64,000 nt of DNA from Notolepis coatsorum. Lineage: Eukaryota > Chordata > Actinopteri > Aulopiformes > Paralepididae. The first letter of the stretch is position 1; every line of letters starts with the position of its first letter. Location: NCBI GenBank assembly GCA_963971535.1, contig CAXASK010002027.1, positions 1 through 64,000 on the forward strand. The letters are read 5' to 3'. The translations under genes were made by a program, and so were the position numbers. Positions 1-64,000 of this stretch are shown here, in pieces. Under the pieces are notes generated by a model. That model made no database searches. It was given only the letters and a program-made list of their open reading frames with translations, and was not told the DNA's origin.

Positions 1-726
1 TGCTTAAACTGAACCAAATTGTCACTTAGAACTTTTCCCCCATATGGAGGGGGGGAAAAAAACTCTACACGATCCAAAAGTCTGGGTGTATCAACGAGAG
101 ATACACCGGAGAGGCACTGTAGCGTCTCTGTCTTCACCTTTCCCCTTTTGGTACAACACAACAGCCTTTGTGCGTGTCTGACAGACTCCAGTCACCACCC
201 ATCTCGTGGATAAAATGGGCCGCTTCGAGCAGCCGACCCTCCTCCTTCATCCTTATCACGTAAGCTCCATTTCAATTTTGAAGTCGTCCTACCATCCACC
301 CGTCTTATATCATATGGCCTCAATGATGTCAGGGGCCGAAACCAGAGCAGGGGGACCAAGATGCCCTCTGGACCGACATCCTCAGTAGACATTTTGTAAC
401 CCTCGCCTCCCCGTCCGAGGCCGCCTTTTCCTTCCCGGTCCAGATGCCGCTCCAACCTCACCTCCCACACCCCCGTGCGGAGACTGGCAGCCCCCAGTGA
501 CTTCCCATCTTCCATCACCCTCCGAGGCTGAGCCAGTAAAATGTTCACACAGTTCCACAAATGCATACGAGTACATGAGATGATCAACCAAAGTCTCAGC
601 CTCCAGGCCTCAGCATCAGGACACCATGAAACGTCCAGTCCTAAGTGACAACACACCCAGTCCCGTCAATAAAAAAACTCTCATTTCAGAAATAAAAATA
701 AAAATAAAACAAAACAAAAACTACAC
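1..726. other. Region downstream of the LINE ORF1; no recognised gene
   Basis: No start of a LINE ORF2 (endonuclease/RT) is visible after the ORF1 stop, so the element appears to lose its second gene here or to end before it. A minus-strand open frame at 192-656 (154 codons) lies just downstream of ORF1 on the same strand. It has no motif I recognise and could be chance. An A-rich stretch lies at about 690-720. Confidence 0.4.
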
Positions 727-2517
727 CTATTCCACTCCAGCCCCCTCCACACTGGGGCCCTGTATTACCTTCTGTACAATCTTCCTCATCCTGTATATAT
801 CTGTGTCAACAAAACGACCTTCTCCTTTAAACCTCATATGTTCCTTTGCTGCTGCAACAAACAAAATTTTATCTGGAAAAAAATCTTTCACCTCCACACT
901 CTTCCTGTTCTTTGTCAACTTTAAAAACAGTTTCATTGCCTCCATTGAATAGGAATAACCATCTTCCACATATTCATCATCACTTTCCACAAAGTCTGCC
1001 CATAAACGCCCCTGCGTACTCTGCGTACTGCTAAGTTCCTCCGGCACATCTGCCTTCTTAGCTTGAGAGCTCGACACCCCAAACACCTCAACCTTCTCCT
1101 TCTGCCTAGCAACCCCCACCCCGCCGTCCCCCTCCCCCATGTCAATATCCTCTACTTCCTCCACCCCGACCCCCTCAACATCTGCAGCTACCCCAGGTAC
1201 ACTCCCACATCTGTAACCCTTCCCGCCACGACCCCCCCCCCCCCCCTCATCCTCATCCCCTTCTCCAGTCCCTTGTGTCTCAACAGATCCACCCTCCACC
1301 TCCGTAATCCTTCCTGCCACGACCCCCCCCCCCCCCCCCCCCTCATTTCCATCCCCAGCAACTGTCCTCATTACATCAACAGGTTGCTTCGTACCTGCTA
1401 CACCGGTTCTGTGACCCTGCAGCTGGATACCATCCGCTGTGCTACTGACGGGCTGCACAAGGACACTATTTACATTGCTGGCGGTCTGCAGCGGGACTCT
1501 GTTGTCGTCACCGCTCGCTGCTTTGCGCTGCAACACTCTGCCATCCGCTGTGCTACTGACGGTCTGCACAAGGACACTATTTACATTGCTGGCGGTCTGC
1601 AGCGGGACTCTGTTGTCGTCACCGCTCGCTGCTTTGCGCTGCAACACTCTGCCCTCCTCTGTACCACTACTTGCGCTGAGCCCAGCCCCGCGCTCGTCTT
1701 GGGGCTGAGACGGAGTTCGCCTTGCCCCTCTCCCCTCACTCTCTACACCTGCACTACGCGCAGCTTCGACTGAGATCACCGTCCCCGTTGCGCTATGCGC
1801 ATCCGTGACTGGGATCACCGTCCCCGCTGCACTGCGCGCAGACTGAGACCGTGCGCCTCTCCCCTCTTCCCTCACACAATCTCGAATTAAATGACCCTCT
1901 TCCCCGCAACGGAAACACCTTGAGCTTCCAGAGTTCACAAAAACAACGTAATCAAAATCATCGACTCTTAATTTCAAAACCAAATCAATCTCCTCTCTGT
2001 TGTTCTCGAGAATCATTAAAACCTGGCGTCTATGTGACACAACATGTTTTAACAACGGAGATTTGCATCCAGATGACAGTTTTCTTATCGGGGAAATTAT
2101 CCTCCCATACCTTGCAAGTTGAGTTATCAGTACTTCGTCACTTATGAATGGCGGGATGTTATTTATATTAACCCTTCTGCCTGGTGTGGATAGATGCTCC
2201 ACTGTAATAAACACATCCTCGATATTGATCCCCGATTCAACAACCGAATGCACCTTCTCAAGGCAATCTAGAAAAATGACAACACTACCGCTCATCTTCG
2301 CGGCTGATTTCACACTTTTATGTCCAACGACTTTACCTATTGCCAAGCTGCAATCCTCTACGGACACATTAGAAGCATTCATCTTTATACCATGCTTCCT
2401 GCTCATTTTGGCAAACTCCATACTGGCGTCTGACGTCAGCCAGCAAACGAGCCTGGCCGACGCGACTGCCAAACAAACAATACACTCCCACTTAACCCTA
2501 TACACACCAAAACACAC
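727..2517 (-). CDS. Tx1/L1-like LINE ORF1 protein (zinc knuckle, RNA-binding)
   Basis: ORF1 of a non-LTR retrotransposon, expected to bind element RNA and form the ribonucleoprotein used in target-primed reverse transcription. The N-terminal half has an RRM-like fold region (about residues 110-190, with VNINNIPPFISDE near its start) followed by one CCHC knuckle near residue 204 (CFRCGEEGHLIRDC). The middle is low-complexity, Gly/Glu-rich and duplicated. The C-terminus has the conserved fish block around VKDFFPDKI and DTDIYRMRK. The open frame starts at 2517, but the methionine about 32 codons in (MEFAKMSRKHG) is the more likely start. No ORF2 follows, so the copy is probably not autonomous. 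The Tx1 assignment rests on recalled similarity to fish ORF1 proteins. Confidence 0.8.
   Translation of the reverse strand: MCFGVYRVKWECIVCLAVASARLVCWLTSDASMEFAKMSRKHGIKMNASNVSVEDCSLAIGKVVGHKSVKSAAKMSGSVVIFLDCLEKVHSVVESGINIEDVFITVEHLSTPGRRVNINNIPPFISDEVLITQLARYGRIISPIRKLSSGCKSPLLKHVVSHRRQVLMILENNREEIDLVLKLRVDDFDYVVFVNSGSSRCFRCGEEGHLIRDCVREEGRGARSQSARSAAGTVIPVTDAHSATGTVISVEAARSAGVESEGRGARRTPSQPQDERGAGLSASSGTEEGRVLQRKAASGDDNRVPLQTASNVNSVLVQTVSSTADGRVLQRKAASGDDNRVPLQTASNVNSVLVQPVSSTADGIQLQGHRTGVAGTKQPVDVMRTVAGDGNEGGGGGGVVAGRITEVEGGSVETQGTGEGDEDEGGGGGRGGKGYRCGSVPGVAADVEGVGVEEVEDIDMGEGDGGVGVARQKEKVEVFGVSSSQAKKADVPEELSSTQSTQGRLWADFVESDDEYVEDGYSYSMEAMKLFLKLTKNRKSVEVKDFFPDKILFVAAAKEHMRFKGEGRFVDTDIYRMRKIVQKVIQGPSVEGAGVE
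1431..1652 (-). repeat. 111-bp tandem duplication inside LINE ORF1
   Basis: Two near-identical 111-bp units (1431-1541 and 1542-1652) encode a 37-residue unit twice, around VLQRKAASGDDNRVPLQTAS. The period is a multiple of three, so the frame is kept. Poly-C runs near 1226-1243 and 1323-1342 encode Gly-rich linkers in the same low-complexity part. Confidence 0.9.
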
Positions 2518-2652
2518 AGCAAACCAACGCTACCCTTATAAAACAATATCCCATAAACAAAATACCAAAATAGACAGATAAAGATAGAAAAAAAACTCAC
2601 TACACCTCCAACCTCCAACCTCTCCAACCTCTCCAATCTCATTCCCAGCATG

Positions 2653-2900
<248 letters not shown>

Positions 2901-3000
2901 CACAGCGGGAACAGAATAGATTGCATGAAAAACTCACCCTAACGCAGAATCAATGGCAAAGTTGGAAGCAGACGACGTCACCGCATTTTCCTACCGTGGA

Positions 3001-3226
3001 GATGAAAAAATTCACCAGTCGCATCCATGATATTGTCCCCCCGTTGGGATGAACTTGGGAGTCCTAGTTTATTTGCTACACGTTAGCACTAGATAACGTA
3101 GCTAACGCTAGTTAGCTGTCCCGACTCCCTGCCTTTAGCTAATTGCTACTAGCCGACATAGCTATAGCCTGACTGAAGGTTCTAACACGCAACAACTTTC
3201 ATCTTCAGTCCATCTGCCGAACGTCC
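3001..3226. other. Non-coding flank between LINE and ERV LTR
   Basis: Repeated gctaac/ttagct words of the kind common in fish promoter or 5'-UTR DNA. No gene or element boundary recognised. Confidence 0.4.
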
Positions 3227-3362
3227 TGTCGTGACAATTATGCAATTTCACTTTACACAATTATGTAAATCACAGTTTTTAGCCCATTTACAGTGAGAAT
3301 AATCGGAAGTCACAATAATATAGAAACAAGAGTCTTACCTTGAAGTGTATTTTGAAGAAAGC

Positions 3363-3368
3363 TTTATT
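3363..3368 (-). promoter_or_regulatory. ERV LTR polyadenylation signal AATAAA
   Basis: AATAAA on the minus strand, about 190 bp downstream of the TATA box and about 135 bp before the LTR end, which suits an R region. Confidence 0.6.
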
Positions 3369-3549
3369 TAAAGTTACCTACAATTTACACGATAACTGAG
3401 TCTCTCTGCGTCTCTGCTAATCAGGGACAATTTATTATTTAGCTCTGCCTGCTGCAGCTACGTCCAACAGAGATAACTATCTGTTTCTTAGCTGACTACC
3501 TCCAGCGTTCTTCTGGAGGAGAGACTGACTTAAACACACAAAACATCAG

Positions 3550-3559
3550 CTTTTATAAC
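3550..3559 (-). promoter_or_regulatory. ERV LTR TATA box
   Basis: TTATAAAAG on the minus strand in the LTR, upstream of the AATAAA signal. It marks the likely U3/R boundary region. Confidence 0.55.
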
Positions 3560-4096
3560 AAACAGAAAAGGAGGGTTATTCTTATCATACAAATCTGATC
3601 TTAACCAATCAATGACCCTCTGGGTCTCTTATCCGGTGGCCTATTGGACATCTGATTCACGACGTAAATTATCATTAATCCAATCAGCGTGGAGACTCTG
3701 CTCCTTATCCCAAAAGCAAATCTTTTATCAGTTTGACACCGAAATTCAGTCATCATGTCAATACATGATGACATCCCTTTACAAATTACATTATACCTTG
3801 TTATTGACAGGTCAAAACAGGCCTGTCTGCAAGTGACCTTTCGTGGCCTAGGGAGGGATATGGTATACAATCAATTAATATTAATATAATAGTGTTAATA
3901 GGCGGTCAGGTGGCGTAGCGGAGATTGCGTTCGTCACCAAACCCCGGAGCGGCTAGATTCGCCTGTTCGAATCCAGCTCACAGCTCCGGGGTTGTCACCA
4001 GCTTGGCTGGCCGTTCACACTAATACAATTGGCAGTATTAGAGGGTGGGAGAAGCTGGCGGGGTGGGTCTGGGTCATTGTAAACAGCGACTCCTAC

Positions 4097-5301
4097 TGTA
4101 ACTGAGGGGTACAATTCCCTGACTGTATTAATAAGTATGGTATCATTAAACCACTACTGTCTTATGTACATTACTACTGGCCATACAGTACACAGGTATC
4201 TTATGATGAACACTTCCCACAATGACTCGGTTCCACACAAAACTGGGTTTAAGAGTATTTATTAGCAGCAATGATAGTACATAATATACTTTACTTAAGA
4301 TGCGCTTATAAGGCAAAGGAATGTGCGTAAGCAAATCAATAACGTATGTCCATTCTCATATTACGCAGGAGATAATAATACAACCTGAATCGTAGGAATT
4401 ATATCTATGGTACTCTAGTAAGGTAGCGGGAGATAATAGTAGGGGTTCCCACCGGTTGTAAGCCAGCAGGGGGAGGAAATGTTCGAATGCAAAGTCTGGA
4501 TCAACGGGGACTCAATAAGCTCCTGCTATGGGAGGCGATATATTACTCCCTTGATCGGCAGACGAAAGCAGCAGCTGTAATCCCAGTATGCGTGCAGCAT
4601 AGGTGAAAGCCGGCCAGCCTCTCCAAGAGACGGGCTCGAGTGATGTTCCTCACGGGTAGATCCCACACAGTAGTGGGTGTAGACGATTCTCCTCCGCTCC
4701 AACATCCACAGGACCAAAGCAATAATCCAGCTGGAAAGGGCTCTGCATTCACCGGTGTAGATTCTCCGGTGCGCGGTACTTCACATTAACTAGGTCGAAC
4801 TTGACGTTATTCCACTAAGCTCTGACACTTTACTATCCTATTCGCACGCGGTTATAAGTGCTCTATTTAGATGCACGGTTGCTCACTTCACTTGGTCGTT
4901 GACTCGTGATGAAGGCTTTACTAGTAAGGAGCGAACGATACGTTGAACGAACGTATTAGGATAAGACAAGACTACTGCTGTATCCACCTGCGACGTATTT
5001 ATACGTACGGTGAATAATCTAGTGCCAACCTTATTTCTGTCTCGTATTCCTGGGCAAAGCCGGGCATGTACAGACATGTCTTAGCGGTGACTTTGAACTA
5101 GACTCTGGGGGTATGGCAATGGCGCCTAAGAGACCGCTGTCCAATAGGAGAACGAAATATTATGGTCTGTACTAGGTTAAAGGGATATTCCGTGTATATG
5201 TACAAAGAATACACAAGGGATATCAGACGATATACAAATAGTATACATGGGATCTCAAGCAATAAATATATATATTCGGTTTAATCTGACCCTTTGTAAC
5301 A
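4097..5301 (-). repeat. BEL-A 3' LTR (1,205 bp)
   Basis: Bounded by TGTAACTGAGGGG at the low-coordinate end and CTTTGTAACA at the high end; on the minus strand it starts TGTTACAAAGGG. A purine-rich tract (AGGAGGCGGC, minus strand, 5302-5311) abuts it as the polypurine tract. Small open frames inside it are LTR shadows. Confidence 0.9.
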
Positions 5302-5394
5302 GCCGCCTCCTAATTAGTCCCACCTAATTAGATAAGCAGAGACAGATTAACCGCACTGTCCACTACTCAATGTCCGTTGTGAGGGTAGGGCAGT

Positions 5395-5595
5395 TCACAA
5401 AGTCAGTGGGTCATGGTCGTCATTAAGCGAGTCGGGGAGCCTTGGCAACTCTATCAGCCTCGCCACGGGTCGGTTGTATGTCCGCCCTTGGACGAGCACT
5501 TCTGCCGCTCTGACCTTTCCGTCGGCACAAGTGATCACTTTGCTTACGCGGCCGGCCGGCCACGCAGCTCGGGGTAGTGACTGGTCTATGATCAT
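5395..5595 (-). pseudogene. BEL-A polyprotein C-terminal remnant
   Basis: A 66-codon open frame with SLPRAAWPAGRVSKVI and GKVRAAEVLVQGRTY matches the last residues of the BEL-B polyprotein (DUF5641-type C-terminus after integrase). It overlaps the end of the larger BEL-A frame in a different frame, showing that the deletion derivative also shifted frame. Confidence 0.75.
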
Positions 5596-7600
5596 GACGA
5601 CTGGACGGGATGAAGGGGGGCTTAGGAGGAAGCGGGCCTGAGACTGCTTTGATCTGTGCTTGGCTGTGCCTCCTCCTCCTCCGTCTGTTTCTCTTGTTTG
5701 CTCTGTACCCCGTCTGAGGAGGGGCCGGTTCTGGCCGCCCCGTCAAGGAGTCGCTTGGGGTGCTAGGTTCGAGGTCAGCTACGTCTGAAGCGCAGCTGAG
5801 GGGGGTGGAGTTCCGAACTCCCTCTTGTGCCCACTGTTCTCTCACAGGCCTCTTGCTTAATGTCAATAGCCTCTCAACGGGCTGTACGAGGGAGTGGCCG
5901 GTGTCGCTCGCCTTTGTGTGTAGGCAGCGTGTAGACGTGGGTTGACTGTCAAGTCCGTAGAGGGGGCCCTGGAGCGTCCACCCCAGTCGGGTCTGAACCG
6001 CGACTGGGCATCCTTTGGGTCCGATGTGGGCCGCCTCAATTGGGAGAATGAGGTCCGCGTGGTCGGAGCCGATGAGCAGGGTCGGTGTGGCGCCGTCGAT
6101 AAGCGGTATAGGTAGTTGACGTAGGTGCACATACTTCGCCATCAGCTGTGGGATGGGGTAGGTGTACTGGGACAGGCCTATGTCGTGGCTGGTGAAGACG
6201 TTGGTTATACTATACTGCTTCTCGGGCTGGTCCACCGCTGCTATCTTGAAGGAGACCTTTTCACCTTTTATGGTCTTCTGGTCCCTTCTGATGGTGCGTA
6301 TGGTCATGGTACCTTTGGCACCCCGCAGGCCCAACTGGGCTGCGGCGGAAGCGAGGAGGAGAGTCTTTTCAGACCCATCGTCCAGGACGGCGTAAGTGTC
6401 CAGGACCTTGTCCTCGTAGCTCAGGAGCACTCTGACCACTTTGATGAGCACTCGGGGGGTTCCGCTATGCTGGTCAATGTGGAGCACTCCTGTTGGTCGG
6501 TTGCTTTGGATCGTCTGGGGTGGTGCCGACTCGCGGTCGTCCGAGTAGCACCGTGTCTCCCAGTGTCTGCTGTAGCAGTCGGGACACCAGGGAGCGGTCT
6601 GGTGGATCTTTGGTACTGGTGCCACCGCCTCGGCATGGTACATTACCGCGACGGGCCCACTCTGTTGTCCTGGCTGACGCCTGTTGATGTCATGCAGGAC
6701 CTCCAAGTGGGCGCCGCCGCACCTGCCGCACTTCTTCTTCAAGCGGCACTCAGCTGCCAAGTGGCTGCGCGCGCAGCGGAAGCAGCGGCGGTGGTCCTTG
6801 ATCCACTGACTCACCTCATCCGTGGTCAGCTTCTTGAAATCGTCGCATTGATACAGCCGATGTTCCCCTTCACGGTACTGGCATTCGATCTTCCACTCCT
6901 CTTTCGTCGAGGGGGTGTCGTGGTTCTTGTGCTGCGGTACTGATTCGGCTTGGTGCATAACGGTCACCGACCGGCGGTTATCATTTAATCCCTGAGGTCC
7001 TGGTCTTGGGCTTGGTTCACTCCATACGAACGTGTCCAGTCGTAAGCTGCTGACCTCCCTGGCGAGGAACTCAGACAGGTCTAGGAGGGATGCCTCTGGG
7101 CCGTTGGGGTCACGGTGGTCTCTCTGCCGCCGAAAACACTCTTGTCGGGCGGGAGGGAGCTTCTCTAATATTCTCTCTACATTAGAGTTAGCGTACAGTT
7201 CGTGTATCCCTTTTTCCTTTTGGGACCCCAGCATCCCTACCAGGGACTGTACCTTGATAGAGAGGTCATCCAATGCTCTGTTGTCTCTGGCTGGGGGGAG
7301 ACGGTCAATGTCTCTTATCTCCTGTATCACGTAGTCCCATATGCGTCCATAACGTTGGTCGAGGGCTACTAGAGCCGCGGTGTATGGGGTAGTAGAGTTG
7401 GAATATGCCAGCGCTATATTGTGCGCTCTGGGCACCTTCAGGTGCTTGAGTAGGATAGCATACTTGTACGTTTCATCCGGTACATCGGACATCATTGTCT
7501 CTAAGCACATTCGTAGCTCTGTGTACTGTGCTCTGTTCTCGTGTGTGAAGTCCGGGAACGTCGGTGTGCCAAGGTATGATGCCATGGATGGCTGGCACAT
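5423..7600 (-). pseudogene. BEL-A gag-protease polyprotein, RT/RNase H/integrase deleted
   Basis: 725 codons. In order: a Pao-type Gag core (DUF1759-like, starting near FPDFTHENRAQYTEL), a zinc-binding region (CFRCARSHLAAEC then CGRCGGAHLEVLH), and an A17-type aspartic protease region with DDGSEKTLLLAS. At about position 5820 the frame jumps from just after the protease to the far end of integrase (EGV.NS.PL..SDVADL), so all polymerase and integrase domains are missing compared with BEL-B. After the junction it runs out of frame through a basic Arg-rich tail. It could still supply Gag and protease but cannot transpose alone. Confidence 0.85.
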
Positions 7601-7781
7601 CGGTGAGCGTTGGGGGAGAGGCCTCCTGGGCGAGTCTCCCCGTGCGTGTCGTCTTGGGCTGGTACTTGGTGGGTACCGAAGGTCTGGTACCCAGGTGCTG
7701 TTCCTCGGTGCTGACGGTGCGTCAAACTCACCCGTGAGTTGAGTCGGGGGTTTGTAGCGCAGTGCCTCGAGGCTGACGTCT

Positions 7782-7871
7782 GGGCTGTACTGGGCCTCCT
7801 GGTCCAGAGTACGTTGCTGCTGGTCGGGGCTGTACTGGGCCTCCTGGTCCAGAGTACGCTGCTGCTGGTCG
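7782..7871. repeat. 45-bp tandem duplication in BEL-A gag region
   Basis: Two units of a 45-bp sequence starting gggctgtactgggcctcc, at 7782 and 7827. The period is a multiple of three and it lies between the two gag open frames. Confidence 0.85.
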
Positions 7872-7929
7872 GCTTGACATTCCTCCTCTTCCTCCTCCTC
7901 CTCCTCCGCCAGGTGCTGGAGTCTTCTGT

Positions 7930-9108
7930 TCAGTCTCTCGGCGTGGTCCGGTTCTTCCCGGTTGCTGGGTCTCGTATGGACCGGCCGGGGAGGGGGTTCG
8001 GAGCCGTGGACAGGATCCTCCTGTTGGCGGGGTCCCGGGTCGCTTGGTCGGGTAGGGGAATGTGTCCTAGACCCTTGTAGTGACGATCTCCGGGAGCTCC
8101 GTGCGGAGCGGGGGGTGTCGCCATGGCCATCAATTGTTCTACCATCTTCGCCTGCTGCCGGTCGTGCTCTGCTTCGCGCTGGGCATGGGCGGCGTCGTGC
8201 TCTGCTTCGCGGTGGGCATTGGCGGCGTCGCGCTGTGCATTGGCGCTGGCATGGGCGACGTCGCGCTGTGCATTGGCGGCGTCGCGCTGTGCATTGACGC
8301 TGGCATGGGCGGCGTGGAGCTGTGCATTTGCGGCGTCGCGCTGTGCGTTGGCGGCGGCGTGCTGTGCATCGGCACGGTTTCTTTCAATGTTCTCTTCCAT
8401 CTGAAGGCGTCTGGTCTCCAGTCTTATGCGGTCGTCTTCACTCCTTTGTTGCGCCTGGAAGCGCTCTCGCTCGGTTGCAGAATGTTCGCGTTCACGGAGG
8501 GCTTGCGCTTGGAGTTGCGCGTGAAGGCGCTCTCGTTGGTCTGCAGCTTGTTCGCGCTCGCTCGTCTGTTGCGCTTGAAGTCGATCGCATTCGGTGGAGG
8601 CTGCCAGGGTGGCGATGAGTGCCTGCGCCAGCATCTTGTCCGCTTCGCTGGGGGAAGACACAGGCGGAGGTGATCGGCTTCTGGCAGTGCTCGTTGGAGA
8701 TCCGTTCTCCTGTCGCGTACCGAGGAGATCCATCTCCTGGGTGCGCGTCTCTTCTTGTGGTGGGTCGGGTTCCATCTCTGGAGGGCTTTCTTTATCCTGG
8801 AGCTCTCCGGGGACTACCTCGTCGGTGTCGGCGGGGGGTAAAGTCATGTCAGGTCCCTCCTGGTCCCCTCCGTGAGCTTGGACAGTTACGTTAGAACCCA
8901 CTAGGGTCTCTACTGGCGGGGTCGCCTGTTCGGTAGGGTTTGACATACTTTTACTATCCGCTTTAGTTATTTTATCCGCATTTAACTTCCTTTTAAAGCT
9001 AGGTATTGGACTGACAACGTATGCCTCTAGATAAGGAGGTGGCTGCTGTCTGCGCTGCGGGCGATCTAGTTTAGGAGAACCGTTTGTGGAGTGTTCATCA
9101 TCGGCCAT
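7930..9108 (-). pseudogene. BEL-A Gag N-terminal part with long coiled coil
   Basis: 392 codons starting at an ATG just inside the primer site region. Pro/Ser-rich N-terminus, then a long charged helix predicted to be coiled coil (about residues 165-330) made of NAQRDAA-type 7-residue repeats (DNA about 8150-8360). It is the N-terminal half of Gag; the next part of Gag is in another frame starting near 7600, so the gag gene is broken by at least one frameshift between 7600 and 7930. The coil is longer than in BEL-B because the short repeats have expanded. Confidence 0.75.
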
Positions 9109-9145
9109 GTTAATATTAATATTATATTAATATTACGCTAATTAC

Positions 9146-9168
9146 TATCCGGGGCTCGAAGGACCAAT
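9146..9168 (-). promoter_or_regulatory. BEL-A primer binding site (tRNA-Tyr type, altered)
   Basis: Beside the 5' LTR the plus strand reads GGCTCGAAGGACCA, the 3' end of eukaryotic tRNA-Tyr. Two extra G bases relative to BEL-B sit just before this core. Confidence 0.7.
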
Positions 9169-9352
9169 TTTAACTGAGGGGTACAATTCCCTGACTGTAT
9201 TAATAAGTATGGTATCATTAAACCACTACTGTCTTATGTACATTACTACTGGCCATACAGTACACAGGTATCTTATGATGAACACTTCCCACAATGACTC
9301 GGTTCCACACAAAACTGGGTTTTTATTATATATTATAAATAAATATTATAGT

Positions 9353-10786
9353 TGTAACTGAGGGGTACAATTCCCTGACTGTATTACTAGATATGATACT
9401 TACTACCACTACCTTTGTACTTAATATTCGGCCACCCAGTACACGGCATAAATATATTATCATGAACACTCTCACGTAGATGAAACGGATCCAACACAAA
9501 TGTACGAATTAGAAACAGGTCTTTATTTCCTACACAGCGATGGTGTGTAGAATAAGCACTTAATCACTTAATTACATTTATGAATTGAAATAGTATGCAC
9601 TTTTATGGCAAGGAGTATTCGTCGGTATATCAATAGATAATGTCCAATCTCTGAAGGCGCAGGTGGTAAATATACGACCTGGAATAGTTAAGGAATAACA
9701 GCAATGATACTTTAATGATTATAGGCTGGATACACTAGAGGGGGTTAATCCGGTCGCTTGTAAGCCGACAGGAGTAGGAGGGGGGGGGGGGTAGAATCCA
9801 GCTGCCTCGTCCGGCCAAGGGTATCCCAGGTGAACCCACTGTAGTGCCGTTCAATGCGCCGGCGATCCTTGGACCACAGATGAAAGCATGTGGACTCTTT
9901 GTGGGCCGGCTCTCTCCGGTCCACGGGGGAGAGATGTGGAGAGACCTCGTCTTGCAGAGCGTCTCCTCACCTTGCGTCCTCTCCAGGGGGGGGGGTTCCA
10001 ACACACGGTAGTGTCGGGGGTCTTTATCCATAGAATAATCAAAGTATCCAAAGCATAATCCGTGCCTGGGAAGGCGGGCTGTCGTCGGTAGAATAATCCG
10101 GTATACAGGTCCACTCGCTCGTCGGCTCTGGGGCTCCTCGGGTGCAGCTTCACATAGGGTCAACCACCCTGGGTAAGCAGCCAGTTCTCTGCCCGAAACG
10201 ATGGGGTACTGACTACGGTAGTATTCTCACCGCACGAAGCACTATATATTAACAGACTATTATTAGCTTAATAGACTACGTCCAACTCGACGATATAGTG
10301 CCAAATATGACTATTCAAATATTAATATACACGATGTCTCAATACCGATGGTAGGCCGAACTTGGCCTTACTCCCACACGTGGCATCGCGGGGAGGCTTT
10401 ACGTCTGTGACTCTATTGGAGGGTAAGAAACTGGACTGAAAAGAAAGTCCTACTTTAGTAGCGCAGTATATATACGCACTATGAACAAATAGTCCCATTA
10501 GTGGTGCGGTAGCCAAATTCCTACGCGGAACTAGGACTTGTTCGTACATGTCGAGCGGTACGTTTGAACTGGGTCTGAGGGGTATGGCAGCCTGGCACCA
10601 AGGTCTCGACCAATAGTAGAATGGAGACTATTATGGGATGTTCAGTAGGCTAGAATGGATATTCAATGCATATTGTACAAGGAATATACAAGGGATATCA
10701 GGGAATATTAGAGAATATACAAATACAATTAAATATATATATATAAATAAATATATATATTCGGTTTAATCTGGCCCTTCACAACA
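9353..10786 (-). repeat. BEL-B 3' LTR
   Basis: Starts TGTAACTGAGGGG and ends CTTCACAACA on the plus strand. The polypurine tract (AGGGGGTGGC, minus strand, 10787-10796) abuts its inner edge. Confidence 0.95.
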
Positions 10787-10895
10787 GCCACCCCCTGAAT
10801 AGGTCCCAGACCTAATCAGTTAAACGGAGACAGATTAATCGCGTTGTCTATTTACACATAAGGGTTTGCTGTAGGGGTCAGTCAACTTCACAAAG

Positions 10896-13800
10896 TCATA
10901 GGGTTGTAGGGTCATGGTCATCATCGATTGTGTCTGGGAGTCGAGGCAGTTCTCTGAGCCTTGCCACGGGACGGGTGTAAGTGCGACCCTGGACGAGCAC
11001 TTCAGCTGCTCGGACCTTGCCGTCGGCACCGGTGATCACTTTGCTTACGCGGCCGGCCGGCCACATAGCTCTGGGCAGTGATTGATCAATAATCATGACG
11101 ACTGTTCCTTCTGTCAAATTGTCTCTCTCCTTTACCCACTTCTGGCGGGTCTGTAGAGACGGTAGGTAGTGCAGTAGGAAACTGTTCCAAAACTTGTCGG
11201 CTAATACTTGGCTGTACCTCCACATTCGTCGGCCGTTCGCTTCTTCAGGCCGGTACATTGTCTGGGGTAATGTGGGATCTAGCCGCCCCATCAGGAGTGT
11301 GTTGGGGGTAACTGGGTCGATATCCGCCACATCACTGGAGACATATCCGAGGGGCTTCGAGTTAAGTACTCCCTCAATCTCCGTGAGGACTGTCATTAGG
11401 ACTTCTTCCGCCACAGTCTGGGCCCCAAGTACTGCGTACAGGGCTGTCTTTATGGAGCGCACTTCTCGTTCCCAAGTGCCACCGAAGTGGGGTGCGTTTG
11501 GGGGGTTGAATTGGAAATCAACCTGTGCTGGAGCGAGGTGGGTCTTAAGTTCTGGGCCCATAGCTTGGAAGCTCTCTCTCAGCTCTCTTTCGCCGCCTTT
11601 AAAGTTTGTCCCATGATCGGACAATAGGGTAGACGGTCTTCCTTTCCGTGATATGAATCTACGGAAGGCCATAAGGAATGAGTCTGTGCTCATGGTCGGG
11701 AGAAGCTCGATGTGTATCGCTCTGGTGGTCATGCATTTGAATACAATACCCCACCGCTTCTCGGTTCCTCTTCCTTTCTTTATGTGCAGCGGGCCAAAGC
11801 AGTCCATACCCGTTGAGTGGAATGGCTTGTCACCGATTCGGAGGCGACATGGAGGAAGGTCAGCCATCCTTGGTATGCTGGGCTGCGCGCGCCACTTGCG
11901 GCAGTCTAGACATGTTCGTTGGAAGCGTCGTACCGCCTCTCTTCCTTGTAGGATCCAGTAACGACGTCTGATTTCCGCGAAGACTCTTTCTGCTCCTGCG
12001 TGATGTACATCCTCATCGTATTTCTTTATAATCAGCTCTGTGACCTTGTGTCGGCTGTTCAATACGATCGGGTATTTAATGTCATCCGGTAGATTGGGGG
12101 CTCTGCGTAGGCGACCACCCACTCTGATGAGGGTGTGAGCGTCGCTCTCGGGGGCCAGGTGAATTAATCTGCTGTCGGATGGGACGGGCTTTCCTCCCTG
12201 TAGACAGGCCAATTTATCGGGGAACGAGTCTCTCTGGGCTCGCTGCAGTAGAAGCAATTCTGCTTCCTCGTAGTTAGCCGCTGACATATCAGCGGGGGAC
12301 TTGCACTCCGGGTGGTACCGCAGGAATGTTCTTTGTTGTGCACTCTCTATGGACGTGCAATCGTTTATGTTAGGGTCGGTGGAGGCTACGGTGCTCAATC
12401 CATAGAACACAGACTTCTTAATTTCCACCTCCTCTGGACTTGCTTCCCTCGGGATAGGCATGGGCCACTGTCCTTCCGGGAGTCTTAGGAATGCGGGGCC
12501 GTCACTGTAGACATTGCGACGGGTGAGGTCATCCAGGGGCATCCCCCGGGTGATGACGTCAGCTGGGTTCTGTTTTGTATCAACGTAGCGCCACTCTGTT
12601 TCTCCGGTTAACTCTTCGGTTAAGTCTTGAATCTCGGTGACTCTGACTCCCACGAAGACTTTGTACTTGCATGAGTCCGATTTGATCCAGGCGAGTACCG
12701 TCGTGGAATCTGACCACAGGATTGTTCTAGACACCGGTATGGTGAGCTCACGTTGGATGAGCGTGGCTAGGTGCGCTCCGGCTAGGGCTGCGCAGAGCTC
12801 TAGACGTGGGATAGATTGTTGCTTGCGTGGGGCTATTCTCGAGCGGGCGAGGACAAATGCTGTGTAGATCTCTCCCCCCTGGTCTTGGGCCCGCAAGTAG
12901 GCTACTGATCCGTATGCGACCTCTGAGGCGTCACTGAAGACGTGTAAGTCCATTTTACATGTCTCTGGCCTCACCGTGGGTGGGAAGTAGCTTCGGCGCA
13001 TATTAACGCCTGGGAGTGAGTGGAGCTCCATCTCCCACTCTCTCCAGGTGGATGCAAGGTGTGCGGGAATGGGGTCGTCCCAGCCCTGGTCCTTGTCCCA
13101 CAATGCTCGTACAATCATTTTTGCCCTGGTGGTGTACGGTAGAATACATCCTAGCGGGTCATATTGTCGGGCGAGTGTTGTGTACACACTCCGTCTGGTG
13201 GTCGGCGCCGCCGCCGGCCTTCCCTGCTCCGTAGTCAGGGGCTTGTGTCTGTAGTGAAGCGAATCTGTTTTGAATCGCCACACCAATCCCAGGGTCATCT
13301 CCTGGGCTTCTCCCGGGATTGTAGCCATCCAGGTCTCGCTGCTGGCTGCCTTGTCCTCGGAGGAGAGGCTGCGCAGTACTTGCGGATCGCTGCTGGCCCA
13401 CTGCCTGAGATCAAAGCCGCCTTTGATCAATGAGGCGCGGAGTTTAATCAGGAGAGCCTCGGCTTCTTCCTGGGTTGAAAGGCTTTGTAGACAGTTGTCT
13501 ACGTAGAAGCTGTTCTTTACGCTGTGTCGGACCTCTTCGTCCGCTGCTGGGTCCTCTGCTACATGTTTCTGTAGTGCAAATGTCGCACAGCAGGGGCTGC
13601 ACGTCGTTCCGAAGGGGAGGACTTCCCATTGGTAGATGGCTGGGTGCTCATCTCCTGGCTTCTCTCTCCATAGGAACCGTAACAGGGGCTTGTCCGCCTC
13701 TACTAATCTCACCTGCAGGAACATTCCTTTAATGTCCCCGCTGATGGCCACCTTTTCCTGGCGGAAGCGGAGTAGAACGCCGAGTAGGGAGGGGCCGAGT

Positions 13801-16760
13801 GTGGGACCGGGCAGTAACTCTTTATTCAGATTTTGGGATCCGATCTGGTAGCTGCAGTTAAATACTATGCAGTCTTTACCGTTGTGATGGACCTTGTGGT
13901 GGGGCACGTACCACGATTCAGTGGTCTGGTCAGCCTCTTTAATGTCCATCTTTGTGACGTGTCCCGCTGTGATGAGCTTCTCAATCTCAGCGCGGTATAC
14001 ACTCTCTTGGGCGGGGTTCTTGGCTAAGCACCGCTCCGTGTTCAGCAGGTACCGTTCTATGGCGTCTGTCTTGGCGTGGAAAGTAGGCATTCCTTCTCGC
14101 CGCAGGAGTGGCGTGGCGTATCTCAACACGCCGTTGACCGGGACTCTCTTGGTCCCTGTCTCGAGGAGGTGAATGGCGTAAATGTCATCTTTAGAGCGAA
14201 TGTCTTTCTTTCCATTCTTAAAGGGCATTTGTTCCAAGCTCCATAGCCGCTCTACGTGTTGCAGGAGTGCGGTTTCTCCCTCTGTGACTCGGGAGTGGAG
14301 ACATCTAGTGGCTGTACTTCGGTTGAGAGATTTGGCGAGCGGGCCTTGGAGAGTCCATCCCAAACGGGTCTCGACTGCTGCAGGACAGCCTCGGGGTCCG
14401 GTATGAACCCGGTCTATCGGGACAATGAGGTCTGCATGGTCGGAGCCTATCAACAGGGTCGGCATAGCATTGTCTATGAGCGGGATCGGTAACTTGCGCA
14501 GATGTGCATATTTCTCCATCAGCTTGGCGACGGGGTATGTGTACCGCGACAGTCCTATTTCTTGGCTGGTGAAAGCGTCTGCAATCTGGTACCGTCGCTC
14601 AGGCTGGCCGCTTGCTGCGATAGAGAATGAGACATTCTCGCCCTTTATCGTCTTCAAATCTCGTCTTATTGTCCGAATTGTCATTTGGGTTTCGCTTCCC
14701 CGCAGCCCTAGCTGGGCCGCAGCGGAGGCGAGCAGCAGGGTCTTCTCTGACCCGTCATCGAGGACGGCGTAAGTGTCCAGGACTTTATTCTGGTAGCTTA
14801 GTGTCACACGCACTACTTTTAGGAGTACTCGGGCTCCACTGCTGCTGGCGGGATCGATGTACATGACGCTCGCTTTGCGGCTGGATGGTGCAGGTGAAGG
14901 GCGCCGTCTGTTACTGTCGTGAAGTATGTCCAGATGGGCTCCATCGCACTTGGTGCACCTTTTCTTTAAGCGGCATTCGGCTGCCATGTGTGAGCGCGCA
15001 CAGCGAAAACAGCGCTTGTTGGACTTTATCCATTGACCTGCTTCCTCCGCGTTCAGCTTGGGGAAGGAGTCACATTGCGCTAGCCAGTGTTCTTTCTCAC
15101 AGTAGGGGCACACTATCTTCCACTTCTCCGTTCTGGAGGGGGTACTGTGGCTCCTGCTGCTCGGTACTGACTCCGATTGGTGCATCACAGTCACCGATCT
15201 TCTTCCATCATTTAGTCGTCTGGTTCCTTCTCTGGAGCCAGGGGTGCTCCGTCCGAATGTATCTAGCCGTAGGCTGCTGACTTCTCTCGCCAGGAAGTCT
15301 GCTAGATCGAGGAGGTTCGGTTCGGGGCCATTCGGGTCTCTGTGGTCCCTCTGCCGCCTAAAGCGCTCCTGACGAGCGGGCGGCAGCTTCTCCAGGATCC
15401 TTTCCACATTTGAGTTGGCGTAAAGTTCATACTTCCCCTTCTCTCTTTGCGCTCCCAACATCCCTACCAGGGACTGCACTCTGATGGACAGGTCGTCCAG
15501 TGCTCGATTGTCTATTGCTAGGGGTAAGCGGTCGATGTGTCGGATCTCCTGGATCACGTAATCCCATATGCGCCCATACCTCTGGTCCAATGCTACCAGC
15601 GCTGCTGTGTATGGGGTGGTGGAAGTCGCGTAGGCGAGCGCTATATTATGTGCGCGGGGCACCTTTAAGTGCTGCAGTAGGATGGCGTATTTGTGGCGTT
15701 CATCCAATACATCCACCAACATGGTCTCCAGACACATGCAGAGTTCTGTATACTGGGCCCGGTTCTCTTGGGTGAAGTCGGGTACCATAGGCGTGCCAAT
15801 GTATGACGCTGACTGTGGATACATCGGCGAGCGTTGGGGGAGAGGCCTCCTAGGCGAGTCTCCTCCCGCTCCTTGGTATGGGCTGGTACCGGCAGTGTAC
15901 CATGGCCCGCTTGTCCAGGTGCTGTTCCTCGGTGCGGGTCGTGCGTCGTGCTCACCCGTGTATAGAGTCGGGGGTCTGTAGCGCAGCTCCGCGGGAGTAT
16001 AGCCTGGGCTGTACCGGACCTCCTGGTCCGGTAGAGTACTGTGCTGTCTTCGGGCGCGGTTCTCCTCCTCTTCCTCTTCGTCTTCAGTTAGGTCATCCAG
16101 TGCTTGTAGTCTCTGGTTTAGCCTCTCCACATGATATGCTGCTCCTTCCCGGTTGCTAGGTCTCGCTTGGACCGGTGGGGGGAGGTGGTCTGTGGGGGGT
16201 ATAGACCTCGTCTGTTGGTCAAGTTCAGGGTTGTTTACTCGGCTAGGGGATGCCGCCCTGGAGGTGTGTCTAGACGAGTTCCTGGAGCCTCTGGCGGAGG
16301 GAGAGGGTGTTGTCCGTCTGATCAGCTGTTCTATTAGTTGCGCTTGCTGTCTGTCGCGCTCTGTGTCCCGTAGAGCACCAGCAGCTGCTCGCTGGCTGTC
16401 TGCTCGGTCTCGGGCCACATTCTCTTCCATCTGAATGCGTCTTATTTCCAGGCGTATGTGCTCTTCTTCGCTCCGTTGCTGTATCTGCAATCGATCGCGT
16501 TCACCCTGGAGTCTATCGCGTTCAGTAGAGGCTTTCAGGCTGACGAGGAATGCCTGCTGTAGGGTCCTCTCTGCCTCGCTGGGAGAAGGCGGTTGTATAG
16601 GGGAGCCTTCCCTCGGGGTACTCCTTGCGGAGCCTTGGAGCTCTATCTCCACGGTGCTCTCCCCGTCTTCTTCCGTGCCGAGTTCTCTCTCGGTAGCGTT
16701 GTATTCCTCCCGGGACTCATCGGGGACTACTTCTTCAGTACTGGCGGGGTGTGAAGTCAT
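10896..16760 (-). CDS. BEL/Pao Gag-Pol polyprotein
   Basis: 1,954 codons in one frame. Order: charged coiled coil (about residues 65-145); Pao-type Gag core from about 320 (FTQENRAQYTEL); zinc knuckle region about 583-610 (CFRCARSHMAAEC, CTKCDGAHLDILH); aspartic protease near 668 (DDGSEKT); RT with LPFGTT near 1049 and YVDN near 1087; RNase H near 1277 (DASEVAYG); integrase with HH..CC zinc site about 1587-1621 and catalytic D (GMDCFGP, ~1652), D (SDHGTNF, ~1713), E (GTWEREV, ~1760); DUF5641-type C-terminus. The RT box has Asn in place of the second Asp of the usual YVDD. No internal stop. Gag homologous to the start of BEL-A Gag lies upstream in another frame (16792-17028), so the N-terminus may be shortened. 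Confidence 0.93.
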   Translation of the reverse strand: MTSHPASTEEVVPDESREEYNATERELGTEEDGESTVEIELQGSARSTPREGSPIQPPSPSEAERTLQQAFLVSLKASTERDRLQGERDRLQIQQRSEEEHIRLEIRRIQMEENVARDRADSQRAAAGALRDTERDRQQAQLIEQLIRRTTPSPSARGSRNSSRHTSRAASPSRVNNPELDQQTRSIPPTDHLPPPVQARPSNREGAAYHVERLNQRLQALDDLTEDEEEEEENRARRQHSTLPDQEVRYSPGYTPAELRYRPPTLYTGEHDARPAPRNSTWTSGPWYTAGTSPYQGAGGDSPRRPLPQRSPMYPQSASYIGTPMVPDFTQENRAQYTELCMCLETMLVDVLDERHKYAILLQHLKVPRAHNIALAYATSTTPYTAALVALDQRYGRIWDYVIQEIRHIDRLPLAIDNRALDDLSIRVQSLVGMLGAQREKGKYELYANSNVERILEKLPPARQERFRRQRDHRDPNGPEPNLLDLADFLAREVSSLRLDTFGRSTPGSREGTRRLNDGRRSVTVMHQSESVPSSRSHSTPSRTEKWKIVCPYCEKEHWLAQCDSFPKLNAEEAGQWIKSNKRCFRCARSHMAAECRLKKRCTKCDGAHLDILHDSNRRRPSPAPSSRKASVMYIDPASSSGARVLLKVVRVTLSYQNKVLDTYAVLDDGSEKTLLLASAAAQLGLRGSETQMTIRTIRRDLKTIKGENVSFSIAASGQPERRYQIADAFTSQEIGLSRYTYPVAKLMEKYAHLRKLPIPLIDNAMPTLLIGSDHADLIVPIDRVHTGPRGCPAAVETRLGWTLQGPLAKSLNRSTATRCLHSRVTEGETALLQHVERLWSLEQMPFKNGKKDIRSKDDIYAIHLLETGTKRVPVNGVLRYATPLLRREGMPTFHAKTDAIERYLLNTERCLAKNPAQESVYRAEIEKLITAGHVTKMDIKEADQTTESWYVPHHKVHHNGKDCIVFNCSYQIGSQNLNKELLPGPTLGPSLLGVLLRFRQEKVAISGDIKGMFLQVRLVEADKPLLRFLWREKPGDEHPAIYQWEVLPFGTTCSPCCATFALQKHVAEDPAADEEVRHSVKNSFYVDNCLQSLSTQEEAEALLIKLRASLIKGGFDLRQWASSDPQVLRSLSSEDKAASSETWMATIPGEAQEMTLGLVWRFKTDSLHYRHKPLTTEQGRPAAAPTTRRSVYTTLARQYDPLGCILPYTTRAKMIVRALWDKDQGWDDPIPAHLASTWREWEMELHSLPGVNMRRSYFPPTVRPETCKMDLHVFSDASEVAYGSVAYLRAQDQGGEIYTAFVLARSRIAPRKQQSIPRLELCAALAGAHLATLIQRELTIPVSRTILWSDSTTVLAWIKSDSCKYKVFVGVRVTEIQDLTEELTGETEWRYVDTKQNPADVITRGMPLDDLTRRNVYSDGPAFLRLPEGQWPMPIPREASPEEVEIKKSVFYGLSTVASTDPNINDCTSIESAQQRTFLRYHPECKSPADMSAANYEEAELLLLQRAQRDSFPDKLACLQGGKPVPSDSRLIHLAPESDAHTLIRVGGRLRRAPNLPDDIKYPIVLNSRHKVTELIIKKYDEDVHHAGAERVFAEIRRRYWILQGREAVRRFQRTCLDCRKWRAQPSIPRMADLPPCRLRIGDKPFHSTGMDCFGPLHIKKGRGTEKRWGIVFKCMTTRAIHIELLPTMSTDSFLMAFRRFISRKGRPSTLLSDHGTNFKGGERELRESFQAMGPELKTHLAPAQVDFQFNPPNAPHFGGTWEREVRSIKTALYAVLGAQTVAEEVLMTVLTEIEGVLNSKPLGYVSSDVADIDPVTPNTLLMGRLDPTLPQTMYRPEEANGRRMWRYSQVLADKFWNSFLLHYLPSLQTRQKWVKERDNLTEGTVVMIIDQSLPRAMWPAGRVSKVITGADGKVRAAEVLVQGRTYTRPVARLRELPRLPDTIDDDHDPTTL

Positions 16761-16791
16761 GTCTGGTTCCCACTGGTCCCCACCGTGAACT

Positions 16792-17028
16792 TCAGTCAGT
16801 TACATTAGAGCCCGTAGGGGCCTCTATGGTCGGGGTAGTCTGGGCGTTGGGGTTAGACATACTTTTACTTTCTAGTTTTACCGCGTTTACTGTTAGTAGA
16901 AGACTAGGTTGTTGACTGACAGCGTAAGCCTCTAAGTACTGAGGGAGCCGTCGTTCGCGCTGCGGGCGTTGGTTAGGAGGATCGTTTCGTGGAGTGTTCA
17001 TCATAGGCCATTTCAATATTAATAACAC
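16792..17028 (-). pseudogene. Frameshifted N-terminal Gag piece of BEL-B
   Basis: 78 codons resembling BEL-A Gag residues about 15-75 (for example YLEAY, SKSMSNP, GSNVT). It ends at a stop just upstream of the main polyprotein and is out of frame with it. Compared with A, the B sequence has small insertions near 16,795 and near 16,985 that explain the shifts. Either B uses the ATG at 16760 or its Gag lost its N-terminus. Confidence 0.7.
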
Positions 17029-17052
17029 TATATTAATATTACACTAATTACC

Positions 17053-17070
17053 ATCCGGCTCGAAGGACCA
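17053..17070 (-). promoter_or_regulatory. BEL-B primer binding site (tRNA-Tyr)
   Basis: Plus strand ATCCGGCTCGAAGGACCA equals the 3' end of eukaryotic tRNA-Tyr with CCA, two bases from the 5' LTR. The minus-strand genome is therefore complementary to the tRNA primer. Confidence 0.85.
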
Positions 17071-17072
17071 AT

Positions 17073-18506
17073 TGTAACTGAGGGGTACAATTCCCTGACT
17101 GTATTACTAGATATGATACTTACTACCACTACCTTTGTACTTAATATTCGGCCACCCAGTACACGGCATAAATATATTATCATGAACACTCTCACGTAGA
17201 TGAAACGGATCCAACACAAATGTACGAATTAGAAACAGGTCTTTATTTCCTACACAGCGATGGTGTGTAGAATAAGCACTTAATCACTTAATTACATTTA
17301 TGAATTGAAATAGTATGCACTTTTATGGCAAGGAGTATTCGTCGGTATATCAATAGATAATGTCCAATCTCTGAAGGCGCAGGTGGTAAATATACGACCT
17401 GGAATAGTTAAGGAATAACAGCAATGATACTTTAATGATTATAGGCTGGATACACTAGAGGGGGTTAATCCGGTCGCTTGTAAGCCGACAGGAGTAGGAG
17501 GGGGGGGGGGTAGAATCCAGCTGCCTCGTCCGGCCAAGGGTATCCCAGGTGAACCCACTGTAGTGCCGTTCAATGCGCCGGCGATCCTTGAACCACAGAT
17601 GAAAGCAGGTGGACTCTTTGTGGGCCGGCTCTCTCCGGTCCACGGGGGAGAGATGTGGAGAGACCTCGTCTTGCAGAGCGTCTCCTCACCTTGCGTCCTC
17701 TCCAGGGGGGGGGGGTTCCAACACACGGTAGTGTCGGGGGTCTTTATCCATAGAATAATCAAAGTATCCAAAGCATAATCCGTGCCTGGGAAGGCGGGCT
17801 GTCGTCGGTAGAATAATCCGGTATACAGGTCCACTCGCTCGTCGGCTCTGGGGCTCCTCGGGTGCAGCTTCACATAGGGTCAACCACCCTGGGTAAGCAG
17901 CCAGTTCTCTGCCCGAAACGATGGGGTACTGACTACGGTAGTATTCTCACCGCACGAAGCACTATATATTAACAGACTATTATTAGCTTAATAGACTACG
18001 TCCAACTCGACGATATAGTGCCAAATATGACTATTCAAATATTAATATACACGATGTCTCAATACCGATGGTAGGCCGAACTTGGCCTTACTCCCACACG
18101 TGGCATCGCGGGGAGGCTTTACGTCTGTGACTCTATTGGAGGGTAAGAAACTGGACTGAAAAGAAAGTCCTACTTTAGTAGCGCAGTATATATACGCACT
18201 ATGAACAAATAGTCCCATTAGTGGTGCGGTAGCCAAATTCCTACGCGGAACTAGGACTTGTTCGTACATGTCGAGCGGTACGTTTGAACTGGGTCTGAGG
18301 GGTATGGCAGCCTGGCACCAAGGTCTCGACCAATAGTAGAATGGAGACTATTATGGGATGTTCAGTAGGCTAGAATGGATATTCAATGCATATTGTACAA
18401 GGAATATACAAGGGATATCAGGGAATATTAGAGAATATACAAATACAATTAAATATATATATATAAATAAATATATATATTCGGTTTAATCTGGCCCTTC
18501 ACAACA
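17073..18506 (-). repeat. BEL-B 5' LTR
   Basis: Same length as the 3' LTR and nearly identical. Open frames inside it occur identically in both LTRs and have no known product. Confidence 0.95.
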
Positions 18507-19792
18507 ATAGTATTTATTAGCAGCAATGATAGTACATAATATACTTTACTTAAGATGCGCTTATAAGGCAAAGGAATGTGCGTAAGCAAATCAATAACGT
18601 ATGTCCATTCTCATATTACGCAGGAGATAATAATACAACCTGAATCGTAGGAATTATATCTATGGTACTCTAGTAAGGTAGCGGGAGATAATAGTAGGGG
18701 TTCCCACCGGTTGTAAGCCAGCAGGGGGAGGAAATGTTTGAATGCAAAGTCTGGATCAACGGGGACTCAATAAGCTCCTGCTATGGGAGGCGATATATTA
18801 CTCCCTTGATCGGCAGACGAAAGCAGCAGCTGTAATCCCAGTATGCGTGCAGCATAGGTGAAAGCCGGCCAGCCTCTCCAAGAGACGGGCTCGAGTGATG
18901 TTCCTCACGGGTAGATCCCACACAGTAGTGGGTGTAGACGATTCTCCTCCGCTCCAACATCCACAGGACCAAAGCAATAATCCAGCTGGAAAGGGCTCTG
19001 CATTCACCGGTGTAGATTCTCCGGTGCGCGGTACTTCACATTAACTAGGTCGAACTTGACGTTATTCCACTAAGCTCTGACACTTTACTATCCTATTTGC
19101 ACGCGGTTATAAGTGCTCTATTTAGATGCACGGTTGCTCACTTCACTTGGTCGTTGACTCGTGATGAAGGCTTTACTAGTAAGGAGCGAACGATACGTTG
19201 AACGAACGTATTAGGATAAGACAAGACTACTGCTGTATCCACCTGCGACGTATTTATACGTACGGTGAATAATCTAGTGCCAACCTTATTTCTGTCTCGT
19301 ATTCCTGGGCAAAGCCGGGCATGTACAGACATGTCTTAGCGGTGACTTTGAACTAGACTCTGGGGGTATGGCAATGGCGCCTAAGAGACCGCTGTCCAAT
19401 AGGAGAACGAAATATTATGGTCTGTACTAGGTTAAAGGGATATTCCGTGTATATGTACAAAGAATACACAAGGGATATCAGACGATATACAAATAGTATA
19501 CATGGGATCTCAAGCAATAAATATATATATTCGGTTTAATCTGACCCTTTGTTACACCTACAGTTCGGTCGGGGCGCCTGCTAAGCTAAGAAAGTGTCCT
19601 GAGCAGTGAAATGAAAAAAATCTGCTCCTTTTTCTACATCTGGGAAAAACAGAGGCCATACTCTTTGGGTCAAACGCCAACCTAAAGAAATCCCAGGGTT
19701 TTAAAATTAGAGTAGGTGAAAACATTATTGAGGATAAAGAGGAGGTCACCTACCTGGGCTTTATTTTAAATAACAAACTTTCTAACGAAAAA

Positions 19793-20293
19793 ATGGCACA
19801 AAAAGTTATTACTAAGGTCAATCAAAAAACCAAATTTTTATTTAGAATTTCCTCGTTCATAAATAGGAACGCTCTGAGGACCCTAGCTGGAGCCCTCATC
19901 CAATGTCACTTTGACTATGCTTGCACTTCATGGTACAGCAACATATCAAAACAAATGAAGACAAAGCTCCAGACCTCCCAAAACAAACTAGTGAGACTCC
20001 TGCACAACCTTCACTTTAGGACTCACCTAACGCCAGCCCACTTTAGCAGGCTGGGATGGCTTAGGGTTGAAGAAAGAGTACACCAGCTTAAAATGCTACT
20101 GGTTTTTAAAGTACTTTATACAACGGCATGCAAATTTCTCGATTCTGATTGGCCATTTACACGTCTTTATTGGCAACAATCCACGGTCCTGGGCTCAGGA
20201 CCCGCCCACAACCGAATCACATATCACTCCCCGGCTCACTCCGGGAGAAAACAAGATCGCGGACAACAAATGGTTATGTTGAAAGCACCATAA
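19793..20293 (+). pseudogene. LINE ORF2 fragment (RT thumb and downstream)
   Basis: Residues up to about 108 match the region after the RT catalytic domain of CR1/L2-type LINEs (ALIQCHFDYACTSWY, QNKLVRLLHNL, LTPAHFSRLGWLRVEERV). The last third is not LINE: it reads into inserted sequence after LVFKV. Coding similarity extends upstream of the listed start. Non-functional. Confidence 0.75.
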
Positions 20294-20507
20294 CGACTAA
20301 ATATGAAGCGATTCTGTCAAGGGGAATGTGTTAGTCCTTTAAACAATGTTGGATGATGTAATTGATGGGTCTTGAGTCAATCTAGAACAAAAGAAAAATC
20401 GCGGATTGATTGATTGATTAATTGATTGATTTAAATTTCTTCCTTCCTACTTTCTACTGACTGCAGCGTTCTCTCTCACACTGTCCGACGCTGGCGTACC
20501 CACAAAC

Positions 20508-20514
20508 ACACACA

Positions 20515-20563
<49 letters not shown>

Positions 20564-20599
20564 ACACACGCACGCACACACACACACACACACACTGTG

Positions 20600-20656
<57 letters not shown>
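20508..20656. repeat. (CA)n microsatellite
   Basis: CA/TG repeat with a few interruptions. Open frames through it are Cys-Val repeats and not genes. Confidence 0.95.
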
Positions 20657-20657
<1 letters not shown>

Positions 20658-20930
20658 CTGTCTGCAACAGCGGGGGAGTCAGACTGAGAGAGAAGCAGCG
20701 CTGTTTTAAGTGAGCATGGTCTATTGAATTGATTGATTGGTTGATTGCTAATTTTATTACTGTACCCCTGGTTTCCAACTGGTTAAGTTTAGGCTAAAAG
20801 AAATAAATAAAAAAATAGGGCGAAGAAAACGTTTTTTTCCTATAGGGCAAAGAAAACGTTTTAATTTGTTTTACCTACTTTATATAGAAGCATCTAAGAA
20901 TGAAGTTCTATGGAAAGTAGGTCTGCATTC

Positions 20931-21008
20931 CCTTAACAATTGTGTGTATTGAGCCGTACTGTATTGTACCCATTCTGCATCTGGTAATAAAATTTTCAAT
21001 CAATCATT
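20931..21008 (+). repeat. 3' end of a LINE/SINE family with (TCAA)n tail
   Basis: CCCTTAACAATTGTGTGTAT through AATAAAATTTTCAATCAATCA. The same 3' end occurs at 54311-54398, identifying it as the tail of a dispersed retroposon family. Confidence 0.7.
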
Positions 21009-21162
21009 CCAATAATACACAGTTGGATGTGTTAGTTGGTTGGATGCACTTCAAGCTGCTTCCACATGAGGCAACTTCTCTCAATCATTCCAATAATACA
21101 CAGTTGGATGTGTTAGTTTGGTTGGATGCACTTCAAGCTGCTTCCACATGGAGGCAACTTGT
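21001..21162. repeat. 81-bp tandem duplication
   Basis: caatcattccaataatacac starts at 21001 and again at 21082, followed by matching sequence to about 21162 with two single-base differences. Confidence 0.9.
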
Positions 21163-21309
21163 CTTTTTTGTAGTTGTGGGAACTACTTTTTCTGGCGGAT
21201 GGTTTTTTCAATACATCTTCGATTAATGTGTGTTTATTGTATAGAAATAAGGTTGGATGAATCTGGCAGTTGTATAAAAGCTTTACACCACTTGTAGTCG
21301 TGATTTGTA

Positions 21310-21393
21310 ACCAATAAACCATGCCTAGGGGGGTCTAACGACCCTCGGCTGCGCCTCGGGCCTAACGACCACCCCTAGGCATGGTTTATTGGT
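21310..21393. repeat. Perfect 22-bp inverted repeat (hairpin)
   Basis: 21310-21331 (accaataaaccatgcctagg plus gg) is the exact reverse complement of 21372-21393, and pairing extends imperfectly outward. The 40-bp loop has two taacgacc words around ctcggctgcgcctcgg, itself self-complementary in part. Confidence 0.9.
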
Positions 21394-21680
21394 CACAAAC
21401 CACTCCTGCGCGTGATGTAATGCTTAAAAAAGAAACGGTCCCCAAGTACCTAGTCAATTATTTTAATAAAGTAGGAGATGTCCACAAACACGCCACAAGA
21501 GGAAGCCCCACGGACCTGGTCCCGCCGAGAGTCAGGACATGCATGGGGAAAGATGCATTTTTTTACTCTGCTACGGTAATGTGGAATGCCCTGCCAACAT
21601 TTTTAAAACTCCTGAACTCCCCTCTCGGATTTAAATCCGCCCTAAAAACATGGCTCAGCAGCAACTCAAATTGGTCTTAA
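21381..21680 (+). pseudogene. LINE ORF2 C-terminal fragment
   Basis: From about VPKYLVNYFNKV onward it matches the conserved extreme C-terminus of CR1/L2-type ORF2 (HATRGSPTDLVPPR, ATVMWNALP, FKSALKTWLSSN). It is the continuation of the fragment at 19793 after the inserted segment. Its first codons are hairpin sequence. Confidence 0.8.
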
Positions 21681-22350
21681 AATGTTTTTTTTATCTCTTT
21701 TATCATAACTTGGCTTTTATTTCTTTTATCATGAGTTGCTTTTAAGGGTTTGCGGATTTTATTTTAACATTAGGTAACTGTATGAGTTGTCAGGTTAGGT
21801 GTTTTTAAATTTTTTTTTTAGAATGTGTCCTCTCAGTGTACATGTCCATTTGTGTTTCTGTGCCTTTTTATGTTCCATGTATGGACCACAATGGAAACAA
21901 GCCTTGGCTTTATTGTGTTTTATCCATTTTTGACCTGCGTTATTGACACTGTTATTGTCTTGTCTTTTAAAATGTTTTTTTTTGTCATACGATTTGTGTC
22001 AAAATAAAGTATTCAATTCAATTCAATTCAAAAGCGCGGATAGGACTTGAGTGGGATAGTGTGATCCTTCCACACGCTACGCCCTCTCAATGAGAATCCG
22101 CGCTGCCAGGTGAAAAGAAGCGGTTGATTGGCTGGACGTGTGTCGGAGGAAGCACGTGATAGCCTCCACTCTCCCAGACCGACTGTGGGGGGTAAGTGCG
22201 CAGCGACCAGGAAAGGGATTGGGAATTGGCATAACGACTAACATTGGGATGGGAGAAAATCGGTGGAAAATGGAGGGGGAAAAAGATCAATAAAAAAAAA
22301 TATATATATAATAGTGTTAATAATAGTGTTAATTATGCATTCCCCTCACA

Positions 22351-22364
22351 ATCCCCCCTTAAAC
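22351..22364 (-). promoter_or_regulatory. ERV polypurine tract
   Basis: Minus strand GTTTAAGGGGGGAT abuts the TGTGAGGGG start of the 3' LTR, the expected primer for plus-strand DNA synthesis. Confidence 0.75.
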
Positions 22365-22829
22365 ACTTATTTAATATAGCACATTATTATCACACACATA
22401 ATATTCCTATAACTAAACGTCTTCCACTCCTGTAAACTTTTATAACAATCAGATGACCGAGCCACGAGGTAAAGATATAGGTTTTAAGGTGAAAAGAAAC
22501 CTCTTTTTTGTAGGCAACTCTAACGAAACGTTTGGCGAGCTGCCTGTATAAAGCTTCGGTCATTACTGATCACATGACATGTAATTTTTCAAGTATAATA
22601 CACTTCTCTGAAAGACTCTTTTTCAAAACACGGATTTACACATCCCAAACTATATATATATATTTTCAAACGCCTCTCAATTTATTACTGAAAGTTATTA
22701 TTGTTCACTCTTATGCAAGCTATTTCCATTGATTATTTATCAAGGTTAAAATCCTAATTCTTAACCTGGCATCTAAAAAATGCTCTTCCACTGTGGTTTC
22801 AAACGTCTTTACTCTTCTCCCAGTTGGTC

Positions 22830-23279
22830 TTACTCATTCAGCGCCGCCCTCAGGAGTAGGAGATATCCTGCTCCCTCCTGGTTCTCAGCTCTCTCCTGGT
22901 TCTCAGCTCTCTCCTGCTTCTCAGCTCTCTCCTGCTTCTCAGCTCTCTCCTGCTCCGTCCCTCCTTCTCCTGGATCTCGTTTTTCCCCCATCTCATCTGG
23001 TGTGTCGAGAGAATCGAGGCTTCTCGTCGTCAGCTGCTCTCCCTCCCGGAAACGGAGTACCGGTGGACTGCATGTCCCACAGCTGCAACGCGATCCTGGA
23101 CCCCTCCTTCTCCCCAGATCCCTCAGTGGGTGGACATCATATCTTGATCGGGCATGCCGTCGTTGGGATCCTCCCATCCCTCCCGACAGCATTCTCTGCA
23201 AGGCCGACATCATTTCTATGGCAGTCAGCTGTGTCCTTGGACTCAAGTAGACTCCTTGCTCTCTCTGCGTCGGTCTCAT
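22830..23279 (-). CDS. Hypothetical ERV accessory frame, 149 aa
   Basis: Open frame on the ERV sense strand between env and the 3' LTR, the place where complex fish retroviruses keep accessory genes. The C-terminal third has a run of EQERAEKQERA units from an 18-bp DNA repeat. A plus-strand frame also crosses the region (22793-23338), so chance coding cannot be excluded. No similarity to retroviral cyclins or any named family is recognised. Confidence 0.3.
   Translation of the reverse strand: MRPTQREQGVYLSPRTQLTAIEMMSALQRMLSGGMGGSQRRHARSRYDVHPLRDLGRRRGPGSRCSCGTCSPPVLRFREGEQLTTRSLDSLDTPDEMGEKRDPGEGGTEQERAEKQERAEKQERAENQERAENQEGAGYLLLLRAALNE
22874..22965. repeat. 18-bp tandem repeat (about five units)
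   Basis: Units of tcctggttctcagctctc and tcctgcttctcagctctc; encodes the QERAE-type repeat on the minus strand. Confidence 0.85.
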
Positions 23280-23491
23280 TCTTCTTCAATCCAAGTGCTC
23301 AACTTGTGGACCCTGCAGTGGTAATTTATACACTTTAACTGGCATTATTCCATATTAGATCATACTTCACAACAACCCCTCCCTGGTTTTCAGCTTATCA
23401 GTAAAAACACATGTGTTGGCTCTTTGACAGGCCTCTCAGCTTGCGTAGACAGTCATAATGACACACTGCACAAAACACATAATGGCCCTTA

Positions 23492-24415
23492 TGTAACCAG
23501 GTCAATTGGACATTGATTATTATTATTATTATTGGGGTTTGAAATGTCACCAAATCCTGTTTATTATTTTATTAAGGATTGAAATGTTATTAAATCCTGT
23601 TTACAAATGTTTAATGTTTACAATTGTTTATTATTTCTTTATACCAAAGGCACTTTTATTTGAACGTAACTTAAGAAAGTTCACGGTCAAGAGCTTTACT
23701 TCCGGTTCACTAGACCAGTTCATTGTCTAGCGAGTACTTTTCCGGTTCTAGTCACTTCGCGGCAGAGCACTCAACCTGAGAGGTACGTTGTCCGTTTGGC
23801 GTGCAGCACCTTGTGTCTTATTATGTCGTATATATTCAGAACAAGAACTGAATGGTTATTATTATTATTAATGATAGCTTGATATTGTTGTTGCAAATTG
23901 TATGGTTAGTTAGAGGCACAATTAGATATTTTAGTTGGTCACAGATAGTAAATTCAATGTTCTTTGCAGGCAGACTTGGGCTATTGTCGACAGGGATTGT
24001 ACAGTGACGCTATTCTTTTGTGGTGCTTCTATCAACCATTTGATACAGGTATGTGTGTTTCTGAGATGTAAATGTATTGTTTTATATTTGGTTGTACAGT
24101 AATTCATGTTATTCACGTTAGCATGTTAAGATGTGGCTAGCTAAAAACCATGCGGTCAACGTAGTGACGTCGCCGGTTTTGCGTGCACTTCGCGCCAGAG
24201 CACTCAACCTGAGAGGCAGACTTGGGCTATTGTCGACAGGGATTGTACAGTGACGCTATTCTTTTGTGGTGCTTCTATCAACCATTTGATACAGGTGGCT
24301 TCCATTGCAAGACCATCCAATAAAAGATTGAACAGTGTTCACGTGTGCCGACTCATCCCTCTCACACAAAGAACACAACGCAAGAAAAGAGTACACACAG
24401 AGAACATCCGTTACA
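23492..24415 (+). repeat. Gypsy 5' LTR with intron-containing and spliced exon copies
   Basis: TGTAAC...GTTACA ends. The first exon pair is 23753-23782 and 23970-24048, separated by a GT-AG intron (23783-23969). A second copy, 24186-24294, has the two exons joined exactly with no intron. AATAAA at about 24320 follows the spliced copy. The 3' LTR has the same layout. Confidence 0.95.
23783..23969 (+). other. Putative intron inside the gypsy LTR (187 bp)
   Basis: Starts GTACGT after GAGAG and ends TTCTTTGCAG. The spliced copy at 24186-24294 lacks exactly this segment, so splicing at these sites must once have happened. A second donor, CAG followed by GTATGT, is at 24049. The same intron is at 31583-31769 in the 3' LTR. 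Confidence 0.9.
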
Positions 24416-24920
24416 GTGGTACCGTTCGACCCGGATCCGGATAAAGAACCTTCGCCAGGATCGTTCGCCAGGGAAGCTGCAGTTCCAAAGTCAACCCGCC
24501 CTCATCATTGGTGAGACGCTGCCCTCTAGTGGCGGGTGATAAACTCTTCACACAGGTGTCCTCACAATCAACACAGCCCTCATCATTGGTGAGACGCTGC
24601 CATCTAGTGGCCGGTGGAAAGAACTTCACCCTACGTGGCTTCAAATACAGTGAAGGTATGTCACAGCCACAGGCCACTGTTTTGTAAATTGTGAATAAAG
24701 ACAATTAAAGAGGACAATGAACTTGTGAAGAAGAAAAAAAGACATGAAGATGAGGATGCCAGTGAATGTGTAAAAGACATTTAGGTATTCATTTAATTGG
24801 TTAATCTCTTATGCAATTTCATTCCTATTAATTTTTTTATTTTATTTTAATTTTTTTTTCTACTACAGTAATTAATTTCTTTTCTGTTAAGCCAAAGCAC
24901 CTAAGGGTGAAAGTAGGACA
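24416..24920 (+). other. Gypsy leader with putative primer site
   Basis: TGGTACCGTTCGACCCGG beginning at 24417 is where the primer site should lie; I could not assign the tRNA. A 42-bp segment containing CATTGGTGAGACGCTGCC is present twice (about 24497 and 24581). Possible splice donor at about 24657. Confidence 0.5.
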
Positions 24921-25066
24921 ATGGCAGAAGGTGGGAATACAGATGTGGTAGTAGAGATGGACTTGGATGGGGGGGGGGGGAATTTTACAACCGGCTCTCA
25001 GAGACGGAGGCAACAGGACCAGATCCCGTAACATTTGAAACTCCACAGCTTACCTCCACGAGGTAC

Positions 25067-26287
25067 GTGAATCGTGTTAGAGTGTTAGAGTGTGTGGACC
25101 GTGCCGGGCCAAGTCAATCACCAGTTAGTGAGCGACTAGCAGGTGAACAGCCAGAGTTAAGTGCGCTCATCACACAGCTGGCAGAAAAGATTGGCGAGTC
25201 CATCACAGCTAAGCTGCAGTTTAGCAGGAGCACAGACACCATTAGGTCTATTGAGCGCCCCTCAGAGGTGACAGTGCCACACCGAATAGTCGTGCACTCA
25301 GACGCCAGAGAGCCCCCTATATTCAGGGGTGATAATTCAGACAAATTCACTGTTTATGAGTGGGAGAATTTGGTTAGCTCATACATGAGGAAACGAGCCA
25401 CTCCAGTTAGTGAGCAATCACAGGAGATTCTATCTAAGCTCATGGGTAAAGCAGGGGATGTGGTAAGGATAAAGTTGCGTAACAACAAGTCTATTGACCA
25501 CACAAGGAACCCTCACATGATTTTTGACATACTAAAACAACATTTTAGTGAACTCTCATACTCGAGCATGCCCCTGGCGGACTTTTATAGTACACTACCA
25601 AAGCCTGGTGAAGATGCTATGGAGTTTTGGATCAGGTTAAATAGGACAGTAGAAGTAGCTGATGAGTGTTTGAGGAGGCAAGGCCGTAGTATCGAGGACC
25701 CGAGTCACGAGGTCAGCATGATGTTTATCAAACACTGCCCTGATCAGTCATTGGCTAATGTTTTTAAATTCAAGTCTGCTGGGCAATGGTCTGCTTGCGA
25801 GATCCAGGAGAGACTCGATGAGCACATGCAGGACAGGAAGTCTCGAACTGCTGCAGGTGGACAGTTTGAATTAGGTACGGTAGAGCGCAGGGTTCGTTCC
25901 CAGTGTCATGTGCCTATAGTCAGTGACGCACCAGTATTGAGTGCAACAGCCTCGGTGTTTCCGGCACCGTCCCCAGCACCCACAGATGGTTCCGGAGGTG
26001 GCCATGACTACATGAGGAGTCTAGTGGGTTTGTTAGACCGCCTAGTTACAGTGCAGACTCAGGTGCCAGCCAGCGCCACAGCTCGGGTGCCTGACACACA
26101 GCGCCGGTTGTGCAGAGTTTGTAACTCTCCTGACCATTCCACTCTTTCCCACTGCAGAGGGGAGAACAGGTGTCTAGCATGTTTGTCTCCTGGTCATTGG
26201 AAGAGGGATTGTCCTCAGCAGCACAACCAGCGGCAGACTCCGCCCGGTGACAGCACTGGTGGTCAGTCTCGTCCTTTAAACGACTAA
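25067..26287 (+). CDS. Gypsy Gag
   Basis: At least 406 codons. Capsid-like region, then zinc knuckles near the C-terminus: a variant CRVCNSPDHSTLSHC and a canonical CLACLSPGHWKRDC. The listed first codon is GTG, not ATG. A plausible ATG at 24921 lies upstream, but the G run at 24969-24980 puts it out of frame in this copy, which is either a length mutation or a sequencing error. The frame ends in TTA AAC GAC TAA, overlapping a slippery site used to reach pol. Confidence 0.85.
   Translation: MNRVRVLECVDRAGPSQSPVSERLAGEQPELSALITQLAEKIGESITAKLQFSRSTDTIRSIERPSEVTVPHRIVVHSDAREPPIFRGDNSDKFTVYEWENLVSSYMRKRATPVSEQSQEILSKLMGKAGDVVRIKLRNNKSIDHTRNPHMIFDILKQHFSELSYSSMPLADFYSTLPKPGEDAMEFWIRLNRTVEVADECLRRQGRSIEDPSHEVSMMFIKHCPDQSLANVFKFKSAGQWSACEIQERLDEHMQDRKSRTAAGGQFELGTVERRVRSQCHVPIVSDAPVLSATASVFPAPSPAPTDGSGGGHDYMRSLVGLLDRLVTVQTQVPASATARVPDTQRRLCRVCNSPDHSTLSHCRGENRCLACLSPGHWKRDCPQQHNQRQTPPGDSTGGQSRPLND
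26275..26281 (+). promoter_or_regulatory. Programmed -1 frameshift site TTTAAAC
   Basis: T TTA AAC in the Gag frame is the canonical X-XXY-YYZ heptamer. Slipping back one base enters the protease/pol frame, which is open from here to 28377 without a stop. A possible stem (CACACC at 26291-26296 with GGTGTG at 26308-26313) begins about 9 bases downstream. Confidence 0.8.
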
Positions 26288-26310
26288 ACTCACACCTAGA
26301 GAGGGGTGGT

Positions 26311-28377
26311 GTGGGTGGTATGGATGAAACCCTCACTGATGTCTCTGATCTTGCTCACGTGTATGAAGACAAGTGTGCCAAAGCACCTAAGGGTTCTCGT
26401 ACGATCATTCAAGCAACTCAAAAGATTCAAGCTTTCAGTGACCTGTTTTATGCTTCAGTCCTTGTCAACCAGAGTGTTCAGCTTAGAGGCATGTTGGATA
26501 CTGGCTCTATGTCGTGCAGTATCAGTGAATATGCAGTGGAGAAGCTCCGCTCTGGGGGTGTTTTACCTGGGAAGCAGCAGCCTGAAGAAAATATTGTTTT
26601 GATTGGCTGTGGTGGTCTGGAGACGAGGCCTGATGGGTTTTATGATTTAGGCATGCAGCTTTATGGGGTCCCCTTTACTGTACCCACGTTGGTCGTGCCC
26701 GGTCAACATGATGACCTGATAGTTGGCACGAATGTCCTTAAACATGTTACCCACGTCCTGAAGGGTGGTAGTGAGTACTGGGATCTCGCATCGAGACCAG
26801 AGCCTCAGTCAAGTCCGGAAGTGGAGCAGTTTCTGTCCATGTTTACTAATGTGGAGCGCTGGAGGGGCGGTACGGTTCCCGAGAAAATTGGTACTGTGAA
26901 GCTCACCCAGGCCGTGACGCTCCTACCGAGACAGGAGCACTTAGTCTGGGGCAGACTCCCCGCTAAGGTGCCTATGTCACCTGGGAGCACTGTAATCGTG
27001 GAGCCAACAGACTCCAAGGCTATGCCACGAGGCGTTCTTGTGGGTCGGCTCGTTACACCACTCTGGGGAGATAGGTGGGTGCCCATGACTGTTGTCAATC
27101 CGTCTGACAAACCTATCACACTGAAAAGGAATTGCAAGTTGGCTGATGTTTCAGTGTGTTTGGCGATTGAGGACTTAGATGCTTTTCAGGGACTGCAGGC
27201 AGTTTCGGAAAGGCGAGAGCCTGACGCCCCTGGTTGTGCCGGTCCTTCGGCCCCGCCGGCTAGGAGTTTGTCAGAGCTCGGGCTCGGTGACATTGACATC
27301 AGTTCTTGCCAGGTCAGTGGAGCCTGCAGGTCTCAGCTTGAGCAGTTGATAATTGAATATAGCGACATCTTTTCCAAGGACTCGTTAGACTGTGGTGAGG
27401 TCAAGGGATACACTCATCGCATCCGTCTTGTGGATGAGCGCCCCTTTCGATTGCCCTACAGGAGGGTCCCCCCGGCTCACTATCAGAAGCTGAGACAGGT
27501 TCTCACTGATATGGAGGAAAAGGGGATTATCAGGAAGTCCTCGAGTGAGTACGCTTCACCTCTTGTAATGGTCTGGAAAAAGGACGGGGGGGTTCGGATC
27601 TGCACTGATTTCAGATGGCTGAATGCGCGCACCTTGAAGGACGCTCACCCCCTGCCACACCAGTCTGATTGTCTTGCCGCGCTTGGGGGCAATTGCCTCT
27701 TTAGTACGATGGATCTCACCTCTGGCTTCTTTAACATCCCAATGCATGAGGATGACAAGAAGTACACGGCTTTCACAACCCCCCTCGGGTTGCATGAGTA
27801 CAATCGCATGCCACAGGGTCTATGTAATAGCCCTGCAGCCTTTATGAGAATGATGACTGGAATCTTTGGGGATATGAACTTCACAAAACTGTTGTGTTAC
27901 CTTGATGATCTCCTGGTCTTCGCGCCGTCAGAAGATGAGGCCCTGTCTAGGCTCCACACCGTGTTTCAGAGGTTGAGGGAGAACAACTTGAAACTGGCTC
28001 CCAAGAAGTGTCACCTTCTGCAGCAGGAGGTTAGGTTCTTGGGCCATGTGGTCGGTGGTGGGGGCGTGTCTGTTGACCCCTCCAAGGTGGAGGTTATCTC
28101 CAACATGACAGTACAAGATCTCATGGAAGTTGATGGGTGCACACCCTCTGTCCGTAGGATCAGGTCGTTTCTTGGGATGGTATTCTATTACCAGCATTTC
28201 CTCCCAAACTGCTCTGCTGTTGCGAAGCCATTGTTCGCCCTTACGGCTGGACAAAAGAGGAAGGGGAGGTCCCCTAAGGACAAGAAACCACCTGGCAGCT
28301 TTCGTAGGCTCACCCCTGCCGACTGGACATCGGTTTGTGGGGAAGCTTTCGACAGGCTGAAAACACCCAGATTTTGA
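26311..28377 (+). pseudogene. Gypsy protease-RT (Pol, first part)
   Basis: Open from the slippery site; the first in-frame ATG is at 26320. Aspartic protease DTGS at about residue 63 from the listed start; RT with STMDLTSGFFNIP near 465 and YLDD near 529. It ends early at KTPRF followed by a stop, where related proteins continue into RNase H. The next part (from about 28380) is in another frame, so a small deletion or frameshift at about 28370 breaks Pol. Confidence 0.9.
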
Positions 28378-28408
28378 GGAGCCTTTTGTCCTCTCAGTTG
28401 ATGCGTCG

Positions 28409-29602
28409 TTGGACGGACTTGGCGCTGTGCTGTCGCAGGTACCTCGAGGTGAGTCTAAGGCCAGGCCTGTGGCTTTTGCAAGCAAGACCCTCAGTGCTTC
28501 ACAGCGTAAGTATCCAGCGTATAGACTGGAGTTCATGGCCTTGAAATGGAGCATATGCGAGAAATTCAGCCATTGGCTGAAGGGTCAGAGATTCACAGTT
28601 TGGACGGACAATAACCCGTTGACTTATCTGCTTACGAAGCCAAAGCTTGACGCATGTGAGATTCGCTGGGTGTCTAAACTTGCGGCTTTTGACTTTGATC
28701 TCAGACACCTGCCAGGGAAGAAGAATGTGGTGGCGGACGCTTTGAGTCGTGACCCGTTCGCTAAGCATGTTAGTCAGAGGTTATTGAGGGAGCCGTACCC
28801 GGCTCTTGTGCAGGAAGCGGGGGCAGTTGAGGGGGACTCTGTGCAAGATGTTTTTAGGTACAGTTGTCTGTCCCAGACGGTGAGTAGCTCACTACTCGGG
28901 ATGGATTGTGGGACAGAGGAGATCAGAGCCCTCTGTCAGTCTAAGTGTGATTGGGTTGGTGCTGCTGAGTCCAGAGCGCTGGGTTTGGTTCAGAACATCC
29001 AACATCTGTCTGAGGGTCAAGATGTTTTACCGATGTTTTCAGTTGAGGAGCTCCGGTTGAGTCAGGAACGGGACACATGCATCTCTAGGGTGCTACCCTT
29101 TGTCGCTGTTCGGAAGCGACCATCTAGACGGGAGAGGCACGGCGCTAACCAGAGGGTTCTCAGACTGTTGAAACAGTGGGACAAGCTGGAGGTCCGTGAT
29201 GGTGTCCTGTACCGTGTGACGAGGGACCAAGTGTCCAAGCAGAGGAGAACTCAGTACGTGTTGCCGCTGAGTCTGAGGGACAAGGCATTGTCGGGCATCC
29301 ATGATCTGGCGGGTCATCAGGGCCAGGATCGCACTCTTTCTCTTGCCAGGCAACGTTTTTATTGGCCAGATATGGAGAGGGATGTCAGAGCATATGTCAA
29401 GTGTTGTCAAAGATGTGTGTATGGGAAGTCCCCGGAGCCTGCTGCTCGTGCGCCCCTTGAAAGCATCAAGAGCTCCGCGCCGATGCAGTTAGTGTGTATG
29501 GATTTCTGGTCCGCTGAGGACAGCAATCAGCGGTCAGTGGATGTGTTGGTGGTGACTGACCATTTCACCAAGTTGGCGCACGCGTTCCCATGTGCTAATT
29601 AG
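28409..29602 (+). pseudogene. Gypsy RNase H and integrase N-terminus (Pol, second part)
   Basis: RNase H region (VDA just upstream of the listed start, then FASKTLSASQRKYPAYRLE, WTDNNPLTYL, KKNVVADALSR), then the integrase zinc domain (GHQGQDRT ... CCQRC) and the first catalytic Asp (CMDFWS). It stops at a TAG at 29600-29602. The next stretch is in the same frame, so a single nonsense codon interrupts integrase. Confidence 0.9.
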
Positions 29603-29638
29603 ACGGCGAAACAAGTTGCCAGGAAGCTCTGGGACAAC

Positions 29639-30961
29639 GTGTTTTGTGTGTACGGGTTCCCTGAGAGAATACACGCAGATCAAGGTGCCAATTTTGAGAG
29701 CAAATTGATTGCTGAGCTCCTCAGGTTGGCGGGAGTGGCCAAATCCCACACAACGGCCTATCACCCCATGGGTAACGGTGGGACAGAACGCTTTAACCGC
29801 ACTCTGGGGAACATGCTCCGCTCTCTCCCGCTTCGGAAGAAGCACCAGTGGCCGCAGCAGGTCCAGACACTCACGTTTGCGTACAATGCCACTGTTCATG
29901 AGACTACGGGTTACGCGCCTTTCTTTTTGATGTTTGGCCGCGTCCCTAGACTACCAGTGGATGTCATGTTCAGGCAGGTCCTGAATGACCCTGGAGTTGT
30001 AGATTACGATTCCTATGCTGGCTCCCTGCTTTCGTGTCTGAAGAGTGCCATGGAGATCGCTCAGAAGCACTCCACTGTTGAGCAACAGCACCAAACCCGA
30101 CAGTACAACAAGCGTGTCAAGGGTACACACCTGTCTGTGGGGGATCGGGTTCTGGTAGCAAATCAGGGAGAGCGGGGAAAACGGAAGTTGGCTGACAAAT
30201 GGGAGGATGGAGTGTATACAGTTGTTGGTGTCAATCCCAGTATCCATGTCTATAGGATTCAGGATGTAGGGGGGCGCACAAGGGTAGTGCACAGGAACCG
30301 TTTGCTGGAGGTCAACTTCTTGCCATTTCCTGAGCTAGAGCAGGGGGAGGACGCCAGTGAGATTGGTCAGGCGTTTGATGACGGAGAGTCCGATGAGGGG
30401 GACTGTGATAGTAGTGACGGTATGGATCCTGCATCTGGAGTTTGGTCTGAGGGCGGTGTTGCACATGACCTGACCGACTCTGTGGAGGTAGAGGGGCCTG
30501 TGGTCTCGTCACTTACAGACTCTTTTGATTCTGTGTTGGCTGTGACAGATGGGATAGAGCAGGTTAGCCCAGTGGCCAGTCCTGCAGGGGCCATTGCTCA
30601 ATGTACACCTGACACACAGGCACAGCACACAGAGGTTCCTCACTCACCTGACATAGTTGTCATAGCTCACACCGATTCAGAGGCAGAGGTTTCTCACTCA
30701 CCTGACATAGTTGTCATAGCTCACACCGATTCAGAGGCAGAGGCTTCTCACTCACCTGACGTAGTTGTCACAGCTCACACTGATTTAGGTACAGGGGTTT
30801 CGCACTCACCTGACATGGGTGTTGCGGTTCCCACTGATTTACACCCTCACGTAGGGGATGATGGTCGGGTTAGGACACGTACAGGGAGAGTAGTGAGATC
30901 AGTGAACAGGTTGATAGAATCTATGGTTCAGATGCCATTTCTGAGAGGGGTGACTGGTTGA
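29639..30961 (+). pseudogene. Gypsy integrase core and C-terminus (Pol, third part)
   Basis: Same frame as the preceding part after the TAG. It carries the second catalytic Asp (HADQGANF), the catalytic Glu (GGTERFNRTL) and a GPY-like C-terminal region around GDRVLVANQ. A long acidic tail follows with four units of an 18-residue repeat (SHSPDIVVIAHTDSEAEV). No chromodomain recognised. Confidence 0.9.
30639..30842 (+). repeat. 54-bp tandem repeat in the Pol tail
   Basis: About four units, the first two nearly identical, each containing cactcacctgacatagttgt. The 18-residue period keeps the frame. Confidence 0.9.
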
Positions 30962-31291
30962 GTTGAGGTGGAGGTTAGGGTTCACCAAAGCCAGTTTTTT
31001 TTTCTTTTGTATTGCTGGGTTGAGTAGGTGTCTATCAGACAGCTTTGAGGGCCATGAGTTGTGTGGCGTATCAGGCGTCATATTGATCTAAGGGAATTTT
31101 GAGATCTGATCAATATTTTTATTCTCTGAACCTCTTTTGGGGGTGACTTTTGAGTCGAATGGGGGACTAGGTCCTTTTTCTCTGGTGCCAGGTCTAGGTT
31201 AGTGGTAGACTACCGATATATTTCTTTTCTCTTTGTATGTCCCCCTTGCTCTGCTGACACGGGATGTTGGTGAAATTTCAGGAGGGGTGAA
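30962..31291 (+). other. Gypsy 3' non-coding region with polypurine tract
   Basis: No gene. The purine-rich AGGAGGGGTGA just before the 3' LTR is the likely polypurine tract. Confidence 0.6.
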
Positions 31292-32215
31292 TGTAACCAG
31301 GTCAATTGGACATTGATTATTATTATTATTATTGGGGTTTGAAATGTCACGAAATCCTGTTTATTATTTTATTAAGGATTGAAATGTTATTAAATCCTGT
31401 TTACAAATGTTTAATGTTTACAATTGTTTATTATTTCTTTATACCAAAGGCACTTTTATTTGAACGTAACTTAAGAAAGTTCACGGTCAAGAGCTTTACT
31501 TCCGGTTCACTAGACCAGTTCATTGTCTAGCGAGTACTTTTCCGGTTCTAGTCACTTCGCGCCAGAGCACTCAACCTGAGAGGTACGTTGTCCGTTTGGC
31601 GTGCAGCACCTTGTGTCTTATTATGTCGTATATATTCAGAACAAGAACTGAATGGTTATTATTATTATTAATGATAGCTTGATATTGTTGTTGCAAATTG
31701 TATGGTTAGTTAGAGGCACAATTAGATATTTTAGTTGGTCACAGATAGTAAATTCAATGTTCTTTGCAGGCAGACTTGGGCTATTGTCGACAGGGATTGT
31801 ACAGTGACGCTATTCTTTTGTGGTGCTTCTATCAACCATTTGATACAGGTATGTGTGTTTCTGAGATGTAAATGTATTGTTTTATATTTGGTTGTACAGT
31901 AATTCATGTTATTCACGTTAGCATGTTAAGATGTGGCTAGCTAAAAACCATGCGGTCAACGTAGTGACGTCGCCGGTTTTGCGTGCACTTCGCGCCAGAG
32001 CACTCAACCTGAGAGGCAGACTTGGGCTATTGTCGACAGGGATTGTACAGTGACGCTATTCTTTTGTGGTGCTTCTATCAACCATTTGATACAGGTGGCT
32101 TCCATTGCAAGACCATCCAATAAAAGATTGAACAGTGTTCACGTGTGCCGACTCATCCCTCTCACACAAAGAACACAACGCAAGAAAAGAGTACACACAG
32201 AGAACATCCGTTACA
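31292..32215 (+). repeat. Gypsy 3' LTR
   Basis: Same length and exon/intron layout as the 5' LTR: exons 31553-31582 and 31770-31848, spliced copy 31986-32094. Confidence 0.95.
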
Positions 32216-32219
32216 CTTA

Positions 32220-32546
32220 CAAAGAAATCTGAAACCCTGTATTTCAGTGTGGTATACAATGTTTGTAACTCTTCAAATGGTATCTATCCCCCTTTTTGAA
32301 AATATTTATCATATTCATATATAATTTACACACCCCTGGATTTTTTTTTTTAAAACGGCTGGTTTTGTGATATTGCCCTATTTAATATTAGTCTCTTTAT
32401 GGTTCTTCCTCTTCATTCTCCCAAGGATTTCCTGGAAGAAATGCCTCTACATTCTCCTCATTTTGGACAGGGTGTAATTCTAATGTCTTTTCCCTGATAG
32501 TTGATCTCAAACTCCTATGGCATACTTTCACACAGACCTTGATCAG
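32220..32546 (-). other. ERV sequence downstream of env
   Basis: Segment between the gypsy TSD and the L1 TSD. Inferred to be ERV because it joins env and the 3' LTR region once insertions are discounted. No open frame. Confidence 0.45.
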
Positions 32547-32562
32547 TATTATTATTAAACTT

Positions 32563-34448
32563 TTTTTTGTATTTAATTTTTTTATTATTTTTTAAACAAA
32601 CACATAAACAAACATGACAACACTCGATAAGATATACAAGCATTAGTTGACAGTGCACATCCAATGAAATCACCATTTAGTGAATTGTCTTATACAGGAT
32701 ATACCCTTAATACCTGTTATCTAAAAACCTACACACATATGCTCTAGCTCGTACCCCCCCTTCCCGGACCCCCCATTGGATAATCCATCCATTATGCCTC
32801 GCTCCTAACCAGACACTACCATTATATGCTAGCTTTTATTTTCTCCACCACTTCTAACCACAATGTCATTTTGGATTCATTGAGACCCAAAATTCTTGCT
32901 GTAGATATTTCTTGATAGATCACATCGAGATATGTAATAATCCAGACCTTTCGGCAAATTTTTTCCGGTTGGAGCCATCGTGATGCTATCAGCTTTTTAG
33001 CCACTGTGATACCCGATAAAACCAATCTCTTTAGCTGTGGATGTACTGCACACTCAAAAACATCATTCAGCAGTAATACAGAGGGGTGTACAGGTATATT
33101 CCAAGTTAAGAGATTTGATAATTGCTGGGTCACCTCTTTCCAGAATATCTTAACTGGTGGGCAGTCCCAGTACATGTGCATAAATGTCCCCTCGTCCCCA
33201 TTTGTACATAAGGAGCATTTGGAGTCTTGTATAAGACCCATTTTTTTCAGTCTTATAGGAGTCAAGTATGTCCTGTGAATATAGTTAAGATTGATTTTTT
33301 GATGGTCCGGGTTCCTTGATGTGAGTCGAACATTTGCCCAGGCTTCTTGCCAATCAAAATCACTTTCCAGGTCTGGTACATCCCTCCTCCAGACGGAGTC
33401 TAGGTGGAGGGTTTCATACGAGGACGTTAGTAATTGATGATAAAAATCTGAAACAAAACCTCTCGATGTCTCTCTTTCATAGAAGAATTTGTGGTATCTG
33501 TGGTGTTCAATTGGTATATTTAATGGAACACCTTGAGACTTCAAACATAACAATAACTGTATGTAAAAAAGATGTGTGGACTTGGTGAGATTACATTTTT
33601 TGCGTATTTCTTCATAACTACAAAAACCCTGTTTGTTAAAAACATCCCCTAATGAGTGTATGCCTTGCTTTTCCCATATAGGGAATCTTATAGGCAGTTT
33701 TCCAATCAAGAGTGCATTGTTATTGAATAAGGGAGTATGATTATGCCATTTATGTGGGTTAGGATATTTCTTTTGTGTTTCACGCCATATCCGGATCGCA
33801 TGAGTAATTATGGGGCCACATTTCCGTTCGCAATGCTTAATTGATAGTTTAGTGTATGCTATGTCCTTCAGTCTATGTGGGGCTACTATATTTTCTTCTA
33901 ATTTTCTCCAGGATACTAATGCTTGGGGATCAAACCATGTTGTCAGTGGTCTTAAAGTGTACGCCTTAAAATAGTGGAAAAAATCTGGAAATGCCATACC
34001 ACCGTCTGCTTTATTTCTCTGTGCGGTGGATCTTTTTATACGTGGTGGTTTGTTATTCCAAATAAATTTGTATGTGGAGGAGTGTAATTTTTTCCAGTAT
34101 CCCTCTGGAGGGGGTAACGGTAGCATTGAGCTGAAGAAGTTGATTCTAGGTAGTACGTCCATCTTAACTATTGATATCCGTGCCTGTACTGAGTTTTTAA
34201 GTTTTGCCCACCTATCAAGGTCGTCTTTGATTTTGTTTTGGATTTTTGTGTAATTGTGCTTCACCGTTTGTCTTATGGTGGGGAATATTTCCACTCCCAA
34301 ACATCTAAAGTGTTTTACCATAGGTATCTCTTCTGGGAGGGTTATATCTTTTTTTGCAGGGGCGTTAAGTGGAAGGAAAGCCGACTTCGGCCAATTTATC
34401 TTAAATCCCGATAAATCTCCAAAGTTCTTAATCAACTTTTTTTTGTAT
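32563..34448 (-). mobile_element. 5'-truncated fish L1 insertion
   Basis: About 1.9 kb of L1 3' end with an A-rich tail (T-rich on plus at 32563-32583). TSD tattattattaaactt at 32547-32562 and 34449-34464. It landed just after the transmembrane gene of env, so the last codons of that open frame come from L1. Confidence 0.85.
32822..34435 (-). pseudogene. L1 ORF2 C-terminal half (copy 1)
   Basis: 537 uninterrupted codons from just after the RT catalytic motifs to the ORF2 end. Landmarks are FGDLSGFKINWPKSAF, WNNKPPRI, GGMAFPDF and a Cys-rich C-terminal block (CSLCTNGDEGTFMHMYWDC). The start methionine is internal to ORF2. The endonuclease and most of RT are missing through 5' truncation, so there is no activity. 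Confidence 0.9.
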
Positions 34449-34871
34449 TATTATTATTAAACTTATAACAAATATTATTATTATAAGGATAATAATCCAT
34501 TTGACCACTTGTCTAAAAATTTTACCAACCCACTCCCAGAATGAGTTATATACCTCTGCAATCCAAGTGCCAAGGGTATCCAGAACAGGAATTCCATGCT
34601 GTTCATGTAACTCTCTAATGCCTCTATCTGTGTCTGCTAAAACGTCCTGCACTTGGCTCTTTGAGTCGCTGATGTAATAACAACATACTGTGTGAAGTTT
34701 TTTGCACATGGCCCCTGAAGCTGCTAGAATTATGTCTAGAGCCATTCTATTCTCCTGGACCTTATTATCTGTAATAACTATCCTTATACAATGGCTTACG
34801 TTTGCTAGAGGATATACATTAATGGGGCTCCAATCTGCTGAGCAATCTCGATTTTTTGTTTTTTTTGGCAT
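34428..34871 (-). pseudogene. ERV Env transmembrane subunit, duplicated copy
   Basis: Identical to the copy at 37017-37460, including the CX6CC motif and the membrane span, and ending in codons from L1. Lies in copy 1 of the tandem duplication. Confidence 0.9.
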
Positions 34872-35032
34872 TAACGGTTGGGAGCAGTTATGTTGGGTCC
34901 ATGATAAATCTATGATGGCGAGTTTCTCTTAATTCCTGGACCTTCTCTAAATGTGCTTCCACCCGCACTGCAGTTGAGCTTGCTTTTGCTGTACAAATTC
35001 TCTGGTGTACTTGATGATCTGTACAGTTAGTT

Positions 35033-35292
35033 TCAGCTAATGTCATGTGTATAATGGTAGCGGAGTCCTTTGTTTATATATTCCCTGAAATAGGTTAATC
35101 TGAAAAGGGTTGTTTGCGGCATGACTGCTGGTTTATAGTTTTTGTTAAACACATCTACTAGGTATGTTGCTACTCGCCGTTCCACTCCAATATACCTGTC
35201 TATCTCCCGACCATATTTCATGGTTATTTGTCTGCACTCCTCGGGAGTCCTGCATGTGGCATGGTTTAAATAGGGTGGTGGTGTGTAACAAT
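35033..35292 (-). pseudogene. ERV Env surface-subunit fragment, truncated by the duplication
   Basis: The C-terminal 62 codons of the surface-subunit frame seen in full at 37622-38077. Upstream it runs into duplicated L1 sequence at 35293. Confidence 0.85.
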
Positions 35293-35410
35293 CCCTTAAT
35301 ACCTGTTATCTAAAAACCTACACACATATGCTCTAGCTCGTACCCCCCCTTCCCGGACCCCCCATTGGATAATCCATCCATTATGCCTCGCTCCTAACCA
35401 GACACTACCA

Positions 35411-37024
35411 TTATATGCTAGCTTTTATTTTCTCCACCACTTCTAACCACAATGTCATTTTGGATTCATTGAGACCCAAAATTCTTGCTGTAGATATTTC
35501 TTGATAGATCACATCGAGATATGTAATAATCCAGACCTTTCGGCAAATTTTTTCCGGTTGGAGCCATCGTGATGCTATCAGCTTTTTAGCCACTGTGATA
35601 CCCGATAAAACCAATCTCTTTAGCTGTGGATGTACTGCACACTCAAAAACATCATTCAGCAGTAATACAGAGGGGTGTACAGGTATATTCCAAGTTAAGA
35701 GATTTGATAATTGCTGGGTCACCTCTTTCCAGAATATCTTAACTGGTGGGCAGTCCCAGTACATGTGCATAAATGTCCCCTCGTCCCCATTTGTACATAA
35801 GGAGCATTTGGAGTCTTGTATAAGACCCATTTTTTTCAGTCTTATAGGAGTCAAGTATGTCCTGTGAATATAGTTAAGATTGATTTTTTGATGGTCCGGG
35901 TTCCTTGATGTGAGTCGAACATTTGCCCAGGCTTCTTGCCAATCAAAATCACTTTCCAGGTCTGGTACATCCCTCCTCCAGACGGAGTCTAGGTGGAGGG
36001 TTTCATACGAGGACGTTAGTAATTGATGATAAAAATCTGAAACAAAACCTCTCGATGTCTCTCTTTCATAGAAGAATTTGTGGTATCTGTGGTGTTCAAT
36101 TGGTATATTTAATGGAACACCTTGAGACTTCAAACATAACAATAACTGTATGTAAAAAAGATGTGTGGACTTGGTGAGATTACATTTTTTGCGTATTTCT
36201 TCATAACTACAAAAACCCTGTTTGTTAAAAACATCCCCTAATGAGTGTATGCCTTGCTTTTCCCATATAGGGAATCTTATAGGCAGTTTTCCAATCAAGA
36301 GTGCATTGTTATTGAATAAGGGAGTATGATTATGCCATTTATGTGGGTTAGGATATTTCTTTTGTGTTTCACGCCATATCCGGATCGCATGAGTAATTAT
36401 GGGGCCACATTTCCGTTCGCAATGCTTAATTGATAGTTTAGTGTATGCTATGTCCTTCAGTCTATGTGGGGCTACTATATTTTCTTCTAATTTTCTCCAG
36501 GATACTAATGCTTGGGGATCAAACCATGTTGTCAGTGGTCTTAAAGTGTACGCCTTAAAATAGTGGAAAAAATCTGGAAATGCCATACCACCGTCTGCTT
36601 TATTTCTCTGTGCGGTGGATCTTTTTATACGTGGTGGTTTGTTATTCCAAATAAATTTGTATGTGGAGGAGTGTAATTTTTTCCAGTATCCCTCTGGAGG
36701 GGGTAACGGTAGCATTGAGCTGAAGAAGTTGATTCTAGGTAGTACGTCCATCTTAACTATTGATATCCGTGCCTGTACTGAGTTTTTAAGTTTTGCCCAC
36801 CTATCAAGGTCGTCTTTGATTTTGTTTTGGATTTTTGTGTAATTGTGCTTCACCGTTTGTCTTATGGTGGGGAATATTTCCACTCCCAAACATCTAAAGT
36901 GTTTTACCATAGGTATCTCTTCTGGGAGGGTTATATCTTTTTTTGCAGGGGCGTTAAGTGGAAGGAAAGCCGACTTCGGCCAATTTATCTTAAATCCCGA
37001 TAAATCTCCAAAGTTCTTAATCAA
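35411..37024 (-). pseudogene. L1 ORF2 C-terminal half (copy 2)
   Basis: Identical 537-codon frame to 32822-34435. It lacks the L1 3' end and TSD, because the duplication breakpoint (35293) falls inside the L1 3' region. Confidence 0.9.
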
Positions 37025-37460
37025 CTTTTTTTTGTATTATTATTATTAAACTTATAACAAATATTATTATTATAAGGATAATAATCCATTTGACCACTTG
37101 TCTAAAAATTTTACCAACCCACTCCCAGAATGAGTTATATACCTCTGCAATCCAAGTGCCAAGGGTATCCAGAACAGGAATTCCATGCTGTTCATGTAAC
37201 TCTCTAATGCCTCTATCTGTGTCTGCTAAAACGTCCTGCACTTGGCTCTTTGAGTCGCTGATGTAATAACAACATACTGTGTGAAGTTTTTTGCACATGG
37301 CCCCTGAAGCTGCTAGAATTATGTCTAGAGCCATTCTATTCTCCTGGACCTTATTATCTGTAATAACTATCCTTATACAATGGCTTACGTTTGCTAGAGG
37401 ATATACATTAATGGGGCTCCAATCTGCTGAGCAATCTCGATTTTTTGTTTTTTTTGGCAT
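37017..37460 (-). pseudogene. ERV Env transmembrane subunit (TM)
   Basis: 147 codons. A CX6CC motif at residues 56-64 (CKKLHTVCC) follows an immunosuppressive-domain-like stretch. A hydrophobic membrane span (about 121-141, KWIIILIIIIFVISL) is near the end. The motif is that of gamma/delta/epsilon-type Env, which links covalently to the surface subunit. The frame is separated from the surface subunit by stops, so Env is broken. Confidence 0.85.
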
Positions 37461-37621
37461 TAACGGTTGGGAGCAGTTATGTTGGGTCCATGATAAATCT
37501 ATGATGGCGAGTTTCTCTTAATTCCTGGACCTTCTCTAAATGTGCTTCCACCCGCACTGCAGTTGAGCTTGCTTTTGCTGTACAAATTCTCTGGTGTACT
37601 TGATGATCTGTACAGTTAGTT

Positions 37622-38077
37622 TCAGCTAATGTCATGTGTATAATGGTAGCGGAGTCCTTTGTTTATATATTCCCTGAAATAGGTTAATCTGAAAAGGGTT
37701 GTTTGCGGCATGACTGCTGGTTTATAGTTTTTGTTAAACACATCTACTAGGTATGTTGCTACTCGCCGTTCCACTCCAATATACCTGTCTATCTCCCGAC
37801 CATATTTCATGGTTATTTGTCTGCACTCCTCGGGAGTCCTGCATGTGGCATGGTTTAAATAGGGTGGTGGTGTGTAACAATCATTATCTTTGCTGGAAAT
37901 TTTTTCCGCCTCTCCCCCCCAGTCCATCATTGTCCAGTCTGCCATGGTAAAAGGAACTGGTGTTACCATAGCGCTGGAAGAGGAGGTAGGAAAGAGTTGA
38001 CATATCCAACAATTTGTCATGTTTTTGCTATGTGCAAATTCAGACATTAGAGTTAACGCTATATTGCCTCCTTCCAT
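37622..38077 (-). pseudogene. ERV Env surface subunit, C-terminal part
   Basis: 151 codons with CWIC (NCWICQLFP) near residue 23, the CXXC motif used for disulphide exchange with TM. Broken from the N-terminal part by a frameshift or stop between 38077 and 38165 and by a stop before TM. Confidence 0.8.
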
Positions 38078-38164
38078 TAGGCCACGCCGTACTCTTAGTC
38101 ACCTGACAATAGTTCCCCTCCCTATTGTAGTTTGAGGTAACTTAGATTCTGCCCTAGTGGCTGT

Positions 38165-39409
38165 TTAAGTCACGGATTTCTTCCCTGCCATGTTGCCTTC
38201 TGTGGTAGTAGTGAAAAATAACTCTGGTAGGTCTGTTGTGGGGGTCACCCCAGTTTCCGTTGGAACACGCCTTTTCCCTCTTCCCAGTACTATCTCAACA
38301 CATGAGCGTTGACTCATCTCTTCAGAGATATTAGTATGGACATCTGTCAATTGCTCTATCATGCATTTTCTCCAAGACGGATAATTTTCATGCAGGTCTG
38401 GTAAACTCTCCGGTGGATAAATGTAATTTATGCCTGCTTTGCGCCTTTTGGCTACTGGGTCCTGTGCGGGAAATTGTTCTGTGGGACACCGCTTCCTCCA
38501 TAGCTTTTCAGTGTCCTCAGGAGCCTCATAATCAGGGGTGGTTTGACATGTAGGTTGACCACACCAGTATGTATTTTGCCGGTGGTGGTCATAACCTTTA
38601 TGCATGATTATCATACATTGAGAATTTTCCCCCTTTGTGCCCACTCTTTCCTCTATACATATCAGCCGATAGGAGGTGTAAGCTAACGGCTGTAACCACC
38701 TACTGGCCGTGGTCAGAGTCCATGCCTTACATCTGGTTTCCCTGCAATTTTTATCTCCACAATGGAACCTTATTTTACCTTGGTCCCAATGGTCCCAGGG
38801 TTGGGGACCAATTGTTGTTATTAATTCAGGAAATTGGGGGGAGGAGGTGACACCCGCAGGGTTTATTGTTGTCGGATTTATTATATCAGGACAGTTTTCT
38901 GTCCAGTCCTGTTTTTCAGGGACCCAGTCAGGGGTTTGGTGACAGGTCCCGAAATTACACCAGTATGGTAGTCTCCTGAGTTCCTCTGTTACTGGACCTT
39001 TCAGGACTATGGTGCAATTTTTCAACCCATCCACCGGTTCCTGACATGTCTCATTAAAATAAGATCTTTTTAATGTTACCCATAGGTTTTTTTGTCTTAA
39101 CGTCCATATTTTTACGCGCTCCCCATAACTATGTCGGACATTTTTGCATAGGAAACGCGCAGCTTCCCATCTTGGTGTCTGTTTTCCACTCCATAGGACC
39201 AACCTTGTGTCATCTTGATATGAGGAAGCCTCTAAACTTCGTTTTCCTCTGGAATTGTTTGATATGTCAGGAGTTAGGGCTATATCCCCTTTTCCTAGGT
39301 TATGCCGTTCCGTAAAAATTTCCATAATAGGGGGATGATTGATAAGGAAAGTACAATTGTGAGTATGATGGTAGTGAATTTTATACCCCCATTCCTTTGT
39401 AAGGCCCAT
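38165..39409 (-). pseudogene. ERV Env surface subunit, N-terminal part
   Basis: 414 codons, Cys-rich, with several N-X-S/T sites. No clear signal peptide at the listed start, so the true start is probably further upstream near 39.5 kb. Placed between integrase and TM on the same strand, which is the main evidence that it is Env. Confidence 0.75.
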
Positions 39410-39679
39410 ACCTGCTTGTCTGACCTCATGTCTCTCTATATCCTTATCTATTTTCAGTATACCTGGTTTCCTTTCTCTCTCTGCCTATGGTTTTTCTAAT
39501 CTCTCTGGATCTTATCCTAATCTTCGTCGGTCCTACTTGAGTCCTCACAGGCACCTTCTCAAGCTTGCCGCCCAAAAACAATAAATTAAAAAAATAAATT
39601 GATACTGTTCATCAGTACCCGCCGGCTCTTCCTAAGCCAGGTATACTCCCTATACTTTTTACACATTCTTTTGTTGGTT

Positions 39680-40530
39680 TTATAATGTGATTCTTTTAAT
39701 CGTCTTTTTCAAGGATACTTTTAAGACTGGAGATCCTGTGGTTCTGGAACCTTTCTGCAGTGGCTGGCGTGGATCCAAGTTGGTCGTTCTGCGACCTTCA
39801 GTGCGGATGTGGTGATGAGCAAAACTTGGTATGGTCCCCTCCATCGGGGCTGTTTCTAGCTTTTCCTCCTGAAGTCTTTCATCACTACCCAATCGCCTGG
39901 TTGTAGGGCCTCTTTTACCTGTGAGTGGATAGAAACTAGAGTTTTGGTTAGATTTATGCAGTATTTCATCATCCGTTCCTCTATTCCTTCCAAACTATTT
40001 ATTACTTGGATGGGAGGAGATATTCCTGTTTCCATTGGCCTACCATGAATAACCTCAAATGGAGAGTGTCCTGTTGTTCTATTAGGTCGCCCCCTCATTG
40101 CACATAATGCTATAGGGAGGCAGGTTACCCAGTCTAAACCTGTTTCTATAATGGCCTTGGCTAATTTGTTCTTGAGATTTCCATTTGCTCTCTCCACTAC
40201 CCCGGCACTTTTTGGGTGGTATGAAGTATGTTGTTTCAAATTTATATTTAGGTATTTTGACAGTTGTTTTAAAGCCTCATTCACAAAATGAGGCCCATTA
40301 TCACTGCTGATCTTTTTTGGTAGGCCCCACCTTGGTATTATTTCCTGTATTAGGACCTTTGCCACTGAGCTTGCGTCAGCTTTCGTGGTTGCAAAGGCTT
40401 CTATCCATCTTGAAAACATATCTGTTATTACCAGGCAGTGTAATTTTCCTCTGCATGGTGTAAGGGTTGTGAAATCCATCATCAGATATTCAAATGGAGC
40501 CTCTGGTACTGGTTGGGCTGATTGTGGCAT
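39680..40530 (-). pseudogene. ERV integrase core and C-terminus
   Basis: Frame 39856-40530 holds the catalytic core: D in LMMDFTTL, D in SSDNGPHF, E in VVERANG, followed by a C-terminal domain around LQPGDWVVMKDF. The last part continues in another frame (39680-39892), so there is a frameshift near 39870. Confidence 0.9.
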
Positions 40531-40551
40531 TTTTATGCCCCGTCCTATTTT

Positions 40552-41754
40552 TCACAAAACCTTTGTGAGAAGTTTGAGAAACCTGTTGTATCCCAATAAG
40601 TAGCTATTTTCTCTATCATCCCCCCTTTTGAACAATCCATGGCTCAATTTAGCATAATAGGGAAAAAGCGCACGTGGTAGACATGGTTTATTTGTCGGGC
40701 CATACCAAATACCATTTTCTCCTAGGTGTCCATACCTTTTCCATCCTGCTTTCTCTAATGGAGGTGCATTTTTCTGGAAAGTGAGGAGGTCTGCTAGTGA
40801 CGCAGTGGCCGTAAGCTGTGGCAGCATAGGCACGGTGTATGAGGCAGGGTTTATTGCTGCTTCCTTCGCTGCCATATCTGCCTGTTTATTTCCCAGGGAG
40901 ACCGGGTCTGTTTCTTTCGTATGTGCTGCACATTTACAGACTGCAATCTCTCTTGGTAGCATTATGGCCTCCAGCAGATTCCTGATGTTTTCACTATTTA
41001 ATATTGGTACGCCATCTGATTTCATGAATCCCCGTAATTTCCATAATGTTCAGAAATCGTGCACCACGCCAAAAGCATACCTACTATCGGTGTGAATTGT
41101 TACTGATTTATCAGTGGCCAATATACATGCTCTGGGTAATGCAAAAAGCTCAGCCTGTTGTGCTGACAAATGTCCCAGAAGTTTAGCAGACTCTAATACT
41201 GCATTTTGTGTGGTGACTGCATATCCTACTTCTGGAGCACAGTTTTCCCTATTCCGTGAGGCCGATCCGTCTACAAATAAAACTAGATCTGAAATCTTGA
41301 GGGGAGTGTCCTGTAGATCAGGCCTTGGGGTGGTAGCGTCTTGGATCGCTATCAGACAATCATGTGGCTCCCTGTCATCCTCGGTAGGTAAAAGGGTGGC
41401 GGGGTTCAGAACTGTAGACCTGTTTACTGTTACATGGGGCATAGAAAGAATGTGTTGATGGTGTAGATATCTTGCTGAGGATAGGTGGTAGGTTTTCTGT
41501 TCCAGCAATATTGTTGCCACTGCATGGGGAACCAAAACTGTTAGTTGCCGTTAGGCCACTAGAGCAGCTGAGGCTGTTATTGCTGCTGAGGCAGCTGATA
41601 CTGCCCTTAAACATAGTGGCAAAGCACGAGCTACCGCATCTAATCGATGAGAGTAGTACGCTACTGGTCGGAGTTTGCCGCCATGTTCCTGTAGTAGGAC
41701 AGCAGACATAAACCCGTTCTTTTCATCCACAGTTAATGTAAAGGGTTTTTCCAT
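40552..41754 (-). pseudogene. ERV RT connection, RNase H and integrase N-terminus
   Basis: Three open pieces in two or more frames: 41551-41754 (connection, KPFTLTVDEKNGFMSAVL), 41050-41535 (RNase H start LVLFVDGSASR and IHTDSRYA), 40552-41025 (RNase H end GNKQADMAAKEAA, then integrase N-terminal sequence). Stops or frameshifts separate them. Confidence 0.85.
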
Positions 41755-41913
41755 ATCTGGTAGGCCTAAAGTAGGGGCAGCTGTGAGTGTCTTCTTTAGT
41801 ATTTCAAAACTTAGCTCTGTTTCCTCTGACCAAGGTACCGGGTCCCTTGGTAATAGGCTGTTGGTATGAGCTAAATCCTGGAGTGGTTGAGCTAATTTTG
41901 CATAGTCGACTAT

Positions 41914-42885
41914 CTAGCTGCGGACATAGCCTGTGCACCCCAGAAAACTCCTTAACTGCTTTTTGGATATGGGCCTTGGTATTTTCAATATTGCTTCTAT
42001 CCTCTCCTGCCCTATTGTTTTTCCCTCAGCGGAGATGTCGTGTCCTAGGTATCTAACTCTTTCTTGTGCGAACTGGAGTTTTTCTTTGCTCGCCTTATGG
42101 CCCTGTTCATACAAGTATTTTAGTAGCGCTATGGTGTCTGTTTGACAAACATGCTTATCTCTTGAAGCGATCAAGATATCATCTACATAAGCCAGCATAC
42201 GACTTCCTCCTGGGAAACGGAATCCCCTCAAGCTTTCATCTAATGCAAAACTCTAACATGCCGGTGAGCTGGCATATCCCTGGGGTGTACACTTCCATGT
42301 GTAACGCCTGCCCTTGAAGGTGAAGGCAAACCAATACTGTGACTCCTCCTCTACAGGCAGACTGAAAAAAGCATTAGCCAGATCTATTACTGTGAAATAC
42401 TTTGACCCAGCAGAAAGCTGTGAAAGTATTGTGGTCGGATTTGGAACCACTGGTGCCCTTTGGTGGACGGCCTCATTTACTGCCCTTAAGTCTTGTACAA
42501 ATCTCCAAGATTCTCCATCTGCTTTTTTTACTGGCAGAATGGGTGAGTTACAAGGTGATGTTTCACAAGGCACAATGATTCCTCTTGCAAGTAAAGATTC
42601 AAATACTGGAGTAATGCCTGCCTCAGCGTCCGGCCGGAGGGGGTATTGGGCCTTGCAGGGCCTATATGAACCTTTCGGTTGCACCACCAGGGGAGTGGCT
42701 CCTTTTATTAAGCCTACGTCATATTTATCTTTTGCCCACAGGCCGCTTGGTACCTCTTCCAATATTTTAGGCAATCCTTGTGTCATTTGGAGATATTTCC
42801 CTGTATGGATTTTTTCTGGTGGCACTACATGAATCCGGTGCATTCCCATGAATACCTGGGGATAGGAGATTTTAAAAACCTCCAT
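41914..42885 (-). pseudogene. ERV reverse transcriptase
   Basis: 42253-42885 covers fingers and palm (QYPLRPDAEAGI, VQDLRAVNEAV, FTVIDLANAFFSLPV). 41914-42231 has the catalytic YVDD (MLAYVDDILIAS) and thumb (YLGHDISAEGK, LRSFLG). A frame break lies between them at about 42240. Gamma/epsilon-type by motif set. Confidence 0.9.
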
Positions 42886-43045
42886 AGTTCTGGAATATTT
42901 GGCTTCATTTGAGGAAGGTTGCCAATCAGTAACAGCTTCACATAGTGCCAGCCATGGTCCTACTCCCTGCCACGTCTTATATTTTGCTTTACAGATTGAA
43001 ACGTGAGCTATGCTGCCTGGAACAGAAAAAAGTGTATATTCTGTT

Positions 43046-43831
43046 TCAGGCAGTTGTACAGATAATGCACAGAATTCTTTTGAAACGTATATGTATTTTC
43101 CTTTTAGCAGAGACTTTTTTTTTTAACCATTCTTCCTCAAACTGGGGGTCGGGTTTTGTCACAGCTTTCGCTGTGACATGTAATTCTGGTGGGGACATGA
43201 CGTCACCTCCAAACTCCCACCAAGTCTTAACCTTTTTAACTAATTGTTCAGATATTGAATCAGGACCCTGTGTTGATAGATCCCATGAATAATAATATAT
43301 AGGTTTTGCTACCCCATATTTTATCATATTATATACCTCTGGCTCATCTGTCCTAATTATTGTCAATTTTGAGCTGTCACTCAATATGGAGATATTAAAG
43401 GCACACATAAGATCCCGCCCACATACGTTGACAGGACATGTGGGGGAGTATAGGAATGAATGTTCCTTTTTAAAAGGTCTTCCATTTCCCCCCCTTTTAT
43501 CAATTACCCACAAGGGAGCAGTGAAACTCTCCTCAGTTTCCATACCTCCCACTGTGGTAACTGTTTTCCCACTTAGTCCTGGTTTTGTAGGAAAACTTTT
43601 TGTAGTTATTACCGAATATGTGGCCCCTGAGTCTACCATGAAGGGAATATCATATCCGTCTACTTGTAGTTCTATCATTGGTAGTTCTCCATTTAAGTAA
43701 CATTTTGGCAAAAGGAATTTTTCAGGTCTGATTTCTATATCACTCTTGGGTATATCTAATTGTTTACCCTTATTTTCTCCATGGCTATTTTTGCTAAATT
43801 TTAAGGTGATGTCCGTCCCCTGGTCCCGTCA
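43046..43831 (-). pseudogene. ERV protease (after an in-frame stop)
   Basis: Retropepsin with DSGAT in the active-site loop (residues 27-31 of the frame listed from 43711) and a GRDLM block. The frame is open back to a TGA at 43829-43831, and Gly/Arg-rich, nucleocapsid-like sequence (GRGRGSY) is in the same frame upstream of it. This resembles the gag-stop-protease layout of gammaretroviruses. The rest of gag and the 5' LTR are missing. Confidence 0.8.
43829..43831 (-). promoter_or_regulatory. Candidate gag-pol readthrough stop (UGA)
   Basis: In-frame TGA with CGG after it, between nucleocapsid-like and protease coding sequence. It could be a readthrough codon or a chance mutation in a decayed copy. 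Confidence 0.45.
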
Positions 43832-43967
43832 GTAAGATCCCCTCCCCCTTCCCATCGGGTTCTGCACAGTCACCCTCCATTCCGGGGGCCCTCTCCATCT
43901 ATTCCCGTCTCTTCTTCTGGCCTTAGGACTGTCAACTACTTTGTAACGTTATGTTATTTCGGGCATT

Positions 43968-45049
43968 CATAACGTTATTTCGCGCGACTGTACATTGTAA
44001 CGTTAACACAGCCCAGCTGTCAACTGTACTTTGTAACGTTATGTTATTTCGGGCGTTTTATTCATAACAAACATTGACGCGATTCCGCCAACACATACAT
44101 TATGTAATATTAGAATAACAGAACAGATTGACAGGTGGTGACAAAGCACTGGGCGCGTGTGTACATTGTGCACCCATTAGCCGGTGTTCTATGGACACAC
44201 ACACACAGCTGTGGACAGCTGGTGGTTTAATTTGGCTGAACAGTGTTTGAGACTGTTTATTTTAAAGGTATAATTCGTAATGCTGTCAAACAGTGACCTC
44301 TAGGCAAAAGAGTCCTGCTTGGTATTGTGCTTTTCTTTTTACTTTTGAATTTCTCCAGACCTCTCTTGGTAGAGCCTCAGGTGTGGCTAGCAGTAGCAAC
44401 CACTATACCCACTGAAATCCAACCCACACATCATCAGACAAAAACAAAACATGTAAACAAAGCTGTAAACAGTACCATGTTACCATCTTTTTTCCTAGAT
44501 GCCGGCTGCCGCTGTTTGACGACATTACAGATTCTACCTTTAAGCAAAACTGTTGTGGTTGAAGTTGTTCAGAGAGTGGAGTATATTACTGTTATATAAA
44601 CACAATTCTAGTGCTTAATGGACAGCACTCAGTCAGTCAAGTATAGGATGTTTATCTGGAGAATACATTTTCTGGTACAGATAGGGTTGAAGAGTGACCC
44701 TGAAGCATCTGTTTGAGTTGTCAGCGGGTTATGGGCGGAATACATTTGCTAGCAAGTGTTGATGACCAAAATAACCTCTAAAACCTCTAAAATTGTGTGA
44801 TGTGTGACATCTCTGAACACAGTGAGGGAAAACGGACCAAAACATTAATAAATATCTGTTATGTGGTTAGGGTATGTATGTTTTTGAAATAAATGCCCAG
44901 TGCTTTGTCACCACCTGTCAATCTGTTGGCGGAATCGCGTCAATGTTTGTTATGAATAAAACGCCCGAAATAACATAACGTTACAAAGTACAGTTGACAG
45001 CTGGGCTGTGTTAACGTTACAATGTACAGGCGCGTGAAATAACGTTATG
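43968..45049. mobile_element. Foldback DNA element with about 160-190-bp inverted repeats
   Basis: Left arm 43968-44157 and right arm 44887-45049 are reverse complements, sharing for example CGGAATCGCGTCAATG and GTGACAAAGCACTGGGC. The left arm has about 33 extra bases. The 0.7-kb centre has no recognised gene. No clear TSD. It marks the 5' truncation of the ERV. Confidence 0.75.
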
Positions 45050-46176
45050 GCGTTATGCGTGAATCTGGTCCTCGTTTGGATAAATATGTATTCGATTAGG
45101 CAGTGGCAAAAAAGAAAATGCGCATTGCGTGCGTTACCGGGGCCAATCAGGCGAATGCGGAAGCACTCTTGGGCTGCCTTTAATATAGACGCTTCCCGCG
45201 AGGCCCTGTGCGACCGCACTGCTCGCACACCCCCTGAGGCGGCCCTGGTTATAGCCCTGCAAACAAGGTGAGCCACTCCATAGACACATAGCGTGGCAGT
45301 CATATCCCGTTCCCAGCGTGGCGATCAATATGAGTTCACCTTTTTTTCTGTTTTATTATTTCATCTCTTTTAGTGCTATTTAGCACCATTTATGTTAAGG
45401 ACCACCTCTGTGTTAGGGTGGCGGCTAGTTTGGAACCCAAGAGCAGAACACAAGGCACAGGAGAATGAGGTGGTTTAGGATATTTAATAGGTACCAGGCA
45501 GATGACAAGGCAGGTAGGGAAATGTACAACAAGGGTGAGGAAGGTCACTCCATGTGACCCCAGGCAACGTCCCGGCTGGTGACGTCCATGGGTGAGGCGC
45601 AGGCCGGGGGTGTGCAATCCTACACACAGAAGGGCAAGGTTAGAGCAAGGCAGGTACAGAGACAATAGAAGCATACAGTATAGAGTCAGGTGAAGCAACA
45701 CTCATAGGCCTCATATCCAGGCTCGGTGATGAAGTGATGAGTCTCAGGTGTGTAGGATGACCCAGGTAGACAGCGTGGTGATGAGGAGTCAGGAAGCAGC
45801 CCATATAAGGGCGTGGAGACCTGCTGCCAGACAGGAGAGAGAGAGGCCCTGGCTGTAGAACAATATGTAGGCTGCCCATAAGATTTAGTTGTTCCCTCAT
45901 AATAAAGTTGAATCTAATCTAATCTAATATGTGTGTGTTTTCTGAAAACATAGAGCAGACATTCTTTATGCATGATACTTTTATGAGCGTTGGAAATCAA
46001 CCTTTAAAAAATGTCTCTCCTACAAATTCCAATTGGCCCATGTTCAAGATATAATTTATAAAGTATATCATCTAATGAATTACTCATAATATAAGAATGA
46101 TAAATAGCCTAAATAAGAAATGTGAAAATCTCTGTTACCAGTACTAACGTGTTTGTGTTTGTCATAACAGGACAGC
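45050..46176. other. Non-coding interval with retroposon-like tail
   Basis: 45190-45249 is a fragment of the CAGGGCCGCC-ended element seen at 59507. The stretch ending about 45928 finishes AATAAAGTTGAATCTAATCT plus further ATCTA units, a LINE or SINE type tail. No gene seen in 45930-46176. Confidence 0.45.
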
Positions 46177-47978
46177 CAGGGGTGTAAAGTACTTGAGTAA
46201 TTGTACTTCGTAAATCTCACAGGTCCAACCATTTTAATTAGTATATTTTAATTGTTTATCTGGCCGAACTAACGTTAACGTTATTAATCCTGCGACCACA
46301 GGTAAACAGCCAATCAAATCCCCATCAATGGAAAATGAACCCGCCCATACCCATGCTGATTGGTCCTTGTGCAACACTAGAAAGCGGGGATCTTTGATTA
46401 AACACCTGCTATCAGAAGAATAGACAGTCAGATCCGCACTATGCTGTGGTTAATATTGTGATATTATAGGACACACATACTCGTATGTGTACATAACAGA
46501 ATTACACACACTCATATGCACAAGGCTGAGATATACACGCCAGAGGCACACATACATGCACATACTCACTTGTAGGAAACAGGCATACACACACGTACTT
46601 ATACACATAGTTGAGGCATAAGCTCTCACTTACACATATAGGGGATATACACATACATAGGGGCAGGGGTGTAAAAAGTACCCAGAAATTATACTTAAGT
46701 GAAAGTATGGGTACCGTCTCAAAATCGGACTCAAGTAAAAGTCAAAGTATCTGGCTAAAAACACACTTGAGTAAAAGTAAAAAAGTCCTACTCTTAAATG
46801 TACTTAAGTACTAAAAAGTAAAAGTAATTTTTTTTAAAGGGATAGACCAGGGGCCTCAAACTCATTCCATCGTGGGCCAAGTTTTCATTTTAACTACACA
46901 TTGCACCAGGTGAGTTAGTTGAAGAGGTGAGCCAATTAGTGAAATCATCAGCTGGTGTTTAGGCAAGGCTGGAATGAAACCAAGCATACACTCTGAAATG
47001 AAAGAACAGAGGACACTTTTCTTTTGCATAAAAATTATTTAATGCACTTCTCCATTGAAGGTAAACTAACATGGACGGCATTCACATCACAGTCTGAATA
47101 ATATCACAATATTAACCACAGCATACTGGATTATCCTGAATAATATCACAATATTAAGAACAGAATACTGGAGTACCCTGAATAATATCATTTTTTTTTT
47201 TTTTTTTTTATTGATATTTTTGCACAAATCTTTCCAATATTCAAAATACATCTTTCCACAGCATAATATGCAACATCCAAGATTCGACTTTTTCTTTTTT
47301 GTAACAACATACAAAACATGTAAGAGACTCATACAAACACATTAATAACTGACATGGAAATTAAAAAAGCACTTACAAAAAAACATTACTATACATTGTG
47401 CATATAATATCCCTGATGCACATACGTTACATGTAGACCGATCTACCTGCAAGCAGGTATGTGCTGCATCTTCTATCGGGATGCCATCTTTCTCCATATT
47501 GCACGTGAGAGGATGCGTCTCAGATATATGCAGGTGTGCGTGAGAGCATGTATGAATAGGCTTGTTCAAGATGGGATAGGCGGACGCAGATCTGCGCAGG
47601 TTTTACTACGGCCTCGCCAAGCGCGTTGCATGACGGTTAGAATGTTGTCCGATTTGCTCTGAAAATCTGACGAGCCGCGCGCAGCATTCAGAGCGAGGCT
47701 CCACAGTACCTCTCAGCCGGCTGCTCCCGGCTGGGAAGCGACTTGCTACGGTCGCGCAAAGCGCCTATTGGCTCAGAAAGGTTGTCAGTCACCAGCCATG
47801 TGACAGCCAGGGAGTTATGAGACGTTTGATTGATTGAAAACTTTATTATGTTATGCGTTATCAACTTATCATCATATCATCATGATAAACTTCAAGCTGT
47901 CAGACACAGACACACACACACACATACAGCAGTGTGTTGTGTGTGCGTGCGGCCAGGAGCGCGCAACAAGATGGTATA

Positions 47979-49483
47979 TGAAGTGTCTTTCTCTTCATTC
48001 ATGTATTTCTATCTAAGTTCATTGATCGTATAGTGTTCTATATCACCCTTTCCTCTGCATTGGTTTAGGTATTTTCAGATGTTCGGTTTCAAGTAAGAGG
48101 AGACTGACGATATGGTCAAAATCAACGGGCGGCGGTTGTTTATTAATAAAACAGCTTTAGGAATTAAAACAGTACATCGTCTCTTTGGTTCAATCTAATT
48201 GTCTCTTTCATTTGGCTGTTGTCGTCTCTCGGTGCTGTTCGCTGTCTCAGGTTGTCCATGGCCAACACGCGTTCTCTCTAGTGGTCCGTGGTCTGGTTGC
48301 CACGGCAACCTTTCTTTCGGATCCTGGGAGGTTTGGGAGCGCTTGGTTCTTTCATCTACCCTCGGTGGAGTCTGGATATGAGCCTCGGCTCAGTCATCTG
48401 GTCTCAATGGCTCTCATGTCATCGGCTCTTCAGTAGCCGGCTTGTCGAGTCTCAGGCTTGGTTCTCCGTCTCCTCTGAGTGTCTTGCTCGGCTCTCGAGT
48501 TCTGTTTGATGATTCTCTCTCCGTCGGTGGAGGTTCAGCGCTCAAGCTAGGAGCGCTCATCTCCAGGTTCCTTCGCTCAGCCGGTGTGTGTGGCGTGTCT
48601 CTCCAGGTTCCTTCTGGTGTGAGTCGTGTGTCTAGTGAGTCGCCATCAGCCCTTTTTATCAGAGGAGAGAGAGAGAGAGAGAGGGGGAGACAGAGAGCGA
48701 GAGGGAGGGGGAGACCCTGCCTGCCTATTCTTGTCACATTCCAGCAGAACTTGTCTTGATGGTGTCCGGTGACCACATGTTACACAATTTCTTCTGCTGA
48801 CACAACCTCCTGGGTCCTCTGACAACGGTTTTCACAGTTTGAATCTGCTGACACTTTAATCATTACTTAATGAGAGGGTAGTTTTTCACTGAGTAATACA
48901 TCATCATGCTTGTGACTAAAATGTTTACATAGTCTAGATAAGAACCAGACTACTTTTTCAGACAGTGCCCAGATAACAAACCATATATCCCCGTCCTTTA
49001 ATAGAACACTTTATTTTCCTGATAAACATTTGACCAATACTGTATAGTTTTAGCTTCTAGTTTTAAGAGTTTTTATTCTTTATTGTGACTAAGTTATTCT
49101 AATTGTTCTAAGAGTTATGCCTACATGTAACTTTATTAGTTTTCTCTATATCCTTGATGCATTTTGAACATTTGGCCTTACTTGAGTGCTGCTGACTTAT
49201 CTATCTGAGAGGCTCTTCTTACAGTCCGATTTACTCTGTCCCCTGACCACTCTGCCATGTCGTAACTTGAAAGTCCTTACTTAGGGTAGGGGTCAGTTTT
49301 ATTGTCTTTAAGGTCAGCCATCTGTTTTCTGGGGAGTCAACCGCCTCTACCCTAGGGTCTCAGAAATACCTTCACATGGTGTTCTAAATAGCCTTTCTAT
49401 CAAGCAGCATTTTGTCTTTCAAATCATTTTCCTTGTACATTTCACTTGCATTTATTCATGTTTTCATTTAGAAATATACGACA
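47979..49483 (-). repeat. 3' LTR of the gag-only element
   Basis: Minus strand TGTCGTATATTTC...CACTTCA. An AATAAA-type signal (minus, about 48140) lies about 160 bp before the end, and a GATAAAAAGG TATA-like box is at about 48650. A short (GA)n run is at 48664-48685. Confidence 0.9.
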
Positions 49484-51681
49484 ATCCACCCTTAGGGGGT
49501 TTAATAACCTCCTATACAACATTAATATCTAAATTAAACATGTTAAAAAATCATAATCATAATTTTTGCTAATATTTTTCAAAATTTCAAAAAAATCCAA
49601 AATTGACCCAAATCGAACTACAAAACCCCTTTCCATCTGTACAGTTACAAAATCATCATTTCACCTACCTTTTCCTCCTTTCACAGTTATACACATTTAT
49701 CAGTTATTATTATGACATCCAGTCTAGGTCCGTCTCTCTATGCAAAGAGATGATCGTACCATTCTCAGCTTCTTTTCGTTTAAGACTATATTTATCCATG
49801 TACTTAGCTTAAATGTCTATTTTGTGTAATGGACTCTGCAAGAAAAGATTAATACATCACACCACTAAAATATTAACACTCTAAACATTTGAGGGAAATT
49901 CAAACAAGCAACATAAATCATTTTTACTCCTTAAAAAGACCACTGAGGCCTCAATTATTCTTCGCTTTCATCCCTGTCAGTTATCTCTGTTTAAACCTCC
50001 TGAGGCCTTTACTGCTAACTCGTTTTTGACCGTTTTCTTCTTGTTGTATCTTGTGCTAATCACCGCCTCCTCTTCGTTGTATGCAGGTCTCTGGTACTGC
50101 TCCGATTTTCCACAGAAGGAAACGATTTTCCCTCTGTCCTTTTTGCATTTTGGATTATTTTACAAAACACACAATAGATTGGAAACTTTTATTTTCGCAG
50201 ATACATCTTTACTGTTCTGCATTTTGACAATACATTTTTCTCCAATTAATTATCTATGTATTTCACAGCTTCTTACGTTAGCATTCAATCAAATCATCTT
50301 TGTCTCATCTCTTTCTGTGCTGTACTGTTTTACTAGATCAAATATCTTAAGATCAACACAACTACCTCCACCCTTGACAGTGGAATAACCATTATTTCAC
50401 TTTCAAATACCTCGTTTCCCGACAGCTCCTCGGTCCGGACAGTCAGCTCTAGACGAGGCCAATCACCAACAGAACCTATGTGCATGGTCAACAAACCACA
50501 GTCCCTTTAAACACACATCACACACTCTCTGCCAGCTTTCAACAAGCCGGTGCAGAGTCTACCATAAGTCAATCATCAAATTCACATGTCTGCACTCTAC
50601 ATGAACACTGTCTCGGCCAATTGGCGACCAAAAACCTACAGAGCTTTCTTATAGACAGAGAAATATGTTCCCCCAACACTTACCATAACCCAAAAAGTGA
50701 CACAACCCTCCAGATTCTACATCTGGAGTCTCAATGAGCGGAAAACAAACCATGAACCAGCTCCCGTCCATTTCCAGTTTCCAGCTCATTATATCAGACC
50801 TCCTACCAGTCCCGCTGTGTCACCACCACCTGCTATCCCTGACCGGCGAGAGAACTCCCCTCAGCCAGCCAGTTCCTAAAAAAAGTATAGTCAACCAAAA
50901 ACAAAGAAAATCGTAAATAAACAAAAAAATTGTGAGTGCCTACATGCTACACACCCATCCAACAGAATTAAACTATCATCTAGAGGCATAAATACCCCCG
51001 CAAAACTAAGACAGCAAAATTAGAAATCCAAAAAGAAATAAAATAAGTAATGAAATAATAATATTGTCGTTGTTTTTTTTTTTTTTTTTTTTTTTTATTC
51101 CTTAATTCAACTTTGACCACCCTTTGATCAAGTATTGTAATCACTACTATAAATAGTCCTTTGTTTCTAACTCTGTCTAATATTATATGTTCCATTGTTC
51201 CTGTCTAAAACCAACTGTTTAACCCTTCTCTGACACCGTCTGGTTCAGAGTTCACATGACCACAAGAGCCATTGCGGTGACCATTTTTCTCTCTCTCTCC
51301 AATCTGTGCAGCCGGGCCAGGCTGCACAGGTGGGAGATACCAAAAATCGTCCACCATACCATTCTCCCTTACGTTTTCCTCACTGCCACAGCGAGAGTTG
51401 ATCAGACATACTGTATCAAAAAGGAAAACCCATGATTTGTCTATTAATTAACTGTTAGTACGATTGGCTCATGCATCTGTCAGTCATTTCATCTCTCCCT
51501 GTTAGTTGCACATCCATCTTAGTCGCTTCCACTCATAATCTAATGTACCAACGCTTCTATATATTTTTTATTCTATTTTTTGTTCCAATCAGTCCTTCTT
51601 CCCATTTTAACTTATTAATAACTCTATTTTCCCGAGCACTATTAGCTCCGCTTGTGCATTCCTGCCTCGTTCTTAATTAAC
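49484..51681 (-). other. 3' internal non-coding region of the gag-only element
   Basis: About 2.2 kb, AT-rich, with a poly-T run at about 51068-51097. No open frame with a recognisable domain. pol would be expected here in an autonomous element. Confidence 0.6.
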
Positions 51682-52803
51682 CTATGACCTATGCAGACAC
51701 CCCCTCTGACAATGTCCCAACTCTCCACATTCCCAGCAACCCTGTTTGGACTCTTGCTTCTTTCTGGACGTTCGCTGAGGCCTCCACCCTTTGTAACATG
51801 ACCGAGCGAAATGGCCAACCTCCCCACAACCCCAGCACACAGCCGACGCCGGCCATCCCAGGGGTTCCAGTTTACCCAGTTCACCACGACTCCCACAGTC
51901 TCTCGGCTGGCCTCCCACAGTCCTCGCCAGGTCAACCCCTCTCCCGTCCTCTGGGCGCATGTCCTGTTGCCTGGAGGAGAGAGGGGCATACCTGTCCTTT
52001 TCTGCTGCCTCTCCTCGGGCCTTCTCTTGTTGGGAGGGGCCTGGAAACTCACCCCTCCTGCGGTCCTGTTCACCCTGTCGCGGCCCAGCTCCCTGTCCGG
52101 GCAACGGAGCACAGGGCACTCTTTGATCACAGCGGCCTAGGTCAGACGCCCGAAGCATGATCTCAACAGCTGTCGCTTCTAGTAGCACAGTCTTTCTCGC
52201 CAGTTCTCGTCCCAGTCTCTGAGTCTCGTGTGCGGCTTGACCGATCTCCAGCTGTGTCTTCATCAGATCTCGATGAACTGCCTCGTGTTGTTCGAACGCC
52301 GTCACAAACGCTCTCTGTTGTCTATAGTATGCTGCCTCTTCCCCCATCTCAGCACGGGCGGTTTGACGTCCCATCGTTGGGCTCCGCCTCTCATCTTGGC
52401 TCTGGTGCTGAGGGCAGGGTGGATGTGGGAAACGGGTGGGCTGTAGAAACTGTTCGTGTATTCCATACCTGCTGTCGGTCTCAATTCCAGCCATCCGGCC
52501 AGAGTGGACTTCGTGAGACTGCTGTAACCTCAGTCTCTTTTTCTGCCCCTTGGTTAAACCGCCGTCGCCTGCAATGGACACTCCAGCTTGAATCGGTTCT
52601 GGTTGGAGTAACACCGTTGTCACTGGTTCACTCCCCTGTATCGGAATCAAAGTCATCATTCCAAGTCCTTCTGTCGTCCTGGTCACATGAGAGAAGTCCC
52701 AATCAATAAAATCATTATCACCGGCAAAGTCTATCTGGGAAATGTCTGCAGAGGCTCTCGGCCTACTCCCCCCAAAAACCCGATCACTAAGGCCCTCCTC
52801 CAT
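51682..52803 (-). CDS. Gag-like protein with two CCHC knuckles
   Basis: 373 codons from an ATG. Middle part is Gln/Glu/Arg-rich with a likely helical stretch (about residues 150-215). Two zinc knuckles at the C-terminus: CWGCGEVGHFARSC (about 323-336) and CWECGELGHCQRGC (about 356-369), typical of retroviral and retrotransposon nucleocapsid. No major homology or capsid motif recognised. It is the only coding frame found in the element and may package element RNA for use with another element's RT. Confidence 0.75.
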   Translation of the reverse strand: MEEGLSDRVFGGSRPRASADISQIDFAGDNDFIDWDFSHVTRTTEGLGMMTLIPIQGSEPVTTVLLQPEPIQAGVSIAGDGGLTKGQKKRLRLQQSHEVHSGRMAGIETDSRYGIHEQFLQPTRFPHPPCPQHQSQDERRSPTMGRQTARAEMGEEAAYYRQQRAFVTAFEQHEAVHRDLMKTQLEIGQAAHETQRLGRELARKTVLLEATAVEIMLRASDLGRCDQRVPCAPLPGQGAGPRQGEQDRRRGEFPGPSQQEKARGEAAEKDRYAPLSSRQQDMRPEDGRGVDLARTVGGQPRDCGSRGELGKLEPLGWPASAVCWGCGEVGHFARSCYKGWRPQRTSRKKQESKQGCWECGELGHCQRGCLHRS

Positions 52804-54076
52804 ATCGTTGTTGTTGTTATTCTATTGTTACTGCATTTAACGCTTCAGTTGTTCCTATCAATTTTCCACTAAGGTGAACTTCCTATGTTACTGTCATTCA
52901 TTCCACTTTCAACACACTCTTGTAATCACCGTTTGAAAAAACAAGTTTCTCTGTCTTCCACTACTTCTACTTACTTGAGTTAAAACACTCACACTGTCAA
53001 ATTTCTACTGTGCAGACAAAAATTGATAACTGGCTTATCATTCATACTTATACCAAGGCGCATTAAAGCCGTTTTCCCTAGATGGTTATGGAAGTCGTTA
53101 GAGCTCCTGTCCGGTCGAGCACCTGTACCGAAAGAAAGCAGAAACATCCAGACTTAATACAGTGGCATTTCCCTTATTATTTCCACTCTTCGTTATGCAT
53201 TGGAAATGTCGGGCAACACTATACTAATATATTTAGAGAGACACAGTGTGATTTGTTTGAAAAAATAACGATACAGCTTATCTTGTTTTTTGTCCGTTCC
53301 TTCAACAGGAACACTGGAGTTTTCCAATCCCCTGTGTGCTCTCTCCACCTGATTTCCTGGGAAATATAATCATTAATCCCCTTCCTATCCATTGTCTAAT
53401 AATCCTTTGTAAACCTGGTCTTCCATCCGTTTCTAATCCCTCTTTGCTTGATGAATCTGTTCATCCTAACCTTATTTCTTATTTTTAAATGCCCGATTAG
53501 CGTATCGACTAAATGTATTATTCGCTTTTGCTTCACTTCTCATACTACATCCATTTCATTCATCCTTACACACAACCATTACCCCCCACAACACTTAATA
53601 AAAATTAATTAGTGTTGCTACTGCTACCAACCACCTAATCAGGGAAAACAATAAACCTTTAGCAACTTAGATCACTAAAACCCTGACCGACACATAGTAC
53701 AGCTGGCCACGTTAATAATTTCATGGACACCCGCACTATGCCACCGCAATATCCACCCAGTTCTCTGAATACACAAAGAACCGTCAACACACAGCCCAAA
53801 GCGTCCTCCCCTCAGTTTCGAACCTGAACGGAAACACCCCAAGCTTTACCACACCAAGAATATCACAAATCATCCTACCACCACCTGCACCCAGACAGGC
53901 CAACGCCCATCCGGTACCTACTTCACATACACAATAACAACGTAGTTCAAATAAACCTACAACCAAATGCCCACAACACACACCGCAATCTAGGGATGGC
54001 GAAATACAAGGAGAGACAGGGAAGGGAAAAGAAAAAAGGAGGGAGGGATATAGGGATCCAGGGACTAAGGGGAGGA

Positions 54077-54096
54077 AAGGGGGGGGGGGGGGGGGC
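54077..54096. repeat. Poly-G run
   Basis: About 20 G bases, interrupted once or not at all; length is likely unreliable in assembly. Confidence 0.8.
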
Positions 54097-54310
54097 ACAC
54101 AATGCAACATTAACTACTACCAAAACCGTCTAAATCAACCTTAACTTTAATCAGACCAAAAAAAATGACCATGAATATTCTATCTATCCTTATGTAATCC
54201 TATTTTAGCAAGTAACACTATATTAATATAACCAACACTCCAAGCCCATGATGAATTGAAAATGGGGGACCCTGATGTAAACAAGACGAAAGTCTTTCTC
54301 CGGTCTGCAT

Positions 54311-54398
54311 CCCCTTAACAATTGTGTGTATTGAGCTGTACTGTACTGCACCCACTCTACAGTCTGTTAACAAAATCTTTCAATCAATCAATCAATCA
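54311..54398 (+). repeat. 3' end of a LINE/SINE family with (TCAA)n tail, second copy
   Basis: Matches 20931-21008 (CCCTTAACAATTGTGTGTAT ... CAATCAATCAATCA) with scattered differences. It is only about 90 bp, a strongly 5'-truncated insertion. Confidence 0.7.
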
Positions 54399-54470
54399 GG
54401 CAATCTATACTAAACAAAAACTCCCTTTGTGCACCTGTCCCCTCACAAAGTTAAGCCGGGAGACAGGGAT

Positions 54471-54600
54471 GGAGCGGAGGGGAGCGGGGGGGGGGAGAGA
54501 GGGAGGGAGGGAGGGAGGGAGGGAGGGAGGGAAGGAGGGAAGGAGGGAGGGAGGGAGGGAGGGAGGGAAGGAGGGAGGGAGGGAGGGAGAGAGCGTGAAC
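54471..54600. repeat. (GGGA)n microsatellite
   Basis: GGGA/GGAG repeats in the leader of the gag-only element. Frames through it give Gly-Arg-Glu or Pro-Ser-Leu repeats. Confidence 0.95.
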
Positions 54601-56890
54601 GAGGGAGGAAGAGACAGAGGAAAAAGGGTTGTTCACGCCAAATCCCATCACAAAACGCCGCTGCTCTCACTTCAACCATACTTGGCCCATAACAAATACA
54701 GACCTATAATCAAACCAGTAAACACACCCATCATCAATAACTGACAAAACCGATAAAAAGAACTAACAAATTCCCACAGATTGCCGCGCTTCAAAACCTA
54801 TAATAATCACAACTGTTCTCTATTGTCTACTGCACCTCGTTCCACCTGTAAAGGTGAAACTATAAAAGAGGCAACAGCGCCCTCCGCTGGAACGTCTTGT
54901 CCATCACCACCAACGCACTACAGCACTCACCACTTCCTGTAGGAGGCGCCACGCCTCCCCCGCAAGTGCGTCATTACGTAAACCACCCCAAGACGTCAAC
55001 TCGACGTTCTACCTCAACCACAAAACTACAATTCCCAGAACCCTCTACACCGGAAGTCCCTGTCCACCGCCTCTCTAAGATCCCGCTGCCAGCAACAGTA
55101 GCAACACGCGAGATTCCCCGAGAGTTCAATCATGCTATATTGTTAGCACAGGTAGCTTAGCATTTTAGCTTCGTTAGCTCAGTGCTGCTAGCTCCAGCTT
55201 AGCTTAGCTCAGCATCCAACATCACTCCTCCTAAACGGCCCAGTCTTCTGTTGATCCGAGCGGCACAACACATCGCGACGTCTACACAACCCCAGCTACA
55301 CCCCGTAACACAACTTTAATCCTATTTAGCCCCCGTTCACAGAACCTATATTATTATCCTTATTCTAGCATGCTCGCCCGCTTGGCCCCGCCGACCGAAA
55401 TACACAGTATCAAACGCACCCCCAGCTCCGACGCTTCCAGTGACGTCACCAGCTCTAAAATCCCTGTTTTCTTTGATCTTTACTACATTACTTTTAGACC
55501 CCCACAGCCCCGATTTGAAAAATTTCAACCAACATTACACATCTCCTAGGTTCCATCTCACATGTCATTCATTCAATTCACTCGAAAACGCAACACAGCG
55601 TCCACACGTTAGTCGCGTCGCGCTCAGCTAATGCTGGCAGGACAGGGGTGTGGTTTCTCCGTTGCAGCCTTGGCCACCAGCTGGTTCATAATAATACAAA
55701 AAATACCTTGACATTTACTCAGAGCTCCTAACATTCATCCATTTAAACACATATACTTAGCAAAACAATGTCTCATTCATAAGCATACCATTCATTTGTA
55801 CACAATCATTCCAAACGCATCTCCTTGCTTTTTTTCACACAATATCCTCCTATTTTCTAATCCCCCGTGCAGTATTTACTTCCAAAGTGCTTCATATATC
55901 TACTGAGTCCGACTTGCTATACCCCTGAGAAACCCACTCCATTCATGTATTGTAGCCCGTGAAAGTTTCAGCAGCGCCCTATGTTGGCTTGTATCGGAGT
56001 TTATATGGCCAAATCGTGTGTTCGACCGTACTCCCCGCCACCCGTAGAGCCCCTTGCATTCATCCACGCGGCTTGATGTTCTTCAGATATCGACCTTAGC
56101 CAATCTGAGCCTAAATGACGTCGGATTAGAAGTGGTAATTCGCTTATGGAACGTCTTCCAAAGTCTATTACTCCGTCGCACCGATTCTAAGTGTGGTTTC
56201 TACAGCATTCTAGCCCGAACCCTTAACCTCTTCTCATCTCCCTGTTCTCTGTCTCTCTTCGCGGAACCAGGCTACCCCGTACTTCACCACGGTTCTCTTA
56301 TACTACTCTACACTCCGTTCTCTGTTCTCTTTTCTCTTCGTGGAACCAGGCTGCCCTGTGCTACACCACGGTTTTCTCATTAAACTCTTTACCTTACCCT
56401 CTAATGAACCACTCCGTCACTCACAGTCCCACGTCCCGCTATCTGTGACTAATCTCCGTTCTACTGCTCCTACGCCGGTCCCCTCAAATATTTTACCTAA
56501 ACCCTAGCCTATCCCCTAAGCTGATATAACTAAATACAGACATCTATTTCCTCCCCTCACTTGGCCTTGTACCAACTATAGGCATCCTAACTGAACATCT
56601 CTAAGTGCAGCGCCGGTGTGTGGCTGAGACCAGAGCCAGGTTGTGAAACCTGGACCCCGGTACTCCTCCAACACCAACATTATCCTGGTCCATTTCCAAC
56701 TCATTTCTACCTAATGCAACAGCAACCCCAAAATGCGAGACTGCTTCGACCATTACTAATCTTAAACACCATCATCACTACTTACCTAGTCCCGCTGGCC
56801 TTGGCTGAAGTGGACGATCATTCAGTCGCAGAGGGCTTCGATGATGGGGAGAGAACCTCTCTGTGGTTCAACCGGTTCTGGTCGAATGCA

Positions 56891-56909
56891 GGACGGGTCA
56901 CGGACCAAT
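56891..56909 (-). promoter_or_regulatory. Putative primer binding site, tRNA-His-like
   Basis: Minus strand TTGGTCCGTGACCCGTCC follows the 5' LTR. It resembles the tRNA-His primer site TGGTGCCGTGACTCGG with a missing base and substitutions. Confidence 0.5.
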
Positions 56910-58414
56910 TGAAGTGTCTTTCTCTTCATTCATGTATCTCTATCTAAGTTCATTGATCGTATAGTGTTCTATATCACCCTTTCCTCTGCATTGGTTTAGG
57001 TATTTTCAGATGTTCGGTTTCAAGTAAGAGGAGACTGACGATATGGTCAAAATCAACGGGCGGCGGTTGTTTATTAATAAAACAGCTTTAGGAATTAAAA
57101 CAGTACATCGTCTCTTTGGTTCAATCTAATTGTCTCTTTCATTTGGCTGTTGTCGTCTCTCGGTGCTGTTCGCTGTCTCAGGTTGTCCATGGCCAACACG
57201 CGTTCTCTCTAGTGGTCCGTGGTCTGGTTGCCACGGCAACCTTTCTTTCGGATCCTGGGAGGTTTGGGAGCGCTTGGTTCTTTCATCTACCCTCGGTGGA
57301 GTCTGGATATGAGCCTCGGCTCAGTCATCTGGTCTCAATGGCTCTCATGTCATCGGCTCTTCAGTAGCCGGCTTGTCGAGTCTCAGGCTTGGTTCTCCGT
57401 CTCCTCTGAGTGTCTTGCTCGGCTCTCGAGTTCTGTTTGATGATTCTCTCTCCGTCGGTGGAGGTTCAGCGCTCAAGCTAGGAGCGCTCATCTCCAGGTT
57501 CCTTCGCTCAGCCGGTGTGTGTGGCGTGTCTCTCCAGGTTCCTTCTGGTGTGAGTCGTGTGTCTAGTGAGTCGCCATCAGCCCTTTTTATCAGAGGAGAG
57601 AGAGAGAGAGAGAGGGGGAGACAGAGAGCGAGAGGGAGGGGGAGACCCTGCCTGCCTATTCTTGTCACATTCCAGCAGAACTTGTCTTGATGGTGTCCGG
57701 TGACCACATGTTACACAATTTCTTCTGCTGACACAACCTCCTGGGTCCTCTGACAACGGTTTTCACAGTTTGAATCTGCTGACACTTTAATCATTACTTA
57801 ATGAGAGGGTAGTTTTTCACTGAGTAATACATCATCATGCTTGTGACTAAAATGTTTACATAGTCTAGATAAGAACCAGACTACTTTTTCAGACAGTGCC
57901 CAGATAACAAACCATATATCCCCATCCTTTAATAGAACACTTTATTTTCCTGATAAACATTTGACCAATACTGTATAGTTTTAGCTTCTAGTTTTAAGAG
58001 TTTTTATTCTTTATTGTGACTAAGTTATTCTAATTGTTCTAAGAGTTATGCCTACATGTAACTTTATTAGTTTTCTCTATATCCTTGATGCATTTTGAAC
58101 ATTTGGCCTCACTTGAGTGCTGCTGACTTATCTATCTGAGAGGCTCTTCTTACAGTCCGATTTACTCTGTCCCCTGACCACTCTGCCATGTCGTAACTTG
58201 AAAGTCCTTACTTAGGGTAGGGGTCAGTTTTATTGTCTTTAAGGTCAGCCATCTGTTTTCTGGGGAGTCAACCGCCTCTACCCTAGGGTCTCAGAAATAC
58301 CTTCACATGGTGTTCTAAATAGCCTTTCTATCAAGCAGCATTTTGTCTTTCAAATCATTTTCCTTGTACATTTCACTTGCATTTATTCATGTTTTCATTT
58401 AGAAATATACGACA
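56910..58414 (-). repeat. 5' LTR of the gag-only element
   Basis: Same length as the 3' LTR. Differences seen are in the first 30 bp, near 57924 and near 58109. Confidence 0.9.
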
Positions 58415-58706
58415 TATACATTATGGTATATGAATAGTATATTCCACTGTAGCAGTATATGGTGTGCTGTACATTTGAATCTGATCTAATTTTGCACACG
58501 GCCATCGCATTATAATGAGCTGGACAGGTGTGTAATGTGTGTGTGGTGACGTGAAAGCGTATCTGCCGCGCGAGACTAGGCGAGGGGCTCTCGTGAAATC
58601 GGCAGTGTCCGCCCTCTTAACTCCTCCCCCGGCTTCACTCGGCTACTCTCGTCTACTAGTCGAGGCAAACCGAAATCCATCTTGAACAAGCCTAATGTGT
58701 GTCTCA

Positions 58707-59437
58707 GGCCCCGTTTAGACGGAAACGCTAGCAGGTGAATCCGCAAAAATATTTTTTCGGATGTGCCTTTCGTTTATACGGAAACAGCGTTTTTACGGGG
58801 TGAAACCGCAAAAAAGTGAGACTACCTTCCAGGGTGGAATTCCTAGAAACGCAAAAGCTTTGCGCTCTCGTCTAAACTGTTAAAACGTATAAATCTGATA
58901 AAACGATGACGAAAGGGTTGTCACGGCTCTGGTCGCGCGTACTGCTTACGTCACAGGTAGCAGGTATGCGCCAGTAGCCGAGACGTAAACAAAGCAAGTA
59001 TGTCTGACTTATATCAACGGAGATCACCTGAAGGCTACATTGGCAGTACTTTTAACCCTTTCACTGCCACACGACAGAAGGTTAACCCTTTACTATCACA
59101 CAACCGGCTGTCGTGTGGCAGTGAAAGGGTTAAATACACAAGAATCTGTCCCGCGGCGTGAGTGGACCCACTGTCTGTGAGTGACTCTGCTTTGGTGCAA
59201 TCACATTCCCCATCCACAGTCTGCGAATCAGAGGCAGAGTAGGGCGGGTCTTCACAGCACGTCATGTGACATAAGCGCCAATCGTGTGACAGTGGGGCTC
59301 CGTCGTCTCGAGTCGTTACAGCGTCGTCTGCACGCAGAATTCCATCCCAAAACGCTCGTCTAAACGTAAAATTAAAAGTGAAACCGCAAGATGACTTTTG
59401 CGGTTTCTGTTCACAAAACGCTCGTCTAAACGGGGCC
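58707..59437. mobile_element. Harbinger-like MITE (731 bp)
   Basis: Terminal inverted repeats GGCCCCGTTTAGACG and CGTCTAAACGGGGCC; TSD TCA (58704-58706; 59438-59440). The outer hAT copy has the empty site with a single TCA at about 62785. Internal gaaaccgcaaaa and aacgctcgtctaaac words recur. No coding sequence. Confidence 0.85.
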
Positions 59438-59571
59438 TCAGATATGTGTATGTGGGTACGTGTATCACGTAAGTATGTGTGTATGTCTCATACGTGTGTG
59501 TGTGTGCAGGGCCGCCTCAGGGGGTGTGCGAGCAGTGCGGTCGCACAGGGCCTCGCGGGAAGGGGGGCCGC

Positions 59572-59606
<35 letters not shown>

Positions 59607-59618
59607 TAATTTTTTTTA

Positions 59619-59650
<32 letters not shown>

Positions 59651-59960
59651 TGCGAGGCCCCCCTTCCCGCGAGGCCCTTTTTCATCACAGACCTAAAATC
59701 TAGTTTTGCTTATATGCTTATATATTTCACATTAGACACGTTTGTAGAATGTGTCTGACTTGTTCCTGGGTCTGCAGTCCTGCAGCTGCAGACATACTCA
59801 CTATTGGAGCTCAGCCTCTGGGGTTCTGCAGCAGCATTGGTTTCAACGAAGGGAGTGGTTTTACTTACATCATGTGTAGACAGTGCAGTACGCCGGCGTG
59901 GCAGCGTGAGTCGGCTGCATTTGACATTTTCGCGCGTGCAGCTTTTGACTATGCTTAGTT

Positions 59961-60107
59961 ATGCCCAATAGCCAAGACGAAGAAAGAGGTCGGTCATTAT
60001 CAGTCGGTCGGTCACCAAGGAACGTTGACGAAAGGCCTCTCGCTAGCGGGACAAATGGCCGGAGCCTTTCATGGTATAGGCTAGCCATGATGTCGGCTAG
60101 TAGCTAG
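59961..60107 (+). pseudogene. Short open frame in the hAT-like element
   Basis: 48 codons from ATG to TAG, rich in Arg and Ser (MPNSQDEERGRSLSVGR at the start; TNGRSLSWYRLAMMSAS near the end). It looks like the first exon of a hAT-type transposase or derived gene as I recall such N-termini, but this cannot be confirmed here. It may be chance. Confidence 0.25.
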
Positions 60108-60168
60108 CTTAGCTAAATGCTAACTAGCGTTAGCTAACCTATTCAGAGGAGCGAGGCGAGGCGAGTGG

Positions 60169-60264
60169 ATGTCTTTTCAAAAGAAGGAGAAGAGAACTTG
60201 TGAGCAGAAATTACACCGTGGGGCCAAGAAAGTCTCCTTCCACGTTGATACTGCGTTATGGTGA
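60169..60264 (+). pseudogene. Short open frame ending at a splice donor
   Basis: 31 codons (MSFQKKEKRTCEQKLHRG at the start); the stop overlaps a GTGAGT donor-like site at 60261. Could be a transposase exon remnant. Low certainty. Confidence 0.25.
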
Positions 60265-60888
60265 GTCAACCTATGATTATATACCCGCCGTGGACCTGAG
60301 TCACCTGACCCTATCTCTCTTTCTCTCTCTGGAGCCAAACTGGTCGACTAGCTAATACTACTAGTAGCTAACTGTGTGAGCTAACTGTTAGCCAGTTAGC
60401 TGTTTAGCGTCAGCTGGGAACGTTCGTTTGATGCTATCAGTTAGCCTTGAGAATAGCAGGCCCTTTGACAGAAGATGTAGTCGGGCCTGCACCATGACAA
60501 GGCTCTGGCCATAGCTTCTTTTTGTCCTGCCAGCGAGAGGCCTTTCGTCAACGTGGAGACCTGTGTTTCGGCCTTTCGACCTGCGCCCTCGTGCAGGTAA
60601 CTTGGATTAATGAAAATGTCATGACATTACCCCACTCTTCCTTCCTTCCCCTCCCGAATGTTTTGTTAATAACGATGTTTTTTTCCAGGCAAAACATATG
60701 CTACTTCACAACATTTGGAGATACGACATGTGCTGTGTGTGAATGGTCGTTTGTGTAGCTTGGGTAGCGTTGGGCCATTGGCCAAAGCTGTGTGTGGCCT
60801 GGTGTCACAGTACCTGGCTAGCCTATTTAGCTGATGTCGGCCATTGGCTCCTTGCTGCTTTTGTTTCTCTGGTATACCCTCTTCTTGT

Positions 60889-61145
60889 TGGATTTAAGTG
60901 TTGATCTTTGTCCTTTTGAATCTGTCATACATGCTCTAGTCTCTCTCTAACACACACACACACATGACAAACACACATGTTCTCTCTCTCTCTCTCTCTC
61001 TCTCTTTCTAACACACACAGTCTGCCTATGGCGGCCTTTCTCGATGGCTAGGCTGTGCTCAAGGATCTTCAGTCACAGTGCTCAGGTATTCTGCCACTGT
61101 GTACTCTCTGTTTAGGGCCAAATAGCATTTCAATTTATTTCCAAT

Positions 61146-61222
<77 letters not shown>

Positions 61223-61500
61223 TTAAGTGTTGATCTTTGTCCTTTTGAATCTGTCATACATGCTCTAGTCTCTCTCTAACACACACACACATGACAAACA
61301 CACATGTTCTCTCTCTCTCTCTCTCTTTCTAACACACACAGTCTGCCTATGGCGGCCTTTCTCGATGGCTAGGCTGTGCTCAAGGATCTTCAGTCACAGT
61401 GCTCAGGTATTCTGCCACTGTGTACTCTCTGTTTAGGGCCAAATAGCATTTCAATTTCTTTCCAATGTGTCTCTCTCTCTCTCTCTCTCTGTACACTGTA
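60889..61500. repeat. About 325-bp tandem duplication with (CT)n
   Basis: ttggatttaagtgttgatct starts at 60889 and again at 61218, followed in both by the same unique and CT-rich segments; CT run lengths differ. A frame starting MLKDLQSQCSG occurs in both units (61055, 61376) and is not considered a gene. Confidence 0.9.
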
Positions 61501-61623
61501 TATTGACTGTAGAACGGGAGCTCTCTCTCGCTCTCTCTTTTGCTATATGTTGACTGTATCATGCCCCGCCTCGGGCAGCGCTATTATTTAAGAATATGTT
61601 GACTGTATAAAAAAAAAAATAAA

Positions 61624-61631
<8 letters not shown>

Positions 61632-61693
<62 letters not shown>

Positions 61694-61737
61694 TTATTTT
61701 TATTTTTTTTACCTTTGGGGGGGGGGGGGGGGGGGGG
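61632..61737. repeat. (TA)n and poly-G tracts
   Basis: TA repeat about 61632-61687, then T-rich sequence and a G run about 61717-61737, just inside the right end of the hAT-like element. Confidence 0.9.
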
Positions 61738-63717
61738 CCTCGCGTTAAATCTCGCACAGGGTCTCGCATTTCTCCCAGGCGGCCCTGCGTGTGTGCATCT
61801 CTCAGGTATGTGACTGTAATCCTACCTCTTGTGTGTGTCTTGTATCCATGTGTGTCTCTGCCCCCTGTGTGAGTGTGTATCTCAGGTATGTATATGCATG
61901 TGCGTCTCAGCTATGTATGTGTGTGTCCCCTATGTATGTGTATATCCCCTATATGTGTAAGTGAGAGCTTATGCCTCAACTATGTGTATAAGTACGTGTG
62001 TGTATGCCTGTTTCCTACAAGTGAGTATGTGCATGTATGTGTGCCTCTGGTGTGTATATCTCAGCCTTGTGCATATGAGTGTGTGCAATTCTGTTATGTA
62101 CACATACGAGTATGTGTGTCCTATAATATCACAATATTAACCACAGCATAGTGCGGATCTGACTGTCTATTCTTCTGATAGCAGGTGTTTAATCAAAGAT
62201 CCCTGCTTTCTAGTGTTGCACAAGGACCAATCAGCATGGGTATGGGCGGGTTCATTTTCCATTGATGGGGATTTGATTGGCTGTTTACCTGTGGTCGCAG
62301 GATTAATAACGTTAACGTTAGTTCGGCCAGATAAACAATTAAAATATACTAATTAAAATGGTTGGACCTGTGAGATTTGTACTTTGTACTTTGTAGGTCT
62401 CCATTTTAAATGTAAGGAGTAAAAAGTATGTTTTTTTTCTCTGAAATGTAATGGAGTAAAAGTACAAAGTATACAAACCTAATAATACTCGAGTAAAGTA
62501 CAAATCCCCCAAAACAGTACTTAAGTATTGTAACGAAGTACAATTACTCAAGTACTTTACACCCCTGCATAGGGGACACACACATACATAGCTGAGACGC
62601 ACATGCATATACATACCTGAGATACACACTCACACAGGGGGCAGAGACACACATGGATACAAGACACACACAAGAGGTAGGATTACAGTCACTCACATAC
62701 CTGAGAGATGCACACACACACACGTATGAGACATACACACATACTTACGTGATACACGTACCCACATACACATATCTGAGACACACATTCATACATGCTC
62801 TCACGCACACCTGCATATATCTGAGACGCATCCTCTCACGTGCAATATGGAGAAAGATGGCATCCCGATAGAAGATGCAGCACATACCTGCTTGCAGGTA
62901 GATCGGTCTACATGTAACGTATGTGCATCAGGGATATATATGCACAATGTATAGTAAAGTTTTTTTTTGTAAGTGCTTTTTTAATTTCCATGTCAGTTAA
63001 TAATGTGTTTGTATGAGTCTCTTACATGTTTTGTATGTTGTTACAAAAAAGAAAAAGTCGAATCTTGGATGTTGCATATTATGCTGTGGAAAGATGTATT
63101 TTGAATATTGGAAAGATTTGTGCAAAAATATCAATAAAAATAAAAAAAACAAAATTGATATTATTCAGGGTACTCCAGTATTCTGTTTTTAATATTGTGA
63201 TATTATTCAGGATAATCCAGTATGCTGTGGTTAATATTGTGATATTATTCAGACTGTGATGTGAATGCCGTCCATGTTAGTTTACCTTCAATGGAGAAGT
63301 GCATTAAATAATTTTTATGCAAAAGAAAAGTGTCCTCTGTTCTTTCATTTCAGCATTGTCTATCGCAGAACACATTCCATTGTGGGCAGAGTGTATGCTT
63401 GGTTTCATTCCAGCCTTGCCTAAACACCAGCTGATGATTTCACTAATTGGCTCACCTCTTCAACTAACTCACCTGGTGCAATGTGTAGTTAAAATGAAAA
63501 CTTGGCCCACGATGGAATGAGTTTGAGGCCCCTGGTCTATCCCTTTAAAAAAATTACTTTTACTTTTTAGTACTTAAGTACATTTAAAAGTAGGACTTTT
63601 TTACTTTTACTCAAGTGTGTTTTTAGCCAGATACTTTGACTTTTACTTGAGTCCGATTTTGAGACGGTACCCATACTTTCACTTAAGTATAATTTCTGGG
63701 TACTTTTTACACCCCTG

Positions 63718-64000
63718 ACTGGACAACTCATGACAACTTTTGAACAGATAAATTATATCTATAAATCCTCTTCCAGAGGCGAGGCAGGGAGCTGTGTGTC
63801 TCGGGTTCTGAAATAGGTCTTCAAATGGTAATAATAATCAATAATCAACATGCATAACTCATGATGATGATCTAAAACAAGCTTAAGACAAGCTTTCTCT
63901 AGGCTGTAGGGGAGACCTTGCTCGTCACGGAGCAGCCGAGATATGAGAGAAAACTTGAGAAAAAGCTCGCCTTTTTCTTTCTCTATTTTGACACACAGCT
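63718..64000. other. Right flank, nothing recognised
   Basis: No gene or repeat identified in the last 283 bases. Confidence 0.4.

Follow-up and report, generated by a model that had tools for sequence, protein, structure and literature searches.

Both long terminal repeats (LTRs) of a retrotransposon in the window, the 64,000-nt stretch of Notolepis coatsorum DNA analysed here, contain the same pair of exons twice, first as two pieces (A and B) on either side of a 187-nt intron and then, beyond a spacer, as one piece in which A is joined directly to B. The joined copy runs on into a third segment, C, and appears to be a doubly spliced product (A^B^C), since it leaves the first copy at both strong donors, so that the two copies part at two introns. 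The best explanation, and on the sequence comparisons described below a very probable one, is that the LTR carries a spliced landing pad, A^B^C, which is recurrently re-made. The first reverse transcription of a spliced RNA should remove any intron that lies within the end repeats of a retroelement. This LTR family suggests a way out, in which a ready-spliced copy is kept for the cDNA to land on; if this is true, the LTR is both self-renewing and intron-proof.

The window element and the splice sites of its LTRs

The element is a Ty3/gypsy-type LTR retrotransposon, as is evident from its paired TG..CA LTRs with a 4-bp target-site duplication (TSD), its CCHC gag, and its gypsy-type domain order, in which RT and RNase H precede integrase; the polypurine stretch is a further likeness to this group (Table 1). 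Domain matches in the open reading frames (ORFs) included RVT_1 (8.9e-36), RT_RNaseH, and Integrase_H2C2, together with a weak rve_3 match in the pol region (20.3 bits, under the cut-off of 26.5), and no env-like domain was found in the five ORFs scanned for domains. A stretch beginning G-TGG lies 3′ of the 5′ LTR. The leader 3′ of this LTR also holds an ordinary tandem duplication (24498-24551 and 24576-24629, 87% identical) which, in contrast to the LTR exons, is not homogenised. The last ORF contains 54-nt tandem repeats (30630-30839), the number of which seems variable, because in many relatives the last-ORF matches are split around residues 335-440. A downstream ORF adjoining the element (32822-34435, minus strand) gave a weak zf-RVT match, under the cut-off, and is perhaps LINE-derived.

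Table 1. Features of the window element, in window coordinates; slashes mark splice junctions or the putative start.
Feature	Position	Strand	Remarks
5′ LTR	23492..24415	+	924 nt; short inverted ends TGTAAC...GTTACA; 2 differences from 3′ LTR; TSD CTTA
U3 promoter region	23492..23753	+	ends with initiator-like TC/A (A = 23754)
Exon A, copy 1 (A1)	23754..23782	+	stretch common to both copies begins at 23753
Putative intron 1	23783..23969	+	GTACGT...TTTGCAG, 187 nt; splice-site scoring
Exon B, copy 1 (B1)	23970..24048	+	followed by donor CAG/GTATGT; splice-site scoring
Spacer X	24049..24185	+	5′ part of putative intron 2; ends at proposed strand-transfer point
Putative intron 2	24049..24294	+	246 nt, holding X, A2, and B2; donor 24049, acceptor at B2/C boundary
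Copy 2 (A2^B2), spliced copy	24186..24294	+	proposed start of functional R (landing pad)
Exon C and U5	24295..24415	+	AATAAA at 24319-24324
gag-like ORF with CCHC zinc knuckle	25067..26287	+	ORF list and domain scan
pol region, separate ORFs	26311..30961	+	RVT_1, RNase H, integrase zinc-binding domain, weak integrase-core match
Polypurine stretch AGGAGGGG	31280..31287	+	just 5′ of 3′ LTR
3′ LTR	31292..32215	+	924 nt; layout as in 5′ LTR
3′ LTR, exon A copy 1	31553..31582	+	sequence
3′ LTR, intron 1	31583..31769	+	sequence
3′ LTR, exon B copy 1	31770..31848	+	sequence
3′ LTR, spacer X	31849..31985	+	sequence
3′ LTR, copy 2 (A2^B2)	31986..32094	+	109/109 vs A1 and B1 of the same LTR

The duplication had been described in an earlier, sequence-only reading of this DNA, the coordinates of which proved exact: 23753-23782 and 23970-24048, taken together, equal 24186-24294 with one mismatch (23762, G/C), and the corresponding segments of the 3′ LTR are identical, as that reading had claimed. 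The mismatch is one of the two differences between the LTRs, and is private to the 5′ LTR. The splice-like ends attributed to the 187-nt segment were also confirmed, the segment starting with GTACGT and ending with TTCTTTGCAG. Only one intron had been placed between the copies, however. Intron 1 stands, but a second one has to be added, with its donor, CAG/GTATGT at 24049, located directly after B1, where copy 2 departs from copy 1 for the second time. After exon B, copy 2 continues with GTGGCTTCC and the AATAAA signal. The extent of putative intron 2 was derived from the acceptor ranking of the B2/C boundary, and from a product in which exon B is skipped (A^C), both of which are described below.

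GT and AG sites were scored by a simple matrix, for which the frequencies, like the initiator consensus, were approximations. Among all GT sites of the window LTR, the two best donors (24049 and 23783) are the points at which copy 2 departs, and among all AG sites the best acceptor (23970) is the start of exon B. Because these three sites fall exactly at the breakpoints of copy 2, the match is more than chance. Sites from A1 to 60 nt past B2 were then ranked across 21 LTRs (the 3′ LTR of the window and 20 relatives). The donors of the two introns (D1 and D2) were the two best donors in all 21, the B1 acceptor ranked between first and fourth in all 21, and the B2/C acceptor ranked between first and third in 20 of the 21. 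AATAAA begins 4-27 nt past B2/C in every one of these LTRs. The B2/C acceptor is weak in the window's own LTR (score 4.8, rank 7), and no other acceptor was found immediately before exon C there. When the genome was searched for LTRs in which intron 2 is complete and C is preceded by a separate acceptor (pattern YYNYAG/GTGGC...), there were no exact hits; therefore, no ancestor predating the duplication was found. The end of B2 (CAG/GTGG) can itself serve as the acceptor of intron 2, and the A^C form indicates that it is so used, because in this form D1 is joined to B2/C. The introns, the splicing, and the start site of the LTR are predicted from the DNA.

Relatives and the concerted change of the two copies

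Relatives were sought in a single genome, the 3.42-Gb genome to which the window belongs. A whole-LTR search scored the best 40 of 641 candidates (at least 41 matches). Thirty LTRs of the window family, the window's two included, were compared, and all 30 carry both the unspliced and the spliced form, with differences located mainly in U3. A search with the last ORF (at least 120 matches; 96 candidates scored) gave identities from 100% down to 51-55%, and 26 LTR regions adjoining these matches, picked for diversity and not at random, were compared, with exon borders set by hand. Three of the regions were uninformative (L066, which has Ns; L067, which is unrelated sequence; and L078, which ends within intron 1). 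The sequence-only reading had proposed comparing other genomic copies for the two forms, and the repeated exons, unspliced and spliced, were present in 23 of the 23 informative regions. The full layout was seen in L074, L075, and L077, the last ORFs of which are 55, 52, and 53% identical to that of the window. L079 (last ORF 55%) and L057 have a deletion in copy 1, and L070 covers exon B and the spacer only. With these last three set aside, the first junction was GT-AG in 20 of 20 testable relatives, in each of which copy 2 joins A straight to B; the variation of the boundaries between copies that the same reading had considered was thus not encountered. The exon-pair detector also gave many pairs in tandem-repeat DNA, mostly in L038, and these were disregarded. 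No relatives of the last ORF were found in a scan of viral contigs.

In L072 (G000:C32:95758737-95759817), the last ORF is about 100% identical to that of the window, and the R region is strongly different, indicating that parts of the LTR are exchanged between lineages. Because LTR parts move in this manner, a layout common to distant families need not predate the split of the families.

Exons A and B were compared in 23 LTRs (20 relatives, the window, L034, and L045). Copy 1 and copy 2 of the same LTR are 97-100% identical in 22 of the 23, the exception being L077 (81 of 92 positions). Between LTRs, the median identity of copy 1 is 62% (range 49-99%), and intron 1, with a median of 64%, diverges as much as the exons. 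Tree distances gave the same picture, in that a copy is nearer to its own partner than to the same copy of any other LTR in 22 of 23 cases; three of these cases (the window LTR, L034, and L072) are close to a tie, at zero distance, with a near-identical LTR in the set, and the exception is L076, whose distance to L072 is smaller than the distance between its own two copies. In 14 chosen lineage pairs, which overlap and are not independent, 189 of the 198 differences in copy 1 recur identically in copy 2. These comparisons indicate that copies 1 and 2 evolve in concert and, because both change together between lineages, that copy 2 is re-made recurrently. Seven single-base differences between the copies were detected among the 30 window-family LTRs (in L001, L006, L007, L010, L011, L016, and L021). 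None of them is common to two LTRs, and six of the seven are absent from the partner LTR (L011 was compared without its partner), which fits mutations that arose after insertion.

The sequence-only reading had attributed the duplication to a spliced cDNA that entered the LTR, perhaps by strand transfer in R. The kind of event it named agrees with the layout, which is that of a spliced product; that it was a single accident does not agree with the presence of both forms in 23 of 23 informative relatives, with the second intron, or with the concerted copies. One entry by misaligned strand transfer, followed by passive inheritance, is very unlikely. The homology of spacer X within related lineages, with an end position that is constant to a few bases, does point to inheritance of the duplicated layout itself, but a single capture predicts that copy 1 should resemble the copy 1 of other lineages more than its own copy 2, and the opposite was found in 22 of 23 LTRs, with nearly all of the lineage differences counted above present in both copies.

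Other splice forms preserved in the genome

In both LTRs of the element C1:300k, the junction within copy 2 is shifted 4 nt downstream to the next AG (GAGAG/ACTTGGG), and copy 1 is intact. This downstream-acceptor junction was found six times in the genome at no more than one mismatch (two in C1:300k, those of L080 and L081, and two others). L080 and L081 belong to a different sublineage, and because the junction occurs there, recombination is a conceivable origin of the C1:300k form.

Forms lacking both introns were also detected. U3 is joined to A^B at only two places in the genome (at no more than three mismatches), which are two 491-nt LTRs on C23, 29.6 kb apart, with the TSD CACA and three differences; they read U3-A-B-C-U5. 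A is joined directly to C at four places. Two of these are 382-nt LTRs on C6 (TSD TAAT, three differences) that read U3-A-C-U5, exon B being skipped exactly. The second A^C pair, also on C6, showed no differences from the first in 153 positions of the one flank compared, and because of this identity it appears to be a segmental duplication, which was counted with the first pair as one insertion. The C23 and C6 pairs were each taken as one element from the TSD and the adjoining sequence.

The short A^B^C LTRs were rejected as the ancestral form, since in U3 and in the interior they match the window element at about 99% and outgroup families carry the full layout; they look like derived losses. 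Recombination of A1 with A2 could by itself also produce an A^B^C LTR. It could not, to judge from the sequence, produce the A^C join, which splicing of the D1 donor to the B2/C acceptor would yield exactly. An ordinary duplication, which the sequence-only reading had held up as the alternative, is at odds with the occurrence of these other splice forms of the same sites.

It might also be supposed that splicing made the first copy only, and that gene conversion or template switching at the DNA level has kept the copies alike since then. The copies are indeed close together, and lineages do swap LTR segments, as in L072. Such a process must homogenise the exons up to the splice sites yet never carry intron 1 into copy 2: a copy 2 retaining intron 1 gave no hits in the window family at up to three mismatches, against 40 standard copy-2 junctions at no more than one mismatch, and in 20 of 20 relatives readable across the junction, A is joined directly to B. 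Neither the alternative-acceptor form nor the exon-skipped form would be expected from conversion, which is highly improbable. For the concerted evolution seen here, reverse transcription is the best explanation, ahead of DNA recombination.

A proposed replication cycle and its relation to known systems

The layout, its splice-site boundaries, the concerted change, and the forms that match alternative splicing or landing at A1 can be read from the DNA itself, and the following cycle would account for them. Two introns would lie in the transcribed R region, and the landing pad would be a spliced version of this R (A^B^C) present in the LTR itself. Transcription would begin at A1, and the 5′ end of the genomic RNA would be spliced to A1^B1^C, with intron 2 running from the B1 donor to CAG/G at the end of B2. 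The tRNA-primed minus-strand strong-stop DNA made from this end would read A-B-C-U5, and, at the first strand transfer, would pair over its full length with A2-B2-C of an unspliced 3′ LTR, where the match would comprise about 110 nt plus C, compared with only about 30 nt at A1. The promoter, A1, intron 1, B1, and the spacer would be copied from the 3′ LTR as if they were U3, so that the introns survive, and A2-B2 would be replaced by a fresh copy of the spliced A1^B1. Changes in A1 and B1 would thereby reach A2 and B2 in a later cycle. Landing at A1 instead would give short LTRs, and two such elements were found. The 3′ LTR of the same RNA would have to escape splicing, which a cap-dependent first exon could explain. 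The introns may be kept for the sake of expression, of RNA export, or of control over the 5′ poly(A) signal. We infer the start site, the splicing, the tRNA-primed transfer, the unspliced 3′ LTR, and the occurrence of the cycle in most rounds of replication. It is likely that the host spliceosome carries out a regular step in genome replication, that R is defined by the spliced RNA and not by the DNA, that every cycle writes copy 2 anew from spliced RNA with the intron-bearing copy handed on as U3, and that the layout is older than the split of families sharing about half of their last-ORF residues, or was worth acquiring.

The TC/A at the end of U3, which we take to be initiator-like from an approximate consensus, has a constant position in the 21 LTRs inspected. 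In 17 of the 21, the repeat begins at the A of this site or no more than 2 nt upstream of it, and in the other four it reaches 4-6 nt upstream; this is where a cDNA copied to the 5′ end of the RNA would stop. The bases directly before A2 vary between close relatives, with C in 34 and G in 6 of the 40 standard junctions, and in the G-type elements with both LTRs listed (C1:212.15 Mb and C30:116.38 Mb) the two LTRs agree. End heterogeneity of the RNA or the cDNA would produce such variation; in HIV-1, the count of 5′ Gs is variable and has an effect on strand transfer (PMC4668388). In all 21 LTRs measured, the start-like A1 is parted from the repeat that would be used as R (A2-B2-C) by intron 1, B1, and the spacer, an arrangement that argues against a contiguous R with the start site at its border with U3. 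That transcription starts at A2 instead, with the spacer as promoter, A2-B2-C as an ordinary R, and A1-intron-B1 as a relic or a second promoter region, is scarcely credible. The end of the spacer does have the CpG-rich, CRE-like TGACGTC before A2 in the window, and the base context at A2 also fits a loose initiator. An A2-only start, however, offers changes in copy 1 no route into copy 2, which they do enter; no other donor outranks D1 or D2 in any of the 21 LTRs, so that copy 1 is no relic; and the spacer is only 44-67 nt long in 9 of the 21. With A1 as the principal start, part-time use of A2 may occur.

In the DNA of a textbook LTR, the border of U3 and R is the start site. Here, by contrast, the start-like site is located 433 nt upstream of the repeat that would serve as R, and only the spliced RNA and copy 2 would have R in one piece. 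A warning is contained in this arrangement, as R can be misplaced if LTRs are read from DNA alone. The intron of foamy viruses extends beyond the LTR as far as the genes that follow, and we know of no intronless R copy within a foamy virus LTR, whereas both introns of the window family are internal to the LTR, and the spliced RNA would retain the primer-binding region. In foamy viruses (Spumaretrovirinae), the major splice donor is located inside R before the poly(A) signal, and U1 binding there suppresses polyadenylation (PMC3694450). D1 and D2, known as sequence signals only, likewise precede AATAAA, and the parallel suggests one use for them, namely control of polyadenylation.

Penelope-like elements, which are GIY-YIG endonuclease elements, keep introns through the replication cycle, and this retention is hypothesised to arise from an antisense template and self-priming (PMC3846280). 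The window family resembles them as a retroelement that keeps introns through replication, and differs in that the landing pad would be located in a gypsy-type LTR, and in that the element has RVT_1, RNase H, and integrase, without a GIY-YIG match in the five ORFs scanned (E <= 0.001). Proviruses and retrocopies that derive from spliced RNA are reverse transcribed into the genome with their introns lost for good, whereas the window family keeps the intron and the spliced form side by side, and the spliced form would be renewed. In agreement with the sequence-only reading, which knew of no LTR with this layout, no description of unspliced and spliced R side by side in an LTR was found in searches of open full-text literature. 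The LTR architecture and the replication step are, as far as found, undescribed for gypsy retrotransposons. If the proposed cycle is correct, the genome is a splicing record, in which each insertion preserves the splice form of the RNA 5′ end, be it the usual form, the alternative acceptor, or exon skipping. The predictions of the model are testable with existing RNA reads.

Several minor variants were observed among the relatives. Four short elements (L031, L032, L033, and L041, on G000 C30, C8, C7, and C4) have window-type LTRs about 2.1-2.2 kb apart and little match to the interior of the window element, and are probably non-autonomous relatives. The U3 of L068 (G000:C46:54215370-54216450) contains an insertion with an A-rich end, bordered by a repeated 17-nt AGGAAT...TTTATA stretch, which looks SINE-like. 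An inverted duplication of part of the U3-A-intron region was found in the LTR of L048 (G000:C43:4239200-4245200). When L079 (G000:C24:80754440-80755440) was compared by eye with L075, exon A was very unlike, although intron 1 and exon B closely resembled those of L075; within L079, A1 and A2 agree at 25 of 25 positions.
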